From Bacteroidales bacterium (GTDB lineage: Bacteria; Bacteroidota; Bacteroidia; Bacteroidales; UBA932): a stretch of DNA of 64,000 nucleotides. A program made the translations under genes and the position numbers. Shown piece by piece: positions 1 through 64,000 of this stretch; position 1 is the stretch's first letter, and each line of letters starts with the position of its first letter. Below the pieces are notes generated by a model, which was not told where the DNA came from, made no database searches, and saw only the letters and a program-made list of their open reading frames with translations. The DNA lies in assembly GCA_017519865.1 (NCBI GenBank), contig JAFWRQ010000014.1:62001-126000 (forward strand). The letters run 5' to 3'.

Positions 1-75
1 TCGCGGCTCCCCATGGAGTTCGCGATGGAGGCAAGCAAACTGCTGCAAGTTTCACTTGAAGGATCCGTAGGATGA
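1..75 (+). CDS. sufB: SufB C-terminus (Fe-S cluster scaffold), partial
   Basis: The window opens inside a gene read in frame 1 that ends with TGA at 73-75. The 24 visible residues contain LPMEFAMEASKLL and end in LEGSVG, matching the conserved end of SufB, where the sequence is typically MEYAVELNRL...MEGSVG. SufB is the scaffold subunit of the SufBCD complex that builds Fe-S clusters in the cytoplasm. The identification is supported by sufC and sufD downstream on the same strand. Only the extreme C-terminus is present. The stop lies one base before the ATG of the next gene, so translation is probably coupled. Confidence 0.85.
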   Translation, partial: SRLPMEFAMEASKLLQVSLEGSVG

Positions 76-76
76 T

Positions 77-661
77 ATGAACTGGCTAGATCTCGTTTCT
101 TCGATACTCGGTCTGACCTGCGTCGTACTCGCAGGCCGGAACAGCAAATACAACTTCTGGGTAGGCTACCTTTATACCGCCGCCCTGTTCTTCCTTTTCT
201 GGGAGAAGAACCTCGTCGCCTCGCTGATGCTTCAGCCGGTTTCCCTGGGCATCAACATAATGGGACACTACCGTTGGACCCATCCGCGCGAGAATGAAAA
301 GAGCTCCAAGGACGGCAGTGCGTTGAAAGTGACCATGCTGAGCTGGCCTGAGAGGGCACTGTGCGCGGTGGCTGTCTTTGTGATAGCCTTCGCCTGGGGA
401 TGGCTGCTGGACAGGCTTTTCCCGGCCGATCCGCATCCTTACCTCGACTCCTGCGTGACGGTACTGATCCTGATGGCCCAGTTCCTCTCCGCGCAGAAGA
501 AATGGGACTGCTGGGTGGCCTGGTTGATTGTCAACGTGACTCAGATGGCACTGCACCTTTCGGTGGGGAACGTATTCATGCCCATCGTGTGCGGACTATA
601 CCTCATCAACGGCATCATCTCGCTGCGCAATTGGGGTAAACTATACAACAAGAACGCTTAA
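77..661 (+). CDS. pnuC: PnuC-type nicotinamide riboside (or thiamine) transporter
   Basis: A 194-residue, highly hydrophobic protein with about seven predicted membrane segments. It has the PnuC pattern: an N-terminal NWLDLVSSILG, a central QPVSLGINIMGHYRW segment and a C-terminal WLIVNVTQMALHL helix followed by YLINGIISLRNW. PnuC proteins are facilitators, related in fold to SWEETs, that let nicotinamide riboside cross the inner membrane. Bacteroidota also have PnuT relatives that carry thiamine, and the substrate cannot be decided here. The gene is unusual in sitting between sufB and sufC, starting one base after the sufB stop and ending 12 bases before sufC. No Shine-Dalgarno sequence is visible. 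Confidence 0.8.
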   Translation: MNWLDLVSSILGLTCVVLAGRNSKYNFWVGYLYTAALFFLFWEKNLVASLMLQPVSLGINIMGHYRWTHPRENEKSSKDGSALKVTMLSWPERALCAVAVFVIAFAWGWLLDRLFPADPHPYLDSCVTVLILMAQFLSAQKKWDCWVAWLIVNVTQMALHLSVGNVFMPIVCGLYLINGIISLRNWGKLYNKNA

Positions 662-673
662 TATCAGATCTTT

Positions 674-1426
674 ATGACTGACGACAACATACTGCTTGAC
701 ATCCGCGGACTCCACGCCTCAATAGGCGACAAGGAGATACTCAAGGGGATCGACATGACGATCCGCAAGGGCGAAGTCCACGCGGTCATGGGTCCGAACG
801 GCGCCGGCAAGAGCACGCTTTCAGCAGTGCTCGTGGGGCGCCCGGACTACACCGTCACCGCCGGCACGGTGACGTTCCTCGGGAGGGACCTTCTGTCCCT
901 CAGCCCCGAGGAACGCTCGTGGGCCGGCCTCTTCCTCTCTTTCCAGTACCCCATCGAAATTCCCGGAGTCAGCATTACCAATTTCATGAAGGCGGCAGTC
1001 AACGCCCGCCGCAAGGCGCAGGGCCTCGAGGACCTGAAGCCCTCCGAGTTCATCAAACTGATGAAAGAGAAGATGGCACTGGTCCAGATGAAGGGTGAGT
1101 TCGCCAAGCGTGAGGTCAACGTGGGCTTCTCAGGAGGTGAGAAAAAGCGCAACGAGATATTCCAGATGGCCATGCTGGAGCCGACGCTGTCCATCCTCGA
1201 CGAGACCGACAGCGGTCTGGACGTCGACGCGCTCCGCATCGTTGCGGACGGCGTCAACGCCTTGCGCTCGCCTGAGAAGAGCGCCATCGTCATCACCCAC
1301 TACCAGCGCCTGCTGGAGTATATCGTCCCCGATGTGGTGCACGTACTCAAGGACGGCCGCTTCGTCAAGACCGGTGGCCGCGAGCTGGTGGATTTCATTG
1401 ACCGTAACGGATACGACGGATTCTAG
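674..1426 (+). CDS. sufC: SufC, Fe-S assembly ATPase
   Basis: A 250-residue ABC-type ATPase. The Walker A motif GPNGAGKST is at residues 40-48, the signature FSGGE at 152-156, and the Walker B/catalytic segment ILDETDSGLDVDAL at 174-187, which is typical of SufC. SufC is the cytosolic ATPase of SufBCD and drives the conformational change that exposes the assembly site. Length and motif order are normal for the family. It lies between the pnuC-like gene and sufD, three bases before the latter, in what is clearly one operon. Confidence 0.95.
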   Translation: MTDDNILLDIRGLHASIGDKEILKGIDMTIRKGEVHAVMGPNGAGKSTLSAVLVGRPDYTVTAGTVTFLGRDLLSLSPEERSWAGLFLSFQYPIEIPGVSITNFMKAAVNARRKAQGLEDLKPSEFIKLMKEKMALVQMKGEFAKREVNVGFSGGEKKRNEIFQMAMLEPTLSILDETDSGLDVDALRIVADGVNALRSPEKSAIVITHYQRLLEYIVPDVVHVLKDGRFVKTGGRELVDFIDRNGYDGF

Positions 1427-1429
1427 GCC

Positions 1430-2113
1430 ATGAAGGAGAAGATCATAGACAGGGGACACTACGTCGCGGCACCGACCCCGGAGGGGGCGGTGGTCGTGCC
1501 GGTTGGCCAGCGCCTGTCGCTGTGCGACGCGCTGTCCGGGCCGCACGCCTTCGTCCTTGAGGCCGGGGCCTCGCTGGACCTGTGCCTGCTGGCCTTCCCG
1601 GGCTCCTCGACGGGGACGGAACTGACCGTCGACCTGGTCGGAGAGGGTGCCGAAGCATCGCTTTCAGGCCTGTATGTCTGCAAGGAAGGGGAGTTCTCGC
1701 TGAAGGTGATCGTGCGCCATCGTGTCGGCGGCTGCGTGTCCAACCAGCTTTTCAAGGGCATAGTGACCGGCTCCGCCCGGGCAGCGTTTGACGGGCGCAT
1801 CATCGTTGCGCCGGATGCCCAGAAGACCAAAGCCTATCAGACCGACCATAACCTGCTGCTGGGCGTCGATGCGCGCGCCGAGACGCGGCCGCAGCTGGAG
1901 ATCTACGCCGATGACGTGGAGTGCTCGCACGGCGCCACGGTCGGCCGTCTCGACGAGTCGGGGCAGTTCTATATGCAGTCCCGCGGCATTCCCGAACGGG
2001 AAGCCAGGGTGCTGCAGATGATTTCGTTCCTGTCACCGGTGCTGGAACACGTGCCGGAGGAGCGTCGCGAGGAAGTCGCGGCGCGTATCGAACAAACCGT
2101 CCGCAGCCTATGA
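1430..2113 (+). CDS. sufD: Short SufD-like Fe-S assembly protein
   Basis: A 227-residue protein with the SufB/SufD core: beta-helix-like repeats, then the C-terminal segment ECSHGATVGRLDE followed by YMQSRGIPEREAR. These are hallmark motifs of SufD, and the His after CS corresponds to the family's SufB-SufD interface histidine. Usual SufD proteins have about 430-450 residues, so roughly the N-terminal 200 residues are absent. The ATG follows the sufC stop by three bases, leaving no room for a longer form in this frame. No sufS (cysteine desulfurase) follows; ispE overlaps the stop instead. The SufBCD partnership is inferred from context. Confidence 0.85.
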   Translation: MKEKIIDRGHYVAAPTPEGAVVVPVGQRLSLCDALSGPHAFVLEAGASLDLCLLAFPGSSTGTELTVDLVGEGAEASLSGLYVCKEGEFSLKVIVRHRVGGCVSNQLFKGIVTGSARAAFDGRIIVAPDAQKTKAYQTDHNLLLGVDARAETRPQLEIYADDVECSHGATVGRLDESGQFYMQSRGIPEREARVLQMISFLSPVLEHVPEERREEVAARIEQTVRSL

Positions 2114-2961
2114 TCTCGTATCCCAATGTCAAGGTCAACCTTGGACTGAGCGTCCTGCGGAAGCGCCCCGACGGCTATCACGACCTCGAGACGCTGTTCA
2201 TCCCGTACTTTGACATTCACGATACGCTGGAGATAATCACCGGAGACGACTTCAGTCGTACCTCCGCCTCGCTCTTTGAACGGTATTCCAATATAAGGCA
2301 GGCCATCCGGGAGGACGGGAAGGTAATGGTGACGATCGCGAAGGCCGGGGGAGTGGACTGGGATCCGCTGGAGGATTTGACCGTCAAGGCTTACGGGCTG
2401 CTTGACGAGGAGTTCGGCCTGCCTCCGGTCAAGATATTCCTGGAAAAGACCGCTCCCGTGGGCGCGGGGCTGGGCGGCGGCTCGGCTGATGCGGCCTTCG
2501 CGCTCCGAATGCTCTCCGAGCTCTTCGCGCTCGGCCTCGACGATGCCGCCCTGGCCGCACGCGCCTCCCGCCTTGGCAGCGACTGCGCCTTCTTCGTCTA
2601 CAACCGCCCCATGTTCGGCAGCGGCCGCGGAGAGGTCTTGGAGCCCTGCGGCATTGACCTTTCGCACTATGTGCTGCAGGTCATCGTGCCGGAGGGCGTG
2701 AGCGTCGGCACGGCCGACGCCTACCGCGGCATTGTGCCGCGGGAGGCGGCCGGAGGCCGCGCCCTGCCGCTCCGCGAGGCGCTTGCGCGCCCCGTCGCGG
2801 AGTGGCGCGACTGTCTCGTCAACGACTTCGAGACCACCGTTTTCGCCAAATACCCGGCAATCTCCGGGGCCAAGCAAGCCCTCTATGACGCCGGTGCCAT
2901 ATATGCCTCGATGTCCGGCAGCGGCTCCGCCGTTTTCGGACTCTTCCCCCGACAAACCTGA
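2110..2961 (+). CDS. ispE: 4-diphosphocytidyl-2-C-methyl-D-erythritol kinase (IspE)
   Basis: A 283-residue GHMP kinase that phosphorylates CDP-ME in the MEP pathway of isoprenoid synthesis, in the cytosol. It begins MISYPNVKVNLGLSV, the IspE-type N-terminus with the substrate-binding Lys and Asn, and carries the ATP-binding GHMP motif PVGAGLGGGSADAA at about residues 116-129. RLGSDCAFF and a C-terminal MSGSGSAVFGLF follow, all standard. The open frame extends upstream to 1921, but homology begins at the ATG at 2110, whose ATGA overlaps the sufD stop. This gives a coupled start and a normal length. Confidence 0.95.
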   Translation: MISYPNVKVNLGLSVLRKRPDGYHDLETLFIPYFDIHDTLEIITGDDFSRTSASLFERYSNIRQAIREDGKVMVTIAKAGGVDWDPLEDLTVKAYGLLDEEFGLPPVKIFLEKTAPVGAGLGGGSADAAFALRMLSELFALGLDDAALAARASRLGSDCAFFVYNRPMFGSGRGEVLEPCGIDLSHYVLQVIVPEGVSVGTADAYRGIVPREAAGGRALPLREALARPVAEWRDCLVNDFETTVFAKYPAISGAKQALYDAGAIYASMSGSGSAVFGLFPRQT

Positions 2962-2967
2962 CAGATT

Positions 2968-4119
2968 ATGTATAAGACCCAAGGACTAAAAAACAGCCGC
3001 ATCGAAGTTGCGGACGCCCTCCGGGGCATTGCCGTAGCCGGCATCATCCTCTACCATTCAGTGGAGCATTTCAACCTCGGCACCGCCCAGAGTGCATCGC
3101 TCTCCTTCCCGTTTGATGGCACCGTCTTCAACGTGCTTACAGTATTGCTCTCCGGCAAGATGTACGGCATTTTTGCTCTCCTGTTCGGTCTCAGCTTCTT
3201 CATCCAGCGGGACAATCAGGCGCAGAAGGGCAAGGATTTCTCCCTGCGTTTTGCCTGGCGAATGGTCCTGCTGTTCGGTTTCGGCGTCCTGAACATGGTG
3301 TTCTACAACGGTGACATCCTCACTTTCTATGCGCTGGTGGGCCTTCTGATGATTCCCGCAGGGTATCTCAGTACACCGGTGCTCTGGGGGCTCACGATAC
3401 TGCTGCTGATACAGCCGGTCGAGATTTACAGTATGATCTCCGGGTGGAAGCCGGACATCTCCCCGATGATGAAGTATTACGGTGAGTTGGGTCCGGCCAA
3501 CTCCGAGGGCACATTCCTGCAGTCTGCTGCCGCTAGCCTGAAGAACGGATTCATGGCCTCTCTGTACTGGTTCATCTGGAAGGGTCGTCTCACCCAGACC
3601 CTCGGCCTGTTCTACCTTGGCATCCTCTTCGGTCGCACGAGGCTTTTCTACAACGAGGGTAACCATCTGAAGATCTGGAGAGTGGTCTTCTTCGTCGTCA
3701 CTCTTCTCATCTTAGCCGGAGTCGTCTTCGGTCATTGGAGGAATGGAGACGTCAGCTTCGGTAAGGCCAACAGCCTGCTCCGTCCTCTCTTCAACCTCGC
3801 CATCCTGCTGTTCATCGTATCCGGCGTGACGTTGCTCTGGTACCGCTTCGCAGGCTTCCGCAAGAGCCTCTCGCACATCTGCTTCTTCGGCAGGATGTCG
3901 TTGACCAACTATCTGCTGTCGTCCATTATCGGCTGCACCATCTTCTACGGATGGGGCCTGGGAATGTACAAGTATTTGGGAGTTACGCTCTCGCTGCTCA
4001 CGGGCATCGCCATTGTCACGCTGCAGATAGTGCTCCTCTACCAGTGGTCCAAGAAGCATCAGCGCGGTCCGCTGGAGACCATCTGGCGCAAACTCACCTG
4101 GATAGGAAGCGACAATTGA
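2968..4119 (+). CDS. DUF418-family membrane protein
   Basis: A 383-residue polytopic membrane protein with about ten hydrophobic segments. It starts with a short polar tail and then IEVADALRGIAVAGIILYH, the typical opening of YeiB/DUF418 and heparan-alpha-glucosaminide acetyltransferase-like proteins. The C-terminal half, containing FGRMSLTNYLLSSII and LLYQWSKKHQRGPLETIWRKLTW, matches the DUF418 domain. The family's function is unknown; an acyl- or acetyl-transfer role at the inner membrane is often suspected. It begins six bases after ispE and is probably in the same transcript. Confidence 0.85.
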   Translation: MYKTQGLKNSRIEVADALRGIAVAGIILYHSVEHFNLGTAQSASLSFPFDGTVFNVLTVLLSGKMYGIFALLFGLSFFIQRDNQAQKGKDFSLRFAWRMVLLFGFGVLNMVFYNGDILTFYALVGLLMIPAGYLSTPVLWGLTILLLIQPVEIYSMISGWKPDISPMMKYYGELGPANSEGTFLQSAAASLKNGFMASLYWFIWKGRLTQTLGLFYLGILFGRTRLFYNEGNHLKIWRVVFFVVTLLILAGVVFGHWRNGDVSFGKANSLLRPLFNLAILLFIVSGVTLLWYRFAGFRKSLSHICFFGRMSLTNYLLSSIIGCTIFYGWGLGMYKYLGVTLSLLTGIAIVTLQIVLLYQWSKKHQRGPLETIWRKLTWIGSDN

Positions 4120-4120
4120 T

Positions 4121-5980
4121 ATGGGAAGCATTTACCGGGAACGTGTAGAGGCCCTGAGGGCGCTGATGCGCGAGCGGGGCTGGGATGCCGTGGTCGTCTC
4201 CGGATCCGATCCGCACTGCAGCGAGTATCCTGCTCCCCGCTGGAAGCAGGTCGAGTGGCTGTCGGGGTTCACCGGAGAGGCCGGCGACATAGTCGTCACG
4301 GCTTCCCACGCCGGACTCTGGACCGACACGCGCTACTTCATCCAGGCTGTCAGGCAGTTGGAAGGCAGTGGCATCGTCCTGCACAAGACCCGCGTCCCTG
4401 AGCAGGTGCTGATACCGGAATGGCTGGCTGAAGATGCGCTGGCGGGAAAGGACCGCTGCGTCGTCGTCGCAGTCGACGGCCTCTGCCAGGGCGTGAGCGC
4501 CGTCGAGGGCTTGAAGGCCGCCTTCGCGGCCGCCGGCCGCACCGAGGGCTCCCCGGACGAGGACGGATTCCGTATAGTATCCGTTCCGGATATGCTGGAG
4601 GACCTCTGGGAAGGCCGTCCGCCCGTGCCTCAGACCCCGGTCATCACGCTGGGCGCAGACCTGACGGGCGAGGACCGCTGGAGCCGCATCGGCTGGCTTC
4701 GCGGCATAGCCGCGGAAGCCGGCTGCGACGCGGTCCTGCTAACCTCCCTTGACGAGATAGCCTGGCTCCTGAACGTGCGCGGCTCCGACATAGAGTACAA
4801 TCCTCTGGTCATCTCCTACCTGCTGGTCACGATGGAGACCGTCGAGTGGTTTGTAAGGAAGGGCAGCCTGATCGACGCGGACACCCGCGACAGTTTCCAG
4901 GAACTCAAGGATGACGGCATCGACGTCCTGAACTATGACGACGTAGCCTTCACCCTGACCGGCGAAATGGAGGACGGGGCGGTTCAGCGGCTGGCGGTGG
5001 ACCCCTCTTCGCTGAATTACAATCTTTATAACATACTGAAAACCAATTCCTCCGAAGGTTCTCTCCTCGAATGGGAGTCGCCTGTAGCCCTCCGCAAGGC
5101 CGTCAAGAATCCTGTTGAGATCGAAGGGATGCGGGACATCCACGTCGAGGACGGCGTGGCGATGGAGCGCTTCCTCTACTGGCTGGAGAAGTCCGTGGGA
5201 AACGGCGGAATGGTGAATGAATGGGACGCCGCCTGCAGGCTAGGCTCGCTCCGCGCGGAGATTGCCGGGTACAGGGGCGACAGTTTCGAGACCATTTCCG
5301 CATACGGCGAGGGAGCCGCGCTTCCGCACTACATCACCCCGCGCACTGGCGCCCCTGTACTGGAGCCGCGGGGGCTGTACCTCGTGGACAGCGGCGGGCA
5401 GTATATGAACGGTACGACCGACATCACCCGCACCATCCCTCTGGGTCCTTGCACTATGCTTGAAAAGGAGGACTATACCCTCGTGCTGAAGGGACACATC
5501 GACCTGGCCATGGCGGTGTTCCCGCGCGGAACGGCGGGCTGCCAGCTGGACGTGCTGGCACGCAGCCCGCTCTGGCGCGCGCGCCGCAACTTCGGCCACG
5601 GTACAGGCCACGGGGTCGGATTCTTCCTCGGCGTCCACGAAGGCCCTCAGGATATCCGCCAGAACTTCAACCGCACGCCCATCCTTCCCGGAATGATCAC
5701 TTCCGACGAGCCGGGCATCTACCGCGAAGGGATGCATGGCGTTCGCCACGAGAACCTCATCCTCTGTGTCGAGGACGAGCGCAACGCCTTCGGCGACTGG
5801 CTCCGCTTCGAGACGCTTACCCTCTGCCATTTCGATACCTCCGCCGTCATCCTGGACCTCCTTGACCGCGACGAGATCGAGTGGCTCAATGCCTACAACG
5901 CGCGCGTCTGCCGCACGCTGGCGCCGCTGCTGCCTCCGGAGGAGGCCGAGTGGCTCGCGCGCAAGTGCCGCGCCATCTGA
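4121..5980 (+). CDS. Xaa-Pro aminopeptidase (M24 family)
   Basis: A 619-residue cytosolic metallopeptidase of the three-domain aminopeptidase P type: two creatinase-like N-terminal domains, the M24 pita-bread domain and a C-terminal extension. The five metal ligands are visible: Asp in YLVDSGGQY (about residue 423), Asp in TTDITRT (about 434), His in HGTGHGVG (about 497), Glu in TSDEPGIY (about 529) and Glu in RHENLI (about 543). It removes N-terminal residues preceding proline. The length matches the long, eukaryote-like form common in Bacteroidota. It starts one base after the DUF418 stop. Confidence 0.93.
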   Translation: MGSIYRERVEALRALMRERGWDAVVVSGSDPHCSEYPAPRWKQVEWLSGFTGEAGDIVVTASHAGLWTDTRYFIQAVRQLEGSGIVLHKTRVPEQVLIPEWLAEDALAGKDRCVVVAVDGLCQGVSAVEGLKAAFAAAGRTEGSPDEDGFRIVSVPDMLEDLWEGRPPVPQTPVITLGADLTGEDRWSRIGWLRGIAAEAGCDAVLLTSLDEIAWLLNVRGSDIEYNPLVISYLLVTMETVEWFVRKGSLIDADTRDSFQELKDDGIDVLNYDDVAFTLTGEMEDGAVQRLAVDPSSLNYNLYNILKTNSSEGSLLEWESPVALRKAVKNPVEIEGMRDIHVEDGVAMERFLYWLEKSVGNGGMVNEWDAACRLGSLRAEIAGYRGDSFETISAYGEGAALPHYITPRTGAPVLEPRGLYLVDSGGQYMNGTTDITRTIPLGPCTMLEKEDYTLVLKGHIDLAMAVFPRGTAGCQLDVLARSPLWRARRNFGHGTGHGVGFFLGVHEGPQDIRQNFNRTPILPGMITSDEPGIYREGMHGVRHENLILCVEDERNAFGDWLRFETLTLCHFDTSAVILDLLDRDEIEWLNAYNARVCRTLAPLLPPEEAEWLARKCRAI

Positions 5981-6012
5981 CATTACACTAACCTTTTAAT
6001 ACCAATTGATTT

Positions 6013-7155
6013 ATGAAAAAAATCCTTACCGTTTTGGCAGCCGCTCTGCTGTTTGCAGGCGCCGCTTCTGCCCAGGAGATCGCCAATTTCTCCCGTGGCC
6101 AGCAGGTCGTTTCCCCTGAGGTTACCGCCGAAGGTATCACTTTCAGGCTTGCCGCCGACTACGCTACCGTAGTATCCCTGACAGGCAACTGGATGACCCA
6201 GGGCGAGGGCCCTGTCGCCATGACCAAGGGCCAGGGTGGTGTCTGGGAAGTCACCATTCCGCTTCTCGAGCCCGAGATTTACACCTACAACTTCATCGTG
6301 GACGGCGTTGCGGTCAACGACCCCGCCAACTTCAAGGTCCAGCGTGACGGCACCCGCTTCCTCAACATGGTCTTCGTGCCCGGCGCACGTTCTTCCGTCT
6401 ACAACGAGGCCAAGCACCGCGGCAACCTCACCACCCTGTGGTATGACAGCGCCCTGCTCGGCATCAACCGCCGTATGGTCGTCTACACCCCTTATGGCTA
6501 TGACGATCCAAAGAACAAGAAGGTCAAATATCCTGTCCTCTACCTCCTCCACGGTGGCGGCGGCGACGAGGAAGCCTGGTCTTCCATGGGCCGTGCCGCG
6601 CAGATCCTTGACAACCTCATCGAGCAGGGCAAGGCCGTCCCGATGATCGTCGTCATGCCTAACGGCAACCCCAACCAGCAGGCTGCCCCGACCCTCGGCA
6701 TCGAGACCTCCAACGTCAATTTCCGTGATCCGGCTTATGCGAATGCTTATGTCAAGAGCCTTGTGACCGAGATCGTTCCCTTCATCGAGAAGCAGTTCCG
6801 CGCCATCCCGAAGCCCGCTTCGCGCGCCATCTCCGGCCTTTCGATGGGCGGCGGCCACACCCTCACCGCTTCGCAGCTCTATCCTTCCGTCTTCGATTAC
6901 ATCTGCCCCCAGTCCATCAGCTCGCAGGACACTCCTGAGATCCGCGCCCAACTGCGCGCCCTCAAGAATGACGGCTACAAGCTCTACTGGTTCGGTGTCG
7001 GCAAGACCGACTTCCTCTATGAGGGTGCCCTTACCCTCGACAAGATCCTGACCGAGGAAGGCCTTCCTCACACCTTCTTCGTCTCCGAGGGCGGCCACGA
7101 GTGGAAGAACTGGCGTCTCTATCTCCAGACCTTCGCACCGCTTCTGTTCAAGTAA
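6013..7155 (+). CDS. Secreted esterase (CE1-like) with N-terminal CBM48/E-set domain
   Basis: A 380-residue protein. Residues 1-20 (MKKILTVLAAALLFAGAASA then Q) form a classical signal peptide. Next comes an immunoglobulin-like E-set domain, as in carbohydrate-binding family 48 (FRLAADYATVVSLTGNW through YTYNFIVDGV). The rest is an alpha/beta hydrolase of the esterase D/feruloyl esterase type with nucleophile motif GLSMGGG, the oxyanion segment YLLHGGGGDEEAW and a terminal His in EGGHEW. Such proteins deacylate plant polysaccharide side chains in the periplasm. The substrate here is not known and no glycanase neighbours it. Its codons are more biased toward C-ending synonyms than those of its neighbours, which may indicate good expression. 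Confidence 0.85.
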   Translation: MKKILTVLAAALLFAGAASAQEIANFSRGQQVVSPEVTAEGITFRLAADYATVVSLTGNWMTQGEGPVAMTKGQGGVWEVTIPLLEPEIYTYNFIVDGVAVNDPANFKVQRDGTRFLNMVFVPGARSSVYNEAKHRGNLTTLWYDSALLGINRRMVVYTPYGYDDPKNKKVKYPVLYLLHGGGGDEEAWSSMGRAAQILDNLIEQGKAVPMIVVMPNGNPNQQAAPTLGIETSNVNFRDPAYANAYVKSLVTEIVPFIEKQFRAIPKPASRAISGLSMGGGHTLTASQLYPSVFDYICPQSISSQDTPEIRAQLRALKNDGYKLYWFGVGKTDFLYEGALTLDKILTEEGLPHTFFVSEGGHEWKNWRLYLQTFAPLLFK

Positions 7156-7193
7156 AAAACAGTAGCGTTTGCTGGTTTTTTCGGAAAAAACCC

Positions 7194-7201
7194 TATCTTT
7201 G
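7194..7201 (+). promoter_or_regulatory. -7 box for tRNA-Val
   Basis: TATCTTTG matches the Bacteroidota -7 consensus TAnnTTTG. A TTTG at 7168-7171 lies roughly where a -33 element is expected. Transcription would start just before or inside the hairpin at 7203-7236. Confidence 0.7.
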
Positions 7202-7202
7202 C

Positions 7203-7240
7203 AGTCCGGAACAATCCCAAGGGACCGTTCCGGACTTTTT
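7203..7240 (+). repeat. Perfect 10-bp hairpin plus T-tract between promoter and tRNA
   Basis: AGTCCGGAAC (7203-7212) is perfectly complementary to GTTCCGGACT (7227-7236) across a 14-base loop. The loop itself contains TCCC and GGGA, which can extend the pairing, and TTTT follows. It has the form of an intrinsic terminator but sits directly upstream of the tRNA. It may be an attenuator, a processing signal, or the terminator of an otherwise unseen short leader RNA. Confidence 0.7.
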
Positions 7241-7242
7241 AA

Positions 7243-7317
7243 GGGACTTTAGCTCAGTCGGTTTAGAGCGCTTGCTTCACACGCAAGAGGTCAGCAGTTC
7301 GAATCTGCTAAGTCCCA
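7243..7317 (+). tRNA. tRNA-Val (anticodon CAC)
   Basis: A complete 75-base cloverleaf. The acceptor stem GGGACTT (7243-7249) pairs with AAGTCCC (7310-7316) and A is the discriminator base. The anticodon stem is CTTGC/GCAAG around loop TTCACAC, giving anticodon CAC, which reads GTG (valine). The T-arm contains GTTCGAATC. The 3' CCA is not encoded, as is usual in this phylum. Confidence 0.95.
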
Positions 7318-7328
7318 CACCTGATATG

Positions 7329-7363
7329 AGACGTTTACAGAGATGTAAACGTCTTTTCTTTTT
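7329..7363 (+). terminator. Intrinsic terminator of tRNA-Val
   Basis: AGACGTTTACA (7329-7339) and TGTAAACGTCT (7344-7354) form a perfect 11-bp stem with a GAGA loop, followed by a T-rich tract to 7363. Confidence 0.9.
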
Positions 7364-7573
7364 ATAAGGGGCGTGAAAAGGGCGTGATTTTAGCCTGTTT
7401 TAACCCTCATTTAACCCGCTTCAAAACTCATCTATCTTCCTGAAAGGAGATGATGACTCATACTTGAAATGCAGTGGTTTTGAAAAATGGTGCAGGGGTT
7501 ATGAAAACTCGTGTACTGCTATGAAATTTTAGCCCGACACTTTTGTGTCAGGTTATGTGTATTCGTGCGGACT

Positions 7574-8431
7574 TTACTCACAGAAGTTGTTGTCTCCTGG
7601 ATGGCACCAGTGAGGTATTTCTTGCTTAAACTCTTCAACGGCATTTGTATTGAACGTAAACGTTTCGATAACCCCGTCTCCATAGTAACTCTCCATTATG
7701 GCCTCATGAACAAAGAAATCTCCAAAGATTGCATCGCAATCTGCGCATCCAAAAGAAAGATATGAGTCCCCCACTGTATTACTGTATCTTCTCTTAATGG
7801 TCGCAAGATTGAAATACTCCTTTCCTGGTCCATTAACATACTGCTCCACCTTCTCCACAATTCTCTTGTCGAATGAGAACTTGCTGTCAGACCACATTCT
7901 TTCCGCTTCCATCTCTGAAATCTCTGCATTACAAGCAGATTTGAATGGAGAAAGGAAGTAGATGTGATTGATCGATCCACACCTGTTACAAGGCATTTCA
8001 ATGAAGTTGACTTCAACAGAGGGAATAGGTTTCAAAGTTGAGCAGAATTTGATTCCTCCGCAAACAAAGTCATGAATAAATACACCAAGAGGCAACATCT
8101 TACGCCCCTTCAATGATACATAAAGGGAATTGTCACATTCCACAATCTTGAAAACCGGTAAATCTTCCTTTTCCTGTCGTCGCTTAGACGGATCATTCTC
8201 AAATAGCCAGCAAGCAATAATACCTTCTCGAATGTATATAGCCTGTCTCTCTTCTGTTCTTTTATATGTCTGTGGCGATAATTGAACTTCGAAAGCGAAT
8301 TTCCTATCACCATTTTCGGCATATACATCTGCTCTCCACCCATTACCTCTGTACTCACATTCACTATTAAACCCAAGAGCTAATAGGATGTCTCGTATTT
8401 CATTCTGGATTCTTATGTGTAAAGGGCCCAT
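7574..8431 (-). CDS. CoiA-like nuclease-fold protein with two CxxC pairs
   Basis: A 285-residue protein of unclear exact role. Residues 1-80 resemble the PD-(D/E)xK-type domain of competence protein CoiA and relatives: ADVYA with Asp35, then FAFEVQLS with Glu48 and Gln50, a conserved YKRTEERQAIYIREGI helix and IIACWLF. Cys pairs at about 148/151 (CNRC) and 229/232 (CADC) suggest a zinc site in the C-terminal half. A nuclease activity is inference from the fold signature only. The gene is AT-rich compared with the core genome and lies just downstream of tRNA-Val, consistent with acquisition. No partner competence genes are nearby. Confidence 0.6.
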   Translation of the reverse strand: MGPLHIRIQNEIRDILLALGFNSECEYRGNGWRADVYAENGDRKFAFEVQLSPQTYKRTEERQAIYIREGIIACWLFENDPSKRRQEKEDLPVFKIVECDNSLYVSLKGRKMLPLGVFIHDFVCGGIKFCSTLKPIPSVEVNFIEMPCNRCGSINHIYFLSPFKSACNAEISEMEAERMWSDSKFSFDKRIVEKVEQYVNGPGKEYFNLATIKRRYSNTVGDSYLSFGCADCDAIFGDFFVHEAIMESYYGDGVIETFTFNTNAVEEFKQEIPHWCHPGDNNFCE

Positions 8432-8460
8432 AACTCAGCAATAAATGGATGTAGATGCAA

Positions 8461-8682
8461 TTACTGAAGTTTCTGCATAACTTCGCTATAAGAGTCCCTA
8501 CAATACAATTCTTCTGGAGATACAGACAGCTGGATATAAGTGCAAGACTTATGCTCTTTCAAAAACGGTTTCTCCTTAAGTAATTCCTTTGGCATATACT
8601 TAAGGTCCATGACGGCAACAATAACACTTTTCTGGATTGACAATGTGTTTCCGCTAAGAAGATTCAATTCTATAAAATCCAT
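8461..8682 (-). CDS. Small hypothetical protein (73 aa)
   Basis: It begins MDFIELNLLSGNTLSIQKS and continues with two predicted beta-hairpins and YIQLSVSPEELYCRDSY. The pattern is loosely like the small FlbD-like or phage-type proteins seen on Bacteroidota mobile elements. I do not recognise a defined family. It lies 29 bases upstream of the CoiA-like gene on the same strand and shares its AT-rich composition, so it is probably co-transcribed. Short length makes it uncertain that it is a real gene. Confidence 0.45.
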   Translation of the reverse strand: MDFIELNLLSGNTLSIQKSVIVAVMDLKYMPKELLKEKPFLKEHKSCTYIQLSVSPEELYCRDSYSEVMQKLQ

Positions 8683-8715
8683 AATACTTCACTATAAACA
8701 ACGTATATAATCCTT

Positions 8716-9612
8716 TCATGAATTCAGTGTATAATTACACTTCGGATAGTTTGAACATCCGTAGAAAGAACCATACCTCCCATGTCGAAGAACAAGTTTT
8801 CCCCCGCATTTAGGACATCTTCCGTTTGTCACAGCTGCATCCCGACGTTCTTTGTTACGTCGAACATTATCAATGTGTTCTTTTCGATCTGACCCGGAAG
8901 TGGAAATAACCTCGAGAAGCCTCCTCCGATAAAAGTTAACTTGATCTATTGATAGGATCACATCACGGTATTGCTTGATGTAAGGGACAACATCCTGCAT
9001 ATTCAGAACCGGCTGATCTGCTGTCACATTAATTCTTGTTTCGCTGGGGAAAGCAACAATTCCATGTATGATGGTATCATAGCCAAACACAAGCCGGCGA
9101 AGAGATTTAATGTGGCCCTCATTCTGCCAAATAGGATTCCTTAACTGGTTCTGCTGGGTAAAGCCATAACGTTTGTACCCCCAAGCTGGCAAATACTGTT
9201 TCCAGAACTCTGAGTTACCGGAACCATATACCTTTCCGTGAAAGTTCTTTGTTTCCAAGACGAACACTCCATAACGGGAGATGATAAGATGGTCTACTTG
9301 CGTGGTGTAGTTTCCATCACGTATGAGGAGGTCATTAAACACATGGTAGTCGTTACATGATAGATCTGCCAAGAAAGATGAAATCCTTTTCTCTCCATTG
9401 TCTCCAATAGCTTCTGCTTTGCTACTATACTTAGGGGTTATTATTGATGCCCAGAATCCTTTTTCCTCCTTGATAGCGCTTCCAGAAAACTGCGCCTCGC
9501 GGTTTATCTTACGGAAACATTCACGCCTCACCTTCTCTATGATAGACTTGATTGTCAAATAGAGGAGGAAAACGAATAGTGCAACTAGTCCTATGTACTG
9601 TAGGATTGTCAT
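8716..9612 (-). CDS. NERD-domain protein with C-terminal topoisomerase-type zinc ribbon
   Basis: A 298-residue protein. An N-terminal membrane segment at about residues 5-22 is followed by a basic stretch, then a NERD (nuclease-related) domain with Glu74, Asp107 in TQVDHLIIS and Glu120/Lys122 in VLETKNFHG, the expected nuclease-fold residues. At the C-terminus CPKCGG and a second Cys pair near YGCSNYPKC make a topoisomerase-I-like zinc ribbon. NERD proteins are widespread and often plasmid- or island-borne; function is not established and DNA binding or cleavage is inference. The ATG at 9612 is preferred over a TTG one codon upstream. A -7 box lies at 9645-9652. AT-rich, accessory. Confidence 0.75.
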   Translation of the reverse strand: MTILQYIGLVALFVFLLYLTIKSIIEKVRRECFRKINREAQFSGSAIKEEKGFWASIITPKYSSKAEAIGDNGEKRISSFLADLSCNDYHVFNDLLIRDGNYTTQVDHLIISRYGVFVLETKNFHGKVYGSGNSEFWKQYLPAWGYKRYGFTQQNQLRNPIWQNEGHIKSLRRLVFGYDTIIHGIVAFPSETRINVTADQPVLNMQDVVPYIKQYRDVILSIDQVNFYRRRLLEVISTSGSDRKEHIDNVRRNKERRDAAVTNGRCPKCGGKLVLRHGRYGSFYGCSNYPKCNYTLNS

Positions 9613-9644
9613 CAAATGGTCATAGTTCGGTATTCCATACCATT

Positions 9645-9652
9645 CAAATATA
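9645..9652 (-). promoter_or_regulatory. -7 box for the NERD gene
   Basis: On the minus strand this reads TATATTTG, 32 bases before the ATG at 9612, matching TAnnTTTG. Confidence 0.6.
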
Positions 9653-9975
9653 CAAACAAATCTCTAATCTTAGCATTATTGGAGAATCCGCACTAAACTG
9701 ACCCCCTCATTTTACACATTATTGAAGGAGAACTAGGGAGGGCACTTTGCTACGGAGTTTCCAGTCAGGAGCATTAACCGCGCTGAGATGGCGATTCTGC
9801 TCTTAACCCTACATTGTAATGTGGCGTCAGGAGCAAATATCGCCTTCTGAGGCATATAATGCGCCTGGGCTTTCGGGAGTCAAGGTGTTGATGGTATTAA
9901 TTCGATGCTCGGCACCTGAGAATACTCCCTTCCGCCACAAGGTATTGGAAATAAACGTTTACGACTAAAAGGCGA
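9653..9975. other. Gene-free right edge of the accessory patch
   Basis: No supported gene. The stretch holds a 10-base direct repeat GTCAGGAGCA at 9764-9773 and 9826-9835. An AAACTGACCCCCTC segment near 9697 weakly recalls an insertion-sequence end, but no transposase fragment accompanies it. Composition changes back to the GC-rich core at about 9975. This looks like decayed mobile DNA; the assignment is tentative. Confidence 0.4.
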
Positions 9976-10911
9976 TTAAAGGTTACGGTTCATGAATCCG
10001 ACCATCATCCCATTGACCTCCTGCGACTCCGGCAGGTCCTGGTTGGTGACGTTGTGGACGTGACCGACTCTCCTGTCGTCGGACTTGATGTCCACGAATT
10101 CGATGCTGCGCCCACGAGAGTCGCAGTCCGACTTGATCAGCAATGCCTGGTCCCGTATGAAGTCATGGGTACACGTTGAAACGAACAGCGGACCGGAGTA
10201 ACTGCCGATATAGGTTCTTGGCGACACGGATTCCAGCCACCGGTCATCCTTGTAGCGGGGACCTATGAACCATTCTAAGGCGCTCTTGGCGAATCCTCCG
10301 GCGTGTGCGAACGAAGCGAAGTCATAAGCAGGACAGCTCAGCATGACTCCCTTCGTCTTGAAAACCTTCGGGCGCACGGGCAGGGAGGTGTCTTCCGTCC
10401 CCTCAGCCATGTACAGGGCGAGATGGCCTCCGGCGGAATCCCCGGTGAGGAACATCCTGTCCTTGTTGAGCCCAAGCTCCGCAGCGTGTGTCGCAAGGTA
10501 ATCCAGCGCAGCCGCGCAGTCGCTGAGCTCATCCGAAACATCCTTTTTCCCGTCATTTACCCGGTATTCCAGCAGGACCACATCGTAACCTTCCTTCAGG
10601 AATACGGAAGCGAACTTACGGTTGTTCTGACGTTTTCCCGCTACATAGAAGCCGCCGTGGATATCGATGAGGACGGCGTCCTTCCGGACGTCCTTGGCGG
10701 CATAATAGATATCTACCACCTGCGCCGGTGTACCGCCGGCCACATATTGGACATCTATCCTCTTCTCCAGCGAATCCGCGTAGGCCGGTTCCGTCGAGAC
10801 CCTGTTGCTGCCGGAAACTACCATCTGCAGCATCGGTTTCGTAACCTTGAAACTGCACCCTGTCCAAAGGGCCGCTGTGGCCAATAAGATTAAAAAGTAA
10901 GTCCGTTTCAT
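9976..10911 (-). CDS. Lipoprotein alpha/beta hydrolase (HSL-like)
   Basis: A 311-residue hydrolase. The N-terminus is a signal peptide with lipobox-like WTGC (Cys19), so it is probably a lipid-anchored envelope protein. The HGG oxyanion motif (DIHGGFYVAGK), the nucleophile motif GDSAGGH and a late THDFIRD plus VGHVHN give Ser, Asp and His of a hormone-sensitive-lipase-type catalytic triad. It is expected to hydrolyse esters, substrate unknown. The ATG at 10911 is chosen because the signal peptide starts there; the open frame reaches 10962. It is divergent from the small gene at 10981. Confidence 0.8.
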   Translation of the reverse strand: MKRTYFLILLATAALWTGCSFKVTKPMLQMVVSGSNRVSTEPAYADSLEKRIDVQYVAGGTPAQVVDIYYAAKDVRKDAVLIDIHGGFYVAGKRQNNRKFASVFLKEGYDVVLLEYRVNDGKKDVSDELSDCAAALDYLATHAAELGLNKDRMFLTGDSAGGHLALYMAEGTEDTSLPVRPKVFKTKGVMLSCPAYDFASFAHAGGFAKSALEWFIGPRYKDDRWLESVSPRTYIGSYSGPLFVSTCTHDFIRDQALLIKSDCDSRGRSIEFVDIKSDDRRVGHVHNVTNQDLPESQEVNGMMVGFMNRNL

Positions 10912-10944
10912 ACGGTAAAGGTAAGCATTCTGATGAAAAATCAG

Positions 10945-10952
10945 TACATTTG
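10945..10952 (+). promoter_or_regulatory. -7 box for the small EF-hand protein
   Basis: TACATTTG fits TAnnTTTG and lies 28 bases upstream of the ATG at 10981. Confidence 0.65.
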
Positions 10953-10980
10953 TATAGAACAACCAATAACACTGAATACT

Positions 10981-11283
10981 ATGGCAGAAGAAGTAAAAAA
11001 TCCCATGGATCTTAATGGTGACGGAAAGATCACCCTTGGCGAAAGGGCACAGTATTATGCCGGCAAGGCTGGCGAAAAGCTTGAGCAGGCCACCAACAAG
11101 GTAGCCGCCGAACTCAAGGAGGATGCCAAAGAGTTGGGCGCCAAGGCCTCAGTCAAGGCGAAGGAGGTCGGGGCCAAGGCTAAGTGCAAGGCCAAGGAAG
11201 TCTATGCCGACGCCAAGGAAGAGGTTGCAGAGGCAGCCGCCAAGGCAAAGGCCAAGGTCAGCGAGCTGAAGAAGAAAGCGTAA
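10981..11283 (+). CDS. Small protein: EF-hand-like loop plus Ala/Lys/Glu helical repeats
   Basis: A 100-residue protein. It begins MAEEVKNPMDLNGDGKITLG, which contains a DxNxDGxIxxxE calcium-loop pattern as in EF-hands and dockerins. The remaining 75 residues are almost only Ala, Lys, Glu and Val in an imperfect heptad to 11-mer pattern with repeated units such as AKEVGAKAK, predicting one long amphipathic helix of LEA/apolipoprotein type. No signal peptide. Function unknown; calcium binding is inference. The ATG at 10981 is preferred over an upstream frame start at 10933 because a -7 box overlaps that extension. Its 3' end overlaps the convergent hydrolase gene by 26 bases. Confidence 0.7.
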   Translation: MAEEVKNPMDLNGDGKITLGERAQYYAGKAGEKLEQATNKVAAELKEDAKELGAKASVKAKEVGAKAKCKAKEVYADAKEEVAEAAAKAKAKVSELKKKA

Positions 11284-12409
11284 AGTGTAAGACCTTGTCG
11301 TAGTCGTTCCAGTTGCGCAGGTCGAGCGTAGTGTTCTGCTGGTCGTAGACGCAGGTGTACTGCGTGTCCTCGACGGTACCGGTCTCCCATACCAGGTCCT
11401 TCCAATGGACCAGTCCGAGGCATTCCATTGCCTCGTCGAAAGTCAGGGTGCCGTTGCGCTCGCGCAGGTAGTTGCCTGCAGTCTCGTACCTCCACCAACT
11501 GTGGCTGTAGACGTTGCCGACGGACATGTCCGGCTCGGTGGTGTAGTACTTCCCGGACAGGAGGTGGTTGGTAACCAGCATCGAGTTCTCGCCTTCACTC
11601 TTGCGGACGACCATCGATTTCCATCCGTCGTTCATATCGAACTCCAGGACGGCGCAGTCGCCGTTGGCGTCAGCTATCATGTAGTGGTAGCCGGAGCCGA
11701 CGGTGGCGTCATGCCGTATGTCGAGCGAGGCAGCGAGGTCCAGGGCCTCCTGGACCGTGGCGCAACGGTCCAGCCAGAGACGCATTATGATGGTCGTGCC
11801 GACCTTGTGCTTGCCGCTCTCCTGCTGGGCTGCCATTTTCGGAAGGGCCATGATGGAGGTGCACAGGCCTTTCTCGTTGATTCCGTCAAGTGGGGTGTAG
11901 ATGGCTGCGAGGCTGTTGACCTTGTCCTTCAGCGAGGTTGGGAGTTTCTCCAGTGAATATCCGAAGTGCGACATGTCACTTACCGCGATGGAGGCGTATC
12001 CTTTCCGGGGATGTGAGACGGTCACCATCGTAGGGTTTTTGAAATAGTCGTAGTTGCGCCCGTACCAGTAGCCTCCTCCGTCTGCCTTGGCGGCCTGGAA
12101 ACTGGTGCAGTTGAAAACAGTGGCGAGTTCGCCGTCCTCGTCGGCGACCTGGGCGCTCTTCATCTTGATCGGGATGCCCTTGCCGATGCGCCCGGTGATG
12201 TATCGGAGCAGGTCGGCGTTGGAGGCAATGTCCTTTGAAATGACGTCATCAAGGTCATAGGAGGCCTTGAAGTCCATCTTGTAGAGATATTCGTTGCCGT
12301 CCAGCGGCTCGATGGAGCGGATGGTGGCTATCTCGCCGTGCCAGATTGTGGCGACGAGCAGGCAGAGAAGCGCGAGGATAGCGACGGTCTTGAACAATAC
12401 TTTTTTCAT
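11258..12409 (-). CDS. Choloylglycine hydrolase/C45-like Ntn hydrolase, membrane-anchored
   Basis: A 383-residue protein with one N-terminal hydrophobic segment (about residues 5-22, signal or anchor). The predicted nucleophile is Cys101 in VFNCTSF, followed by YGRNYDY with the conserved Arg and Asp, and later IADANGDCAVLEF. These match linear amide C-N hydrolases (Ntn fold), the group of bile-salt hydrolase, penicillin V acylase and acyltransferase-like C45 enzymes. Substrate unknown; bile salts or N-acyl amino compounds are possible. The ATG lies one base beyond the yccF stop, so the two are probably one operon. The 3' end overlaps the gene on the other strand by 26 bases. Confidence 0.75.
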   Translation of the reverse strand: MKKVLFKTVAILALLCLLVATIWHGEIATIRSIEPLDGNEYLYKMDFKASYDLDDVISKDIASNADLLRYITGRIGKGIPIKMKSAQVADEDGELATVFNCTSFQAAKADGGGYWYGRNYDYFKNPTMVTVSHPRKGYASIAVSDMSHFGYSLEKLPTSLKDKVNSLAAIYTPLDGINEKGLCTSIMALPKMAAQQESGKHKVGTTIIMRLWLDRCATVQEALDLAASLDIRHDATVGSGYHYMIADANGDCAVLEFDMNDGWKSMVVRKSEGENSMLVTNHLLSGKYYTTEPDMSVGNVYSHSWWRYETAGNYLRERNGTLTFDEAMECLGLVHWKDLVWETGTVEDTQYTCVYDQQNTTLDLRNWNDYDKVLHFTLSSSAR

Positions 12410-12410
12410 G

Positions 12411-12779
12411 TCAACGGATTTCTTTGCCGAAAGGGAAGATGGCGTTCAGGGCCATTGAGAGATGTTTGAGTCCCCACGGAATACCTATGATGGAGATGCA
12501 GCAGACGAATCCGCAGACCAGATGGATGAGTGCTATCTCCCACCATCCCAGGAGTATCCAGATGAGGTTCATCACGACGGAGATGCAGCCGGGCTCGCCG
12601 GGTCCGTTAACAAGCTCGTGGCCGAAGGGCCACAGCGCATACGTCCCGAGCTTGAACAGCTGGATGCCGAAGGGGATGCCGATGATGGTCAGACACATCA
12701 CCAGGCCTACGAAATAATAGATGAGGGCTATCAGCAGGCCGCCGAGTATGAGCCAGATTATGTTCCCAAGTGATTTCAT
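12411..12779 (-). CDS. YccF-domain inner membrane protein
   Basis: A 122-residue protein with two copies of the YccF repeat: hydrophobic segments ending in TIIGIPFGIQLFKLG and SIIGIPWGLKHL, with ALWPFGHEL and AIFPFGKEI after them. YccF proteins are small inner membrane proteins of unknown function. The ATG at 12779 (MKSLGNIIWLILGG) fits the family start better than the frame start at 12806. It is transcribed toward the Ntn hydrolase and divergent from dusB, with 58 bases between the starts. Confidence 0.88.
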   Translation of the reverse strand: MKSLGNIIWLILGGLLIALIYYFVGLVMCLTIIGIPFGIQLFKLGTYALWPFGHELVNGPGEPGCISVVMNLIWILLGWWEIALIHLVCGFVCCISIIGIPWGLKHLSMALNAIFPFGKEIR

Positions 12780-12825
12780 ATCACAATAATAGTGAATTTT
12801 GCTCATAATAGGGGCAAAAAAGGAT

Positions 12826-12833
12826 TATCTTTG
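12826..12833 (+). promoter_or_regulatory. -7 box for dusB, only 4 nt from the ATG
   Basis: TATCTTTG at 12826-12833 with TTTG at 12798-12801 as a possible -33. The dusB ATG is at 12838, so transcription would begin at or very near the start codon. Confidence 0.75.
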
Positions 12834-12837
12834 CACC

Positions 12838-13872
12838 ATGAAGATCGGAAACGTAGATTTGGGCGACAGGCCGGTGCTGCTCGCGCCGATGGAGGATGTG
12901 ACGGACGCGTCCTTCCGCATCCTCTGCCGCGAGCAGGGTGCGGCGATGGTATACACCGAATTCGTGCCCTCCGACGGACTGATCCGCGACGCCGTCAAGG
13001 CCAAGGCCAAGATGCGCACGATTCCCGAGGAGGCCCCGGTAGGCATCCAGATATATGGCAATATCCCGGAATCGATGGTGGAGGCAGCGCGCATGGCGGA
13101 CCGTGCCGCCGAGATTTGCGGCGGCTACGGCTGCGACGTGGTGGACATCAACTTCGGTTGCCCGGTGAACAAGATAGCCGGCCGCGGCGCCGGTTCCGGC
13201 ATGATGCGCGAGCCGGACAAGATGGTGATGATCACCGACATGATCGTAAAAGCCGTGTCCAAGCCCGTTACCGTCAAGACCCGGCTCGGGTGGGACGAGC
13301 ATTCCAAGATCATAGTCGAACTCGCCGAACGCCTTCAGGACGTGGGCATCAGCGCATTGACCATCCACGGCCGCACGCGCCAGCAGATGTACAAGGGCGA
13401 GGCGGACTGGAGCCTCATCGGTGCGGTCAAGGCCAATCCGCGCATGTCCATCCCCATTATCGGCAACGGTGACATCAATTCTCCGGAGAAGGCGAAGGAA
13501 GCCTTCGACCGATATGGCGTTGACGGCATCATGGTGGGGCGCGCTTCTTTCGGACATCCTTGGATCTTCCGGGAGATCAGGCATTTCCTCGACACCGGGG
13601 AGCTTCTTCCCCCGATGTCCGTCGTAGACCGCGTGGCTCTGGCTAAGCGGCATTTCCAACTGTCGCTGGACCTGAAGGGAAATGTCCGCGGCGTGTTCGA
13701 GATGCGCCGCCACCTGTCGTGTTATTTCAAGGGGCTTCCGGACTTCAAGGAGACGCGCATCCGCCTCGTGACGAGCACAGATATCCCCGAAATCTTCGCA
13801 ACCCTTGACTATATTGCAGAAAAATGGGGAAATGTGGAGATGGAGGGTGCCGAGAGCGTCTATGGTCTCTGA
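12838..13872 (+). CDS. dusB: tRNA-dihydrouridine synthase (Dus family)
   Basis: A 344-residue flavoenzyme that reduces uridine to dihydrouridine in tRNA D-loops. It carries the TIM-barrel FMN-binding motif LLAPMEDVTDASFR near the N-terminus, DINFGCPVNKIAGRGAGSG with the catalytic Cys, HGRTRQQMYKG and GNGDI...DGIMVGRASFGHPW, all diagnostic. The ATG at 12838 is required because the barrel motif begins at residue 14; the frame start at 12799 lies upstream of the promoter. Single gene or first of a run with lpxK, which has its own -7 box. Confidence 0.95.
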   Translation: MKIGNVDLGDRPVLLAPMEDVTDASFRILCREQGAAMVYTEFVPSDGLIRDAVKAKAKMRTIPEEAPVGIQIYGNIPESMVEAARMADRAAEICGGYGCDVVDINFGCPVNKIAGRGAGSGMMREPDKMVMITDMIVKAVSKPVTVKTRLGWDEHSKIIVELAERLQDVGISALTIHGRTRQQMYKGEADWSLIGAVKANPRMSIPIIGNGDINSPEKAKEAFDRYGVDGIMVGRASFGHPWIFREIRHFLDTGELLPPMSVVDRVALAKRHFQLSLDLKGNVRGVFEMRRHLSCYFKGLPDFKETRIRLVTSTDIPEIFATLDYIAEKWGNVEMEGAESVYGL

Positions 13873-13880
13873 TTTTTTAC

Positions 13881-13888
13881 TATTTTTG
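13881..13888 (+). promoter_or_regulatory. -7 box for lpxK
   Basis: TATTTTTG, 23 bases upstream of the ATG at 13912, within the short AT-rich gap after dusB. Confidence 0.6.
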
Positions 13889-13911
13889 TAAAACTTTCGC
13901 CTTGGCGGACC

Positions 13912-15072
13912 ATGATTGACAAACTGTTACTGTTCCCATACTATCTCATCCTGGGCATCCGTCATGCCCTGTACGACAAAGGCTTCCTCTGCAAGACCCG
14001 CGAAGCCGCAGTTCCCACCATCTGCATCGGCAACATCACTGTCGGAGGCACCGGCAAGACTCCACATACGGAGATGCTCCTGCGCACGCTCCATCGCAGC
14101 GACGACTGGGGCTTCCGCAACGTCGCCGTCCTCTCGCGCGGCTACAAGCGCAAGAGCAAGTGCTTCCAGCAGGTGGTGACGGGAGACAGCGCCATAGCCT
14201 ACGGTGACGAACCGGTGCAGATCAAGAAAAAGTTCCCCGCCGTTACCGTCGCCGTGGACAAGGACCGCATCGAGGGTTGCGACTTCCTTTGCCATCCCGA
14301 ACTTCTGCAGACCTCCAAGAAGGCGCGCAAGTGCGTCCACAAGGAGATGGAGCCCGCGGAGATCATCGTCCTTGACGACGCTTTCCAGTACAGGAGACTC
14401 AAGGCCGCATACAACATCGTCCTGGTGGATTACAACCGTCCGCTGGACAAGGATATGCTGCTGCCGCTCGGGCGCCTGCGCGACCTGCCGTCGCGCCTCC
14501 GCGCGGCCGACGCGGTCATCATCACCAAGTGCCCGCACTATATGGAGGACGAGGACAGGGCGGAGTTCCTCGCCGGTCTGGGTTACAAAGACTTCGACCC
14601 CGTCCTTTGCGAGGCCACGAACAGGAAAGGGGGCAGGCAGAAGGTGTATTTCACCTGCATCAACTACCAGCCGATGGAGCAGATCTACGAAGAGGGAGAC
14701 TCCAGATACATCTACACCAAGAAACTCATCCTCTTCACCGGCATAGCCAAGGACACCCCCCTGCGGATGTTCCTCAGCGATAACTATAAGATAGTCAAGC
14801 ACCTGTCCTTCAAGGACCATCACAACTACACCAAGGCGGACATCCGCACCATCGAATCCGCCTCCAAGGCTTTCCCCACGGCTGCCGTCGCGACGACCGA
14901 GAAGGACGCGCAGCGCCTGGTGGACTGTCCCAAGGTCACCCCCAGGCTCAAGGAACGTCTGTTCCAGGTCCCCATCGAGGTGGCATTCCTCTCGGAGCAG
15001 GAAGAGAACGTGTTCTCCTCCACGCTCATCGACCGTCTAAGAAAGTATCAACAGCAGAAAAATGTCAAATAA
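13912..15072 (+). CDS. lpxK: Tetraacyldisaccharide 4'-kinase (LpxK)
   Basis: A 386-residue inner-membrane-associated kinase that phosphorylates the 4' position of lipid A precursor, the sixth step of the Raetz pathway. The Walker A-like segment GNITVGGTGKTPHTE lies at about residues 42-56, with SRGYKRKS and GDEPVQIKKK after it and the DDAFQYRRL motif at about 158, all standard LpxK signatures. It overlaps the rnr start by 11 bases. Its presence confirms a Gram-negative envelope with lipid A. Confidence 0.95.
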   Translation: MIDKLLLFPYYLILGIRHALYDKGFLCKTREAAVPTICIGNITVGGTGKTPHTEMLLRTLHRSDDWGFRNVAVLSRGYKRKSKCFQQVVTGDSAIAYGDEPVQIKKKFPAVTVAVDKDRIEGCDFLCHPELLQTSKKARKCVHKEMEPAEIIVLDDAFQYRRLKAAYNIVLVDYNRPLDKDMLLPLGRLRDLPSRLRAADAVIITKCPHYMEDEDRAEFLAGLGYKDFDPVLCEATNRKGGRQKVYFTCINYQPMEQIYEEGDSRYIYTKKLILFTGIAKDTPLRMFLSDNYKIVKHLSFKDHHNYTKADIRTIESASKAFPTAAVATTEKDAQRLVDCPKVTPRLKERLFQVPIEVAFLSEQEENVFSSTLIDRLRKYQQQKNVK

Positions 15073-17215
15073 AGGAAACCGCGGGAGAGGTTCCCGCAGC
15101 GGCCACGGCGGTCCTCACCGCTCCGGGCTGGCAAAGGCCGCCCGGCGGAGCGGCAGGGGCCGCGGCCCCAAGTCCCTCCAGAGCTATCCCCAGTTCATAG
15201 GCAAGGTCCAGATGAGCCGGGAAGGCTTTATCTTCGTTGTCGTGGAGGGCGAACAGGACGACATCTTCGTCAAGGCGTCCAAGACGAAGAACGCCCTGAA
15301 CGGCGACACCGTCCGCGTAGCGCTGACCAAGGAGAAGGTCGGCATGAAGCGCCGCGAAGGCGAGGTGGTCGAGATCATAGAGCGCTCTACCCGTCCTCAC
15401 GTCGGCGTTCTCCATTTCGTGGGTTCCCAGGCGTGGGTGCTGATGCAGAGCAAGTCGATGCCTTACGACATCGAGGTGGACCAGCAGCAGGCCCTGGAGA
15501 TGGGCGGCAAGTCCGGTATGAAGGCCGCCGCCGTAGTGGACCGTTGGGAGAAATACGACATCGGCCCGAAGGGCCACGTCGTGGATGTGCTGGGCATGCC
15601 GGGCGACAATGATACCGAAATGCACGCGATCCTCGCGGAGTTCGGCCTCCCTTACCGTTTCACCAAGGAAGTGGAGAACGCCGCGGACAAGATCTCCGAC
15701 CGTATCACCTCCAACGACCTCAAGGGCCGCAAGGATTTCCGGGACACTTTGACCTTCACGATAGACCCTGCCGACGCCAAGGATTTCGACGATGCCCTGT
15801 CGTTCCGCAAGCTTGAGAGCGGGAATTATGAGATCGGCGTACACATCGCTGACGTCACGTACTACGTCAAGCCCGGGACCCCCGTCGACAAGGAGGGCCA
15901 GGAGCGCGGAACATCCGTATATCTGGTGGACCGCACGGTCCCCATGCTGCCCGAGAAACTCTCCAACAAACTGTGCTCCCTGCGCCCCCACGAGGATAAA
16001 CTGACCTTCTCGGCCGTATTCGAGGTCTCCCCGAAGGCCAAGGTCGAGAGCCGCTGGTTCGGCCGCACCATCATCAATTCCGACAGGAGGTTCGATTATG
16101 ACGAGGCCCAGGCCATCATCGAATCCGGCCAGGCCCGCGACGGTGTCGAGGAAGCCATCCTTGTCCTGAACAAACTTGCGCTGACGCTTCGCGACCGCCG
16201 TTTCAAGGCCGGGGCGATGAACTTCGAGCGTCCCGAGATGAAAGTCGAGGTGGATGAGAAGGGAAAGCCTGTCAATGTATATGAGAAGGTCTCCAAGGAG
16301 GCCAACTGGCTCATCGAGGAGTTCATGCTCCTCGCCAACCGCAGTGTTGCCGAATACGTCGCCACGGGCGGCAAGATGAACGGCGTGGCGTCCAAGAAAG
16401 CCAAGACGTTCGTCTATCGTATCCACGACGAACCGAACATGGAGAAAGTCGCCGGGCTGCGCGACGTCGCAGGCAACTTCGGGCTCAAGATGGGCGACAT
16501 CAGCAATCCTTCCGCAGTCGCGCAGTCGATAGGCGGCCTCCTGGCCGAAGCCAAGGGCACTCCCTCCTACGACGCCCTGCAGATCATTGCGCTCCGCTCC
16601 ATGGCGAAGGCCAAATACAGCACCGAGAATATTGGCCATTACGGACTGGCATTCAATTTCTACACGCACTTCACCTCGCCCATCCGCCGCTATCCCGACA
16701 TGATGGTTCACCGTCTCCTGTCCATGTACCTCGACGGGGCGGACAGCCAGGACAAGGGTTATTACGAGGCTCAGTGCATGCATGCGTCGGAGCGCGAGAT
16801 CATCGCTACGGACGCCGAACGGGCGTCGGTCAAGTACAAGCTGGTGGAGTTCATGCAGGACAAGGTCGGCATGGAATTCGACGCCCACGTCTCCGGCGTG
16901 ACCGAGTGGGGAATGTACGCCGAGATCGAGCCGACGAAGGTCGAGGGCATGATTCCGCTGCGCACCATCCGCTCGGATTTCTTCGAGTTCGACGAGAAGA
17001 ATTTCCGGATCGTAGGCCGCAGGACCCGCAGGGTCTTCACCCTGGGCGACCCTGTCCGCATCCGCGTCAAGTCCGCCAACCTCGACCAGGTCCTGCTGGA
17101 CTATGAACTGGTCGAGCCGGAGCATGAGGTCGAGCCAGTACCGGACCATCCCGTTCCTCCTCTCCACGCACACCCCCGCAAACCCGCCGCGAAACGAACG
17201 ATAAAAAAGAAATAA
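15062..17215 (+). CDS. rnr: Ribonuclease R
   Basis: A 717-residue 3'-5' exoribonuclease: basic Gly/Arg-rich N-terminus, cold-shock OB domains, the RNB catalytic domain with the metal-binding segment TIDPADAKDFDDALS at about residues 236-250, HFTSPIRRYPDMMVHR, then an S1 domain and a basic Lys-rich tail. It degrades structured RNA in the cytosol. Length is normal for the family. Its ATG overlaps the lpxK end by 11 bases, so translation is probably coupled. The N-terminal tail (GNRGRGSRSGHGGPHR) is of an RNA-binding type. Confidence 0.95.
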   Translation: MSNKGNRGRGSRSGHGGPHRSGLAKAARRSGRGRGPKSLQSYPQFIGKVQMSREGFIFVVVEGEQDDIFVKASKTKNALNGDTVRVALTKEKVGMKRREGEVVEIIERSTRPHVGVLHFVGSQAWVLMQSKSMPYDIEVDQQQALEMGGKSGMKAAAVVDRWEKYDIGPKGHVVDVLGMPGDNDTEMHAILAEFGLPYRFTKEVENAADKISDRITSNDLKGRKDFRDTLTFTIDPADAKDFDDALSFRKLESGNYEIGVHIADVTYYVKPGTPVDKEGQERGTSVYLVDRTVPMLPEKLSNKLCSLRPHEDKLTFSAVFEVSPKAKVESRWFGRTIINSDRRFDYDEAQAIIESGQARDGVEEAILVLNKLALTLRDRRFKAGAMNFERPEMKVEVDEKGKPVNVYEKVSKEANWLIEEFMLLANRSVAEYVATGGKMNGVASKKAKTFVYRIHDEPNMEKVAGLRDVAGNFGLKMGDISNPSAVAQSIGGLLAEAKGTPSYDALQIIALRSMAKAKYSTENIGHYGLAFNFYTHFTSPIRRYPDMMVHRLLSMYLDGADSQDKGYYEAQCMHASEREIIATDAERASVKYKLVEFMQDKVGMEFDAHVSGVTEWGMYAEIEPTKVEGMIPLRTIRSDFFEFDEKNFRIVGRRTRRVFTLGDPVRIRVKSANLDQVLLDYELVEPEHEVEPVPDHPVPPLHAHPRKPAAKRTIKKK

Positions 17216-17217
17216 CT

Positions 17218-18681
17218 ATGAAACGTATCATCATTCTCCTTTCAGCCCTGTGCCTGACTATGGCCCTGGGCGCCCAGGACAAGGTCACAAGGACGGTTCT
17301 GGATCTTGGACGCACCGACAACCGCACCATGGAGCACGCCGGGTACATTGCGCAGAACATCGGCGGCCGCCTGGTCGGTACGCACATGCTCAACCATGCC
17401 GAAGACTGGGTGGCTGAGCAGTTCCGCTCCTGGGGCCTCGAGGTCACCCTCCAGGAGGCAGTGGAGATCGGGGTCGGCTTCGACCGCGGCCCCTGGTTCG
17501 GCCGCATGCTCTCGGAGGATGGGATGACATTGCATTTCGGTACGCCTGCCTATACCGCAGGAACCAAAGGCCCGCAGAAGGGCCGCGTATTGCTCGAACC
17601 CAAGAACCAGAGGGACTTCGAGCGCGTAAAGGGCGCGCTCAAGGGCGCCTGGGTGCTGGTCGAGACCGGCCCGACCAACGGTCTGGCCATCGACTCGAGC
17701 GCCAAGGCGGACTCCACGCGCGCGGCCCAGCTTGCCGAAGGCAAGGAGGCCGTCGTGCCGATGTACCGCCAGATGGTCGATGCCGGCGTCCTGGGTTTCA
17801 TCCGTCCAGGCAAAATGCCCATGCAGGTACTCTACAACCGTGCTACCTGCTTCGACATCACCATGGACAACCTCCCCAAGGCCTGCGATATCATCCTTGA
17901 CGAGCATCAGTTCGCGCTGATCAAGCAGAAGGTGGTCGACCGTCAGGACTTCCAGCTGGAGTTCGACATCCGCAACCATTTCTTCCCCGGACCCATGAAG
18001 TACCACAACATCCTTGCGGTGATCAAGGGCAGCAAGTATCCTGACGAGTACGTCATGATGGGAAGCCATCTGGACGCTTACGATATCGCCACCGGCTCCA
18101 CCGACGACGGCCAGGGCGTCTGCGTGACCATGGAGGCGGCGCGCCTGCTGGCAGCGGCCGGCGCCAAGCCCAAGCGCTCCATCATGTTCTGCATCTGGAC
18201 TGCCGAGGAGTACGGCCTTATGGGTTCCAAGTACTTCGTGGAGAACAAGACCGTGCCGTGGAACAAGATATCCAACTATTTCAACCGTGACGGCGGCCCT
18301 CTCGCAGCGACTTCCATCACCGTCCCGCCGGCCATGTACGACGACTTCGTCGAGGCCTGCAAGCCTCTGGAGAACTACAATCCCGACATCCCCTTCAGCG
18401 TCGTCAAGCGCGAGGGAGCCCCTCAGCCGCGTCCGACCAGCGCCGGCGGTTCCGACCATGCCTATTTCGCGATGAACGGCATCCCGGCCATCTCCTTCCG
18501 GGAGGCCGACGTCTTCGGATACGACTTCATCTACCGCGATATCTGGCATACCGAGGACGACCTCTATGACAAACTGATTCCGGCTTATATGGAGCACTCG
18601 GCGGTCGTCCAGGCCGTTACGGCCTACGGCCTCGCCAATCTCGACCATCTCCTCTCTCGCGACGGCCTCTACAGCAACTGA
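17218..18681 (+). CDS. Secreted M28-family metallopeptidase with PA-like insert
   Basis: A 487-residue protein. A signal peptide covers about residues 1-19 (ends LGAQ). A protease-associated-type insert follows, then an M28 catalytic domain: GSHLDAY (about 282-288), STDDGQG, WTAEEYGLMGS with the catalytic Glu, and SFREADVFGYDF...WHTEDD, giving the two-zinc ligand set. M28 enzymes are aminopeptidases or carboxypeptidases, here probably periplasmic or outer-membrane associated. It starts two bases after rnr and its 3' end overlaps the convergent MATE gene by 13 bases. Confidence 0.9.
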   Translation: MKRIIILLSALCLTMALGAQDKVTRTVLDLGRTDNRTMEHAGYIAQNIGGRLVGTHMLNHAEDWVAEQFRSWGLEVTLQEAVEIGVGFDRGPWFGRMLSEDGMTLHFGTPAYTAGTKGPQKGRVLLEPKNQRDFERVKGALKGAWVLVETGPTNGLAIDSSAKADSTRAAQLAEGKEAVVPMYRQMVDAGVLGFIRPGKMPMQVLYNRATCFDITMDNLPKACDIILDEHQFALIKQKVVDRQDFQLEFDIRNHFFPGPMKYHNILAVIKGSKYPDEYVMMGSHLDAYDIATGSTDDGQGVCVTMEAARLLAAAGAKPKRSIMFCIWTAEEYGLMGSKYFVENKTVPWNKISNYFNRDGGPLAATSITVPPAMYDDFVEACKPLENYNPDIPFSVVKREGAPQPRPTSAGGSDHAYFAMNGIPAISFREADVFGYDFIYRDIWHTEDDLYDKLIPAYMEHSAVVQAVTAYGLANLDHLLSRDGLYSN

Positions 18682-20081
18682 CCTTCGGGGAAGTGGGGCG
18701 AGATGACGTCGGAGCGATAACGGACCGTCAGGACGATGGTCCGGGCCAGAAGGTGTGCGAAATAGGCTGCCATCAGGACGTGGATGGCCAGGGCCTGATA
18801 GCGGGCGCTGTCATGCGGCAGCGGGGAAACGGCTCCAAGGATGCCGATGCCCGCAAACCAGAAGGCGAAGAATGTCGCCGCGGCCCAGAGCATGGCATCG
18901 CGTATGCCTTTTGAGGCCGTCGCTCCCAGGTAGATTCCGTCCCAGGTAAATGCGGCACAGCCGGTCAGCGGCATCAGCACCAGCCAGGGAATGAATTGTT
19001 TGCATGCTCCGACGACTTCCGCGTCGGAACTCATGAGACGCAGCATCGGCACTCCGCCGAACCAATAGGCAGCCATGAATCCCAGCACGATGCTCATGCT
19101 CCAGTTGAAGACCTGACGGACCGCTTTCCTGGTCATCGCCAGGTCTTTCTCTCCTATGAACCGTCCGGTAAGGGCCTCTCCGGCGTATGCGAACCCGTCA
19201 GTGAAGAACGAGAATATCATCAGGAGTTTCATCAGTATCGTATTGGAAGCCAGCATCAGGTCGCCATAGTGCGCGGCAATGGCCGGGATACTGATGTAGA
19301 TGGCCATGAAGCCCAGCGAACGGATGAATATGTCTCCGTTCATGGACATGAAACTGCGGAGTCCCGCTTTTTCAAATGCGGCTTTGATGTCCGTGAATGA
19401 GAAGCCCTCGAAGACGTTCCGATAGTGGAAGGCAGTCTTCAGCGATGCATACAGCAGACCGGAATACTGGGCTACGAGGGTTCCCAGGGCGATGCCCGGG
19501 AATCCAATGCCCTCCCAGCCGCCGATACCAAGGGTAAAGATGATACTCGCCCCTACGTTGACGCCGTTCACTATCAGGTCGGTCATCATCGAACTGAAAG
19601 AATCCTGCATGCCGATGAACCATCCCCGGAAGGCCATAAGTGCGAGCGTGGCGGGGGCGGCCCAGATACGGATGAAGAAGTATTTGAGTGCCAGTTGCTT
19701 GACTTCACTGGAACTGTCCACGAAGAGGAAGGCGAGTTTTGTAAACGGCCATTGGACGGCGATGATTAGGGCGGCGCAGCCGAGCGCGAGCAGAAGGGCC
19801 CGCATCAGGATGCGGGCGCACTCGTGCCTGTCGCCCCGGCCGAAGGCCTGGGCTGTCAGGCCGCCCGTTCCGACCCTCAGGAACGCGAAATTCCAGTACA
19901 GAAGGTCGAACAGCATCGACCCTATCGAGATGCCTCCGATGAAAGCGGCGGCCGTGAAGAGGTCGCTGCCGTTCAGATGCCCCGCCACGGCGATATCCAC
20001 CATTCCCACGATGGGAACGGTGATGTTGGCGAGTATGCTGGGGATGGCGAGGCGGAGTATCTCCTTGTTAAGTGCGTTCAT
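18669..20081 (-). CDS. MATE-family efflux transporter (DinF-like)
   Basis: A 470-residue protein with about twelve membrane segments. The N-terminus (NKEILRLAIPSILANITVPI, then VDIAVAGHL) and RVGTGGLTAQAFGRGD match the MATE DinF subgroup. These proteins exchange cationic drugs or metabolites for H+ or Na+ at the inner membrane. Substrate not predictable. Its ATG is 10 bases beyond the rsgA stop, so the two form an operon driven from the rsgA promoter. Confidence 0.92.
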   Translation of the reverse strand: MNALNKEILRLAIPSILANITVPIVGMVDIAVAGHLNGSDLFTAAAFIGGISIGSMLFDLLYWNFAFLRVGTGGLTAQAFGRGDRHECARILMRALLLALGCAALIIAVQWPFTKLAFLFVDSSSEVKQLALKYFFIRIWAAPATLALMAFRGWFIGMQDSFSSMMTDLIVNGVNVGASIIFTLGIGGWEGIGFPGIALGTLVAQYSGLLYASLKTAFHYRNVFEGFSFTDIKAAFEKAGLRSFMSMNGDIFIRSLGFMAIYISIPAIAAHYGDLMLASNTILMKLLMIFSFFTDGFAYAGEALTGRFIGEKDLAMTRKAVRQVFNWSMSIVLGFMAAYWFGGVPMLRLMSSDAEVVGACKQFIPWLVLMPLTGCAAFTWDGIYLGATASKGIRDAMLWAAATFFAFWFAGIGILGAVSPLPHDSARYQALAIHVLMAAYFAHLLARTIVLTVRYRSDVISPHFPEGQLL

Positions 20082-20091
20082 GGGGGGCTGG

Positions 20092-21051
20092 CTAGCGGAA
20101 TTTGGTGTCCTCCTCGAGCATTCCGAGGTAGGAATTGTACCGTTCGGCGCTTATGAGGCCTTCTTCCACTGCTTCCTTGACGGCGCAACCGGGCTCGTGC
20201 GTGTGTGTGCATGGGGTGAAACGGCACCGACGGGAGGCTTCAAGCATTTCGGGGAAGTATAGCGCGATCTCCTCTTTCTTAAGGTCCACGAGGCCGAATC
20301 CGCGAAGGCCGGGCGAATCTATGATGCAGGCTCCGTCGGCAGTGCGGTACATCTCGTACAGCGAAGTCGTGTGCTTGCCCTGCAGATGTGCCGTCGAGAT
20401 CAGGCCGACCTTAGGGTCCAGCGTGGGGTCGAGCGCCTTGATGATGGACGATTTGCCTACGCCGGACTCGCCGGAAAGCAGGCAGACACGCTGTCCCATG
20501 GCGGCGCGCAGCGCATCGATGCCTTCGCCCGTACGGGCTGAAGTCTCGATGACGCGGTAGCCCGCGCCCTCATAGATCCGCCTGAAATCCTCTATCTGTT
20601 CTGCAGCGATGTCCCTGTACATGTCCACTTTGTTCAGGACTATGGTCACCGGCACGTTGTACACCTCGCATGTGACGAGGATGCGGTCCAGGAAGGGGAG
20701 CTTTATCTCGGGGAAATACAGTGATACGATGATGAAGGCCTCGTCGACATTGGCGGCGATGATATGCGCCTGACGCGACAGGTTGGTCGATCGGCGGATG
20801 ACGTAGTTGCGCCGCTCGTGGACCTTCGTGACCGTCGCGGGATGCTCCGGCGTAGGCCGCTCGCATTCAGCACCTCCGGGCGCGTCCCACTCCCAGCTCA
20901 CACGGTCGCCCACCGCCACCGGATTGGTGGCGGTGCTCCCCTTGAGCCGGATGCGGCCGCGCAGCACCGCCGGAAACAGGTCCCATTCCGGCAGACAACT
21001 CAGCAGGTAGTGGCTGCCGGCATTCTTGACGACTGTCGCTTCACCTTTCAT
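20092..21051 (-). CDS. rsgA: Ribosome small-subunit GTPase RsgA
   Basis: A 319-residue circularly permuted GTPase that checks maturation of the 30S decoding centre. An N-terminal OB fold is followed by NKVDMY (G4), SARTGEG, GESGVGKSSIIKAL (G1), DSPGLRGFGL (G3) and a C-terminal zinc site CRFTPCTHTHEPGCAV with the Cys-Cys-His-Cys pattern. The ATG at 21051 (MKGEATVV) is chosen over the frame start at 21150, which lies beyond the promoter. The -7 box ends only 5 nt from this ATG. Confidence 0.95.
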   Translation of the reverse strand: MKGEATVVKNAGSHYLLSCLPEWDLFPAVLRGRIRLKGSTATNPVAVGDRVSWEWDAPGGAECERPTPEHPATVTKVHERRNYVIRRSTNLSRQAHIIAANVDEAFIIVSLYFPEIKLPFLDRILVTCEVYNVPVTIVLNKVDMYRDIAAEQIEDFRRIYEGAGYRVIETSARTGEGIDALRAAMGQRVCLLSGESGVGKSSIIKALDPTLDPKVGLISTAHLQGKHTTSLYEMYRTADGACIIDSPGLRGFGLVDLKKEEIALYFPEMLEASRRCRFTPCTHTHEPGCAVKEAVEEGLISAERYNSYLGMLEEDTKFR

Positions 21052-21056
21052 GCCCG

Positions 21057-21064
21057 CAAAAATA
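21057..21064 (-). promoter_or_regulatory. -7 box for rsgA, 5 nt from the ATG
   Basis: Reads TATTTTTG on the minus strand, followed by five bases and the ATG at 21051. This suggests a leaderless or near-leaderless transcript. Confidence 0.7.
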
Positions 21065-21102
21065 CACACTTTCCGCGAATTGTCCAATGTCTGCAAAATG
21101 CT

Positions 21103-21110
21103 TATATTTG
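21103..21110 (+). promoter_or_regulatory. -7 box for the polyprenyl synthase
   Basis: TATATTTG, 20 bases before the ATG at 21131, divergent from the rsgA promoter 39 bases away. Confidence 0.7.
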
Positions 21111-21130
21111 CAGGACAAACCCATATCTGC

Positions 21131-22111
21131 ATGATTTCCGAAGCATACATAGACAGGACGGTGAAGGAGATCTTCGAGGAGATCGAATTCCCGGCCGCAC
21201 CCGCCGGCTTGTACGACCCTTTGCGCTATATGATCTCGATAGGCGGCAAGCGCATACGCCCCAGGCTCTGCATACTGGCTTATTCCGTCTTCAAGGACGA
21301 CCTCTACAACGAGATCGTTGAGCCAGCCCTTGCATTGGAAGTGTTCCACTCCTTCACACTCATCCATGACGACATCATGGACCGTTCGCCCCTGCGGAGG
21401 GGCATGCCTACCGTGTGGAAGAAATGGGGTGAGGATACCGCCATCCTGTCTGGTGACGTCATGAATATCGACAGTTACCGGCGCATAGCCATGACGCCGG
21501 AGCGGGTACGTGCCCGTGTGCTGGACCTTTTCACCAAGACCGCTACGGAGGTTTGCGAGGGCCAGCAGTTCGACATGGACTTCGAGAAGGAAAGGATCGT
21601 GCCCATGGCTGAATACATGAAGATGATAGGCCTCAAGACCGCAGTCCTGCTGGCTTGCTCGGCAAAGATAGGAGCCCTTATCGGCGGTGCTTCCGACCTG
21701 GATGCCGACTTCCTGTACGACTACGGATTCAGGCTCGGACTGGCCTTCCAGGTGGCTGATGATTACCTCGACGCCTACGGCGACGAAAAGGTCTTCGGCA
21801 AACCCATCGGAGGGGATATCGTCAATGACAAGAAGAGCTGGCTGACCATCCGCGCGCTCGAGAAGGCCGAAGACAAGGATGAGGTGTTCGAGGCAATGGC
21901 ACTCCCGGTGGAGACAGAGGCTCAAAGGCAGGCTAAGATCCTGGCTGTCAAGGATATTTACAACAAGCTCGGAGTGGATGCCGATGCACGGAACGAGGTC
22001 GCACGCCTGACGACCCTGGCCATGGACGCCGCCTTGAAAGTGAACATCAACCACGTCCGGATGGAGATGCTCCGCCGCTTTGCGGATTCTCTCGTGGCAC
22101 GGGCCAAATAG
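21131..22111 (+). CDS. Trans-isoprenyl diphosphate synthase
   Basis: A 326-residue all-alpha prenyl transferase. The first aspartate-rich motif is HDDIMDRSPLRRG and the second is VADDYLDAYGD; GGKRIRPRL and the EGQQFDMDFE segment are also typical. It condenses IPP with an allylic diphosphate. Chain length (geranylgeranyl, or longer for menaquinone) cannot be read reliably, although the residues before the first motif (ALALEVFHSFTLIH) resemble short- to medium-chain enzymes. It consumes the product of the MEP pathway, of which ispE is in this window. The ATG at 21131 follows the promoter; the longer frame start does not. Confidence 0.9.
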   Translation: MISEAYIDRTVKEIFEEIEFPAAPAGLYDPLRYMISIGGKRIRPRLCILAYSVFKDDLYNEIVEPALALEVFHSFTLIHDDIMDRSPLRRGMPTVWKKWGEDTAILSGDVMNIDSYRRIAMTPERVRARVLDLFTKTATEVCEGQQFDMDFEKERIVPMAEYMKMIGLKTAVLLACSAKIGALIGGASDLDADFLYDYGFRLGLAFQVADDYLDAYGDEKVFGKPIGGDIVNDKKSWLTIRALEKAEDKDEVFEAMALPVETEAQRQAKILAVKDIYNKLGVDADARNEVARLTTLAMDAALKVNINHVRMEMLRRFADSLVARAK

Positions 22112-22118
22112 TCTTGCG

Positions 22119-23366
22119 ATGGACAGGAAGGAGTTGGAGATAATGGCCCCGGCGGGCAATTTCGAATGCCTGCATGCGGCGATACAGGGAGGTGCGGACT
22201 CCGTTTATTTCGGTGTCGGCCACCTCAACATGCGTTCCAACTCGGCCAACAATTTCAGCCCGGCGGACCTATCCGAAGTGGTGCGTATCTGCCGCGAGCA
22301 TGGTGTACGCACATATCTCACGCTCAATATCACTCTCTATCCTGAGGATATTCCCGAGGCGTATGCGGCGCTGGACGCCGCCAGGGCGGCAGGCGTCAGC
22401 GCCGTCATCGCCTCCGACATGGCGGCCATCCTTTATTGCCGCCAGATAGGTCTCGAGGTGCATATTTCCACGCAGCTGAGCATCTCTAATGCCGAGGCGC
22501 TGCGTTTCTACGCGCAGTACGCCGACGTAGTCGTGCTGGCGCGCGAGCTGCGCCTCGACCAGGTGAGGGAGATTTACGATACCATTGTCCGAGAGCACAT
22601 TACCGGACCCTCCGGGGAGCTCGTGCGCATCGAGATGTTCGCGCACGGGGCACTGTGCATGGCCATCAGCGGCAAGTGCTACCTGAGCCTGCATACCTAC
22701 GGTGCCTCGGCCAACCGCGGAGCCTGCCTGCAGGTCTGCCGCCGCGGCTACGGCGTCACCGACCTGGAGACCGGCAATGAACTGAACATCGACAACAAAT
22801 ATATAATGTCCCCCAAGGACCTCTGTACCATCGAATTCATGGACAAGATAGTGGACGCGGGGGTCAAGGTGTTCAAGATCGAAGGGCGCGCGCGCAGCGC
22901 TGAGTACGTCAAGCGCTGCGCGTCGTGCTACCGGCGTGCCGCCGACGCCGTCTGCGACGGCGCCTACACGCCTGAACTCGCCGCCTCGCTCAAGGAAGAA
23001 CTCTCCGAAGTCTTCAACCGCGGCTTCTGGGACGGATATTACCAGGGTGCTTATTTAGGCCAGTGGAGCGATGTATATGGCAGCCAGGCCACCCGCACGA
23101 AAGTCTATTGCGGCAAGATAACCAACTGGTTCGGCCGCATCGGCGTGGCCGAGGTCAAGGTGGAATCGGCCCCGCTCCACGCCGGAGACAGGGTTATGGC
23201 CATAGGCCCGACCACGGGTGTCGTGGAATTCACGGCCGATGACATCCGTGTCGAATTCAAGCAGGTCCAGACGGCTCCGAAAGGCGTGGACTGCTCAGTC
23301 GCCCTCCCTTCGGGGGAACGCCTCCGCCGCGGCGACAAGCTGTATATCTGGGTGGAGAAGTCCTGA
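22119..23366 (+). CDS. U32-family protein (TrhP/YegQ-like, tRNA or rRNA hydroxylation)
   Basis: A 415-residue member of the collagenase-like U32 family. The N-terminal TIM barrel begins LEIMAPAGNFECLHAAIQGG with ADSVYFG after it. The family signature is present as SGKCYLSLHTYGASANRGAC followed by QVCRRGY, whose cysteines belong to the predicted Fe-S site. A C-terminal beta domain follows. Despite the peptidase name, characterised members (TrhP, RlhA, UbiU/V) take part in hydroxylation of RNA or ubiquinone. Which role applies is inference; tRNA hydroxylation is the most likely. The ATG at 22119 is chosen because homology begins there. Confidence 0.85.
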   Translation: MDRKELEIMAPAGNFECLHAAIQGGADSVYFGVGHLNMRSNSANNFSPADLSEVVRICREHGVRTYLTLNITLYPEDIPEAYAALDAARAAGVSAVIASDMAAILYCRQIGLEVHISTQLSISNAEALRFYAQYADVVVLARELRLDQVREIYDTIVREHITGPSGELVRIEMFAHGALCMAISGKCYLSLHTYGASANRGACLQVCRRGYGVTDLETGNELNIDNKYIMSPKDLCTIEFMDKIVDAGVKVFKIEGRARSAEYVKRCASCYRRAADAVCDGAYTPELAASLKEELSEVFNRGFWDGYYQGAYLGQWSDVYGSQATRTKVYCGKITNWFGRIGVAEVKVESAPLHAGDRVMAIGPTTGVVEFTADDIRVEFKQVQTAPKGVDCSVALPSGERLRRGDKLYIWVEKS

Positions 23367-23372
23367 CGGATC

Positions 23373-25508
23373 CTAAATGTCCAACAGGTCGGGATTGACC
23401 CGACGCTTGCCGAAGGCACCGAAGTCGACCGACACCGTACCGGTGTCAGGGTCGGCGTCGATCACCGTACCGTCTCCGAAGACGGAGTGGTGAACCCTGT
23501 CACCCCTGCCCAGGATGGAAGTCGAGACCACGCCCGGATCCTCCAGGGAATGGATGAGTTTGTCCGTGCCTTTCCAAAGGTCTGGGCTGAAGAAGCCTTC
23601 GATGTCGTAGAGGGGCCCCATCTCGTCGGTGGCCTCGCGGATGAAGCGGCTGGGATACTTGGACTGGGAGTTCTGGACGTTGAAGCCCTCCGAGTCCGAG
23701 AAGATAAGCCGGTCCATCGCCCGGGTACAGGCGACGTACATGAGCCTGCGTTCTTCCTCCAGGCCGGCGACGCCCCTTTCGCGGATGGTCCTGTGGCTCG
23801 GGAGCACGCCCTCGTTGAGGCCGTAGATCCATACGAGGGGGAACTCCAGGCCCTTGGCCTGATGGATGGTCATCAGCCGGACCTTGTCCTCGTCCCGGCG
23901 GTAATCGGCATTGGTGTAGAGCGCGATGTCCTGCAGGTAGCGCTCCACGCCCAGGTCCTCTTCATTACGGTTCTCTTCTTCGTACAGGTGGATGGACTTG
24001 ATGAGTTCCTGGAGATTCTCCAGCCTTTCTTCCTCCGTGTCCACGCGGTACTGCTCCAGCAGGCCGCTGTGCTCGAGGAGGAACTCCGTGGTCGAGGAAA
24101 TGGAGCGCGCAGCCATGTCCCGGCGTGCCTCGTCGATGAGCCCGACGAGGGCCCGGGCCTTGGGGTTGCGCTGCGCCACACCGCTCTCCCGCAGGGCGTG
24201 GAGGAGCGAGCAGCCGGTCGAGGAGGCATAGCCCTGGAGCTGGGCCATTGTCTTCCGTCCTATCTTGCGCGAGGGGACGTTGGCGATGCGCTTGAACGCC
24301 ATGTCGTCGTCCATGGCAGCCAGGCGCAGGTAGCCCAGCGCATCGCGGATCTCCTTGCGGTCGAAGAAACGGACACCACCCCAGATGACGTACGGGATCT
24401 TTTCCCTTATGAAGGTCTGCTCGATACCCCTGGAGAGGTAGGTGGCCCTGTAGAGGACTGCCATGTCCTTCCAGGGTAGTTTCTCCTTTTTATGCAGGCG
24501 CCCCAGCACGGAAGCAAGTTTGAATGCTTCTTCCTGCTCGTTCCGGCTATGGAAGAACTTGGTGCGGAGGCCGTTGGACGGCCGCATCGTGACGGATGTG
24601 CGGGGCAGGCGGTTACGGTTGTTGCTGATGATGCTGTCGGCCAGGGCTACGATGTTGGGACGGGAGCGGAAGTTCTGCTTGAGATAGATGTCCGTGCGCG
24701 GGTTGTAGCTAACGAAGAGTTCGGGATGCGCGCCGCGCCACTCGTAGATGGCTTGGTCGGCGTCGCCGACGACGAAAAGGTTGCCATACCCCGCGCTGAG
24801 CAGGGTGAAAAGCTCCCATTCGGGCTTGTCACAGTCCTGCACCTCGTCGACCATCACGTACTGGAAGCGGTCCTGCCACTTGCAGCAGACTTCCGGGAAG
24901 TTGTGGAGGATGTGCAGGGTGTAGAACAGCAGGTCGTCGAAATCCAGCGCGAAATACCGCTTCTGGCGCAGGATCATCTTGGCCAGGAGGGGTACGTCGC
25001 GCCCGTCCTGGGGGGAGGTGGGGATGACATAGCGTGGGATGTACGGCGCTGCGGCCTTGAAGACGGCGAGGTCGTCCTTGTAGTTGCCCACGATGCCCTT
25101 GCGCCGCGGGATGTCGTTCTCCTCGAGGACTTCCTTTATCAGTGTCTTCATGTCGTCCTCGTCGAAGATGAGATAGTTCTCTGGGAAGCCTATGCGGTAG
25201 ATTTCCTCGCGCAGGAACTTGACGCAGAAGCCATGGATGGTGGTGACGAAGTCGCCCACGACGCCGCCGGGACAGAGGGCCCCGATGCGGGCCTTCATCT
25301 CCTGTGCGGCCTTGTTGGTGAAGGTCATGCAAAGGATATCCCCCTGGGGGATGCCCATGTTGCGGCAGATGTATGCGTAGCGGTGCACGAGGGCGCGGGT
25401 CTTGCCTGATCCTGCGCCGGCAACGACACGCACGCCGCCCTCGGTCGTCAGAACGGCCTGCATCTGCTCGGGAGTCAGCGACTCCATGGAAATGCCGTAC
25501 TCTTCCAT
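23373..25508 (-). CDS. pcrA: UvrD/PcrA-type DNA helicase
   Basis: A 711-residue superfamily 1A helicase acting 3'-5' in repair and replication. Visible motifs: Q motif LTPEQMQAVL, Walker A GAGSGKTRAL, motif II VDEVQDCDKPEWEL, motif III VGDADQAIYEWRGA, QNFRSRPNIV, and motifs V and VI as TIHQAKGLEFPLVW and EERRLMYVACTRA. The C-terminal RVHHSVFGDGTVI...VDFGAFGKR is the Tudor-like domain through which PcrA contacts RNA polymerase. The ATG at 25508 is chosen because the upstream part of the frame overlaps promoter and terminator. It converges with the U32 gene, with six bases between stops. Confidence 0.94.
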   Translation of the reverse strand: MEEYGISMESLTPEQMQAVLTTEGGVRVVAGAGSGKTRALVHRYAYICRNMGIPQGDILCMTFTNKAAQEMKARIGALCPGGVVGDFVTTIHGFCVKFLREEIYRIGFPENYLIFDEDDMKTLIKEVLEENDIPRRKGIVGNYKDDLAVFKAAAPYIPRYVIPTSPQDGRDVPLLAKMILRQKRYFALDFDDLLFYTLHILHNFPEVCCKWQDRFQYVMVDEVQDCDKPEWELFTLLSAGYGNLFVVGDADQAIYEWRGAHPELFVSYNPRTDIYLKQNFRSRPNIVALADSIISNNRNRLPRTSVTMRPSNGLRTKFFHSRNEQEEAFKLASVLGRLHKKEKLPWKDMAVLYRATYLSRGIEQTFIREKIPYVIWGGVRFFDRKEIRDALGYLRLAAMDDDMAFKRIANVPSRKIGRKTMAQLQGYASSTGCSLLHALRESGVAQRNPKARALVGLIDEARRDMAARSISSTTEFLLEHSGLLEQYRVDTEEERLENLQELIKSIHLYEEENRNEEDLGVERYLQDIALYTNADYRRDEDKVRLMTIHQAKGLEFPLVWIYGLNEGVLPSHRTIRERGVAGLEEERRLMYVACTRAMDRLIFSDSEGFNVQNSQSKYPSRFIREATDEMGPLYDIEGFFSPDLWKGTDKLIHSLEDPGVVSTSILGRGDRVHHSVFGDGTVIDADPDTGTVSVDFGAFGKRRVNPDLLDI

Positions 25509-25527
25509 CGGATAAACTGTTAAAGGG

Positions 25528-25535
25528 CAAAAATA
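25528..25535 (-). promoter_or_regulatory. -7 box for pcrA inside a terminator T-tract
   Basis: Minus-strand TATTTTTG, 19 bases before the pcrA ATG. It directly follows the hairpin at 25540-25569, so the same T-rich run may serve as terminator tract and as promoter element. Confidence 0.65.
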
Positions 25536-25569
25536 CAAAGAGCTTGTGCCACAGGTAAGGCACAAGCTC
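25536..25569 (-). terminator. Intrinsic terminator after the dipeptidase gene
   Basis: GAGCTTGTGCC and GGCACAAGCTC (25540-25550 and 25559-25569) form a perfect 11-bp stem with an 8-base loop. On the minus strand the stem is followed by a T-rich run (TTTGTATTTTTG). It lies 24 bases past the stop of the gene ending at 25594. Confidence 0.85.
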
Positions 25570-25593
25570 CAGCATTATTGTCTTTTTTCGCCG

Positions 25594-26358
25594 TTACTTC
25601 CCGAGGGTCTTTACCGGGAAATTGAAATAAGTGTCGGGATATGGTTCGTCCGCGAGGGAGAAATGCCACCATTCGCAGTCGTAGGTGGCAAAGCCATGGC
25701 GGACCATTGCCTGGCGGAGTATCATCCTGTTGCGGAACTGCTCCTCTGTGAGATTGACGCCACCGGTGTATTCTCCCGTGTCGGGATTGCCGCCATAGTC
25801 GGGATGGCTCTCGATGCCGAACCAGTCGTGGACTCCGCCCATATCGACCTCCTTGCCCGTGGCCATGTCGAACAGGGTCAGGTCGATGGCCGAGCCGCGC
25901 GTATGGCCCGACTTTTCGGCGATGTAGCCCCTTTCAAAAAGGAAGGCCTTGTCCTGGTCGGGATAGAAATAAGGCTTCATCAGCGAGTCTGCCAGGTCCT
26001 TTCCCCAGCGGACGAAATGGTCTACCGCGCACTGCGGGCGGTAGGCATCATAGACCTTGAGCCTGTAACCCTGGGCTTTGACGTCGTCGCTGACGGCCTT
26101 GAGGGCTTCGGCCGCCTCGCGCGTATATAGCACTACTGGCTCCAGATAGCCGTCCACGCGTGCTCCGACGAAGTTGTATGTGGCGAAATACCGGGCCTCG
26201 ATGATGGCGTCGGGCACGACGTCGGTGAGGTTGACGAATCCGCTGCTGTCCATCTCGGGTGAGACGGGGGTCTTGTTATCTGACTTCAGTGAACGTATGA
26301 CGAAGGGCACGGCCAGCGCTATGGCAAGGACGACCAGGATACGTAGGAGTCTGTTCAT
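25594..26358 (-). CDS. D-Ala-D-Ala dipeptidase (M15D, VanX/DdpX-like)
   Basis: A 254-residue zinc peptidase with an N-terminal hydrophobic signal or anchor (about residues 4-21). Key motifs: YDAYRPQCAV with the catalytic Arg, SGHTRGSAIDLTL (the SxHxxGxAxD zinc motif) and DCEWWHF, with the catalytic Glu and third zinc ligand His. It hydrolyses D-Ala-D-Ala, here likely in the periplasm for peptidoglycan recycling rather than glycopeptide resistance; no vanH/vanA genes are present. Its start is five bases beyond the S41 protease stop, so the two are co-transcribed. Confidence 0.9.
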   Translation of the reverse strand: MNRLLRILVVLAIALAVPFVIRSLKSDNKTPVSPEMDSSGFVNLTDVVPDAIIEARYFATYNFVGARVDGYLEPVVLYTREAAEALKAVSDDVKAQGYRLKVYDAYRPQCAVDHFVRWGKDLADSLMKPYFYPDQDKAFLFERGYIAEKSGHTRGSAIDLTLFDMATGKEVDMGGVHDWFGIESHPDYGGNPDTGEYTGGVNLTEEQFRNRMILRQAMVRHGFATYDCEWWHFSLADEPYPDTYFNFPVKTLGK

Positions 26359-26362
26359 ATCC

Positions 26363-27982
26363 CTAGATTTGGATCAACGGTTTTTCAAGGGCTTCCTTGA
26401 GCTGCTCGTCCGTACGCAGCCTGATCTTGATGCCGGGTTCCTGGAAGTAGTAGCGGACTACGATTTCCTCCTCGATGAAAGGAATGATCTCGTCTTTCTT
26501 GAGGTTCAGGAAGGTCTCCTTGTCCATGTCGATGGCCTTGTCCAGGGCTTCGATCTGCTCTTTCATGCTGTCCGCGAGACCGTCGGACTCAAGCTCGCGC
26601 TTGACCTGGTCGAAATAGGTCTTGGCACTGGAGCGGTAGTCGAACTCCTTGCCCTTGGCAAACGCTACGAAGTCGGGGTAGTCGGCGTCGGTGAAATGGA
26701 AATCATCCGCGGCGGGAATGCTGCGATGCCTGCGGACATAGTCGAGTGCATACTGCTCGATGATGCCGCTCACCACGAGCGAGTAGGTCAGGCGGCTGTA
26801 CTCCTGATCCTTGAGGGTGACGTCTGGGGTTATGCCGCCGCCGTCACGGACGATGCGGCCGTGTGCGGTCCGGAACTCGCGCGTAAGCGAGTCCGGGATG
26901 TGGCCCACGGACCCGTCCTCGTTGCGGCGGGAATAGTCGATGGCCTGTACGCAGCGCCCTGACGGGGTGTAGTACTTGGCCGTCGTGACCTTGAGTTTGC
27001 CGTTGTAGGGGAGAGGACGGATGGACTGCACCAGGCCCTTGCCGTAAGTGCGGGAGCCCATGATGGTGGCACGGTCGAAATCCTGCAGGGCGCCGGCGAC
27101 GATCTCGGAAGAGGAGGCGGTGCCGGAGTTGACCAGGACGATCAGGGGCAACTCGGTATCGACAGGTTCGGTAGTGGTCTTGTACACCATCGTGGCGGAA
27201 TCGTCCTTGCCTTTGGCCGTCACTACGGTGGAGCCCTTCGGGACGAATATGGAGACGATGTTGACGGCTTCCTGAAGGAGTCCGCCTCCGTTGCTGCGAA
27301 GGTCCAGGACGAGTTTTTCCATACCCTGGGCCTTGAGGCGCTGCACCGCGGCCTTCACCTCGGCGCCGACGCCGTCGGTGAATCCCGACTGCAGTATGTA
27401 ACCCGTGGTGCCGTCCTCGAGCATGCCTGCGTACTCGACGTCAGGGAGTTTGATGCGCTCGCGCACCACGGTGACGTCCTTGACCTCACCGGTATAGACT
27501 TTCTTGACGGTAAAGACCACGGAGGTGCCGGGCTTGCCCTTCATCTTGGTGGTACACTCCGCTGCTGTAAGGCCCTGGACGGGCACTCCGTCGATGGCCG
27601 TGATCTCATCGCCGCAGCGGAAACCGAGCTTGTCGGCCGGTGAGCCTTTGTAGGGCTCGTTGACTATGACGTTGGACTCTTTGTCAGGCTTGTAGATGAC
27701 GGCTCCGAAACCTCCGTAGGACTTGTTGAGGAGCATCTCGAAATCCTCCTCGTCCTCCTCCGGGATGTACTGGGTATAGGGGTCGAGGTCCTCAAGCATG
27801 GCATCGATGCCCACGCGCTGGATGCGGTCCAGCGGGAGGGAATCGACATAGGTGCGGTTAAGCTCCTTGAGGATGCCGTTCTGGATCTCCACCCATTGGC
27901 CAAGCTTGAAGCTCTTGGACTGGCCGAAAACTGTCGAGGCGGCTGCTACCACCGCCAGTATTGTGCATATGGTTTTTTTCAT
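26363..27982 (-). CDS. S41 C-terminal processing peptidase
   Basis: A 539-residue periplasmic serine protease: signal peptide (MKKTICTILAVVAAASTVFG then Q), an N-terminal helical segment, a PDZ domain around VNEPYKGSPADKLGFRCGDE, and the S41 core with nucleophile SGTASSSEIVAGAL and general-base Lys in GSRTYGKGLVQ. CTPs trim or degrade envelope proteins. The ATG at 27982 is chosen because it opens the signal peptide; the frame reaches 28006. A -7 box lies at 28014-28021, back-to-back with that of rdgB. Confidence 0.93.
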   Translation of the reverse strand: MKKTICTILAVVAAASTVFGQSKSFKLGQWVEIQNGILKELNRTYVDSLPLDRIQRVGIDAMLEDLDPYTQYIPEEDEEDFEMLLNKSYGGFGAVIYKPDKESNVIVNEPYKGSPADKLGFRCGDEITAIDGVPVQGLTAAECTTKMKGKPGTSVVFTVKKVYTGEVKDVTVVRERIKLPDVEYAGMLEDGTTGYILQSGFTDGVGAEVKAAVQRLKAQGMEKLVLDLRSNGGGLLQEAVNIVSIFVPKGSTVVTAKGKDDSATMVYKTTTEPVDTELPLIVLVNSGTASSSEIVAGALQDFDRATIMGSRTYGKGLVQSIRPLPYNGKLKVTTAKYYTPSGRCVQAIDYSRRNEDGSVGHIPDSLTREFRTAHGRIVRDGGGITPDVTLKDQEYSRLTYSLVVSGIIEQYALDYVRRHRSIPAADDFHFTDADYPDFVAFAKGKEFDYRSSAKTYFDQVKRELESDGLADSMKEQIEALDKAIDMDKETFLNLKKDEIIPFIEEEIVVRYYFQEPGIKIRLRTDEQLKEALEKPLIQI

Positions 27983-28013
27983 AACGCTTCCTGCATCAGC
28001 AAACAATGTTCCA

Positions 28014-28021
28014 CAAATTTA
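28014..28021 (-). promoter_or_regulatory. -7 box for the S41 protease operon
   Basis: Minus-strand TAAATTTG, 31 bases before the ATG at 27982. It lies only three bases from the divergent rdgB -7 box, so the two promoters probably compete. Confidence 0.65.
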
Positions 28022-28024
28022 CGC

Positions 28025-28032
28025 TATCTTTG
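28025..28032 (+). promoter_or_regulatory. -7 box for rdgB, 6 nt from the ATG
   Basis: TATCTTTG followed by six bases and the ATG at 28039, giving a likely leaderless transcript. Confidence 0.7.
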
Positions 28033-28038
28033 TCTATT

Positions 28039-28644
28039 ATGAAAATCATTTTTGCGACAGGCAATAAAGGCAAGCTCCGCGAGGCTGCGGAGATTCTCGG
28101 CGGGGGCTTCACGCTGTTGAGCCCCGCCGATCTGGGCATCACCGAGGACATTGAAGAGACGGGGGAGACCCTGATAGAGAACTCCGTCATCAAGGCGGAC
28201 TTTATCCATTTCCGTTCCGGCATGGACTGCTTCGCCGATGATACCGGACTCGAAGTGGATGCCCTCGGGGGCGCGCCTGGCGTGCATTCCGCACGCTATG
28301 CGACCGACGGACACGACTTCGACGCCAACATCGGAAAGCTCCTCGCCGAGCTGGAGAAGCATCCGGGCGAGCCCCGCACCGCCCGTTTCCGCAGCGTCGT
28401 CACCCTTATTTTCAGGGGCGAGTATCATTTCTTCGAAGGAACCCTTGAAGGCGTAATAGCGCTGGAACGCAGGGGCGCCAACGGTTTCGGCTACGACCCT
28501 GTCTTCATCGCGGACTGCTATCCGGACAGGACTGTGGCGGAACTCGATGATGATACGAAGAATGCCATCTCGCACCGCGGCAAGGCGCTCCGGGCAATGG
28601 CGGAATGGCTCTCCGCCAATGCCGCGGCGGAGGAGAAAGCCTAA
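28039..28644 (+). CDS. rdgB: Non-canonical purine NTP pyrophosphatase (RdgB/HAM1)
   Basis: A 201-residue enzyme that hydrolyses ITP, dITP and XTP to monophosphates and keeps damaged purines out of nucleic acids. It begins MKIIFATGNKGKLREA, the family's phosphate-binding N-terminus, and has DCFADDTGLEVDALGGAPGV with the catalytic Asp, FEGTLEGVIA, GFGYDPVF and a C-terminal KNAISHRGKAL. The ATG at 28039 is required because the SHNxxK-equivalent TGNKGK begins at residue 7. It is followed after 12 bases by recO. Confidence 0.95.
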   Translation: MKIIFATGNKGKLREAAEILGGGFTLLSPADLGITEDIEETGETLIENSVIKADFIHFRSGMDCFADDTGLEVDALGGAPGVHSARYATDGHDFDANIGKLLAELEKHPGEPRTARFRSVVTLIFRGEYHFFEGTLEGVIALERRGANGFGYDPVFIADCYPDRTVAELDDDTKNAISHRGKALRAMAEWLSANAAAEEKA

Positions 28645-28656
28645 GGATCCTGTCTG

Positions 28657-29301
28657 ATGGACACTGATCTCATAGTCCTGAACCTCACCAAGTTGGGGGA
28701 GTCTTCCGTAGTCCTGCACGCGCTGAGCCGGGAGTATGGAAGGAGGAGTTTCGTGGTCAAGGTCTCGCGCAAGACCTCGATGTCCCTTTTCCTTCCCTTG
28801 AACCTGCTCGAGGCCGATGTGTCGGAGAGCCCGCGCTCCACGCTCTGGCGTGCCGGCGCGGTGACTGCCCGCCACCCGCTGAACGGCATCCGCTCCGACA
28901 TGCATAAGAATACCATGACCCTGTTCATGAGCGAGGTCCTGTACCGGGCAGTCAAGGACGGGGCGTACGAAGCCGGTCTTTTCGAGTGGCTGGAGCGCAG
29001 CATCCTTACCCTGGACTCGCTTGAGCGGGATTTTTCGAACTATCACCTTCGTTTCCTCCTGGAGCTGGCCTCCGCCATGGGCTTCAGCCCTACGGCCGAG
29101 GCGCTTGCTCCCTTCTCGGGGAAATACTATCAGTTGTTGTCGGATTTCGTCAGGGCGCCGTTCGCCGAGTCCATGATCATGCCCATGAACGGAGAAGTGC
29201 GCAATGCCCTGGCGGAAATCCTGCTCAAGTACATTGCGCACCACTCTGAATCTTCACTCAACATACAGTCGCTGAAGGTGCTTCGCGAACTGTACGGATA
29301 G
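28657..29301 (+). CDS. recO: DNA repair protein RecO
   Basis: A 214-residue protein with an N-terminal OB fold (DLIVLNLTKLGESSVVLHAL, then EYGRRSFVVKVSRK) and a C-terminal helical domain (FLLELASAMGFSP). RecO works with RecR and RecF to load RecA on SSB-coated gaps. The zinc-binding cysteines of some RecO proteins are absent, as is common in Bacteroidota. It converges on the deoxynucleoside kinases, with five bases between stops. Confidence 0.88.
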   Translation: MDTDLIVLNLTKLGESSVVLHALSREYGRRSFVVKVSRKTSMSLFLPLNLLEADVSESPRSTLWRAGAVTARHPLNGIRSDMHKNTMTLFMSEVLYRAVKDGAYEAGLFEWLERSILTLDSLERDFSNYHLRFLLELASAMGFSPTAEALAPFSGKYYQLLSDFVRAPFAESMIMPMNGEVRNALAEILLKYIAHHSESSLNIQSLKVLRELYG

Positions 29302-29305
29302 CCAG

Positions 29306-29929
29306 CTATTTAGTGTCCGGGAAGAGTCCGAAGAGCTTGGCGTCGATCATGTCGGTGATCTTCTCGAAATCCTCGGGACGGTTGGCGAATTTGATATTGT
29401 CTGCGTCGATGACCAGAAGATTGCCCTTGTAACCGGCGATCCATTCGTCATAACGCTCGTTGAGTCCGGTAAGATAGTCGATGCGGATGCCCTTCTCGTA
29501 CTCGCGTCCGCGCTTCTGGATCTGGGCTACGAGGTTGGGGATGGAGGACTTGAGATAGATCAGCAGGTCCGGGGGATTGACCATGGACATCATCAGGTCG
29601 AAGAGGTCGGTATAGTTCTCGAAATCGCGCGAACTCATGAGGCCCATGGCATGCAGGTTCGGCGCGAAGATGCGTGCATCCTCGTAGATGGTGCGGTCCT
29701 GGATGATGACCTCGTCGGTCTTTGAGATGTCCACGACGTCCTTGAAGCGCTTGTTCAGGAAGTATATCTGGAGATTGAACGACCAGCGTTCCATATCCTC
29801 GTAATAATCGGCAAGATAGGGATTGTAATCGACCGACTCGAACTTCGGGGTCCAGCCGTAATGTGCGGCAAGCATCTTGGTCAGCGTGGTCTTTCCGCTT
29901 CCGATATTTCCGGCGACTGCTATATGCAT
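29306..29929 (-). CDS. Deoxynucleoside kinase (paralog 1 of a tandem pair)
   Basis: A 207-residue kinase of the dNK/dGK family, converting deoxynucleosides to dNMPs in the salvage pathway. The P-loop is GNIGSGKTTLTKML, the ERS-type motif appears as QDRTIYEDARIFA, and IYLKSSIPNLVAQIQKRGR is the LID region. It is closely similar along its length to the kinase just upstream, but the residues after QDRTI and in the 100-120 region differ, which suggests different substrate preferences. It has its own -7 box at 29953-29960. Confidence 0.9.
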   Translation of the reverse strand: MHIAVAGNIGSGKTTLTKMLAAHYGWTPKFESVDYNPYLADYYEDMERWSFNLQIYFLNKRFKDVVDISKTDEVIIQDRTIYEDARIFAPNLHAMGLMSSRDFENYTDLFDLMMSMVNPPDLLIYLKSSIPNLVAQIQKRGREYEKGIRIDYLTGLNERYDEWIAGYKGNLLVIDADNIKFANRPEDFEKITDMIDAKLFGLFPDTK

Positions 29930-29952
29930 GGGTGTCAGGTTTTAAGTATGTA

Positions 29953-29960
29953 CAAAAATA
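29953..29960 (-). promoter_or_regulatory. -7 box for deoxynucleoside kinase 1
   Basis: Minus-strand TATTTTTG in the 34-base gap between the two kinase genes, 23 bases before the ATG at 29929. Confidence 0.55.
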
Positions 29961-29963
29961 CGA

Positions 29964-30581
29964 TTATTCCGGAAAAAGTCCATACAGGGCCGCGTCGATG
30001 CGGTCGGTGATGTATGAGAAATCCTCGGGATTCTCCTTGAAGTCGAGGTTGTCCGCGTCGATGACGAGGACGTTGCCCTCGTAGGATGCGATCCACTCGT
30101 CATAACGGGTGTTGAGGCCGGCCAGGTACTCCAGGCTGATGGTCTGCTCGTAGTCCCTGCCGCGTTTCTGGATCTGCGATACGAGGTGCGGGACCGAGGA
30201 TTTGAGGTAGATGAGCAGGTCCGGGAGTTTGACCATCGACATCATCAGGTGGAACAGTTCCATGAAGGTGTTGTAGTCCCTCTCGGAGAGGTTGCCGAGG
30301 GCCTTGTTGTTGGCCACGAAGATGTACACGCCCTCGAAGATGGTGCGGTCCTGGATGATGGTGTCCTCGCTGCCCGCGATCTCCAGGACGTCCTTGAAGC
30401 GCTGCGCGAGGAAATAGGTTTCGAGGTTGTAGGACCAGCGCGGGATGTCCTTGTAGTAGTCCTCCAGATAGGGATTGTAGCTCACGGCCTCGAACTTCGG
30501 TGTCCAGCCGTAATGCTCCGCCAGCATGGTGGTGAGCGTCGTCTTTCCGCTGCCGATGTTCCCGGCGATTCCGATGTGCAT
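29964..30581 (-). CDS. Deoxynucleoside kinase (paralog 2 of a tandem pair)
   Basis: A 205-residue dNK-family kinase. The P-loop GNIGSGKTTLTTML, QDRTIFEGVYIFV and IYLKSSVPHLVSQIQKRGR align position by position with the neighbouring paralog. The pair arose by tandem duplication. In other bacteria such pairs divide purine and pyrimidine deoxynucleosides; which is which cannot be read here. It is divergent from the MBL hydrolase gene, with a -7 box at 30612-30619. Confidence 0.9.
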   Translation of the reverse strand: MHIGIAGNIGSGKTTLTTMLAEHYGWTPKFEAVSYNPYLEDYYKDIPRWSYNLETYFLAQRFKDVLEIAGSEDTIIQDRTIFEGVYIFVANNKALGNLSERDYNTFMELFHLMMSMVKLPDLLIYLKSSVPHLVSQIQKRGRDYEQTISLEYLAGLNTRYDEWIASYEGNVLVIDADNLDFKENPEDFSYITDRIDAALYGLFPE

Positions 30582-30611
30582 ATATAGGGGAGGGTTTTTC
30601 GGTTATCCACG

Positions 30612-30619
30612 CAAATTTA
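30612..30619 (-). promoter_or_regulatory. -7 box for deoxynucleoside kinase 2
   Basis: Minus-strand TAAATTTG, 30 bases before the ATG at 30581, back-to-back with the MBL hydrolase promoter. Confidence 0.6.
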
Positions 30620-30632
30620 ACAAGGATTTTCT

Positions 30633-30640
30633 TATTTTTG
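30633..30640 (+). promoter_or_regulatory. -7 box for MBL hydrolase-uvrA operon
   Basis: TATTTTTG, 21 bases upstream of the ATG at 30662. It lies between the two divergent gene sets. Confidence 0.65.
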
Positions 30641-30661
30641 TATTTCATAAATGCTTTTTCG

Positions 30662-31363
30662 ATGCTCCAGATAAGACGATTCCTCTGCAACGAAGTGTTC
30701 CGCGAACATTGCTGGCTCGCCTGGGACGGCACGTCGGCCGTCCTGGTGGACCCCGGCTTCACTTGTGACGATGAGTTCGCCCCCTTCGAGGATTTTGTCA
30801 GGAAGGAAGGTCTTAAGGTCGATGCTATCCTTGTCACCCACTCGCATTACGACCACATCAGTGGCGTGAGCCGCTGCCTGGACCTGCTCGGATCCGTTCC
30901 GGTGTACATGCATCCGGACGACGTCGAGATGATTGCAATGGCCAGCGACATGGCGCGGCCTTACGGCGGCTGCCCGCCGCTGGCGTTCGACACGGTCGAC
31001 GCCAATGACGGCGACATCATCGCCGCGGCCGGCCGCAAGTGGGAGGTCATCCATACGCCCGGCCACTCCAAGGGCGGCGTCTGCTACTATTGCAGCGAGG
31101 AGTCCCTCCTCTTCAGCGGGGACACCCTTTTCGCCGGCTCGATAGGCCGCACGGACCTTCACGGGGGAGACTACGACAAACTCATCGTCTCCATAATGGA
31201 CAGGCTGATGGGCCTGCCGGGCGATACCGTGGTGCTGCCCGGACACGGCAGGACCTCGACCATCAGCGACGAACGCACGCACAACCCCTTCCTCGAGCCG
31301 TGGGGCGAAAAGGAGCAGGAGGGCATCGACTGGGACGCAGACGGAATAGAACTGAATGGATAA
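30662..31363 (+). CDS. Metallo-beta-lactamase-fold hydrolase (glyoxalase II-like)
   Basis: A 233-residue cytosolic MBL-fold protein. The metal motif THSHYDHISG (HxHxDH) is at about residues 60-69, followed by HTPGHSKGG, FSGDTLFAGSIGRTD and LPGHGRTSTI, giving the complete ligand set of the glyoxalase II/persulfide dioxygenase-like group. A thioester substrate is likely but unproven. The ATG at 30662 follows the promoter. It overlaps the uvrA start by eight bases, so it is the first gene of the uvrA operon. Confidence 0.88.
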   Translation: MLQIRRFLCNEVFREHCWLAWDGTSAVLVDPGFTCDDEFAPFEDFVRKEGLKVDAILVTHSHYDHISGVSRCLDLLGSVPVYMHPDDVEMIAMASDMARPYGGCPPLAFDTVDANDGDIIAAAGRKWEVIHTPGHSKGGVCYYCSEESLLFSGDTLFAGSIGRTDLHGGDYDKLIVSIMDRLMGLPGDTVVLPGHGRTSTISDERTHNPFLEPWGEKEQEGIDWDADGIELNG

Positions 31364-34214
31364 AGGGGAGTATATCAACATAGAAGGGGCCAGGGCGCAC
31401 AACCTCAAGGGCGTGGATGTCAGCATCCCGCGCCGCAAGTTCGTGGTCATCACCGGGCTCAGCGGCAGCGGCAAGTCCTCCCTTGCCTTCGATACGATCT
31501 ATGCCGAGGGCCAGCGGCGCTACATGAACACGCTCTCCCCTTATGCCAAGCATTTCATGGGCATACTCGAGAAGCCGGAGGTCGAGAACATCACCGGTCT
31601 GAGCCCCATCATCGCCATCGAACAGAAGACCACGGTCGGCAATCCCCGCTCGACCGTGGGCACCATCACCGAGATCTACGATTTCCTCCGTTTGCTTTAC
31701 GCCCGCGCATCCAGGGCCTACTCCCCCGTCACCGGCAAGGAAATGGTCCGGTATACCGACGCGCAGATCGTCGACCTGATAATGACCAACTATGCCGGGC
31801 GCAAGTGCATCCTGCTCGCTCCGCTGGTCAGGGGCCGCAAGGGCCACTACCGCGAACTTTTCGAGCAGATGCGCAAGCGCGGCTTCACCCAGGTGCGCAT
31901 CGACGGGGAGATAGTCCCGCTCAACGAGGTGGATGCCCTGGACCGTTACAAGGGGCATTTCATCGAACTTGTAGTGGACAAACTCAAGCCCGGCTCCGGC
32001 GATGTCCAGCGCATCCGCGACTCCGTCGTGAACGCGCTGAACATGGGCAAGGGAGCCCTGGCTCTGCTGGACATTGAGACCGGAGAACTCCAGCATTATT
32101 CCAAGCATCTGGTGGATCCCGAGAGCGGCATTTCGCTCCAGGAGCCGGCGCCGCATTCGTTCTCGTTCAACTCCCCCGAGGGGTACTGCCCCCACTGCAA
32201 GGGTCTGGGAATGATCGTGGACGTCAATATGGACACGATCGTGCCGGACCGCAGCGCCAGCATCGCCGGCGGCGGCATCGTGCCTCTCGGCCGCCTGCGG
32301 GAGAACCGCAAGTTCGATATAGTCCGGGCAATAGCACGCAAGCATGACTTCTCGTTGTACGAGCCCCTGTCGGAGATTCCCGACGAGGCTGTCTCCCTTC
32401 TGGTGTTCGGCTCCGATGAGCTGTTCCGCATCGGCGACGGGGCGCAGAGCGAAATGGTGGCCTGGGACGGCGTCGTCGAGGATATCGACGACAAGGTCGT
32501 CTGCCCGGTCTGCCACGGCACACGCCTCAACGGGAATGCAGGTTATTTCAAGATAGACGGCAAGACCATCTCCGAGGTGTCCGCAATGGAGATTTCCGAG
32601 CTTCAGGCGTGGCTGGCATCGCTCCCGGGCAAGTTCTCGGACAAGGAGCGCACTATCGCCCGCGACATACTCAAGGAACTCACCGACCGTGTGGACTTCC
32701 TGATGGAGGTCGGACTGGAGTATCTTTCGCTGGACCGCCCGACGGGCTCGCTGTCGGGAGGCGAGAGCCAGCGCATACGCCTTGCGACCCAGATCGGGTC
32801 CAAACTCGTCAACGTCATATATATCCTGGACGAGCCGTCCATCGGCCTTCACCAGCGCGACAACCGCAAGCTTATCGCTTCGCTGAAGAAACTCCGCGAC
32901 GAGGGCAATACCGTCATAGTCGTCGAGCACGACCTCGAGACCATGCTCTCGGCCGACTGGCTCGTTGACGTGGGCCCCGGCCCGGGCGAGGACGGCGGCC
33001 GCATCTGCTACAACGGCCCTGTTCCCTTCCAGTCCGGAGGAGTTCCTGCCCCGAAAACGTCCTTCGGACCCCCCCCAAGCATTTCGCTTGGGTCCCCCCC
33101 TCTTATGTTGCCGAGGGTGGCACAGTTTTCCGGGCAAGACTCCTCCGGACCGTCAGTGACTCTTGAGTACCTGGCTGGGGAGAAGTCGATCCCGGTGCCG
33201 AAGAGACGCCGGAAGGGCAACGGACTGACTCTCGGGGTGCGCGGCGCCTGCGGCAACAACCTCAAGGACCTCGACGTAGATTTCCCTCTCGGGACCTTCA
33301 TCGGCGTCGCCGGTGTCAGCGGCAGCGGCAAGTCGAGCCTCGTGAACGAGACACTCATGCCGGTGCTGATGAACAGGTTGTACCGTTCCAAGGACAAGCC
33401 CCTGCCGTACCGGGATGTCGTCGGCGTCAAGAACATAGACAAACTCATAGAGATAGACCAGAGCCCCATCGGGCGCACGCCCCGCTCCAATCCCGCAACC
33501 TTCACGGGTGTCTTCAACGACATCAGGGCCCTCTTCGAGGACACTCCCGACGCCAAGGTACGCGGCTTCAAGGCCGGCCGCTTCTCGTTCAACGTCCCCG
33601 GGGGACGCTGTGAGGAGTGCAAGGGTGCCGGCATCAAGGTCATCGAGATGAACTTCCTCCCTTCGGTCAACGTAGTCTGCGACCAGTGCCGCGGCAAGCG
33701 CTACAAGGAGGACACGCTTGCCGTGCATTACAAGGGCAAGAACATCAACGACGTGCTGGAGATGCCCGTAGCCGAGGCCTATGAGTTCTTCAAGGGTATC
33801 CCCAAGATAGCCCAGAAACTCAAGGCTATGGTGGACGTCGGTCTCGGATACGTCCATCTGGGACAGTCCGCAGTGACCCTGTCCGGCGGCGAGAGCCAGC
33901 GCATGAAACTGGCCGCGGAACTCTTCCGCAAGGCCACCGGCAATACCCTCTATATCCTTGACGAGCCCACGACAGGACTGCATTTCGAGGACATCAAAGT
34001 CCTTCTGGGAGTGCTCGACCAACTCGTGGAACAGGGCAATACCGTCATCATCATCGAACACAACCTCGACGTCCTGAAGAGCGTCGACTACCTGATAGAC
34101 ATGGGGCCGGAAGGCGGCGCCCGCGGCGGGCGCATCGTCTCCTGCGGCACGCCCGAGGAAGTGGCGGCCGACCCTGCCTCAGTAACCGGAAAATACTTAA
34201 AGGAAATATTATGA
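31356..34214 (+). CDS. uvrA: UvrA excinuclease ATPase carrying an in-frame palindromic insert
   Basis: A 952-residue damage-recognition subunit of nucleotide excision repair. First ABC half: ITGLSGSGKSSLAFD, zinc-type CPVCHGTRL, signature GSLSGGESQRIRLA and ILDEPSIGLH. Second half: GVSGSGKSSLVNE (about 650), CEECKGAG...CDQCRGKRY, TLSGGESQRMKLA, ILDEPTTGLH. Between the halves, residues of about 559-599 are foreign to the family. They are encoded by a palindromic repeat at 33032-33150 and include GPPPSISLGSPPLMLPRVAQ. The insert replaces a surface loop before the conserved segment EYLAGEKSIPVPKRRR. All catalytic motifs are intact and the frame is open, so the protein is probably functional. Confidence 0.95.
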   Translation: MDKGEYINIEGARAHNLKGVDVSIPRRKFVVITGLSGSGKSSLAFDTIYAEGQRRYMNTLSPYAKHFMGILEKPEVENITGLSPIIAIEQKTTVGNPRSTVGTITEIYDFLRLLYARASRAYSPVTGKEMVRYTDAQIVDLIMTNYAGRKCILLAPLVRGRKGHYRELFEQMRKRGFTQVRIDGEIVPLNEVDALDRYKGHFIELVVDKLKPGSGDVQRIRDSVVNALNMGKGALALLDIETGELQHYSKHLVDPESGISLQEPAPHSFSFNSPEGYCPHCKGLGMIVDVNMDTIVPDRSASIAGGGIVPLGRLRENRKFDIVRAIARKHDFSLYEPLSEIPDEAVSLLVFGSDELFRIGDGAQSEMVAWDGVVEDIDDKVVCPVCHGTRLNGNAGYFKIDGKTISEVSAMEISELQAWLASLPGKFSDKERTIARDILKELTDRVDFLMEVGLEYLSLDRPTGSLSGGESQRIRLATQIGSKLVNVIYILDEPSIGLHQRDNRKLIASLKKLRDEGNTVIVVEHDLETMLSADWLVDVGPGPGEDGGRICYNGPVPFQSGGVPAPKTSFGPPPSISLGSPPLMLPRVAQFSGQDSSGPSVTLEYLAGEKSIPVPKRRRKGNGLTLGVRGACGNNLKDLDVDFPLGTFIGVAGVSGSGKSSLVNETLMPVLMNRLYRSKDKPLPYRDVVGVKNIDKLIEIDQSPIGRTPRSNPATFTGVFNDIRALFEDTPDAKVRGFKAGRFSFNVPGGRCEECKGAGIKVIEMNFLPSVNVVCDQCRGKRYKEDTLAVHYKGKNINDVLEMPVAEAYEFFKGIPKIAQKLKAMVDVGLGYVHLGQSAVTLSGGESQRMKLAAELFRKATGNTLYILDEPTTGLHFEDIKVLLGVLDQLVEQGNTVIIIEHNLDVLKSVDYLIDMGPEGGARGGRIVSCGTPEEVAADPASVTGKYLKEIL
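33032..33150 (+). repeat. Palindromic protein-coding repeat, copy 1 (in uvrA)
   Basis: About 119 bp. Outer arms: GTCCGGAGGAGT at 33032-33043 pairs with ACTCCTCCGGAC at 33139-33150, then a partly matched CTGCCC block and GAAAAC (33053-33058) with GTTTTC (33125-33130). Inside are a GTCC-TTC-GGAC hairpin, C8, a CCCAAGC-ATTTC-GCTTGGG hairpin, C7, CTCTTATG and a TGCC...GGCA hairpin. The core 33053-33130 is 78 bp. It is the same element as at 61267-61376 and is translated in frame. Confidence 0.9.
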
Positions 34215-35206
34215 CAAAGATTGAAGCCGCAAGGCAGGAGTACCACGACTGGTGCGAAGCCATCGGAATCGACAACCTCGACAAGTTGAACCAGACCCTG
34301 GCCGAGGGCAAGGGCATCGAACTCATCAACCTCTGCGAGGCAAGGCAGGAGCGCAAATATGCCGGCATGGCCAACCAGATCTACTGGCGCCGCAGCCGCT
34401 CGCGCATCGTCATGATCTCGGGGCCCTCGTCCAGCGGCAAGACCTCCTCGTCACTGCGCATTGCGCAGCAGTGCCGGGTGCTCGGCCTGACTCCGAAGGT
34501 CATCGAACTGGACAACTACTTCGTGCCCCGAGACCAGACACCGAAGGACGAGAAGGGGGAGTACGACTTCGAGTCGCTCGGAGCCATGAACGTCGAGCTG
34601 CTCGACTCCAACCTCAACGACCTTCTGGCCGGCAAGGAGGTCATTATCCCCAGATACGACTTCAAGGCGGGCAAGAGCGTCATGGAGGAAAGCCGTAGGA
34701 TGTCCCTGGGGGACAGGGACATACTCTTCATGGAAGGCATCCACGCCCTCAATCCTGCCCTGACCGCGTCGGTTGACCAGGACCGCATTTTCCGTATCTA
34801 TATATCGTCGCTTTCGGCCCTTCCAGGCGGAGAGAAGGTGCACAATTCCACCACGGACAAGCGCCTGCTGCGACGCATCGTGCGCGACAACCGCGTCCGC
34901 GGCATCTCGCCCGAAAGGACGCTGATGCTCTGGCCGTCTGTCCGTCGCGGAGAGACGGTGAACATCTTCCCTTACGAGGAGAATGCCGACACCGTCTTCA
35001 ACTCCTCCACCCTCTATGACACGCCTGTGCTGAAGTATTTCGCCGAACCGCTGCTTTACGGCGTGGCGGAGTCTTCCCCCGTGTATGAGAAGGCCCAGAA
35101 ACTCCTGAGTTTCCTCACCCACGTACGGGCCTTCACCCCCGCCGAGATAGCGGCCATACCGCCGACCTCCATCATGCGCGAATTCATTGGCGGACAAACC
35201 CTCTAA
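34211..35206 (+). CDS. Nucleoside (uridine-type) kinase lacking the usual TGS region
   Basis: A 331-residue protein of the phosphoribulokinase/uridine kinase family. The P-loop is ISGPSSSGKTSSSLR at about residues 69-83, then ELDNYFVPRDQTP, IIPRYDFKAGK and FMEGIHALNP. Bacteroidota and Firmicutes homologues usually have about 550 residues with an N-terminal TGS/threonyl-tRNA-synthetase-like region; here only about 60 residues precede the P-loop. The ATG overlaps the uvrA stop as ATGA, so no upstream exon of the missing region exists. Substrate is presumed to be uridine or a related nucleoside, not proven. Confidence 0.82.
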   Translation: MTKIEAARQEYHDWCEAIGIDNLDKLNQTLAEGKGIELINLCEARQERKYAGMANQIYWRRSRSRIVMISGPSSSGKTSSSLRIAQQCRVLGLTPKVIELDNYFVPRDQTPKDEKGEYDFESLGAMNVELLDSNLNDLLAGKEVIIPRYDFKAGKSVMEESRRMSLGDRDILFMEGIHALNPALTASVDQDRIFRIYISSLSALPGGEKVHNSTTDKRLLRRIVRDNRVRGISPERTLMLWPSVRRGETVNIFPYEENADTVFNSSTLYDTPVLKYFAEPLLYGVAESSPVYEKAQKLLSFLTHVRAFTPAEIAAIPPTSIMREFIGGQTL

Positions 35207-35218
35207 ACCCTTCGTATC

Positions 35219-36070
35219 ATGTGGCTTTGGATGACCCTCGCCTCGGCTTTGATGCTGGGCATCTATGACGTTTTCAAGAAACAGGCCCTCAAGAACAATG
35301 GAGTGCTGTGGGTGCTTCTGGCCGCCACGGCCCTTTCCACCCTCTTCCTCAGTCCTTTCCTGTCCGCGGGATCGCCGCAGGACCACGTGAGGATCGTGCT
35401 CAAGGCCGTGCTGGTGACCATCTCGTGGGTGAGCGGCCTGATAGGCCTAAAGCTCCTGCCCATCACCACCGTGAGCACGCTCAAGGCTTCGAGGCCATTC
35501 TTCGTGGTATTGTTCTCCATCGTCCTGTTCGGAGAGCGGCTAAACGTATGGCAATGGGCGGGTGTCGCATTCGCGCTGCTCGCGCTGACGCTGCTCAGCG
35601 GGGTCAGCAAGAAGGAAGGATTCGCATTCTCGAAGAGCAAAGGCATCGCGGCGATGGCCGTGTCGATCCTGGCCGGAGTGGCCAGCGCACTCTACGACAA
35701 GCACATCATCTCCGGAATGGAACCTCTGTTCCTTCAGAGCTGGGGCAATTTCTATATCACCGTACTGCTGGTCATCTGCGTGCTGGTCAAGGCCCTGCAC
35801 GACAAGGAGAACCGCGAGCGCTTCAAGTGGGACTGGATGCTGGTTGTGATCGCCGTATTCATCACGGGCGCGGATATGCTGTATTTCTTCGCCCTCAAGC
35901 AGGAAGGGGCGCTGCTGTCGGTCATCTCGCTGATACGCCGTTGCTCGGTCGTGGTGACCTTCGTGCTCGGAGCCATCGTATTCAAGGAGAGCAAGGTCAA
36001 GGAGAAAGCCGTCGACCTGGCCATCCTCATGGCGGGCATGGGCCTGCTCTTGTACGGATCGAGCCTATAG
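35219..36070 (+). CDS. DMT-superfamily (EamA-like) permease
   Basis: A 283-residue protein with ten predicted membrane helices in two EamA repeats. Typical segments are LLPITTVSTLKASRPFFVVL followed by FSIVLFGERL, and VISLIRRCSVVVTFVLGAIV with FKE after it. DMT permeases export metabolites such as amino acids; substrate unknown. It starts 12 bases after the nucleoside kinase and is probably the last gene of the MBL-uvrA-kinase operon; a weak GCATGC-CTTTT-GCATGC hairpin at 36082-36098 may end it. Confidence 0.85.
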   Translation: MWLWMTLASALMLGIYDVFKKQALKNNGVLWVLLAATALSTLFLSPFLSAGSPQDHVRIVLKAVLVTISWVSGLIGLKLLPITTVSTLKASRPFFVVLFSIVLFGERLNVWQWAGVAFALLALTLLSGVSKKEGFAFSKSKGIAAMAVSILAGVASALYDKHIISGMEPLFLQSWGNFYITVLLVICVLVKALHDKENRERFKWDWMLVVIAVFITGADMLYFFALKQEGALLSVISLIRRCSVVVTFVLGAIVFKESKVKEKAVDLAILMAGMGLLLYGSSL

Positions 36071-36465
36071 CGTTCTGCACAGCATGCCTTTTGCATGCCC
36101 AACAATTTTGTATTTAATTGATTATGTGCCCTCCGCCGCGGCCATCCGTCGTGGTCTTCCGCCCGCATCTGAACCATACACCCTTCCCGCAGTAGGATTC
36201 CCAGCCCCTCTTCAGTCCTCCTGTGAAAAAACAAAACAGTCGTAAAAAGGGAAGCTGGAGTGCAACTGCCTGCAAATGAGTCAAATCATCTCTCGACTGT
36301 TCTCAAAACGGGATATAGACAACATGCGATTTGACTGCGGGTGAGGGCTTTACGCTCCAGCCGCTAAACACATACTTCTTGGACGTGATCCGCAATCTGC
36401 CAGGAAGTGCTTTGTCTTTCAGCATGTGGTCCGAAGAATAGCGAGGGGGAGTGGATGAAAGGGGT
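36071..36465. other. Gene-free spacer between the uvrA operon and the AraC gene
   Basis: No convincing gene. The only features seen are a short GCATGC-containing hairpin (36082-36098) and an AT-rich patch near 36101-36125. A 63-residue minus-strand frame at 36303-36494 has no recognisable family and overlaps the terminator, so it is not called. The stretch may be decayed coding DNA. Confidence 0.4.
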
Positions 36466-36505
36466 AAATAATAAAAGACCGCGCCATTCCCCAAAAGCGC
36501 GGTCT
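36466..36505 (-). terminator. Intrinsic terminator of the AraC-family gene
   Basis: AGACCGCG (36476-36483) pairs with CGCGGTCT (36498-36505). On the minus strand the stem is followed by a T-rich tract (TTTTATTATTT). It lies about 105 bases past the stop of the regulator. Confidence 0.75.
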
Positions 36506-36611
36506 CCGTATATAAAACGAACTTAACAAATAGACACGAAATGAAATTTCGAATGTCCGGTGCAAAAGTAGCTTACAATTTTTAATATTCCAAGCAAATC
36601 GCCGGAAATTT

Positions 36612-37541
36612 TTAAAACGATTTATCGCCGCCCGTGCGGTACTCGCTGGGAGTCAGGCCTGTATGCATCTTGAAAAACTTATAGAAAACGGACTGGTTGG
36701 GGAAGTGGAGCAGGTACACGATCTCCTTTATGGGCATGTCGGAGTATTTGAGCATGTTCTTGGCCTCGAGGATCACGAACGAGTCTATCCATTCCGGGGC
36801 GGAGCGGCCGCTGGCGCTTTTTACCAGTTTTGAAAGATATTTGGGCGTCAGGCACAGTTTGTCGGCATAGAAGGCGACCTTGCGCTCGGAGTTGTGGTAC
36901 TCCGCTACGAGCTTGAGGAAGCTGTCCAGCACGGTGTGCGAGCGGGGAGTACGCCTGGGGCTGCGTTCCTGCGCCTCCTTGATCTGGGAGGTCCAGATGG
37001 AGCCCAGCAGGTAGAAGATGGATGAGGCCAGATAGCGCAGGGCGTCGCGGGCGCCGGGATTCTCCGAATGGTACAGAGAGGCAGCAAGGTCGAAATACTG
37101 CTTGCAGATCTCGTGGTTCTCCCCGTCCAGAGTAATGCAAGGTGTGTCGATGGCGGCGACGCTCTCGTTGAAAAGGCTGTTGAAGTCGAAGCGTATCGTG
37201 GACATCAGTTCCTTGGATACCGCTATGACGACAACGCGGAGCCGTCCGAGCCTTTCCATGTCCACTTCCGAGACGCGGCATATGGATCCCGGGATGCATA
37301 TTATAAGTGAGTTCTTGCGGACGTGGATCGGCTTGAGGTTGATCTCTATGGTGAAATCGCCGTCGATGCAGAAGAGTGCGAGGTAGCAGTTGAAGCGGCA
37401 TGGCTCCTTCATGAAGATATCCATGCTCTCTTCATACCGCTGCTCTGCCATGAAGAACGACTCGGAAAGGGGATCGGAATCCCCGGCTGAGAAAATCTTC
37501 CTCAGTCCTCTCAGGTCAAGCTCGTGAAGTGATGTTGTCAT
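36612..37541 (-). CDS. AraC-family transcriptional regulator
   Basis: A 309-residue regulator (317 if the GTG at 37565 is used; ATGs at 37553 and 37541 are alternatives, and the start is uncertain). The N-terminal part is a cupin-like sensor (FCIDGDFTIEINLKPIHVRK). The C-terminal third holds two helix-turn-helix motifs: FYADKLCLTPKYLSKLVKSA and IKEIVYLLHFPNQSVFYKFF, ending HTGLTPSEYR, the AraC signature. It is divergent from a TolC-HlyD-ABC-2 export operon, which it most likely controls through the inverted repeat at 37600-37642. No sign of transfer. Confidence 0.9.
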   Translation of the reverse strand: MTTSLHELDLRGLRKIFSAGDSDPLSESFFMAEQRYEESMDIFMKEPCRFNCYLALFCIDGDFTIEINLKPIHVRKNSLIICIPGSICRVSEVDMERLGRLRVVVIAVSKELMSTIRFDFNSLFNESVAAIDTPCITLDGENHEICKQYFDLAASLYHSENPGARDALRYLASSIFYLLGSIWTSQIKEAQERSPRRTPRSHTVLDSFLKLVAEYHNSERKVAFYADKLCLTPKYLSKLVKSASGRSAPEWIDSFVILEAKNMLKYSDMPIKEIVYLLHFPNQSVFYKFFKMHTGLTPSEYRTGGDKSF

Positions 37542-37599
37542 GACAGTTATCATTGTGGTCTCCACAAAGATGCGAAAAAAGGGACAATCGTGTTTGTTT

Positions 37600-37655
37600 A
37601 AAGGTCGAATATTATTCTATATTTTCACCAAATTCGACCTTTTGACATAAATTCG
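37600..37655. promoter_or_regulatory. Inverted repeat and third half-site, probable AraC-family operator
   Basis: AAAGGTCGAAT (37600-37610) and ATTCGACCTTT (37632-37642) form a perfect 11-bp inverted repeat separated by 21 bases. A further AAATTCG (37649-37655) repeats the half-site core seen at 37630-37636. Together they fill the AT-rich gap between the regulator and the efflux operon. TTTG at 37641-37644 and TATTTTG at 37659-37665 may be part of the operon promoter. Confidence 0.6.
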
Positions 37656-37753
37656 TACTATTTTGGTCTAAAATGGCCGCATTTATCCGTCCTTTTTGGC
37701 TGTGTTTTTGTTCATTTCCGTCATCCGGAAAAATGAGAACAAAAATGACAGAT

Positions 37754-39340
37754 ATGAAAGGGATAATGATGACAATGCCGGCGCTGGTCTGCCTGCTCAT
37801 GCCGCTGGGAGCGGCCGCGCAGCAGACACTGACGCTGGAGGACTGCCACCGGATGGCAGTCGAGAACAGCAAGACGCTCAGTCAGGCCCGTACGCAGGTG
37901 GAAATGGCAGGGTACGACCGCAAGATCGCCCTGGCCAATTACTTCCCCAATCTCTCCGTGTCGGGTACTTATCAATACAACAACCGCGACCTTGCACTGG
38001 TCAGCGATGCCCAGTCCGCCGCCCTGACCAGTATGGGCTCGACGGCGCAGGCTGCCCTGGACGGCGCCTTCGCCGCCGCCGGCGCGCAGCTCGGCGCCGC
38101 CGCACAGGGCGCGATGACGCAGCTCCAGACCGCCATCGCGACCAATCCCGCCCTTGCGGCCGAGTACATGGGCAGTCCGATGTGGCAGACCGTGCTCGGG
38201 ATGCTGCAGCAGCTTGACCTCGGAGGTCTGGCCGTCCCCGGCATCGCCGATCCGATCAACGCCATAGGTGCACAGATCGACGACGCCCTACATCTGGACG
38301 TCCATAATATCTACGCTGGCGTGGTGTCAGTACAGCAACCCGTATTCATGGGTGGAAAGATCGTCTACTCCAACCAGATGGCTGCACTGGCCGAGGAACT
38401 GGCCCGCAGCCGCTACGACCAGGAATATGCCGACATCATCGTCGACGTGGACCAGGCCTACTGGCAGATTGTCAGTATCGCTGCCAAAAACCGTCTGGCA
38501 GAGTCATACGCCAGCCTTCTGCACCAGCTTGAGCACGATGTACGCGTGTCGGTGGACGCGGGTGTCATGACTGAAGCCGATGTCCTGCAAGTCAAGGTCA
38601 AGGCCAATGAGGCCGACATGCTCCTGACCAAGTCCCGCAACGGTCTCACTTTGGCCAAGATGCTTCTCTGCAAGCGTATCGGCTTGCCGCTTGAGTCGGA
38701 GATAGTCCTCGCAGACGAGGGCGCCGAGATGATCCCCGTAGCGGAGAAGGACCCGGTAAAGGATATCGAGAGCGTATATTCCGACCGTCCCGAAACCCGC
38801 AGCCTGTCGCTGGCTTCAGGCATCTATGACAAGAAAGCCAAGATAGCCCGCGCCGACATGCTCCCCAAGGTGGCGCTGACGGCCAATTATCTGATGACCA
38901 ACCCCAATGCTTTCCACGGCATCAGCCACAGCTGGAACGGCGGCATGTTCAACGCCGGCGTGATGGTGAGCGTACCGCTCTTCCACGGCTTCGAAGCCAC
39001 CAACAAATACCGCAAGGCAAAGGCCGAGGCCACTCTATATGACAGCCAGTACGACGATGCCCGCGAGCTCATCCTTTTCCAGGTTACCCAGCAGGACAAA
39101 CTCTATGACGAGGCCATGGAGAAGCTTACGATGGCCTCCTCAAACCTTGACAGCGCCGAGGAGAACCTGCGCAGCGCCACGGTCGGCTTCGAGGCCGGCG
39201 TGATTGACGCGGATACGGTGCTCGCAGCGCAGACGGCGTGGCTCCAGGCCCACTCCGAGCGCATCGACGCCGCGACCGAGCTGCAGATGGCGGCCGCCAA
39301 CCTGCGCAAGGCACAGGGTGATATAAGTGAAAACAAATAA
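37754..39340 (+). CDS. TolC-family outer membrane efflux protein
   Basis: A 528-residue protein from this start (upstream ATGs at 37733 and 37745 are alternatives). Signal peptide MKGIMMTMPALVCLLMPLGA then AAAQ. The mature part has two OEP repeats: TLTLEDCHRMAVENSKTLSQ at the start, PNLSVSGTYQYNN, VVSVQQPVFMGGKI, and in the second repeat PKVALTANYL and VSVPLFHGFEATNKYRKAKA. An Ala/Gln-rich insertion at about residues 90-160 (TAQAALDGAFAAAGAQLGAA) is longer than usual. It forms the outer membrane channel for the HlyD and ABC-2 proteins that follow. Confidence 0.9.
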   Translation: MKGIMMTMPALVCLLMPLGAAAQQTLTLEDCHRMAVENSKTLSQARTQVEMAGYDRKIALANYFPNLSVSGTYQYNNRDLALVSDAQSAALTSMGSTAQAALDGAFAAAGAQLGAAAQGAMTQLQTAIATNPALAAEYMGSPMWQTVLGMLQQLDLGGLAVPGIADPINAIGAQIDDALHLDVHNIYAGVVSVQQPVFMGGKIVYSNQMAALAEELARSRYDQEYADIIVDVDQAYWQIVSIAAKNRLAESYASLLHQLEHDVRVSVDAGVMTEADVLQVKVKANEADMLLTKSRNGLTLAKMLLCKRIGLPLESEIVLADEGAEMIPVAEKDPVKDIESVYSDRPETRSLSLASGIYDKKAKIARADMLPKVALTANYLMTNPNAFHGISHSWNGGMFNAGVMVSVPLFHGFEATNKYRKAKAEATLYDSQYDDARELILFQVTQQDKLYDEAMEKLTMASSNLDSAEENLRSATVGFEAGVIDADTVLAAQTAWLQAHSERIDAATELQMAAANLRKAQGDISENK

Positions 39341-39351
39341 AGATCAACGAT

Positions 39352-40338
39352 ATGGAAAAGAAGAAGAATTACAATCTCATCATAGGGATTGCGGCCCTTG
39401 TGGCCATAGTACTGATAATCGCATTCGTGGGATATCTTGTGAGCAAACCCAAGCCGCACGTCATCCAGGGTGAGGCTGAAGCTACAGAGTACCGCATCTC
39501 CTGCATGGTCCCCGGCCATGTCACAGAGCTGTACTGCCGTGAGGGACAGACAGTGAGCAAGGGCGATACCGTCGCATTCATCGACTCGCCGCAGGTGCGC
39601 GCCAAGCTGGCGCAGGCACAGGCCGCGCGCAGCGCCGCCCAGGCGCAGAGCGCCAAGGCGCGCAACGGCGCCCGCCAGGAGCAGATAGCCGGCGCCTACG
39701 AGCTCTGGCAGCAGGCCCTCGTGCAGGAGGACGTGATGAAAAAGTCCTTCGAGCGCGTCCAGAGCCTCTATGACCAGAAAGTCATAGCGGCGCAGAAGTA
39801 CGACGAGACTAAGGCCAAGTACGATGCCGCCGTCGCCCAGGCAAAGGCTGCCAAGAGCCAGTACGACATGGCAGTGAACGGCGCCCGTTCTGAGGACAAG
39901 GCCGCTGCCGCGGCCCTGGTCCGTCAGGCCGAGGGCGCCATCCAGGAGGTCGACTCCTACCTGGAGCAGCTCTACCTCACCGCTCCCGCGGACGGCGTCA
40001 TTTCCAATATCTATCCCAAGCAGGGTGAACTTGTCGGAGAAGGCTCCCCGGTCATGACCGTCACCGACCTCTCCGACATCTGGTTCACCTTCAATATCCG
40101 TGAAGACCAGCTCCACGGGATGAACGTCGGCGACGAGCTCACCGTCAGCGTCCCCGCCCTTGAAGGAGTCCGGCTCAAGGCCACCGTCAACTACATGGCC
40201 GTCCGCGAGTCCTACGCCACCTGGAAGGCCACCAAGGAGACCGACCTGTACGATGCCAAGACCTTCGAGGTCAGGGCTGTCCCTTCCGAGTCCGTCCAAG
40301 GCCTGCGCCCGGGTATGACCGTCCTTGTAGTGAAATGA
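39352..40338 (+). CDS. HlyD-family periplasmic adaptor
   Basis: A 328-residue membrane fusion protein. One N-terminal transmembrane helix (LIIGIAALVAIVLIIAFVGY), a split biotinyl-lipoyl domain (VPGHVTELYCREGQTVSKGD and APADGVISNIYPKQGELVGE), a long Ala/Gln/Lys-rich coiled-coil hairpin between them (about residues 80-200), then a beta-barrel. It links inner membrane permeases to the TolC protein. It starts 11 bases after the TolC gene. Confidence 0.93.
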   Translation: MEKKKNYNLIIGIAALVAIVLIIAFVGYLVSKPKPHVIQGEAEATEYRISCMVPGHVTELYCREGQTVSKGDTVAFIDSPQVRAKLAQAQAARSAAQAQSAKARNGARQEQIAGAYELWQQALVQEDVMKKSFERVQSLYDQKVIAAQKYDETKAKYDAAVAQAKAAKSQYDMAVNGARSEDKAAAAALVRQAEGAIQEVDSYLEQLYLTAPADGVISNIYPKQGELVGEGSPVMTVTDLSDIWFTFNIREDQLHGMNVGDELTVSVPALEGVRLKATVNYMAVRESYATWKATKETDLYDAKTFEVRAVPSESVQGLRPGMTVLVVK

Positions 40339-40342
40339 CATT

Positions 40343-41512
40343 ATGACATTCTCCGAGAAAATATGGAACGTCGTCCGGCGCGAGGTCCGGATATGGGTCC
40401 GCAGGCCTATCTACATAGTGGGCTCCGTGTTCGTGATGGCGTTCTGCACATTCTTCTACCTGTCCTTCCTGAAGGACGGCGTACCCTCCGACGTTCTCAT
40501 TGCGGTGGTTGACCTGGACGGCTCGTCCACCTCGCGTGAGTTCTGCCGGCAGCTCGACGCCACGCAGCTCGGAAAGGTCGTCCATTACGACGACTTCGCT
40601 TCCGCCCGCTTCGACATGCAGGGCGGGCGGGTGACATCCGTCTGCGTCATCCCCGAAGGCTTCAACCGCGACATCCAGGCCCAGCGCCAGCCCACGATGA
40701 GCTTCTACATCAACGGACTGTACTTCCTCGGCGGTTCGCTCGCCTGGAAGGACTTGCTGACGATGGTCAATCTCACGGCCGGCGCGGTACAGCGCGAGGT
40801 CCTGAGGATGCAAGGCGTGCCCGAGAGTACGATAATGGGACAGCTCAGACCGGTGGATATCGATATCCACCAGATCGGAAACCCTACCATGAACTACGGT
40901 GCGTACCTCGCCAACATGATGATCCCCGGCATGCTGCAGATGGTCGTCATCATCCTGCTCATCTACTCCTTGGGAACGGAGCTCAAGTACGGCACCAGCC
41001 GCCATTTGCTCCAGACGGTGGACGGCGACATCTATGCTGCGGTCAGCGGCAAGGTTGCGCTCTATACGCTCCTGTTCACCCTCATCGGATGGAGCATCGA
41101 GGTGATCCTGTATAAATGGATGCATTTCCCGCTGGCGGGCCGTCTGGGCCAGATGATGCTGGCCTGCTTCCTGCTGGTGCTGGCCTCCGAGGCGGTGGCG
41201 GTACTCATCATCGGCTGCGTGCCGGTGTGCCGCTTCGCCCTTAGCATCGGCGCGCTTTACAGCGTGCTGGGCCTCTCCCTGACGGGCTTCACCCTGCCGG
41301 TCGAGGCCATGCCCGCAGGGCTCCGCGGCCTTACCATGATGTATCCGTTGCGCTACTACTACGAGATGTACGTGCAGTGCGGCGTCTTCGGCAGCGGCTT
41401 CGGGCAGTGGTACATCTACGTTGTTGCGCTGCTTCTCTTCTGCTTCCTGCCGTTCCTGGTACTCAGGCGCCTGAAGCATGCGTACGAATATCTAGATTAC
41501 GAGAGGAATTAG
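40343..41512 (+). CDS. ABC-2 type export permease (first of two)
   Basis: A 389-residue permease with an N-terminal helix, a large periplasmic domain (VDLDGSSTSREFCRQLDATQ) and five or six C-terminal helices, the architecture of YhhJ/YbhS ABC-2 transporters. The ABC-2 signature region is near LTGFTLPVEAMPAGLRGLTM. It starts four bases after the HlyD gene. No ATPase subunit is encoded in the operon. Substrate unknown; drugs or lipids are exported by relatives. Confidence 0.9.
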   Translation: MTFSEKIWNVVRREVRIWVRRPIYIVGSVFVMAFCTFFYLSFLKDGVPSDVLIAVVDLDGSSTSREFCRQLDATQLGKVVHYDDFASARFDMQGGRVTSVCVIPEGFNRDIQAQRQPTMSFYINGLYFLGGSLAWKDLLTMVNLTAGAVQREVLRMQGVPESTIMGQLRPVDIDIHQIGNPTMNYGAYLANMMIPGMLQMVVIILLIYSLGTELKYGTSRHLLQTVDGDIYAAVSGKVALYTLLFTLIGWSIEVILYKWMHFPLAGRLGQMMLACFLLVLASEAVAVLIIGCVPVCRFALSIGALYSVLGLSLTGFTLPVEAMPAGLRGLTMMYPLRYYYEMYVQCGVFGSGFGQWYIYVVALLLFCFLPFLVLRRLKHAYEYLDYERN

Positions 41513-41515
41513 ACG

Positions 41516-42796
41516 ATGAAAGAGACTTATGCAAGGAAATGGCTCAGGGACGCCCTGGGCATCTTCAACCTCGAACTCGGGCGGCTGCTGCGGGACGGAG
41601 GAGTGATGATCATCTTCGTCGTAGCAGGTTTCCTTTACCCGATACTTTACAATTTCGTGTACAAGAACGGCGTGCTGGAGGACACTCCCATAGCCGTCGT
41701 GGACGATGCCGATTGCTCCGACTCCCGCAGGATGATCCGGGAAATGGACGCAACCCGCGAGATAGACATCGCATACCGCTGCACCGACATGCAGCAGGCC
41801 CGCGGCCTTTTCCAGGAAAGGAAGGTCAATGGCATCATATACTTCCCGGAGGATTTCGGCGAGAGGCTCGCCGGGGAGCAGACCGCCGTATTCAGCATCT
41901 ACGCCGACATGAGCAGCTTCCTCTACTACAAGAACCTCCTCATGGGCTCGGAGTTCGTGATGCTGCACGAGATAAACAATATCAAGGTGGAGCGTTTCCG
42001 CTTCGACGGGCTGACCGACCAGCAGGCCGATGCTTCCGTGAACACGGTGCTCTACGACGACAACAACCCCTGGAACCGTGCTTTCTCCTACAGCATTTTC
42101 CTCATCTCGGCCATCCTGATGCTCATCATCCAGCAGGTGATGTTCTACGGGATGAGCATGTCGGTGGGTACCATGAGGGAGGAGAACCGGAGTTTCGCCT
42201 CGCTGCCTGATACGCTCTCCGGCCACGGAGTGGGCCGTGTCGTACTCGGCCGCGGCGCGGTGTACTGGCTCCTGTTCATGATCATCGGCATCTACGTGGG
42301 GCTCATTGTTCCGGCCATGTTCGGATTCCCGCAGCGCGGAAGCTTCCGGGACATCATGGTGCTGCTGATGATCTTCGTCACGGTGTGCGTGTTCTTCTGC
42401 ATGAGCTGGAGCACTCTCGTGACAAGGCGCGAGTCGGCTTTCATCCTTTTCCTGTTCATGTCGCCGGTGTGCATCTTCCTTACGGGCTGCAGCTGGCCGG
42501 CCACGGCTTTCCCGGCCTTCTGGAAGTGGTTCTCGTACCTGTTCCCTTCCACCTTCGGCTGCCAGGCCTTCATCAACCTGAACACCGCCGGGGCTGACCT
42601 TGAAATAGTCGCGCCGCAGCTCAGGGCCCTGTGCATTCAGGGCATCGTCTACTTCGTCGTGGCGTGCGGAGCGGTCTATGTCGAGAATTTCGTCATCAAG
42701 CGCAAGGACCGCATCGACGAGGTGCGCAAGGGGATGGAACAGCGCATAGAACAGCGCATCGAGCGCCGCATCGGGGCCGGTAAGACTCAAATTTGA
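41516..42796 (+). CDS. ABC-2 type export permease (second of two)
   Basis: A 426-residue paralog of the preceding permease, with the same layout: N-terminal helix, periplasmic domain beginning PIAVVDDADCSDSRRMIREM, then six helices ending LTGCSWPATAFPAFWKWFSY and LFPST. The C-terminal tail is charged (EQRIEQRIERRIG repeats), predicting a cytoplasmic helix. The two permeases probably form a heterodimer. It starts three bases after the first permease and is the last gene of the operon. Confidence 0.9.
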   Translation: MKETYARKWLRDALGIFNLELGRLLRDGGVMIIFVVAGFLYPILYNFVYKNGVLEDTPIAVVDDADCSDSRRMIREMDATREIDIAYRCTDMQQARGLFQERKVNGIIYFPEDFGERLAGEQTAVFSIYADMSSFLYYKNLLMGSEFVMLHEINNIKVERFRFDGLTDQQADASVNTVLYDDNNPWNRAFSYSIFLISAILMLIIQQVMFYGMSMSVGTMREENRSFASLPDTLSGHGVGRVVLGRGAVYWLLFMIIGIYVGLIVPAMFGFPQRGSFRDIMVLLMIFVTVCVFFCMSWSTLVTRRESAFILFLFMSPVCIFLTGCSWPATAFPAFWKWFSYLFPSTFGCQAFINLNTAGADLEIVAPQLRALCIQGIVYFVVACGAVYVENFVIKRKDRIDEVRKGMEQRIEQRIERRIGAGKTQI

Positions 42797-42833
42797 GAAA
42801 AAACGCCTTATTTCTATAAATTTTTTGTAAATT

Positions 42834-42867
42834 CGTGGGCTATTGGACTTTTGTCCGAATGCCCGCG
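42834..42867 (+). promoter_or_regulatory. Leader hairpin upstream of the MFS transporter
   Basis: CGTGGGC (42834-42840) faces GCCCGCG (42861-42867), and inside them ATTGGAC-TTTT-GTCCGAAT forms a tight tetraloop hairpin. The whole 34 bases folds as one long interrupted stem ending 24 bases before the ATG. It could affect mRNA stability or translation. Not followed by a T-tract, so it is not a terminator. Confidence 0.5.
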
Positions 42868-42890
42868 ATTACTCTTAACACTTAAAGAAT

Positions 42891-44207
42891 ATGGCAAAGA
42901 AAAGTACCAATCTTGTGGCAGTCATCACGATGTTCTTCCTCTTCGCGATGATTGCGTTCGTAACCAACATGGCAGCCCCTGTTGGCAACATCTGGACAAT
43001 GGACGACGCTGTGGGCAACAACCCTGCACTCGGTTTCATGGGCAACTTCATGAACTTCCTGGCATACCTCTTCATGGGTATCCCTGCCGGTAACATGCTG
43101 ACAAAGGTTGGCTACAAGAAGACTGCTCTGATCGCCATCGCAGTAGGTATTGTCGGTCTGCTTATCCAGTACGTATCCGGCTTCAGCTCCGGTATCCCCG
43201 GCTTCAGCATCTACCTTCTCGGCGCATTCGTCTGCGGCCTCTGCGTATGTATGCTGAACACTGTCGTCAACCCGATGCTCAACCTCATCGGCGGTGGCGG
43301 CACCAAGGGTAACCAGCTGCTCCAGCTGGGCGGCGCCTGCAATTCCCTCGCCGGAACCATTGCTCCGATCATGGTCGGCTCCTATGTGGGTTCCATCACC
43401 AAGACCACCAAGATCACCGAGGTCAGCCCCATGCTGTTCGGCGCCATCGCCATCTTCGTCGTAGCATTCATCGTCATCTATTTCGCCAAGATCCAGGAGC
43501 CTCATCAGAGGAAGGCTGAAGTCTCTGCCGTCAAGGATGAGCACAGCCCTTGGAGCTTCCGTCACTTCGTGATGGGCGCCATCGCCATCTTCTGCTATGT
43601 CGGCATGGAGGTCGGTATCCCCAACACCTTCGGTAACTTCCTGGGCAAGGAGGTGAACTTCAACCTGTTCGATCCCGCCAACTCAGCCAATGCCGCCGCC
43701 ATCATCGGTGGTATGACCGGCCTCTACTGGCTGCTGATGCTGGTCGGCCGTCTGACCTCCGGCTTCATCAGCGGAAAGATCTCCAGCCGCACCCAGCTGC
43801 TCTTCGTCTCCTGCGTCGGTATCGTCCTGGTACTCATCTCCATGATCGTCCCTGCCTCCACCGGCGTTTCCATGGTCGGTTTCAGCAACGGTTCGTTCGC
43901 GATCAACAACGTGCCTCTCTTCACCGTATTCCTCGTGCTGATGGGTCTCTGCACCTCCATCATGTGGGGCTGCATCTTCAACCTTGCAACCGAAGGCCTT
44001 GGCAAGTATACTGAGAAGGCATCCGGTATCTTCATGATGATGGTCGTCGGCGGCGGTATCCTCCCCCTGATCCAGAACTCCATCGTAGGCACCAGCATCG
44101 CTTCGCTGCGTATCAGCTACATAATCGTGATCGCCGTGCTTGTGTACATGGTCTTCTATGCACTCATCGGCAGCAAGAACGTCAACAAGGACATCCCCGT
44201 AGATTAA
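42891..44207 (+). CDS. MFS sugar transporter (FucP/GluP-like)
   Basis: A 438-residue protein with twelve predicted membrane helices. The N-terminus (LVAVITMFFLFAMIAFVTNM), YLFMGIPAGNMLTKVGYKKT, and GLYWLLMLVGRLTSGFISGK are typical of the FucP/GluP group of proton-sugar symporters. The gene directly after it encodes a ROK sugar kinase, so uptake and phosphorylation of glucose or a related hexose are probably coupled. Codons are strongly C-biased and regular, suggesting high expression. Confidence 0.87.
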   Translation: MAKKSTNLVAVITMFFLFAMIAFVTNMAAPVGNIWTMDDAVGNNPALGFMGNFMNFLAYLFMGIPAGNMLTKVGYKKTALIAIAVGIVGLLIQYVSGFSSGIPGFSIYLLGAFVCGLCVCMLNTVVNPMLNLIGGGGTKGNQLLQLGGACNSLAGTIAPIMVGSYVGSITKTTKITEVSPMLFGAIAIFVVAFIVIYFAKIQEPHQRKAEVSAVKDEHSPWSFRHFVMGAIAIFCYVGMEVGIPNTFGNFLGKEVNFNLFDPANSANAAAIIGGMTGLYWLLMLVGRLTSGFISGKISSRTQLLFVSCVGIVLVLISMIVPASTGVSMVGFSNGSFAINNVPLFTVFLVLMGLCTSIMWGCIFNLATEGLGKYTEKASGIFMMMVVGGGILPLIQNSIVGTSIASLRISYIIVIAVLVYMVFYALIGSKNVNKDIPVD

Positions 44208-44232
44208 TCACAGACACTAATTGATAACCACA

Positions 44233-45207
44233 ATGGAAGAGAATAAAGAGAAACAGTACGTCGTTGGTATCGACGTAGGAGGCCAGACCTCCAAACTCGG
44301 CGTCGTCGACGCCCGTGGCACCGTCCTCGCACAGACCATCATCCGTACCGACGTGTACGGTGACGATGCGGATGCATTCCTCGAGGCCCTCGCCAATGCC
44401 GTCAAAGGCATTATCAAGGAAGCCGGAAAGGAAGGCGAGATCCGTGGAGTCGGCGTAGGCGCCCCGAATGGAAACTATTATACCGGCGAGGTCGCTTATG
44501 CACCGAACCTCGCCTGGGCGGCCAAGAAGTCCGTCAAGTTCTCCGCGATACTTTCCAAGAAACTCGGAGGACTCCCCGTCAGCCTGACCAATGACGCCAA
44601 TGCCGCCGCTGTCGGCGAAATGACCTACGGCGCCGCCAGGGGTATGAAGAATTTCATCATGATCACCCTCGGTACCGGTGTCGGAAGCGGCATCGTGATC
44701 GACGGCAAGGTCGTCTACGGCCATGACGGTTTCGCAGGTGAGCTCGGCCACACCACGGTCGTGCGCAACAACGGCCGTACCTGCGGCTGCGGACGCACCG
44801 GCTGCCTCGAGGCCTACTGCTCCGCCATCGGCGTCGCCAGGACCGCCCGCGAGTGGCTGGAGGCTTCCGACGAGCCTTCGCTGCTCCGCGACATCGAGAA
44901 CATCACCTCCAAGGACGTCTACGAGGCGGCCAAGAGGGGCGATGCCCTCGCCATCCGCATCTTCGACTACACCGGCACCATCCTTGGCCGCAAGTTCGCG
45001 GACTTCATCGCTTTCAGCGCTCCGGAGGCCATCGTCCTCTTCGGCGGCCTCGCCCGCTCCAAGGAGTTCCTGTATGAGCCTATGATGAAGGCGATGAACG
45101 ACAATGTCCTCAAGATTTGGAAGGACAAGGTCAAGATCGTGTTCTCCCAGCTCAAGGAGTCCGACGCCGCCATCCTCGGCGCCTCCGCCCTTGCGTGGGA
45201 GCTTTAA
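44233..45207 (+). CDS. ROK-family sugar kinase (probable glucokinase)
   Basis: A 324-residue kinase. ATP-binding DxGG motif as VGIDVGGQTSKLGVVD at about residues 11-26, GAPNGNYYTGEV, TNDANAAAVGEM, the ROK signature around ITLGTGVGSGIVI...GFAGELGHTT with the catalytic Asp/His region, and zinc-binding CGCGRTGCLEAYCS. It phosphorylates hexose, most likely glucose, to the 6-phosphate. The ATG at 44233 is preferred over a TTG four codons upstream. It lies 25 bases after the transporter gene. Confidence 0.9.
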   Translation: MEENKEKQYVVGIDVGGQTSKLGVVDARGTVLAQTIIRTDVYGDDADAFLEALANAVKGIIKEAGKEGEIRGVGVGAPNGNYYTGEVAYAPNLAWAAKKSVKFSAILSKKLGGLPVSLTNDANAAAVGEMTYGAARGMKNFIMITLGTGVGSGIVIDGKVVYGHDGFAGELGHTTVVRNNGRTCGCGRTGCLEAYCSAIGVARTAREWLEASDEPSLLRDIENITSKDVYEAAKRGDALAIRIFDYTGTILGRKFADFIAFSAPEAIVLFGGLARSKEFLYEPMMKAMNDNVLKIWKDKVKIVFSQLKESDAAILGASALAWEL

Positions 45208-45234
45208 CGGATCCAACAAAAAAACGATATTGAA

Positions 45235-46008
45235 ATGAAAGCAAGAAAATTCCTGATCGTAGCCCTCGCCTTGAGCGTGGCTACCGTAGCATGTTCACAG
45301 AACAACACCAAACTTCCCGACGGCACTGATGCAAAGGCTCTCCTCCCTTCCAAGGCCCAGGTCGACTCCGTTAGCTACCTCCTCGGTATCAATTTCGGAA
45401 GCTTCCTCAAGTCCTACAACTTCGGAGAGGACCTCAACTATGCCCAGATGAAGGAAGGTATGGTCGATTTCCTCAAGGCCGAGGGCAACCAGAACGATCC
45501 CGAGTTCGTCAACCAGTTCAAGGTCAACCCCGAACTGATGAACGACCTCTTCAACAGTTTCCTCGAGAAGCGCAACGACTATCTCATGGCGCTCAACCTC
45601 GCAAAGGAGAATTCCTTCCTCGCTGCCAACGCCAAGAAAGACGGCGTCCAGACCACCGACAGCGGTCTGCAGTACAAGATCATCGAGGCTGGCAACTCCG
45701 TCAAGCCGGGTCCCCAGGACACCGTCCTGGTGCGCTATAAGGGTACCCTCATCGACGGTACCGTGTTCGACGAGGTCGACGCTGAGTCCGAGCCCATCAG
45801 GCTCACCCTCGACCGCGTGATCTCCGGCTGGACCGAAGGTCTTCAGCTCATCGGAGAGGGCGGAAAGGCCCAGCTCTATATCCCTTCCGAACTTGGCTAT
45901 GGCGCCAACGGAAGCGGCAGCATCGAGCCCAACTCCACCCTCATCTTCGATGTGGAGCTCGTCCAGGTTTTCCCTTACATCGACCCCAAGATCGATCCTG
46001 AGAACTAA
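45235..46008 (+). CDS. Lipoprotein FKBP-type peptidyl-prolyl isomerase
   Basis: A 257-residue protein. Lipobox ATVACSQ with Cys20, so lipid-anchored. The N-terminal half is the FKBP_N dimerisation domain (SYLLGINFGSFLKSYNF), linked by a long helix to a C-terminal FKBP domain: VLVRYKGTLIDGTVFDEVDA, WTEGLQLIGEGGKAQLYIPS and YGANGSGSIEPNSTLIFDVE. It resembles FkpA/Mip and is expected to act as a periplasmic foldase or chaperone. It is separated from the ROK gene by 27 bases and followed after three bases by a DUF3127 gene. Confidence 0.92.
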   Translation: MKARKFLIVALALSVATVACSQNNTKLPDGTDAKALLPSKAQVDSVSYLLGINFGSFLKSYNFGEDLNYAQMKEGMVDFLKAEGNQNDPEFVNQFKVNPELMNDLFNSFLEKRNDYLMALNLAKENSFLAANAKKDGVQTTDSGLQYKIIEAGNSVKPGPQDTVLVRYKGTLIDGTVFDEVDAESEPIRLTLDRVISGWTEGLQLIGEGGKAQLYIPSELGYGANGSGSIEPNSTLIFDVELVQVFPYIDPKIDPEN

Positions 46009-46011
46009 GCC

Positions 46012-46443
46012 ATGACACTCGATCTCGAAGGAAGGATCAAGACGAAACTGCCGGCCCAGGGCGGGACAAGTGCCCGCGGAGCCTGGGTCAGGCAGGATTT
46101 CGTCGTGGAGTACCAGGACGGGAACTTTATGTCCGAAGCCTGTTTCTCCGCGTGGGGACAGGAGCGGGTAGACGAACTCGCCCGTTTCCAGGAGGGGGAT
46201 TCCGTCAAGGTTTCCTTCAATGTCCGGGCACGCGAGTACGGCGGACGCTGGTACAACGACCTCCGTGTGTGGAGACTCTCCGCCGCCGGTGCGCCGCAGG
46301 CCCAGACCGCCCCGCGGGTGGCTCCGCAGGCTGCTCCTCAGGCTGTTCAGCCTTCTCAGGCGCCTGCTTTCACCGCTCCGGCCCCGACCATCGACGATAT
46401 GCCGATAGACATCGGGACGGGCGAGGACGACCTTCCGTTCTAG
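46012..46443 (+). CDS. DUF3127 (OB-fold, SSB-like) protein
   Basis: A 143-residue protein. The first 90 residues match DUF3127: LEGRIKTKLPAQGGTSARGA, WVRQDFVVEY, FSAWGQERVDELARFQEGD and YGGRWYNDLRVWRL. The C-terminal 50 residues are an Ala/Pro/Gln-rich linker ending in an acidic DDLPF-type tail, as in single-stranded DNA-binding proteins (SSB tail DDDIPF). Role in DNA metabolism is inference. Its stop overlaps miaA on the other strand by four bases. Confidence 0.85.
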   Translation: MTLDLEGRIKTKLPAQGGTSARGAWVRQDFVVEYQDGNFMSEACFSAWGQERVDELARFQEGDSVKVSFNVRAREYGGRWYNDLRVWRLSAAGAPQAQTAPRVAPQAAPQAVQPSQAPAFTAPAPTIDDMPIDIGTGEDDLPF

Positions 46444-47303
46444 ATCTCCAGCCAGCGTATCGAGGCGTCGCGACGCCACCAGGTGAGCTGGCGCTTTGCA
46501 TAATGGCGGGTGTTCCGCTGAATGAGGCTGATGGTCCAGTCGAGGCTCACCGCCCCGTCCAGATAATCGAAAACCTCCTTATAACCAACAGTCTGAAGTG
46601 CAGTCAGCCGGCGATATTCCGCCAGTGACTGCACTTCCTCTATCAGTCCGTCGTCGACCATCTTCACGACGCGGCGGTTGATGCGGTCGTAAAGGACTTC
46701 CCTAGGCCTTGTCAGTCCTATCTTCTCTATCTCGAAATCCCTCACCGGCGCGGCGGAAGGCTCCTTGAACGATGAGTAAGGTTTCCCCGTGGTGAGGCAG
46801 ATCTCCACCGCACGGAATACGCGGTTGACGTTGGAGAGGTCCATCGTCGCGTACGCTTCCGGATCGAGTTTCGCGAGATCCTCCCGGAAAGGCTCCAGAC
46901 CCTCCCGGTCCAGTCGCTCCATCAGTGCTTTCCTTATAACGGGATCTGCTGTCGGGACGTGCCCGAGGCCGTTGCATACGGCGTCGATGTAGAACATCGA
47001 GCCTCCGGTCATCACCAGGGTCTCGTGTCCCTCGTCGAACAGCCTGGAGATCAGTTCCAGGGCCTCCGTCTCGTATATGCCTGCGGTGTAGTATTCCGTA
47101 ACCGACTTGGTGTGTATAAAGAAATGCTGCACGGCGGAAAGCTGTGCAGCCGAAGGGACTGCCGTCCCTATGGTCATTTCCTTGTAGATCTGGCGGGAGT
47201 CGCAGGAGATAATCGGCGAGCCGTACTTGAGCGCGAGGTCTATGCTGTAGTCCGTCTTGCCTACAGCGGTCGGTCCCAAAACGATGATCAGCTTCCTGCC
47301 CAC
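46440..47303 (-). CDS. miaA: tRNA dimethylallyltransferase (MiaA)
   Basis: A 287-residue enzyme that adds a dimethylallyl group to A37 of tRNAs reading UNN codons. P-loop VLGPTAVGKTDYSIDLA at about residues 8-24, SCDSRQIYKEMTIGTA (dimethylallyl-PP binding), TGGSMFYIDAVCNG, and C-terminal LQTVGYKEVFDYLDG and RNTRHYAKRQLTWWRRD. All are standard. It begins 11 bases past the stop of the pRiA4b ORF-3-like gene, so the two are likely co-transcribed. Confidence 0.95.
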   Translation of the reverse strand: MGRKLIIVLGPTAVGKTDYSIDLALKYGSPIISCDSRQIYKEMTIGTAVPSAAQLSAVQHFFIHTKSVTEYYTAGIYETEALELISRLFDEGHETLVMTGGSMFYIDAVCNGLGHVPTADPVIRKALMERLDREGLEPFREDLAKLDPEAYATMDLSNVNRVFRAVEICLTTGKPYSSFKEPSAAPVRDFEIEKIGLTRPREVLYDRINRRVVKMVDDGLIEEVQSLAEYRRLTALQTVGYKEVFDYLDGAVSLDWTISLIQRNTRHYAKRQLTWWRRDASIRWLEI

Positions 47304-47314
47304 GGCCGGAAGGA

Positions 47315-47947
47315 TCAGAGCGTAAGGTCCTCGCTGCCGTCGAAGATCTCCATCCCGTCTTCGTCGTCGCGGATGTTGTCTTCCTCCTCGTCTTCCTCGT
47401 CTTCTTCGTCACTGTCCATCGGCAGGTCGTCGTCGGAGTCGTCTTCGTCCTTGAGCGCGCTCAGGAGCGCGTCCAGGCTCTTCTTGCGGTTCCTGTCGCT
47501 CTCGCTGGGGAGGTGGCGCTGGTCGTCGGGAAGGTCCTCGAAGGCTATGTAGCCGTTCTCGAACTCGATGGGGTTGGGACCCTTGATGTCGGCGAGGACG
47601 GGGCAGCCTCTCTCCGATGCTCCCTCGACGATGCCCTCGAAACTTATGTTGACGCTTTTCTTGTTCGTAACGTCATAGAAATACACGAAGGATTTGATCC
47701 CTTTCTTCACCACGGAGGCGATGGTTATCTCATCCACGGCGCCGTTGCCCAGGTCGAAGAGTCCGTACCTGGCCACGACCGCGCCGGAGGCGTCGAAAGC
47801 CTTGAAGAGGATGAGCTGGTCCTGGGGAAACTCCATGTCCGACCTCATCTGCTTGTGGAAAGTATAGAGCGTGTTCTCTCCACTCAGGTGGTAGATCCTA
47901 TGAAAACCTTTGATACCCGTGAGGGTAACCTTGTATGAGTAAACCAT
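47315..47947 (-). CDS. pRiA4b ORF-3-like protein with acidic tail
   Basis: A 210-residue protein. It begins MVYSYKVTLTGIKGFHRIYH with the pattern LxGxxPxIxR-like of the plasmid pRiA4b ORF-3 family, followed by TLYTFHKQM and DQLILFKAFDASG. The C-terminal 60 residues are very acidic, with runs such as DEEDEEDEEEDN. The family has no established function; some copies are passengers of transposons, but Bacteroidota keep a chromosomal version. The ATG at 47947 follows the promoter; the frame start at 48145 does not. Confidence 0.8.
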   Translation of the reverse strand: MVYSYKVTLTGIKGFHRIYHLSGENTLYTFHKQMRSDMEFPQDQLILFKAFDASGAVVARYGLFDLGNGAVDEITIASVVKKGIKSFVYFYDVTNKKSVNISFEGIVEGASERGCPVLADIKGPNPIEFENGYIAFEDLPDDQRHLPSESDRNRKKSLDALLSALKDEDDSDDDLPMDSDEEDEEDEEEDNIRDDEDGMEIFDGSEDLTL

Positions 47948-47976
47948 AATCGTTAGTTTTCTTGCAATCCGTTGTC

Positions 47977-47984
47977 CAAAGGTA
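47977..47984 (-). promoter_or_regulatory. -7 box for the pRiA4b ORF-3-like gene and miaA
   Basis: Minus-strand TACCTTTG, 29 bases before the ATG at 47947. Confidence 0.65.
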
Positions 47985-48037
47985 CAAAATATTTCCACAC
48001 ACGCGTCACCGGAGTTGCAAATAAAGTACAAATTGAC

Positions 48038-48045
48038 TAAATTTG
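48038..48045 (+). promoter_or_regulatory. -7 box for the YigZ-family gene
   Basis: TAAATTTG, 23 bases before the ATG at 48069. It supports that start over a TTG at 48015. Confidence 0.65.
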
Positions 48046-48068
48046 AAAAAGCAACGGACTTCACCCAG

Positions 48069-48674
48069 ATGCAGATAAAGGATACATACCCGAGCATCGC
48101 CTCCCGTTCGGACGGTCTGTTCAAGGACCTCGGCAGCCGCTTCATAGCCCAGGCCTATCCCGTCGAGAACGAGGAGCAGGTGAAAGATACGGTGGAACGC
48201 CTCAGGAAGGAGTACCACGACGCACGGCACCACTGCTACGCATACAGGATAGGCTTCGACGGCTCCATTTGGCGGGCCAACGACGACGGTGAGCCCTCCG
48301 GTTCCGCCGGCAGGCCCATCCTCGGGCAGATAGACTCGGCGGGGCTGAGTGACGTCCTGGTCGTGGTGGTCCGCTATTTCGGCGGCATCAAACTGGGGAT
48401 TCCGGGCCTCATCCGCGCCTACAGGTCCGCAACGGCCGACGCGCTTGCACAGGCGACTGTAGTGGAGAAGGTCGCCGGTAAGGACTTCCGGGTGGCTTTC
48501 CCGTACCTGTCGATGAATTCCGTCATGAAGGCCGTCAAGGACCTTTCGCTCCCGCAGAGGGAACAGTCCTTCGCCGAAAACTGCGAGATGGTGCTGAGGG
48601 TCCGGCTTTCACAGGAGGAGGCTTTCCGGGAGAGGATGTCCGGAGTGGACGGCCTGGTCCTGACAGAAGTTTAG
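48069..48674 (+). CDS. YigZ/IMPACT family protein
   Basis: A 201-residue protein with the N-terminal UPF0029/Impact domain: FIAQAYPVENEEQVKDTVER, HHCYAYRIGFDG, and the signature ANDDGEPSGSAGRPILGQID followed by VVVVRYFGGIKLGIPGLIRA. The C-terminal DUF1949 domain follows. In eukaryotes IMPACT modulates the GCN1/GCN2 stress pathway; the bacterial role is unknown, possibly tied to translation. The start is set by the -7 box and by the usual family N-terminus. Confidence 0.88.
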   Translation: MQIKDTYPSIASRSDGLFKDLGSRFIAQAYPVENEEQVKDTVERLRKEYHDARHHCYAYRIGFDGSIWRANDDGEPSGSAGRPILGQIDSAGLSDVLVVVVRYFGGIKLGIPGLIRAYRSATADALAQATVVEKVAGKDFRVAFPYLSMNSVMKAVKDLSLPQREQSFAENCEMVLRVRLSQEEAFRERMSGVDGLVLTEV

Positions 48675-48753
48675 ATTTGAAAGTATTATTTGTGCTTGAC
48701 AAAAAGATTTATTATATTTAAGAAATTTTCCAAACAATTGTTTAACGCATATT

Positions 48754-49827
48754 ATGGCAAAAGTACACGTATTCAATGCTGGTCCCTGCCTTCTTCCGCA
48801 GGCCGTCATTGACGCTTCGATCGAAGCTCTCAAAGATTTCAAGGGCACGGGAGTGTCCGTCCTGTCCATCTCACACCGCACCAAAGAGTGGGAAGCCACC
48901 ATGAACGAATGCCGGGCTCTCTGGAAGGAGCTCCTCAATATTCCCGAAGGGTACGAAGTGCTCTTCCTGGGCGGCGGCGCCAGCCTCGAATTCCTCTATG
49001 TCGCGATGAACTTCCTCGAGAAGAAGGCGGCTTACCTCGATACGGGTGTATGGGCCCATAAGGCCCTCAAGGAGGCCCAGGGCCTCGGCGAGGCCTATGC
49101 CATCGCCTGCTCGAAGGACAAGAACTACAGCTACATACCCAAAGGATTCGAGATCCCTTCCGACCTTGATTACCTGCACATAACCACCAACAATACCATC
49201 TACGGCACCGAGATTCGCGAGGATATGGACTGTCCCGTCCCGCTCATCGCCGACATGTCCTCCGACATCCTTTCCCGTCCCGTCGACGTGTCCAAGTACA
49301 CGATGATCTACGGAGGCGCCCAGAAGAATGCCGGTCCTGCCGGCGTGGCTTTCGTGATCGTAAAGAAAGACGCCCTCGGCAAGGTCAGCCGCTATCTCCC
49401 TACGATGCTCGACTACCGCACCCACGTCGACAAGGAGTCGATGTTCAATACTCCTCCCGTGTTCTCCATCTTCGTGATGAACGAGACCCTCAAGTGGCTT
49501 AAAAGCATCGGCGGCGTAGCTGCGATGCAGAAGATCAACGAGAAGAAGGCAGCCACTCTCTACGCCGAGATCGACCGCAACCCCCTGTTCGTCGGCACCG
49601 CCGCCGTCGAGGACCGTTCGCTTATGAACGTCTGCTTCGTGATGGCCCCCGGCTTCGAGGCGCTTCAGGACGAGTTCATGGCCTTCTCCAAGGAGCGCGG
49701 CATGGTCGGCATCAAGGGCCACCGCTCCGTCGGAGGTTTCCGCGCATCGCTTTACAATGCCTGCTCACAGGAGGACGTCGAGGCTCTCGTTGCCTGCATG
49801 CAGGAGTTTGAGAAATTGCATAAATAG
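48754..49827 (+). CDS. serC: Phosphoserine aminotransferase (SerC)
   Basis: A 357-residue PLP enzyme converting 3-phosphohydroxypyruvate to phosphoserine. It begins with [16 protein letters not shown], has [43 protein letters not shown], the PLP lysine in [12 protein letters not shown] and the late [16 protein letters not shown] substrate-binding segment, all typical. It is followed after seven bases by serA, forming the serine pathway operon. The upstream 79 bases are AT-rich with a TATATTTA resembling a degenerate -7 box. Confidence 0.95.
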
Positions 49828-49834
49828 TTAAGCC

Positions 49835-50755
49835 ATGAAGATATTGCTCGCAACACAGAAGCCTTTCGCCGCCAAGGCGGTGGCAGGCATCAAGGAGATC
49901 GCAGAGGGAGCAGGCCACGAGGTGGTTCTGCTCGAGAAATATGCCGCACAGTCCGACCTCGTGGCCGCCGTCGCCGATGCCGACGCCATGATCATCCGTT
50001 CCGACAAGGTCACCGCCGAAGTGCTCGACGCCGCTCCGAAACTCAGGATCGTCGTCCGCGCCGGAGCGGGCTATGACAATGTCGACCTGGCCGCCGCCAC
50101 CGCACACGGAGTGGTGGTGATGAACACCCCCGGACAGAACTCCAACGCCGTGGCAGAGCTTGCGCTGGCCATGATGATTTTCATGGCCCGCACCCAGTTC
50201 ACCCCCGCCACGGGCTCCGAACTTCTCGGCAAGCGCCTCGGCGTCCAGGCCTACGGCAACGTCGGCCGCCTCGTAGGCCAGAAGGCCCGTGCCCTCGGCA
50301 TGGAGATATCCGCCCTCGACCCGTTCCTCACCGATGAGCAGATTTCCTCTGCCGGCGCCGAGCCCGTACACTCCGTCGAAGAACTCTACAGCACTTCCGA
50401 CTACGTCTCCATCCATATCCCCGCCCTTCCCTCGACCATAGGTTCGATCGGTTACGACCTCATCACCAGGATGCCCAAGGGCGGCGTGCTCGTCAATACC
50501 GCCCGCAAGGAAGTCATCGACGAGGCCGGCCTTGAAAAGGCCCTGGAGGAGCGTGAGGACCTCAAGTACGTCACCGACGTGATGCCCGACAACTACGAAC
50601 TGCTCCGCGAGCGTTTTGGCCTGCGCGTGTTTGCCACTCCCAAGAAGATGGGCGCCCAGACCGCCGAGGCCAACATCAACGCCGGCCTCGCCGCCGCGCG
50701 CCAGATCGTCGACTTTTTCGCCACCGGCTGCACCCGTTTCCAGGTCAACAAATAG
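49835..50755 (+). CDS. serA: D-3-phosphoglycerate dehydrogenase (SerA, short form)
   Basis: A 306-residue NAD-dependent 2-hydroxyacid dehydrogenase, first step of serine synthesis. The catalytic region RAGAGYDNVDLAAATAHGVV and NTPGQNSNAVAELALAMM is followed by the Rossmann motif GVQAYGNVGRLVGQKA and an NTARKEVIDEAGL segment. It lacks the C-terminal ACT domain, so serine feedback inhibition of the usual type is not expected. Position in the serC-serA-DUF1015 cluster supports the role. Confidence 0.92.
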   Translation: MKILLATQKPFAAKAVAGIKEIAEGAGHEVVLLEKYAAQSDLVAAVADADAMIIRSDKVTAEVLDAAPKLRIVVRAGAGYDNVDLAAATAHGVVVMNTPGQNSNAVAELALAMMIFMARTQFTPATGSELLGKRLGVQAYGNVGRLVGQKARALGMEISALDPFLTDEQISSAGAEPVHSVEELYSTSDYVSIHIPALPSTIGSIGYDLITRMPKGGVLVNTARKEVIDEAGLEKALEEREDLKYVTDVMPDNYELLRERFGLRVFATPKKMGAQTAEANINAGLAAARQIVDFFATGCTRFQVNK

Positions 50756-50766
50756 TCGTTGCGTCC

Positions 50767-52008
50767 ATGGTTACAGTCAAGCCCTTTGCTGCGGTCCGTC
50801 CGCCCAAAGACATCGTCACCGAAGTGGCGGCGCCCCCTTATGATGTACTCAACTCACAGGAAGCCAAGGATATGGCGGGGGAGAAGTCCCTTCTGCACAT
50901 CACCAAGCCTGAAATAGACTTCGACCCTATCCTTCCCGACCATGACCAGCGCGTGTATGACCGTGCAGTCCTTAACTTCAAGGAATGGCAGAAGCGCGGT
51001 TGGCTCGTCCAGGACAGCAAGCCGTGCTACTATGTCTACTCCCAGACCATGGACGGCCGCACCCAGTACGGCCTCGTCCTCTGCGCCCACACTGACGACT
51101 ACGCCGAAGGCCGCATCAAGAAGCACGAACTCACCCGCAAGGACAAGGAAGACGACCGCATGATCCACGTCCGCATCCAGAACGCCAACATCGAGCCCGT
51201 CTTCTTCGCCTATCGCGACAATGAAGGCATCAATGCCATCGTTGCGCGTTACGCCGCCGGCACGCCCGAGTATTCCTTTGTGGACGAGAACGGCTTCGGC
51301 CACACTTTCTGGGTAGTGGACGACGATGCCGACATTGCCCGCATCACGGAGCTCTTCACCACGCAGGTGGAGGCCTTCTACGTGGCCGACGGCCACCATA
51401 GGACGGCTGCTGCCGCCCGGGTGGGCGCCGAGCGCCGGGCCGCCAACCCGCACCACGACGGCACTGAGGAGTATAATTACTTCATGGCCGTCTGCTTCCC
51501 TGAAAGCCAGCTCAAGATCATCGACTACAACCGCGTGGTCAAGGACCTCAACGGCCTCACGCCGGAGCAGCTCCTGGAGCGGCTCGGCGAGGATTTCGAT
51601 GTCACCTGCATGGGCGGTGACATCTACCTTCCCGCCCGCCTGCACAACTTCTCGATGTATCTCGAAGGCAAGTGGTATTCCCTCACCGCACGCCCCGGCC
51701 GCTATGACGACGGCGACCCCATCGGCGTGCTCGATGTCACCATCCTCTCGCGTCTCGTCCTGGACGGGATACTCGGCATCAAGGACCTGCGGACCGACAA
51801 CCGCATCGACTTCGTCGGCGGCATCCGCGGTCTCGGCGAGCTCTCCCGCAGGGTCGACAGCGGCGAGATGAAGGTGGCTTTCGCCCTCTATCCGGTCTCC
51901 ATGGAGCAACTGATGGGCATTGCCGACAGCGGCAGCATCATGCCTCCGAAGACTACCTGGTTCGAGCCTAAACTGCGCTCCGGACTCGCCATTCACAAAC
52001 TGGACTAA
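50767..52008 (+). CDS. DUF1015 family protein
   Basis: A 413-residue protein. It opens VTVKPFAAVRPPKDIVTEVA with APPYDV next, contains FYVADGHHRTAAAARVGAER and a C-terminal MPPKTTWFEPKLRSGL, all diagnostic of DUF1015. Biochemical function is not established; in Bacteroidota and Firmicutes it commonly sits beside serC-serA, so a role in serine metabolism or in using serine as phosphate acceptor (a SerK-like kinase) is plausible inference. It starts 11 bases after serA. Confidence 0.88.
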   Translation: MVTVKPFAAVRPPKDIVTEVAAPPYDVLNSQEAKDMAGEKSLLHITKPEIDFDPILPDHDQRVYDRAVLNFKEWQKRGWLVQDSKPCYYVYSQTMDGRTQYGLVLCAHTDDYAEGRIKKHELTRKDKEDDRMIHVRIQNANIEPVFFAYRDNEGINAIVARYAAGTPEYSFVDENGFGHTFWVVDDDADIARITELFTTQVEAFYVADGHHRTAAAARVGAERRAANPHHDGTEEYNYFMAVCFPESQLKIIDYNRVVKDLNGLTPEQLLERLGEDFDVTCMGGDIYLPARLHNFSMYLEGKWYSLTARPGRYDDGDPIGVLDVTILSRLVLDGILGIKDLRTDNRIDFVGGIRGLGELSRRVDSGEMKVAFALYPVSMEQLMGIADSGSIMPPKTTWFEPKLRSGLAIHKLD

Positions 52009-52016
52009 ACTCTTAT

Positions 52017-54233
52017 ATGTCAATCGATTCTGCTGCCATCCATGCCAAGCTGAAAGAGTTCTTCGGGTTCGACACCTTCAAGGCCGACCAGGAGGATATC
52101 GTGGCTCATCTGGTCGCGGGCAACGATGCTTTCGTGCTGATGCCCACGGGCGGAGGCAAGTCCCTCTGCTACCAGCTTCCCGCTTTGCTGATGCCGGGGA
52201 CGGCCATAGTCATCTCCCCGCTCATCGCTCTGATGAAGAACCAGGTGGACGCCATCCGCGGGTTCGTGTCGGGCAACGACTGCATCGCCCACTTCCTGAA
52301 CTCATCGCTCAGCAAGGCACAGATACTGGAGGTCCGCGAGGACCTGCTCGCAGGCCGCACGAAGCTCCTCTACGTGGCTCCGGAATCATTGACAAAAGAG
52401 GATAACGTATCGATACTCAAGGAGATAAAGATCTCTTTCTATGCCGTGGACGAGGCCCACTGCATCTCCGAATGGGGGCACGACTTCCGTCCGGAGTACC
52501 GCCGCATCCGCTCCCTGGTGGAGGAGATCGGCCGGGCCCCGATCATCGCACTGACCGCCACGGCCACTCCCAAGGTTCAGCACGACATCCTCAAGAACCT
52601 CGGCATAGCTGGCGCGCGCGTGTTCAAGTCGTCGTTCAACCGCCCCAACCTCTTCTACGAGGTCAGGGACAAGATCGACCCCGAGAAGGACATCATCCGC
52701 TACATCAAGCAGAATCCCGGCAAGTCCGGCATTGTCTACTGTCTCAGCCGCAAGAAGGTCGAGGAGTTGGCGGAGTTGCTGTGCATCAACGACATCAAGG
52801 CCCGCCCGTATCACGCCGGCCTGGACGCCAAGACCCGCGCAGAGAACCAGGACGCCTTCCTGATGGAGGACATAGACGTGATTGTCGCGACCATAGCTTT
52901 CGGCATGGGCATCGACAAACCTGATGTCCGCTTCGTCATCCACTACGACATCCCCAAGAGCATAGAAAGCTATTATCAGGAGACCGGCCGCGCCGGGCGC
53001 GACGGGCAGGAAGGCCGCTGCATAACCTATTACAGTTACAAAGACATCCGCAAGCTGGAGAAGTTCATGCAGGGCAAACCCGTGGCGGAGCAGGAGATCG
53101 GCGGGCAACTGCTGTCCGAAGTGGTGGCCTATGCCGAGTCCAGCAGCTGCCGCAGACGCCTGCTGCTGAACTACTTCGGCGAGGAGTACCAGGTGACGAA
53201 CTGCGGATGCTGCGACAACTGCATCAACCCTAAGGCCACCTTCGACGGCCGCAAGGAGATGTGTATGGTCATCGATCTCGTCCGCTCCCTCCCTGAGAAG
53301 TTCAAGATCGAGCATCTCGCGGCCATACTCGCGGGCGTGTCCAATGCCAGGATACAGTCCTATAAGCACGACAAACTTAAATATTTCGGTGCAGGCAAGG
53401 GCCATTCCGAGAAGTTCTGGTGCACCGTCATGCACCAGGGCATCATCCTGCACCTGCTGGACAAGGAGATAGAGAGTTACGGCCTCATCTCCGTTACGCC
53501 GCAGGGCGAAGAGTTCTACCGCAATCCCCAGCGCCTCGAGCTGGTGGAGGACAGGGTGTTCTCCGGCAGCGGCGGGGACGACGAGGAGGACGAGGAGACC
53601 GCCGCAGCATCGGCTGCGATGCGCTCCGGCGGCGGTGGCGGCGACCCCGTGCTGCTGTCCATGCTCAAGGACCTCCGCAAGGACATGTCCCGCAGGCTCA
53701 AGCTCCAGCCCTGGATCATCTTCGGTGACCCTTCGCTCGAGGACATGTCCATCCAATACCCGATACGCTTCGAGGAACTCAAGAACTGCCAGGGCGTGGG
53801 TGAAGGCAAGGCCCGCAAGTTCGGAAAGGAATTCCTGGACCTTATAGCCAAATACGTGGAGGAGAACGAGATCACCAGGCCGGACGATTTCGTGGTCAAA
53901 TCCGCTCCCAACAGGTCCGGAGGCAAGATCTATATCATCCAAAGCATCGACCGGCGCATGTCCCTCGAGGACATCGCCGAGGCCAGGGGCATGGAAATGG
54001 ACGAACTGATGACCGAGATCGAGGCCATAGTTTCGTCAGGACTCAAACTCAACCTCAACTACTTCATCGAGCAGAACATCGACGAGGACGTGGTGGAGGA
54101 GATTTACGATTATTTCAAGGACGAGGCCGAGTCGGATTCCATCGCTGACGCGATCAAGGCGCTCGGGGCGGACTATGACGAGATGGAGATCCGTCTGGTC
54201 CGCATCAAGTTCCTCTGCGAGATAGCCTCTTAG
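52017..54233 (+). CDS. recQ: RecQ-type DNA helicase
   Basis: A 738-residue 3'-5' helicase. Walker A LMPTGGGKSLCYQLP, DEAH box AVDEAHCISEWGHDFRPEY, GRAGRDGQEGRC (motif VI), zinc site beginning CRRRLLLNYFGEEY and ending CGCCDNC, RQC winged helix, an acidic-Gly linker at about residues 515-545 (DDEEDEETAAAS), then an HRDC domain and a further C-terminal helical extension. It works in recombination and fork repair. It starts eight bases after the DUF1015 gene. Confidence 0.95.
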   Translation: MSIDSAAIHAKLKEFFGFDTFKADQEDIVAHLVAGNDAFVLMPTGGGKSLCYQLPALLMPGTAIVISPLIALMKNQVDAIRGFVSGNDCIAHFLNSSLSKAQILEVREDLLAGRTKLLYVAPESLTKEDNVSILKEIKISFYAVDEAHCISEWGHDFRPEYRRIRSLVEEIGRAPIIALTATATPKVQHDILKNLGIAGARVFKSSFNRPNLFYEVRDKIDPEKDIIRYIKQNPGKSGIVYCLSRKKVEELAELLCINDIKARPYHAGLDAKTRAENQDAFLMEDIDVIVATIAFGMGIDKPDVRFVIHYDIPKSIESYYQETGRAGRDGQEGRCITYYSYKDIRKLEKFMQGKPVAEQEIGGQLLSEVVAYAESSSCRRRLLLNYFGEEYQVTNCGCCDNCINPKATFDGRKEMCMVIDLVRSLPEKFKIEHLAAILAGVSNARIQSYKHDKLKYFGAGKGHSEKFWCTVMHQGIILHLLDKEIESYGLISVTPQGEEFYRNPQRLELVEDRVFSGSGGDDEEDEETAAASAAMRSGGGGGDPVLLSMLKDLRKDMSRRLKLQPWIIFGDPSLEDMSIQYPIRFEELKNCQGVGEGKARKFGKEFLDLIAKYVEENEITRPDDFVVKSAPNRSGGKIYIIQSIDRRMSLEDIAEARGMEMDELMTEIEAIVSSGLKLNLNYFIEQNIDEDVVEEIYDYFKDEAESDSIADAIKALGADYDEMEIRLVRIKFLCEIAS

Positions 54234-54239
54234 AAGTGT

Positions 54240-56243
54240 ATGATACCTCAGGAAACGGTTGACAGGATCCTGGACGCTGCCAGGATCGACGAGGTGGTAG
54301 GCGATTTCGTGACGCTCAGGCGCCGCGGGGCTAACCTTGTCGCCTGCTGCCCTTTCCACAACGAGAAGACCCCTTCCTTCTACGTATCTCCCTCCAAGGG
54401 TATCTTCAAATGCTTCGGATGCGGCAAGGCCGGATCCGCGGTGGGCTTCGTCATGGAGCACGAGCACTATACCTATGTCGAGGCCCTGAAGTATTTGGCG
54501 AACAAGTATCACATCGAGGTGCAGGAGAAGGAGGAGACGGTTGAGGAGATTGCTGCGCGGCAGCGGACGGAGAGCCTTATGCTCGTGTCCGAGTTCGCGC
54601 AGAAGTTCTTTGTAAACAATCTGTTGCATACGGATGAAGGACGCAACCTTGGGCTTGCGTACCTGCATTCACGCGGGCTTGACGACGAGACCATAGAGCG
54701 CTTCGGCCTGGGCTGGGCGCCGTCCGGGCGCACCGCGCTGACGGACGCCGCTCTGGCCGAAGGCTACAAGGCCGAGTACCTTGTCGAGGCCGGCCTTGCC
54801 ATCCAGTACGACGACGGACGTGTAGTCGACCGCTTCCACGAGAGGGCGATGTTCCCCATCCATTCGCTGGCCGGGCGCGTCATAGCTTACAGCGGCCGTA
54901 CGCTGCGCAGCGACTCGGAGGTCGCGAAGTACGTCAATTCCCCCGAGACGCCCATCTACGTCAAGAGCCGGGCCCTGTACGGTATCTGGCTGGCCAAGGG
55001 GGACATCTCCAAGACCGACAAGTGCCTTCTGGCCGAGGGCAACGTAGACGTTGTTTCGATGCATCAGCTCGGGCTGCGCAACGTCGTGGCATCCTGCGGA
55101 ACGTCGCTCACCGAGGAGCAGATCCGCATCATCAAGAAATTCACGAACAACATCACGGTGATGTACGACGGCGACAAGGCCGGCATACACGCGGCCCAGA
55201 GGGCCATCGGGATGATCCTTAAAGAAGGCATGAATGTCAGTCTGGTACTGTTCCCCGACGGGGACGACCCGGATTCCTTCTGCCGCAAGCATACCCTTGA
55301 GGAGGTCCGGGCTTTCATTTCGGAGAATGAGACCGACTTCGTGTCGTATATGGCGCTGGTCAATCCCGTGCCCGCCAACGATCCGCTAGGAAGGGCGAAT
55401 CTCATCAACGACATCGCGGACACCATCGCCGTCATCCCGGATGCGGTCAAGCGCTCGGTGTTCGTGGACGCGCTCGCGCAGCGCTTCGGCGTCGAGACGC
55501 GCATCATCTTCGAGCGCATCAACGCCGACAGGCGCAAGATGATCGACGACGAGCGCAAGGAGGCGGAGAGGGCGCGTCGGCGGGCCGAAGCCGGGCTTCA
55601 GCCCGACTACGACCCGGCCCGCGGGGAAGTGCCCGCGCCTACCCACCGCCCCGAGCCCCAGGGCCTGGAGGCCATGGAGGTCAACAAGACCCTTGCTCCT
55701 GCCGAGCGTGAGCTGCTGACTTTCATCCTGTCAAACGGCACTGACGAACTCGATTTCGAGAGTGACTCGGACTACTATTCCGGGAGCGAGGACGACAAAC
55801 CTACCGTGGCTGATTTCATCCGCGCTTCGCTGGAAGCGGATGGAATAGCCTTCTCCAACAAAGCCTTCCGCGACACGTACGACGCATATATGAAGGAGTA
55901 TGACGAAGGTTACGGGCAGGAAGAGATCGTCCGTATGCTTCTCAATTCGCCTGACCGTACCGTCGCCTTCGTGACGGCGGAACTTTCGATGGTGAAGCAT
56001 CAGCTGACCGTCAAGAACTTCGAGGATGCCCTCACCACCAGGGCTTCCTGGCTGGTGAACTTCGTCCCCAAGGCCATCCTCGTCTATGCCGAGAAACGCA
56101 TAGAGGACAGGATGTCCACCCTCATCAAGTCCCTTGCGACCGCTTCCGAGGGGGAGCAGATCGCCATAATGTCGGAGATGCAGAAACTCTCCGCCGCACA
56201 GAAACGGGTGAAAATCAAGATAGGAAGAGAAAGAATCGAATAG
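54240..56243 (+). CDS. dnaG: DNA primase (DnaG)
   Basis: A 667-residue replicative primase. The zinc-binding domain has CCPFHNEKTPSFYVSPSKGI and FKCFGCGKAG, with the CHC2 pattern at about residues 38-64. The catalytic core has LLAEGNVDVVSMHQLG and VMYDGDKAGIHAAQRA (TOPRIM). The C-terminal helicase-binding domain ends at residue 667. It makes RNA primers at the fork. Starts six bases after recQ. Confidence 0.95.
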   Translation: MIPQETVDRILDAARIDEVVGDFVTLRRRGANLVACCPFHNEKTPSFYVSPSKGIFKCFGCGKAGSAVGFVMEHEHYTYVEALKYLANKYHIEVQEKEETVEEIAARQRTESLMLVSEFAQKFFVNNLLHTDEGRNLGLAYLHSRGLDDETIERFGLGWAPSGRTALTDAALAEGYKAEYLVEAGLAIQYDDGRVVDRFHERAMFPIHSLAGRVIAYSGRTLRSDSEVAKYVNSPETPIYVKSRALYGIWLAKGDISKTDKCLLAEGNVDVVSMHQLGLRNVVASCGTSLTEEQIRIIKKFTNNITVMYDGDKAGIHAAQRAIGMILKEGMNVSLVLFPDGDDPDSFCRKHTLEEVRAFISENETDFVSYMALVNPVPANDPLGRANLINDIADTIAVIPDAVKRSVFVDALAQRFGVETRIIFERINADRRKMIDDERKEAERARRRAEAGLQPDYDPARGEVPAPTHRPEPQGLEAMEVNKTLAPAERELLTFILSNGTDELDFESDSDYYSGSEDDKPTVADFIRASLEADGIAFSNKAFRDTYDAYMKEYDEGYGQEEIVRMLLNSPDRTVAFVTAELSMVKHQLTVKNFEDALTTRASWLVNFVPKAILVYAEKRIEDRMSTLIKSLATASEGEQIAIMSEMQKLSAAQKRVKIKIGRERIE

Positions 56244-56249
56244 CATAAT

Positions 56250-58436
56250 ATGGAAAAGAATCACAAACGAACCCTCGTGACCTGCGCGCTCCCTTACGCC
56301 AACGGTCCCGTCCACATCGGCCACCTTGCCGGCGTCTATGTCCCTGCCGACATCTATGTCAGGTACCTCAGGATGCGCGGCGAGGACGTGCTCTACGTCT
56401 GCGGCTCCGACGAGCACGGAGTGCCGATCACCATCAAGGCCCGCCAGCAGGGCTGTACGCCGCAGGATATCGTAGACAAGTATCACGGCATCATAAAGGA
56501 GTCCTTCACCGGACTCGGCATCAACTTCGACATCTACGGGCGCACCTCGTCCGCGGTGCACGCGGACAACGCCTCCGGCTTTTTCCGCAAGCTCTATGAC
56601 GAGGGCAAGTTCGTCACGCGTGAGTCAGAGCAGTATTACGATCCCGAGGCCAAGACTTTCCTTGCTGACCGCTATATCGTAGGAACCTGTCCCAAATGTG
56701 GCAACGAAGGTGCGTACGGCGACCAGTGCGAGAAGTGCGGCAGCACCCTCAGCCCCGAGGAACTGATCAATCCCAAGTCCAAGCTCAGCGGCGCGGAGCC
56801 GGTCAAGAAAAAGACCACGCATTGGTATCTCCCCCTGCAGGACTACGAGCAGTGGCTCCGCGAATGGATCCTCGAGGGCCATACCGAGTGGCGTCCCAAT
56901 GTCTACGGACAGGTCAAGAGCTGGCTCGACGGCGGTCTTCAGCCGCGCGCCGTCACCCGTGACCTCGACTGGGGCGTTCCCGTACCCGTCGAGGGGGCCG
57001 AGGGCAAGGTCCTGTACGTATGGTTCGACGCCCCCATCGGTTACATTTCCAATACCCGCGAGTTGTTACCGCAGAGTTGGGAGCAGTGGTGGAAGAGTCC
57101 GGACACCAAACTCGTGCATTTCATCGGCAAGGACAACATCGTCTTCCACTGCATCGTGTTCCCTTCGATGCTCAAGGCCTATGGTGACTATGTCCTTCCG
57201 GAGAATGTCCCGGCCAACGAGTTCCTGAACCTCGAGGGAGACAAGATATCCACTTCAAGGAACTGGGCCGTCTGGGCCCACGAATACCTGCAGCAGTTCC
57301 CCGGCAAGGAAGACGTGATGCGTTACGTCCTGACCGCAAATGCTCCCGAAACAAAGGACAACGATTTCAGCTGGAAGGATTTCCAGACCCGCAACAACAG
57401 CGAGCTGGTAGCCATATTCGGTAATTTTGTGAACAGAGCCATCGTACTGACACACAAGTATTTCGGCGGCAAGGTCCCGGCTGCCGGCGAGCTCCAGGAT
57501 GTCGATCGCGAGGCGCTTGCCGCCATCCCTGAACTGAAGGCTTCGCTGGAGCGCAATCTCGATACCTACCATTTCCGCGAGGCTCTCAAGGATGCCATGG
57601 GCATAGCTCGCGTAGGCAATAAATACATTTCCGATACGGAGCCCTGGAAGGTCGCCAAGACCGATATGGACCGCTGCGCGACCATCCTCAATGTGTCGCT
57701 GAAGATTTGCGCCGACCTCGCCATCGCCTTCGAGCCTTTCACGCCTTTTGCCGCGGAGAGACTGCGCGGCATGCTGCGCGTCGGGCTTGACGCCGGGTGC
57801 GACCACCGCGTGGGCGAGCAGGAGACCGTCAATACTTACCGCGAGGGTGAAGGCGCGGCGCTGCACACCGTGCATGCCGGCGCCGCAGCCGGAGCGACCG
57901 GGCTGACCCTTACATGGGCCGCCCTCGGCTCTTCGGCGCTGCTGCCTGCCGGCCACGAAATCGGTGCGGCGGAGTTGCTCTTCTCGAAGATCGAGGACGA
58001 CGCCATCCAGGTGCAGCTCGACAGGCTGGCGGCCATCAAGGCCGAGCGCGAAGCGGCCGAGGCCGCGGCTGCCGCCGCTGAAGCCGCGAAACGTGTCGAG
58101 CCGCAGAAGGCGGAGTGCAGCTTCGAGGACTTCGACAAGATGGACATCCGCACAGCGACCGTCCTGGAGGCAGAGCGGGTTCCCAAGACCGACAAACTCC
58201 TGAAACTCACCATCGACACCGGTATAGACACCCGTACCATCGTCTCCGGCATCGCTGAGTACTATACTCCCGAGCAGATGCTCGGCAAGCAGATCTGCAT
58301 CCTGGCCAACCTTGCGCCCCGCAAGATCCGCGGAATCGAGTCCAAGGGCATGATACTGATGGCCAAGCAGGGCGACGGCAAGATGCGTTTCATCACTCCG
58401 CAGGAGGTATTGAATAACGGATCGCAGATAGGTTAG
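56250..58436 (+). CDS. metG: Methionyl-tRNA synthetase with an unusual internal insert
   Basis: A 728-residue class I synthetase. HIGH-type motif [16 protein letters not shown], zinc site [25 protein letters not shown]-type motif [12 protein letters not shown] (the KISTS form is normal for this phylum), anticodon-binding helices, and a C-terminal tRNA-binding EMAP-like domain ([20 protein letters not shown] onward). Between RLRGML and [11 protein letters not shown], where relatives have a short loop, about 45 extra residues occur (510-554), containing [20 protein letters not shown]. It starts seven bases after dnaG. Confidence 0.95.
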
Positions 58437-58441
58437 ACATA

Positions 58442-59878
58442 ATGGCAGACAGCACTAAACGATACATTGCGGTCGACCTTGGCATCAACAGCGGCAAGGT
58501 CGTTCTCGCTTCCGTTTCAGGAGGCAAGGTCAGCACGGAGACGGTGCGGGAGTTCCGGCTTTCCCCTTTCAGGATCGCCGGACAGAACTATTGGAACATC
58601 TTTTCCGCATATACCGAAGTAATGCAAGGGCTGTCTGCGATAGGCGCCAGGAAGGTGTCGGTGGAGTCCATCGGCATTGACTCATGGGGTCCCGGTATCG
58701 TATGCATGGCCAAGGACGGAAGCATACTCGGCCTTCCGCGGATGGTTGAGGACACTTTCTCCGAACTTGTGAATGCCAAGTTTTTCAAGCGGATGGAGAA
58801 GCGTGTGCTGTATGATACCACCGGCGTAAATGTGCTGGATTCCAGTGCTGCGCTGCAGTTGTTTGCCTTGCGGCGTTCAGGCAGCGTCATACTTGAGGAT
58901 ACCAAGCATCTGCTGTTCATTCCTTCCGCCATGGCTTACCTGTTGACCGGCAAGCGTTTCTGTGATCTCACCTCCTTGTCTGCCGCCGGCTTGACGGACA
59001 GGACCTCGAAGAAGATTTCCAAGGACGTGCTGAAGGCGTGCAAGGCTAAGGCGCGGCGTTTCCCATCCGTCGTGCAGGCGGGCTCAAAGCCCGGCAAGCT
59101 GACGGAGGAGGTGGCGCAGGCCACCGGGCTGGGACGCATACCCGTCGTGGCCGTAGCCGGCCATGACCTTGCGTCTGCCGCTGCCGCCGTGCCATACGCT
59201 CCCGCCGCCGCTTCCACTGCATCGGCCGGTGAAGGCTCTGCCTTCCTGCTGGTTGGCTCAGTGTCCGTGATAGGCGTCGAGACCGCCTCGCCCATTGTCA
59301 ACGACCAGACCTTCGAAATGAATTTCTCCAACGAGGCTGGTCTAGCAGGTGTCAACCTTCTGGTCAAGCGTATTGCGGGTACTGATCTGCTGGGACGTTG
59401 CCTGGAAGCGTGGCGCGATGCAGGCCGGGTCTACAGTCCGGAGGACGTGGACCGGATGGCCCGCGAGGGCGCGGCCACGGTAGCGCAGCTGGATCCGGAG
59501 GATCCTACGCTGCGCTCCGTCCCCGACGCCCCTGCCGCCATCACACGCTTCTGTTCCCTGAGGAATATGGCCACGCCGGCCGATGATGCCGCGATGGTAC
59601 GCCTGGTCTGTTCGTCCATCGCCGAGAAAGTCGGCGACACCTTCGTCAAGCTGCAGAGTGTGATTCCCTTCCGCATCAAGACCCTCCATCTCGTCGGAGA
59701 AGTGTCGTCTGTCTTATGTCAGATGATTGCCGACGAATGTGCCGTCCCCGTGACGGCCGGCCCTGCGGACGCCGCCGTCCTTGGTAACGTCCTTGTCCAA
59801 GCCGGGCTTACCCGTCAGGCCATCGCAACTTCGTTCACCCCGGAAACCTTCACTCCCGACCTTTCCTTCGGGTCTTGA
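58442..59878 (+). CDS. FGGY-family carbohydrate kinase (rhamnulokinase-like)
   Basis: A 478-residue kinase of the FGGY family. ATP/phosphate loop IAVDLGINSGKVVLAS at the N-terminus, GIDSWGPGIVCM resembling the RhaB GVDTWGVD, LTGKRFCDLTSLSAAGL, the catalytic-Asp motif VAGHDLASAAAAVP and a C-terminal GPADAAVLGNVLVQAG. It is closest in pattern to rhamnulokinase, but no rhamnose genes are near; the substrate is therefore uncertain. It sits five bases after metG, at the end of a housekeeping operon, which is unusual for a sugar kinase. Confidence 0.8.
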   Translation: MADSTKRYIAVDLGINSGKVVLASVSGGKVSTETVREFRLSPFRIAGQNYWNIFSAYTEVMQGLSAIGARKVSVESIGIDSWGPGIVCMAKDGSILGLPRMVEDTFSELVNAKFFKRMEKRVLYDTTGVNVLDSSAALQLFALRRSGSVILEDTKHLLFIPSAMAYLLTGKRFCDLTSLSAAGLTDRTSKKISKDVLKACKAKARRFPSVVQAGSKPGKLTEEVAQATGLGRIPVVAVAGHDLASAAAAVPYAPAAASTASAGEGSAFLLVGSVSVIGVETASPIVNDQTFEMNFSNEAGLAGVNLLVKRIAGTDLLGRCLEAWRDAGRVYSPEDVDRMAREGAATVAQLDPEDPTLRSVPDAPAAITRFCSLRNMATPADDAAMVRLVCSSIAEKVGDTFVKLQSVIPFRIKTLHLVGEVSSVLCQMIADECAVPVTAGPADAAVLGNVLVQAGLTRQAIATSFTPETFTPDLSFGS

Positions 59879-59890
59879 TAGAAGATACTT

Positions 59891-60661
59891 TTACTGTACT
59901 GTAACCACCATCGGGCTGGAATTGAGAATCGTTTCCAGTCCGAGCAGACGGTGGTCGCTGCCGGTCGTACACCAGACGTCTATTTCGTCACCGCTGCCGT
60001 TCTCCATCAGGCCCCTGCCTCTCATCTTAAGATGGAAACGCTTGGTTTCTGTTCCGGGAAACCTCTCTTTGTCAATACCTTGGCATGTCAGCGTCGCAGC
60101 GATGCTCTTGCCGCTCATAAGCAGATGCATCTGGCGGGAAGCGCCTGGCGCCATGTCGAGAAAACGGATGTGGACCAGCAGGGAAAGCAGGTCCATCGTC
60201 CTTCCGTCGAGAGAGAATGAACTGGACACAGGGTCTGCAGGCGGCCTGACGACTTCCGACCTAATGGTGCCTCCCTTATTGTCGTATTTGCATTCAAACT
60301 TGCCCGCTTTGTCACCTTTCTCCGTAGGGTTTATGAAGTAGAGCGGCTTCTGCCCGTCGGGTGAAAGGTAGGCATCGGCAATGTATTCCGCTTTCATGAA
60401 AAGTTTGAAAACGGAATTGGCGCGGATCACCGCATGTGAATGCAGGGCAGGCTGCTGCTCCCAATTGCCCTTCTCCAAGGAAATCGTGGCAGTGGCAACC
60501 TTGGTGTCGATGCCCATTATCTTGTAACGGACCTCATACTCGACAGTTCCAAGCGCCTTGGCCGGAACCCAGGATTGGGCGGAAGCCCGGAAAGGAGTGA
60601 TAAATGTGCTGATGACGATGGACAGGGCGATTACTGCTGATTTTGACGAAAGATAACTCAT
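59891..60661 (-). CDS. DUF3108 secreted protein
   Basis: A 256-residue protein with a signal peptide (about residues 1-28, ending RASAQ). The mature part is a beta-rich DUF3108 domain: GTVEYEVRYKIMGIDTKVAT, SVFKLFMKAEYIADAYLSPD, TMDLLSLLVHIRF and the final DVWCTTGSDHRLLGLETIL. Family function unknown; it is thought to be a lipid-binding-like periplasmic fold. The ATG at 60661 is chosen because the signal peptide starts there. Last gene of the operon 62889 to 59891. Confidence 0.82.
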   Translation of the reverse strand: MSYLSSKSAVIALSIVISTFITPFRASAQSWVPAKALGTVEYEVRYKIMGIDTKVATATISLEKGNWEQQPALHSHAVIRANSVFKLFMKAEYIADAYLSPDGQKPLYFINPTEKGDKAGKFECKYDNKGGTIRSEVVRPPADPVSSSFSLDGRTMDLLSLLVHIRFLDMAPGASRQMHLLMSGKSIAATLTCQGIDKERFPGTETKRFHLKMRGRGLMENGSGDEIDVWCTTGSDHRLLGLETILNSSPMVVTVQ

Positions 60662-60687
60662 TTCAGACCGTTTTCCAGTTTGGTTGA

Positions 60688-62028
60688 TTATAAGTAGATG
60701 AGGCGTGATAGATTGTCCGGTGCGAACACGCGTCTGGCGATTTCCTGCAGGTCGGCGGCGGTGACGGCCTCGATGGCGGCCTTGTTCTCGGCGGATGACG
60801 CGACGCGTCCGAAGGCGAGAAGGCTCTTGCCCATCGAGAGGCACTGCGCCTCTCCGGACTCCGAACTGATGGCGAGTTGCCCGAGCAATTGCTTCTTGGC
60901 AGCTTTCAATTTCCTGTCACTGAGCGGCTTGTCCTGCAGGTTGGCGATAGCTTTGTCGATGGCGCGGAAGCATTTTTCGAGGTTGTCCTTGTCGCATCCG
61001 AGGCTTATTGCCATAATGCCTGTGTCGCTGTACTGGGTGTAGCCGCATTCAACGCCGTAGACCCAGCCGTTCTTTTCTCGCAATATGTCGTTGAGGATGG
61101 AGTTGGAGGCTGGGCCGCCGAGGATGTTCGCGAGGAGCACGGCCGCGATGCGGTCCTTCTCCTCGTAAAGCGACGGCGCGGCCCCGCCGATAACGGCGTT
61201 CACCTCGTGGTTCCGCTTGTCGACCGTCCGGTCGAAGAGAGTAGTCTTTACTCGTCCTTCACTTCGCGGAGACACCCCCGTGAAAACGTCCTGCTGCGCA
61301 GGACCCCCCCCAAGCGAGCTTGGGTCCCCCCCTCTTATGATGCCGAGGGTGGCACAGTTTTCAGGGGGCGTCTCCGTCTCCGTTTTGGACGAGGAGAGAG
61401 CAGTACCTAGATATCGTTGAGCAATACGGCGGACAGCTTTTTCCATTCTGGCTTCGTCGAGGTCGGCCATCATCGTAAAGGCCATTCGGTCGGGCGTGAA
61501 GCGCTCGCGGACGAAACGCCGGAGCTCGGCGGAGCTGATCCGGCGCACCGAGGCCGGCGTGCCCAGGATGGGCCGGCCGAGCGGATGCCCCTCGAAGAGC
61601 ATTTCCTCGAAACGGTCGTAGACCTCGTCGGCGGGGGTGTCCTTGTAGGATTGGATCTCGTCGATGACGACGCCCTTCTCGGTCTCGACCTCCCGCTCGG
61701 GGAATGTCGCCTGCGTGGCTAGTTCGAACAGGAGTCCGGCCGCCTTCGGCAGGTCCTCTTTGAGCACAGTCGCGTGCAGGACTATCTCTTCCTTGGTCGT
61801 GTAGGCGTTCAGTTCGCCTCCGAGCCGGTCGAGATAACCGTTCACGACAGCGGCGCTCTTGCGCGCTGTCCCCTTGAAAATGGTATGCTCCGTGAAATGC
61901 GCGATGCCGCCGGGATACCCCGCCTCGTCGCGGGTGCCGCAGCGTATGCTCAATGCGCAGTATCCTACCGAAGACCCGCCTTTCCTCACGGCGTAGCGAA
62001 GTCCGCAATCAACCGTCCCAGTAATCAT
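60688..62028 (-). CDS. M16-family zinc peptidase carrying an in-frame palindromic insert
   Basis: A 446-residue single-unit M16B peptidase. The inverted zinc motif HFTEH is at residues 44-48 with the third ligand near Glu124 (VVIDEIQSYKDTPADEV). The second, structural half contains ILGGPASNSILNDILREKNG and WVYGVE. Between the halves, residues of about 218-254 (containing PPENCATLGIIRGGDPSSLG) are encoded by a palindromic repeat, the same element as in uvrA but read on the other strand. It sits in the flexible inter-domain linker, so both domains remain intact. Confidence 0.9.
   Translation of the reverse strand: MITGTVDCGLRYAVRKGGSSVGYCALSIRCGTRDEAGYPGGIAHFTEHTIFKGTARKSAAVVNGYLDRLGGELNAYTTKEEIVLHATVLKEDLPKAAGLLFELATQATFPEREVETEKGVVIDEIQSYKDTPADEVYDRFEEMLFEGHPLGRPILGTPASVRRISSAELRRFVRERFTPDRMAFTMMADLDEARMEKAVRRIAQRYLGTALSSSKTETETPPENCATLGIIRGGDPSSLGGGPAQQDVFTGVSPRSEGRVKTTLFDRTVDKRNHEVNAVIGGAAPSLYEEKDRIAAVLLANILGGPASNSILNDILREKNGWVYGVECGYTQYSDTGIMAISLGCDKDNLEKCFRAIDKAIANLQDKPLSDRKLKAAKKQLLGQLAISSESGEAQCLSMGKSLLAFGRVASSAENKAAIEAVTAADLQEIARRVFAPDNLSRLIYL
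61267..61376 (+). repeat. Palindromic protein-coding repeat, copy 2 (in the M16 peptidase)
   Basis: About 110 bp. Outer arms CGGAGAC-A-CCCCC (61267-61279) and GGGGG-C-GTCTCCG (61364-61376), then TGAAAAC with GTTTTCA. Inside: GTCCTGC-TGC-GCAGGAC, C8, CCCAAGC-GA-GCTTGGG, C7, CTCTTATG and TGCC...GGCA. The core 61282-61362 is 81 bp. It lies in the same plus-strand orientation as copy 1, hence opposite with respect to its host gene. Confidence 0.9.
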
Positions 62029-62031
62029 TCC

Positions 62032-62889
62032 CTATCTTTTAGCAAAAATGGTTTTTATGTCCTTGGGCAGGAAGCCAGCCCAGTTGCGGACATTGATGCG
62101 ATGATGGGCATAATACATGAGCTCGTGCGTGCCGGCATCGATGAGCATCTTGTAGCAATGTGACCCGTTCTGCGGGTCGAATGGCGCCACGACGTAGCTC
62201 ACGAGAGTGTTGTAGGTGCCGTTCTGGAAAGCCTTGTCGGCTTCGGCCTCGCTCATGATGACCATGTCTTCGTCGAAATACTGCCTCTTGAAATCTTCTC
62301 CCATCTCCGGAACGAGGTCGTCCTCGGAGAAGAAAATCCGTTTGATGCCGGTCTTGCGCACCTTGCGCGAATAGATGTCAAAGCCAGTGTAACCGGCTCC
62401 GTCTGAGCGCATTGCCTTTGTGATATAGTCCTGGAGGATATCGAGCATTGCCGGTAGGAAGACTATCTCCCGTCCGGAGGGGAATCCCGCCGAGGCGATG
62501 GGCAGGCTGGCCACGTCCACGGGACGCTTCTGCGGATCCTCCGCCTTGGGCTTGCCGCCTTTCATCAGGGTCAGCGTAAGCAGGCCGTTGTACTTCTTCT
62601 CGTCCGAGCGTGCGACCAGAAGGAAATAATAGTCAGGATTTTCCTTGAGCGCATTGTATTCCTCTACCGTGCAGAATTCGTAGGGCGAGATGCGCCAGCG
62701 CGCGGAGACTTCGTCGCGCAGCGCGCTTGACACCATGTCGCCCGCACCGAGCACGACTTTCGTGGTGCGCGTGCCGAGGTCGGCGATCTTCAGCTTCTTC
62801 GTGTTGATCTTCGCCTGCCCGAAGGTTTCGGCCGGGGTAAGGAAGACCAAAAGAAGCAACGTGGCGACTATTTTGAAAATGCCCTTCAT
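62032..62889 (-). CDS. Secreted protein of unknown function
   Basis: A 285-residue protein with a signal peptide (about residues 1-24, ending ETFGQ). I do not recognise a family. The mature part contains KIADLGTRTTKVVLGAGDMV, ARSDEKKYNGLLTLTLMKGG and a C-terminal YKMLIDAGTHELMYYAHHRI. It resembles Bacteroidota-specific periplasmic proteins without assigned role. It is the first gene of the operon leading to the M16 peptidase, starting four bases past that gene's ATG. A -7 box lies 5 nt before its ATG. Confidence 0.7.
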   Translation of the reverse strand: MKGIFKIVATLLLLVFLTPAETFGQAKINTKKLKIADLGTRTTKVVLGAGDMVSSALRDEVSARWRISPYEFCTVEEYNALKENPDYYFLLVARSDEKKYNGLLTLTLMKGGKPKAEDPQKRPVDVASLPIASAGFPSGREIVFLPAMLDILQDYITKAMRSDGAGYTGFDIYSRKVRKTGIKRIFFSEDDLVPEMGEDFKRQYFDEDMVIMSEAEADKAFQNGTYNTLVSYVVAPFDPQNGSHCYKMLIDAGTHELMYYAHHRINVRNWAGFLPKDIKTIFAKR

Positions 62890-62894
62890 AAGGG

Positions 62895-62902
62895 CAAAGT
62901 TA
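62895..62902 (-). promoter_or_regulatory. -7 box for the secreted protein-M16-DUF3108 operon
   Basis: Minus-strand TAACTTTG followed by five bases and the ATG at 62889, giving a leaderless or near-leaderless transcript. Confidence 0.65.
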
Positions 62903-62914
62903 CAAAATAATGCT

Positions 62915-62922
62915 TAAATTTG
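62915..62922 (+). promoter_or_regulatory. -7 box for dnaX
   Basis: TAAATTTG, 21 bases before the dnaX ATG at 62944, divergent from the previous promoter. Confidence 0.65.
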
Positions 62923-62943
62923 TAAGCTAACGCAATTGTGCTT

Positions 62944-64000
62944 ATGAGTCAGTATATCGTATCTGCCCGAAAGTACCGTCCGGACTCGTTCGAGTCGCTG
63001 ATAGGTCAGGACAACATCGCCCGGACCCTGAAGAATTCCATCCTCAGGGGCCAGCTTGCGCACGCCTACCTCTTCTGCGGACCGCGCGGAGTAGGCAAGA
63101 CCAGTACGGCGCGCATCTTCGCCAAGACCATCAACTGCTCCCATCCTACGGAGGACATGGAGCCGTGCGGAGAGTGCGAGTCCTGCGTATCCTTCCGCGA
63201 AGGGCGTTCCTACTGCATCCATGAACTGGATGCCGCTTCCAACAACGGTATAGACGACATCAAGGCCCTGATGGACCAGGTGCAGATCCCGCCTCAGGTC
63301 GGCAAGTACAGCGTTTACATCATCGACGAGGTCCACATGCTGTCGCAGTCGGCTTTCAACGCCTTCCTCAAAACCCTTGAGGAGCCGCCTGCACATGCCA
63401 TTTTCATCCTCGCCACCACCGAGAAGCACAAGATCCTTCCGACCATCCTCTCACGCTGCCAGACATACGATTTCAACCGCATCAGCGTCCCCGACATAGT
63501 CAATAATCTGCGTGACATCGCCGGCAAGGAAGGCGTCACGATAGACGACGAGTCGCTTCACATCATCGCCCAGAAGGCTGACGGGGCCATGCGCGACGCC
63601 CTGACCATCTTCGACCAGACAGTGGCGTTCTGCGGCACCGACGTGAAGTATGAAGACGTCATACGCAACCTCAATGTCCTGGATTACGAGTATTCCTTCC
63701 GACTGGTGGATTCTTTCCTGACCGGAGACTATGCTTCGGCGATGCTCATCTTCGACGAGGTCCTTGCCAAGGGCTTCAACGCCCAGCATTTCATCTCGTC
63801 CCTGAGTTCGCACCTGCGCGACCTCATCGTGAGCCGCACGGCCGGGCTGGATGCGCTGCTGGACCTGCCAGCGTCGCTCAAGCAGCGCTATCGCGCCCAG
63901 GCCGAAGCCTGCACGCTGCAGTTCCTGTACGACGCGCTGTCCATCACTACGCAGTGCGAGGCCGGCTATAAAGCCGCCATCAACCAGCGCCTGCACATCG
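62944..64000 (+). CDS. dnaX: DNA polymerase III subunit gamma/tau, partial (5' part)
   Basis: The gene begins with ATG at 62944 and runs off the window; 352 residues are visible. MSQYIVSARKYRPDSFESLI is the typical start, then Walker A FCGPRGVGKTSTARIFAKTI, four zinc-binding Cys (CSHPTEDMEPCGECESC), Walker B YIIDEVHMLS, sensor I LATTEKHKILPTILSRCQ and domain III. DnaX forms the clamp loader core. The remaining C-terminal part, which would show gamma or tau form, is outside the window. Confidence 0.95.
   Translation, partial: MSQYIVSARKYRPDSFESLIGQDNIARTLKNSILRGQLAHAYLFCGPRGVGKTSTARIFAKTINCSHPTEDMEPCGECESCVSFREGRSYCIHELDAASNNGIDDIKALMDQVQIPPQVGKYSVYIIDEVHMLSQSAFNAFLKTLEEPPAHAIFILATTEKHKILPTILSRCQTYDFNRISVPDIVNNLRDIAGKEGVTIDDESLHIIAQKADGAMRDALTIFDQTVAFCGTDVKYEDVIRNLNVLDYEYSFRLVDSFLTGDYASAMLIFDEVLAKGFNAQHFISSLSSHLRDLIVSRTAGLDALLDLPASLKQRYRAQAEACTLQFLYDALSITTQCEAGYKAAINQRLHI

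Follow-up and report, generated by a model that had tools for sequence, protein, structure and literature searches.

Palindromic repeats that code for protein are best known from Rickettsia and Wolbachia. Rickettsia palindromic elements (RPE) are described as being 105 to 146 bp long, ending in terminal inverted repeats and lying both between genes and in frame within unrelated conserved genes (PMC2229807, PMC10969869). In the case tested, the RPE-bearing enzyme was active, the insert thus being tolerated (PMC2229807, PMC10969869). Our search of the literature, confined to open-access papers and thus weak evidence of absence, found no description of such elements in Bacteroidota.

The element in uvrA and its family

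The window, that is, the whole stretch of 64,000 nucleotides analyzed here, belongs to a Bacteroidales genome (G000) that we presume to be a member of the GTDB genus Cryptobacteroides, a name in use within Bacteroidales. A preliminary description of the window had placed a 119-bp nested palindrome in frame in uvrA, and this is indeed what the gene contains, the palindrome lying at 33032-33150 within the frame 31356-34214. The second copy proposed there, at 61282-61362, is likewise real and, with its arms, extends over 61267-61376 in an M16 peptidase gene. The features of both copies are as follows.

31356 to 34214, plus strand: uvrA (952 aa), host gene of copy 1; open reading frame, NCBIfam UvrA equivalog, alignment with UvrA from the PDB
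33032 to 33150, minus strand: palindromic element copy 1; with the core on the minus strand, uvrA reads the '-1' frame
33032 to 33058, no strand assigned: outer arm 1 (P1) of copy 1; inverted self-match
33125 to 33150, no strand assigned: outer arm 2 (P1) of copy 1; inverted self-match
33109 to 33122, minus strand: P2 hairpin TGCC-ACCCTC-GGCA of copy 1, its loop being the first strand of the predicted pseudoknot; sequence, family covariation, loop variants
33098 to 33102, minus strand: second strand of the predicted pseudoknot of copy 1, GAGGG, complementary to the loop CCCTC; sequence, loop variants
60688 to 62028, minus strand: M16 peptidase gene, host of copy 2; open reading frame, Pfam PF00675 and PF05193
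61267 to 61376, minus strand: palindromic element copy 2, in frame ('+0' frame, ENCATLGIIRGGDPSSLGGGP)

When the genome was searched with the 119-bp segment, the two arms of copy 1 gave an inverted match of 89%. The RNA of its minus strand had a computed folding energy of -73.9 kcal/mol, compared to -45.1 ± 4.0 in 200 shuffles (z -7.2). In the protein, a stretch of 42 residues takes the place of 7 in the solved UvrA chain 9gxk, and the alignment with 9gxk runs up to residue 556 and resumes at residue 599. The host protein scores 1223 bits with the NCBIfam UvrA equivalog model, above its cut-off of 1147. Five inserted peptides, those of uvrA and the M16 gene included, matched no Pfam or NCBIfam model, and the Rfam 15 covariance models gave only sub-threshold chance matches over eight loci and positions 32900-33300 of the window. 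Twister, pistol and HDV-like ribozyme identities, compared by eye, were set aside as being without Rfam support.

The 21-base core matches the window twice at up to three mismatches, with 0 matches expected, and a covariance model built without the two window copies recovered both (83-84 bits, E about 1e-18), which excludes chance. Copies in many unrelated genes had been named as a sign of mobility, and the window genome, which is 75% complete, holds eight cores by pattern count, seven in unrelated genes (uvrA, M16 peptidase, aroK, pcrA, dnaX, an mtaB-like radical-SAM gene and recR) and one between gpmI and manA, so that the element is both in frame and intergenic. The first seven hosts were searched for domains, and the names mtaB, gpmI and manA were assigned from the translation. 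A short remnant of the element is present in ribF of the same genome.

Read 5' to 3' on the core strand, an element starts with a copy-specific arm whose inner end resembles GAAACC, followed by the hairpin NGCC-ACCCTC-GGCN; GAGGG lies a few bases on, a G-rich stretch closes a variable hairpin, and the 3' part consists of another hairpin, GGTTTC and the second arm. Pairing of the loop CCCTC with the downstream GAGGG is predicted to form an H-type pseudoknot. Inverted arms were found in 163 of the 167 elements with room on both sides of the core, the only ones counted, with a median length of 28 nt and 91% of aligned columns complementary. At the same threshold, joining the left side of one element to the right side of another gave arms in only 8 of 167 cases. 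Watson-Crick pairing by position was 76 to 100% over the 26 innermost arm positions (153 best, n falling to 121), and 150 of the 163 elements measured 100 to 150 bp. The arm sequence itself varies between copies while staying complementary.

For the alignments, we took 71 non-redundant elements with a core length of 55 to 80, an arm complementarity of at least 14/16 and a short spacer. Sixty-three of these entered a MAFFT alignment (A1). As elements of two spacer lengths were combined in it, we used in its place an alignment (A2) of the 35 sequences with a three-base spacer, from which the covariance model was also built. These 35 sequences, partly picked for arm complementarity, a choice that favors helix 1 and not the hairpins, contained 165 double-changed cells, compared to 52 ± 6 after shuffling and 9 to 26 with the partner slid. 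Both sides had changed in 8/8 pairs of the inner arms, 2/6 of the pseudoknot hairpin and 8/12 of the other two hairpins. By a weaker measure of covariation, further pair types, the level observed was reached by 29 of 500 shuffles. The figures for the arms that are free of this selection are the 163/167 count, the pairing by position and the 8/167 mixed control.

Since the elements had been retrieved by means of the core, the pseudoknot does not vary within the 35-sequence set. Six loci had a loop other than CCCTC (CCCGT in four, CCCGC in one and CCCAC in one), and all six had the complementary partner downstream; since the four CCCGT loci share one subfamily, the six loci represent three independent cases. 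The remaining 21 entries in the list of loop variants were G-run register shifts or second readings, with the exception of L329 (listed twice), where the partner is GGGGG and a U-G wobble results. That the pseudoknot is conserved even within coding sequence points to selection on the folded nucleic acid and not on the peptide.

Direction of the core at shared sites

We compared core direction in 213 elements with an arm score of at least 18, the named relatives being assemblies from metagenomes and pairs with flanks more than 99.5% identical being skipped as repeat retrievals of one copy. Among 113 pairs occupying the same site in relatives, which share loci and are thus not independent, the core was in opposite directions in 57 and in the same direction in 56. 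The arm similarity of random pairs was 0.47 ± 0.10, with a 99th percentile of 0.73. This value was reached by 29 same-site pairs, which we took as the same insertion, and of which 14 were opposite and 15 the same. With the window genome, the threshold was reached at uvrA (against G105 and G214), dnaX (against G193) and mtaB (against G214 and G105). At pcrA (against G105, arm similarity 0.55) and in the M16 gene (against G214, 0.45), the directions were opposite as well, with arms within the random range; these two may be independent insertions.

Independent insertion at hot spots, with no inversion in place, could be extended to all opposite pairs. It would be in line with the 84 of 113 same-site pairs whose arms fall short of the similarity seen in the top percentile of random pairs, and with the occupation of the same sites by different element families. 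We nevertheless consider this explanation unlikely, since the two members of each of the 14 opposite pairs have locus-specific arms in common, with a similarity of 0.73 or more that about 1 of the 113 pairs would be expected to reach, and since in one of them, the clearest flip (L188 in G017 versus L261 in G424), the arm asymmetries are inverted along with the core.

Inversion in place, the reading that we prefer, has a described counterpart. DNA polymerase can switch templates between the arms of an inverted repeat, an event reported to homogenize the arms and to invert the spacer (PMC8604942). Template switching between arms would likewise flip the core of the Bacteroidales element in place and tend to make its arms alike, although the yeast inversions described in that source concern spacers of 2 to 5 bp, compared to about 60 to 80 bp here. 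Arm homogenization remained incomplete. Over 26 of the 29 pairs taken as one insertion, both arms had changed at 69 positions and not at 134, in part via indels.

Both frames are available for the flip pairs of uvrA (L001 with L204 and L206) and for L098 with L181, and in these the '-1' and '+0' frames were exchanged. A flip would thereby put a second open peptide (...PPLxxPRVA) in the place of the first (ATLGxxRGG...) or the reverse, and the host protein would survive because both frames are mostly stop-free. Copies that broke an essential gene would have been lost.

Occupied sites, empty sites and reading frame

The uvrA query matched 374 of 400 genus genomes; among the matches listed, 9 ran through the insert and the rest stopped beside it. 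We scored by eye the best-scoring 30 uvrA loci from the 400 genomes, a choice that over-represents close and insert-bearing relatives. Six loci, including the window's own, had this family at the site, four had other palindromes, and in 20 neither this family nor another palindrome was visible. Orthologs lacking the insert, the other sign of mobility named at the outset, do therefore exist. Together with the copies in unrelated genes, they support the original proposal, namely, that a member of the Bacteroidota carries a palindromic element that is RPE-like, in frame and protein-coding. Five apparently empty sites in near relatives (L209, L276, L279, L305 and L307) keep stretches resembling one or both arms. 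As the arms go with the element, these stretches are more likely scars left by its deletion. G105, G214 and G193 lack the element between gpmI and manA, and the copy at this site is the best candidate for a lineage-specific insertion.

An explanation that we initially favored is that the arms are inverted target duplications made at insertion, each copy thus carrying a stem derived from its site. This would explain why the arms vary between copies and why one arm resembles an apparently empty ortholog (L204/L209, L262/L307 and L252/L305). We dropped it and now regard it as improbable, because same-site arms are alike in relatives (reaching the 99th percentile of random pairs for uvrA, dnaX and mtaB), a loose arm consensus runs across sites, one arm sequence is common to the copies of G577, a genome of another family, and two G017 copies 1 kb apart have related arms.

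A codon-usage score was computed for 191 elements with an arm score of at least 20, of which 76 had both flanks coding on one strand; in the other 115, the flanks were on opposite strands or at most one of them could be scored with confidence. The phase was kept in 59 of the 76, compared to about 25 expected if random, and 55 of the 76 were both in phase and stop-free. Stops occurred in 20 copies: 13 of these have a stop no more than about 30 nt before the element, an arrangement expected between tandem genes, and in 7 the first stop comes in or after the element, so that these genes are possibly broken or shortened; one element (L134) was out of phase and had no stop. A gene running into the element is predicted to be read through in 55 of 63 cases. 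Among the 55 in-frame copies, the '+0' frame was used by 23 and the '-1' frame by 21, while none used the '+2' frame, which contains an invariant TAA. The 136 copies outside the 55 were open in '+0' in 98 cases and in '-1' in 95, compared to 35% and 41%, respectively, of shuffles, and openness in these two frames is thus largely a property of the element itself. At the uvrA sites, length differences were multiples of 3 in 30 of 30.

The strong RNA fold with its pseudoknot inside coding sequence might instead mean that the insert is never translated, being bypassed by ribosomes or removed from the mRNA in the manner of the yeast mitochondrial byp elements, which are described as palindromic inserts in coding genes (PMC6649704). 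Bypass or splicing, however, needs neither an open frame nor a length in threes. Since 55 of 76 copies have both, the frame is kept at 30/30 uvrA sites and no Rfam match comes near threshold over the eight loci and the window segment searched, we judge an untranslated insert to be very improbable. A host regulatory structure (a terminator or attenuator) rather than mobile DNA would fit the 13 copies, out of the 76 flanked by coding sequence, that follow a stop codon within about 30 nt, but it deserves still less credence, as copies lie inside the coding frames of conserved genes, in both directions and patchily among orthologs.

Spread, movers and comparison with known elements

A pattern search detected the core in 36 of 61 genomes of the genus, the window's own included, with 289 matches and up to 25 per genome, while the reversed control pattern gave 3 matches in the same 61, one each in three genomes. 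The loci collected comprise 171 distinct elements. A scan of named genomes gave at least 119 stretches with the core, and the 119 listed are all in Bacteroidales or Bacteroidia assemblies. Many of the core-bearing named assemblies have titles referring to ruminant gut samples. At E 0.001 or better, the covariance model matched 6 of 393 genomes of the order, the window's own included, and at E 0.0001 the window's own was the single match among 395 genomes sampled across the phylum; as samples of more than 40 genomes were run with stricter filters, weak relatives may be missed in both. The order-wide matches were a single weak one in G334 (same genus), 2 copies in G525 (another genus of the same family), 11 in G577 and 3 in G607 (both in other families) and one weak match in G427. 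Outside the genus, the distribution is thus patchy in other Bacteroidales. The core pattern had no exact match in viral contigs and the uvrA copy no blastn match in phages, and on these grounds a viral origin was rejected.

Taken together, the repetition of the copies, their dispersal, their structure and their patchy presence are most readily explained if they are mobilized in trans. We consider it probable that the family spread as small, non-autonomous mobile DNA, whose in-frame copies are predicted to be translated and to give the host protein one more surface loop. A putative enzyme acting in trans would recognize the core in its folded form, be it RNA or single-stranded DNA, and such recognition would keep the structure conserved even inside coding sequence.

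No target-site duplication was seen by eye at the gpmI/manA site or in the other gene pairs, which are only about 70 to 95% identical, and no cognate transposase with the same ends was found in PF01797 (Y1 transposase), the only family searched. At E 0.001, PF01797 matches were present in all 8 of the element-bearing genomes examined from the genus, two of which scored below the cut-off of the family, and in 3/7 genomes without elements by earlier searches (1/5 in the genus and 2/2 family members), and in none of 3 element-bearing genomes from beyond the genus. No element core lay within the 3.2 kb surrounding the PF01797 gene of the window genome (L422). A different palindrome lies downstream of this gene. 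With a correlation that is only partial, we treat a RAYT mover as no more than a lead. In G577, the arm motif recurs alone and in tandem, and the loci read there showed no long autonomous element.

More tentatively, and with clearly less confidence than we place in mobility, the family may be a mobile element of a new class, moving from site to site as pseudoknotted RNA or single-stranded DNA and acting as a reversible switch inside essential genes, its flips exchanging translated loops. If so, loop exchange in UvrA, PcrA, DnaX, RecR and other repair and replication proteins would create heritable protein variants within a population. Lying outside the phylum of Rickettsia and Wolbachia, this large family (289 matches in the 61 genomes sampled from a single genus) offers much to compare, and makes it possible to test how mobile DNA enters protein sequence, how an insert stays open in both directions and what moves small folded elements.

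Several described elements share part of these properties. Mitochondrial byp elements and the coding palindromes of nematomorphs are likewise palindromes in protein genes (PMC6649704). Byps, however, are bypassed in translation, against which the frame keeping of the Bacteroidales inserts speaks, and the nematomorph repeats, as portrayed in that source, are long perfect inverted repeats in mitochondrial genes, apparently with no dispersed family sharing a common core. REP sequences, mobilized by RAYT transposases, are short palindromes whose pairing is reported to be preserved via compensated changes (PMC2817692), while the Bacteroidales elements are longer and often lie in frame inside genes; a RAYT gene is flanked by two inverted repeat copies, which is not so for L422. 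MITEs with open frames (ERIC/RU-1, YPAL/RU-2, RU-3 and the 107-bp Correia element) are described as likewise small, structured, non-autonomous and sometimes fused in frame (PMC2229807). The Bacteroidales family is MITE-like in its terminal inverted repeats but differs in that its arms diverge between copies yet stay paired and in its pseudoknot core; no target-site duplication was seen in the gene pairs read, with their identity of only about 70 to 95%.

The nearest kind is the RPE, with which we group the protein-coding palindromes of Wolbachia on the strength of a cited title. We judged the relation to RPE families from five insert peptides compared with NCBIfam and Pfam and from the descriptions of RPE. 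Like RPE, as far as those descriptions go, the Bacteroidales elements are palindromes of about 100 to 150 bp with terminal inverted repeats, dispersed over unrelated loci both in frame and between genes. RPE belong to Rickettsia (Alphaproteobacteria) and thus to another phylum, and the arms of their repeats reportedly become less alike with time (PMC6649704), whereas the Bacteroidales arms remain 91% complementary. The comparison supports an element that works like an RPE, a likeness in kind that does not imply descent. New here are the Bacteroidales family itself, its conserved pseudoknot core and inversion in place, the latter two being additions to what is described for RPE.

The uvrA linker as a hot spot

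In the uvrA linkers of genomes G125, G144 and G191 (loci L207, L210 and L211), a palindromic family distinct from the main one was found in frame, in the same linker that the main family occupies. Its inner part reads CTCCCCCTTCGGGAGTTCGCCC...TTACGTCCCTCAGGGGGA in L207 and L210 and is slightly changed in L211, while its arms vary from copy to copy in all three, as they do in the main family. The presence of this second palindromic family marks the uvrA linker as a hot spot shared by several such families.

Further variants at main-family loci

Loci L306 and L309 hold yet another small palindrome, the third kind observed; it reads GCCGAGCTTAGGCCG...CGGCCGGGCTCGG, has arms of its own and lies at sites that hold the main family in a sister genome. 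Within the pcrA element of the relative G214 (L356), an extra insert of very roughly 80 to 90 bp is placed between the pseudoknot hairpin and the partner of that hairpin, and this locus is thus one insert nested within another. In G577, a genome of another family of the order, the arm motif GAAGGAATATGCTT was also found on its own and as repeated units (spaced by 78 bp in L400), oriented towards the element, at L400, L404 and L393.

One linker of the riboflavin-kinase/FAD-synthetase gene (ribF) harbors element copies or a remnant across several species, with differing arms:

L009: ribF linker, assigned by Pfam
L058, L063, L066, L080, L124, L151, L186: ribF linker, assigned by flank similarity

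The window also gave a weak match to the covariance model of the main family:

16511-16583, minus strand: 13.9 bits, E 0.26

A Y1 transposase-like gene

One further locus of G000, the genome of the window, was recorded:

G000:C9:38308-38523 (L422): Y1 transposase-like gene, divergent in sequence, whose open frame spans 316 codons

Downstream of this gene lie repeated GCATCCTTCGGGAAATGCCCGAAGG palindromes, and gene and palindromes together possibly represent a separate REP-RAYT pair.
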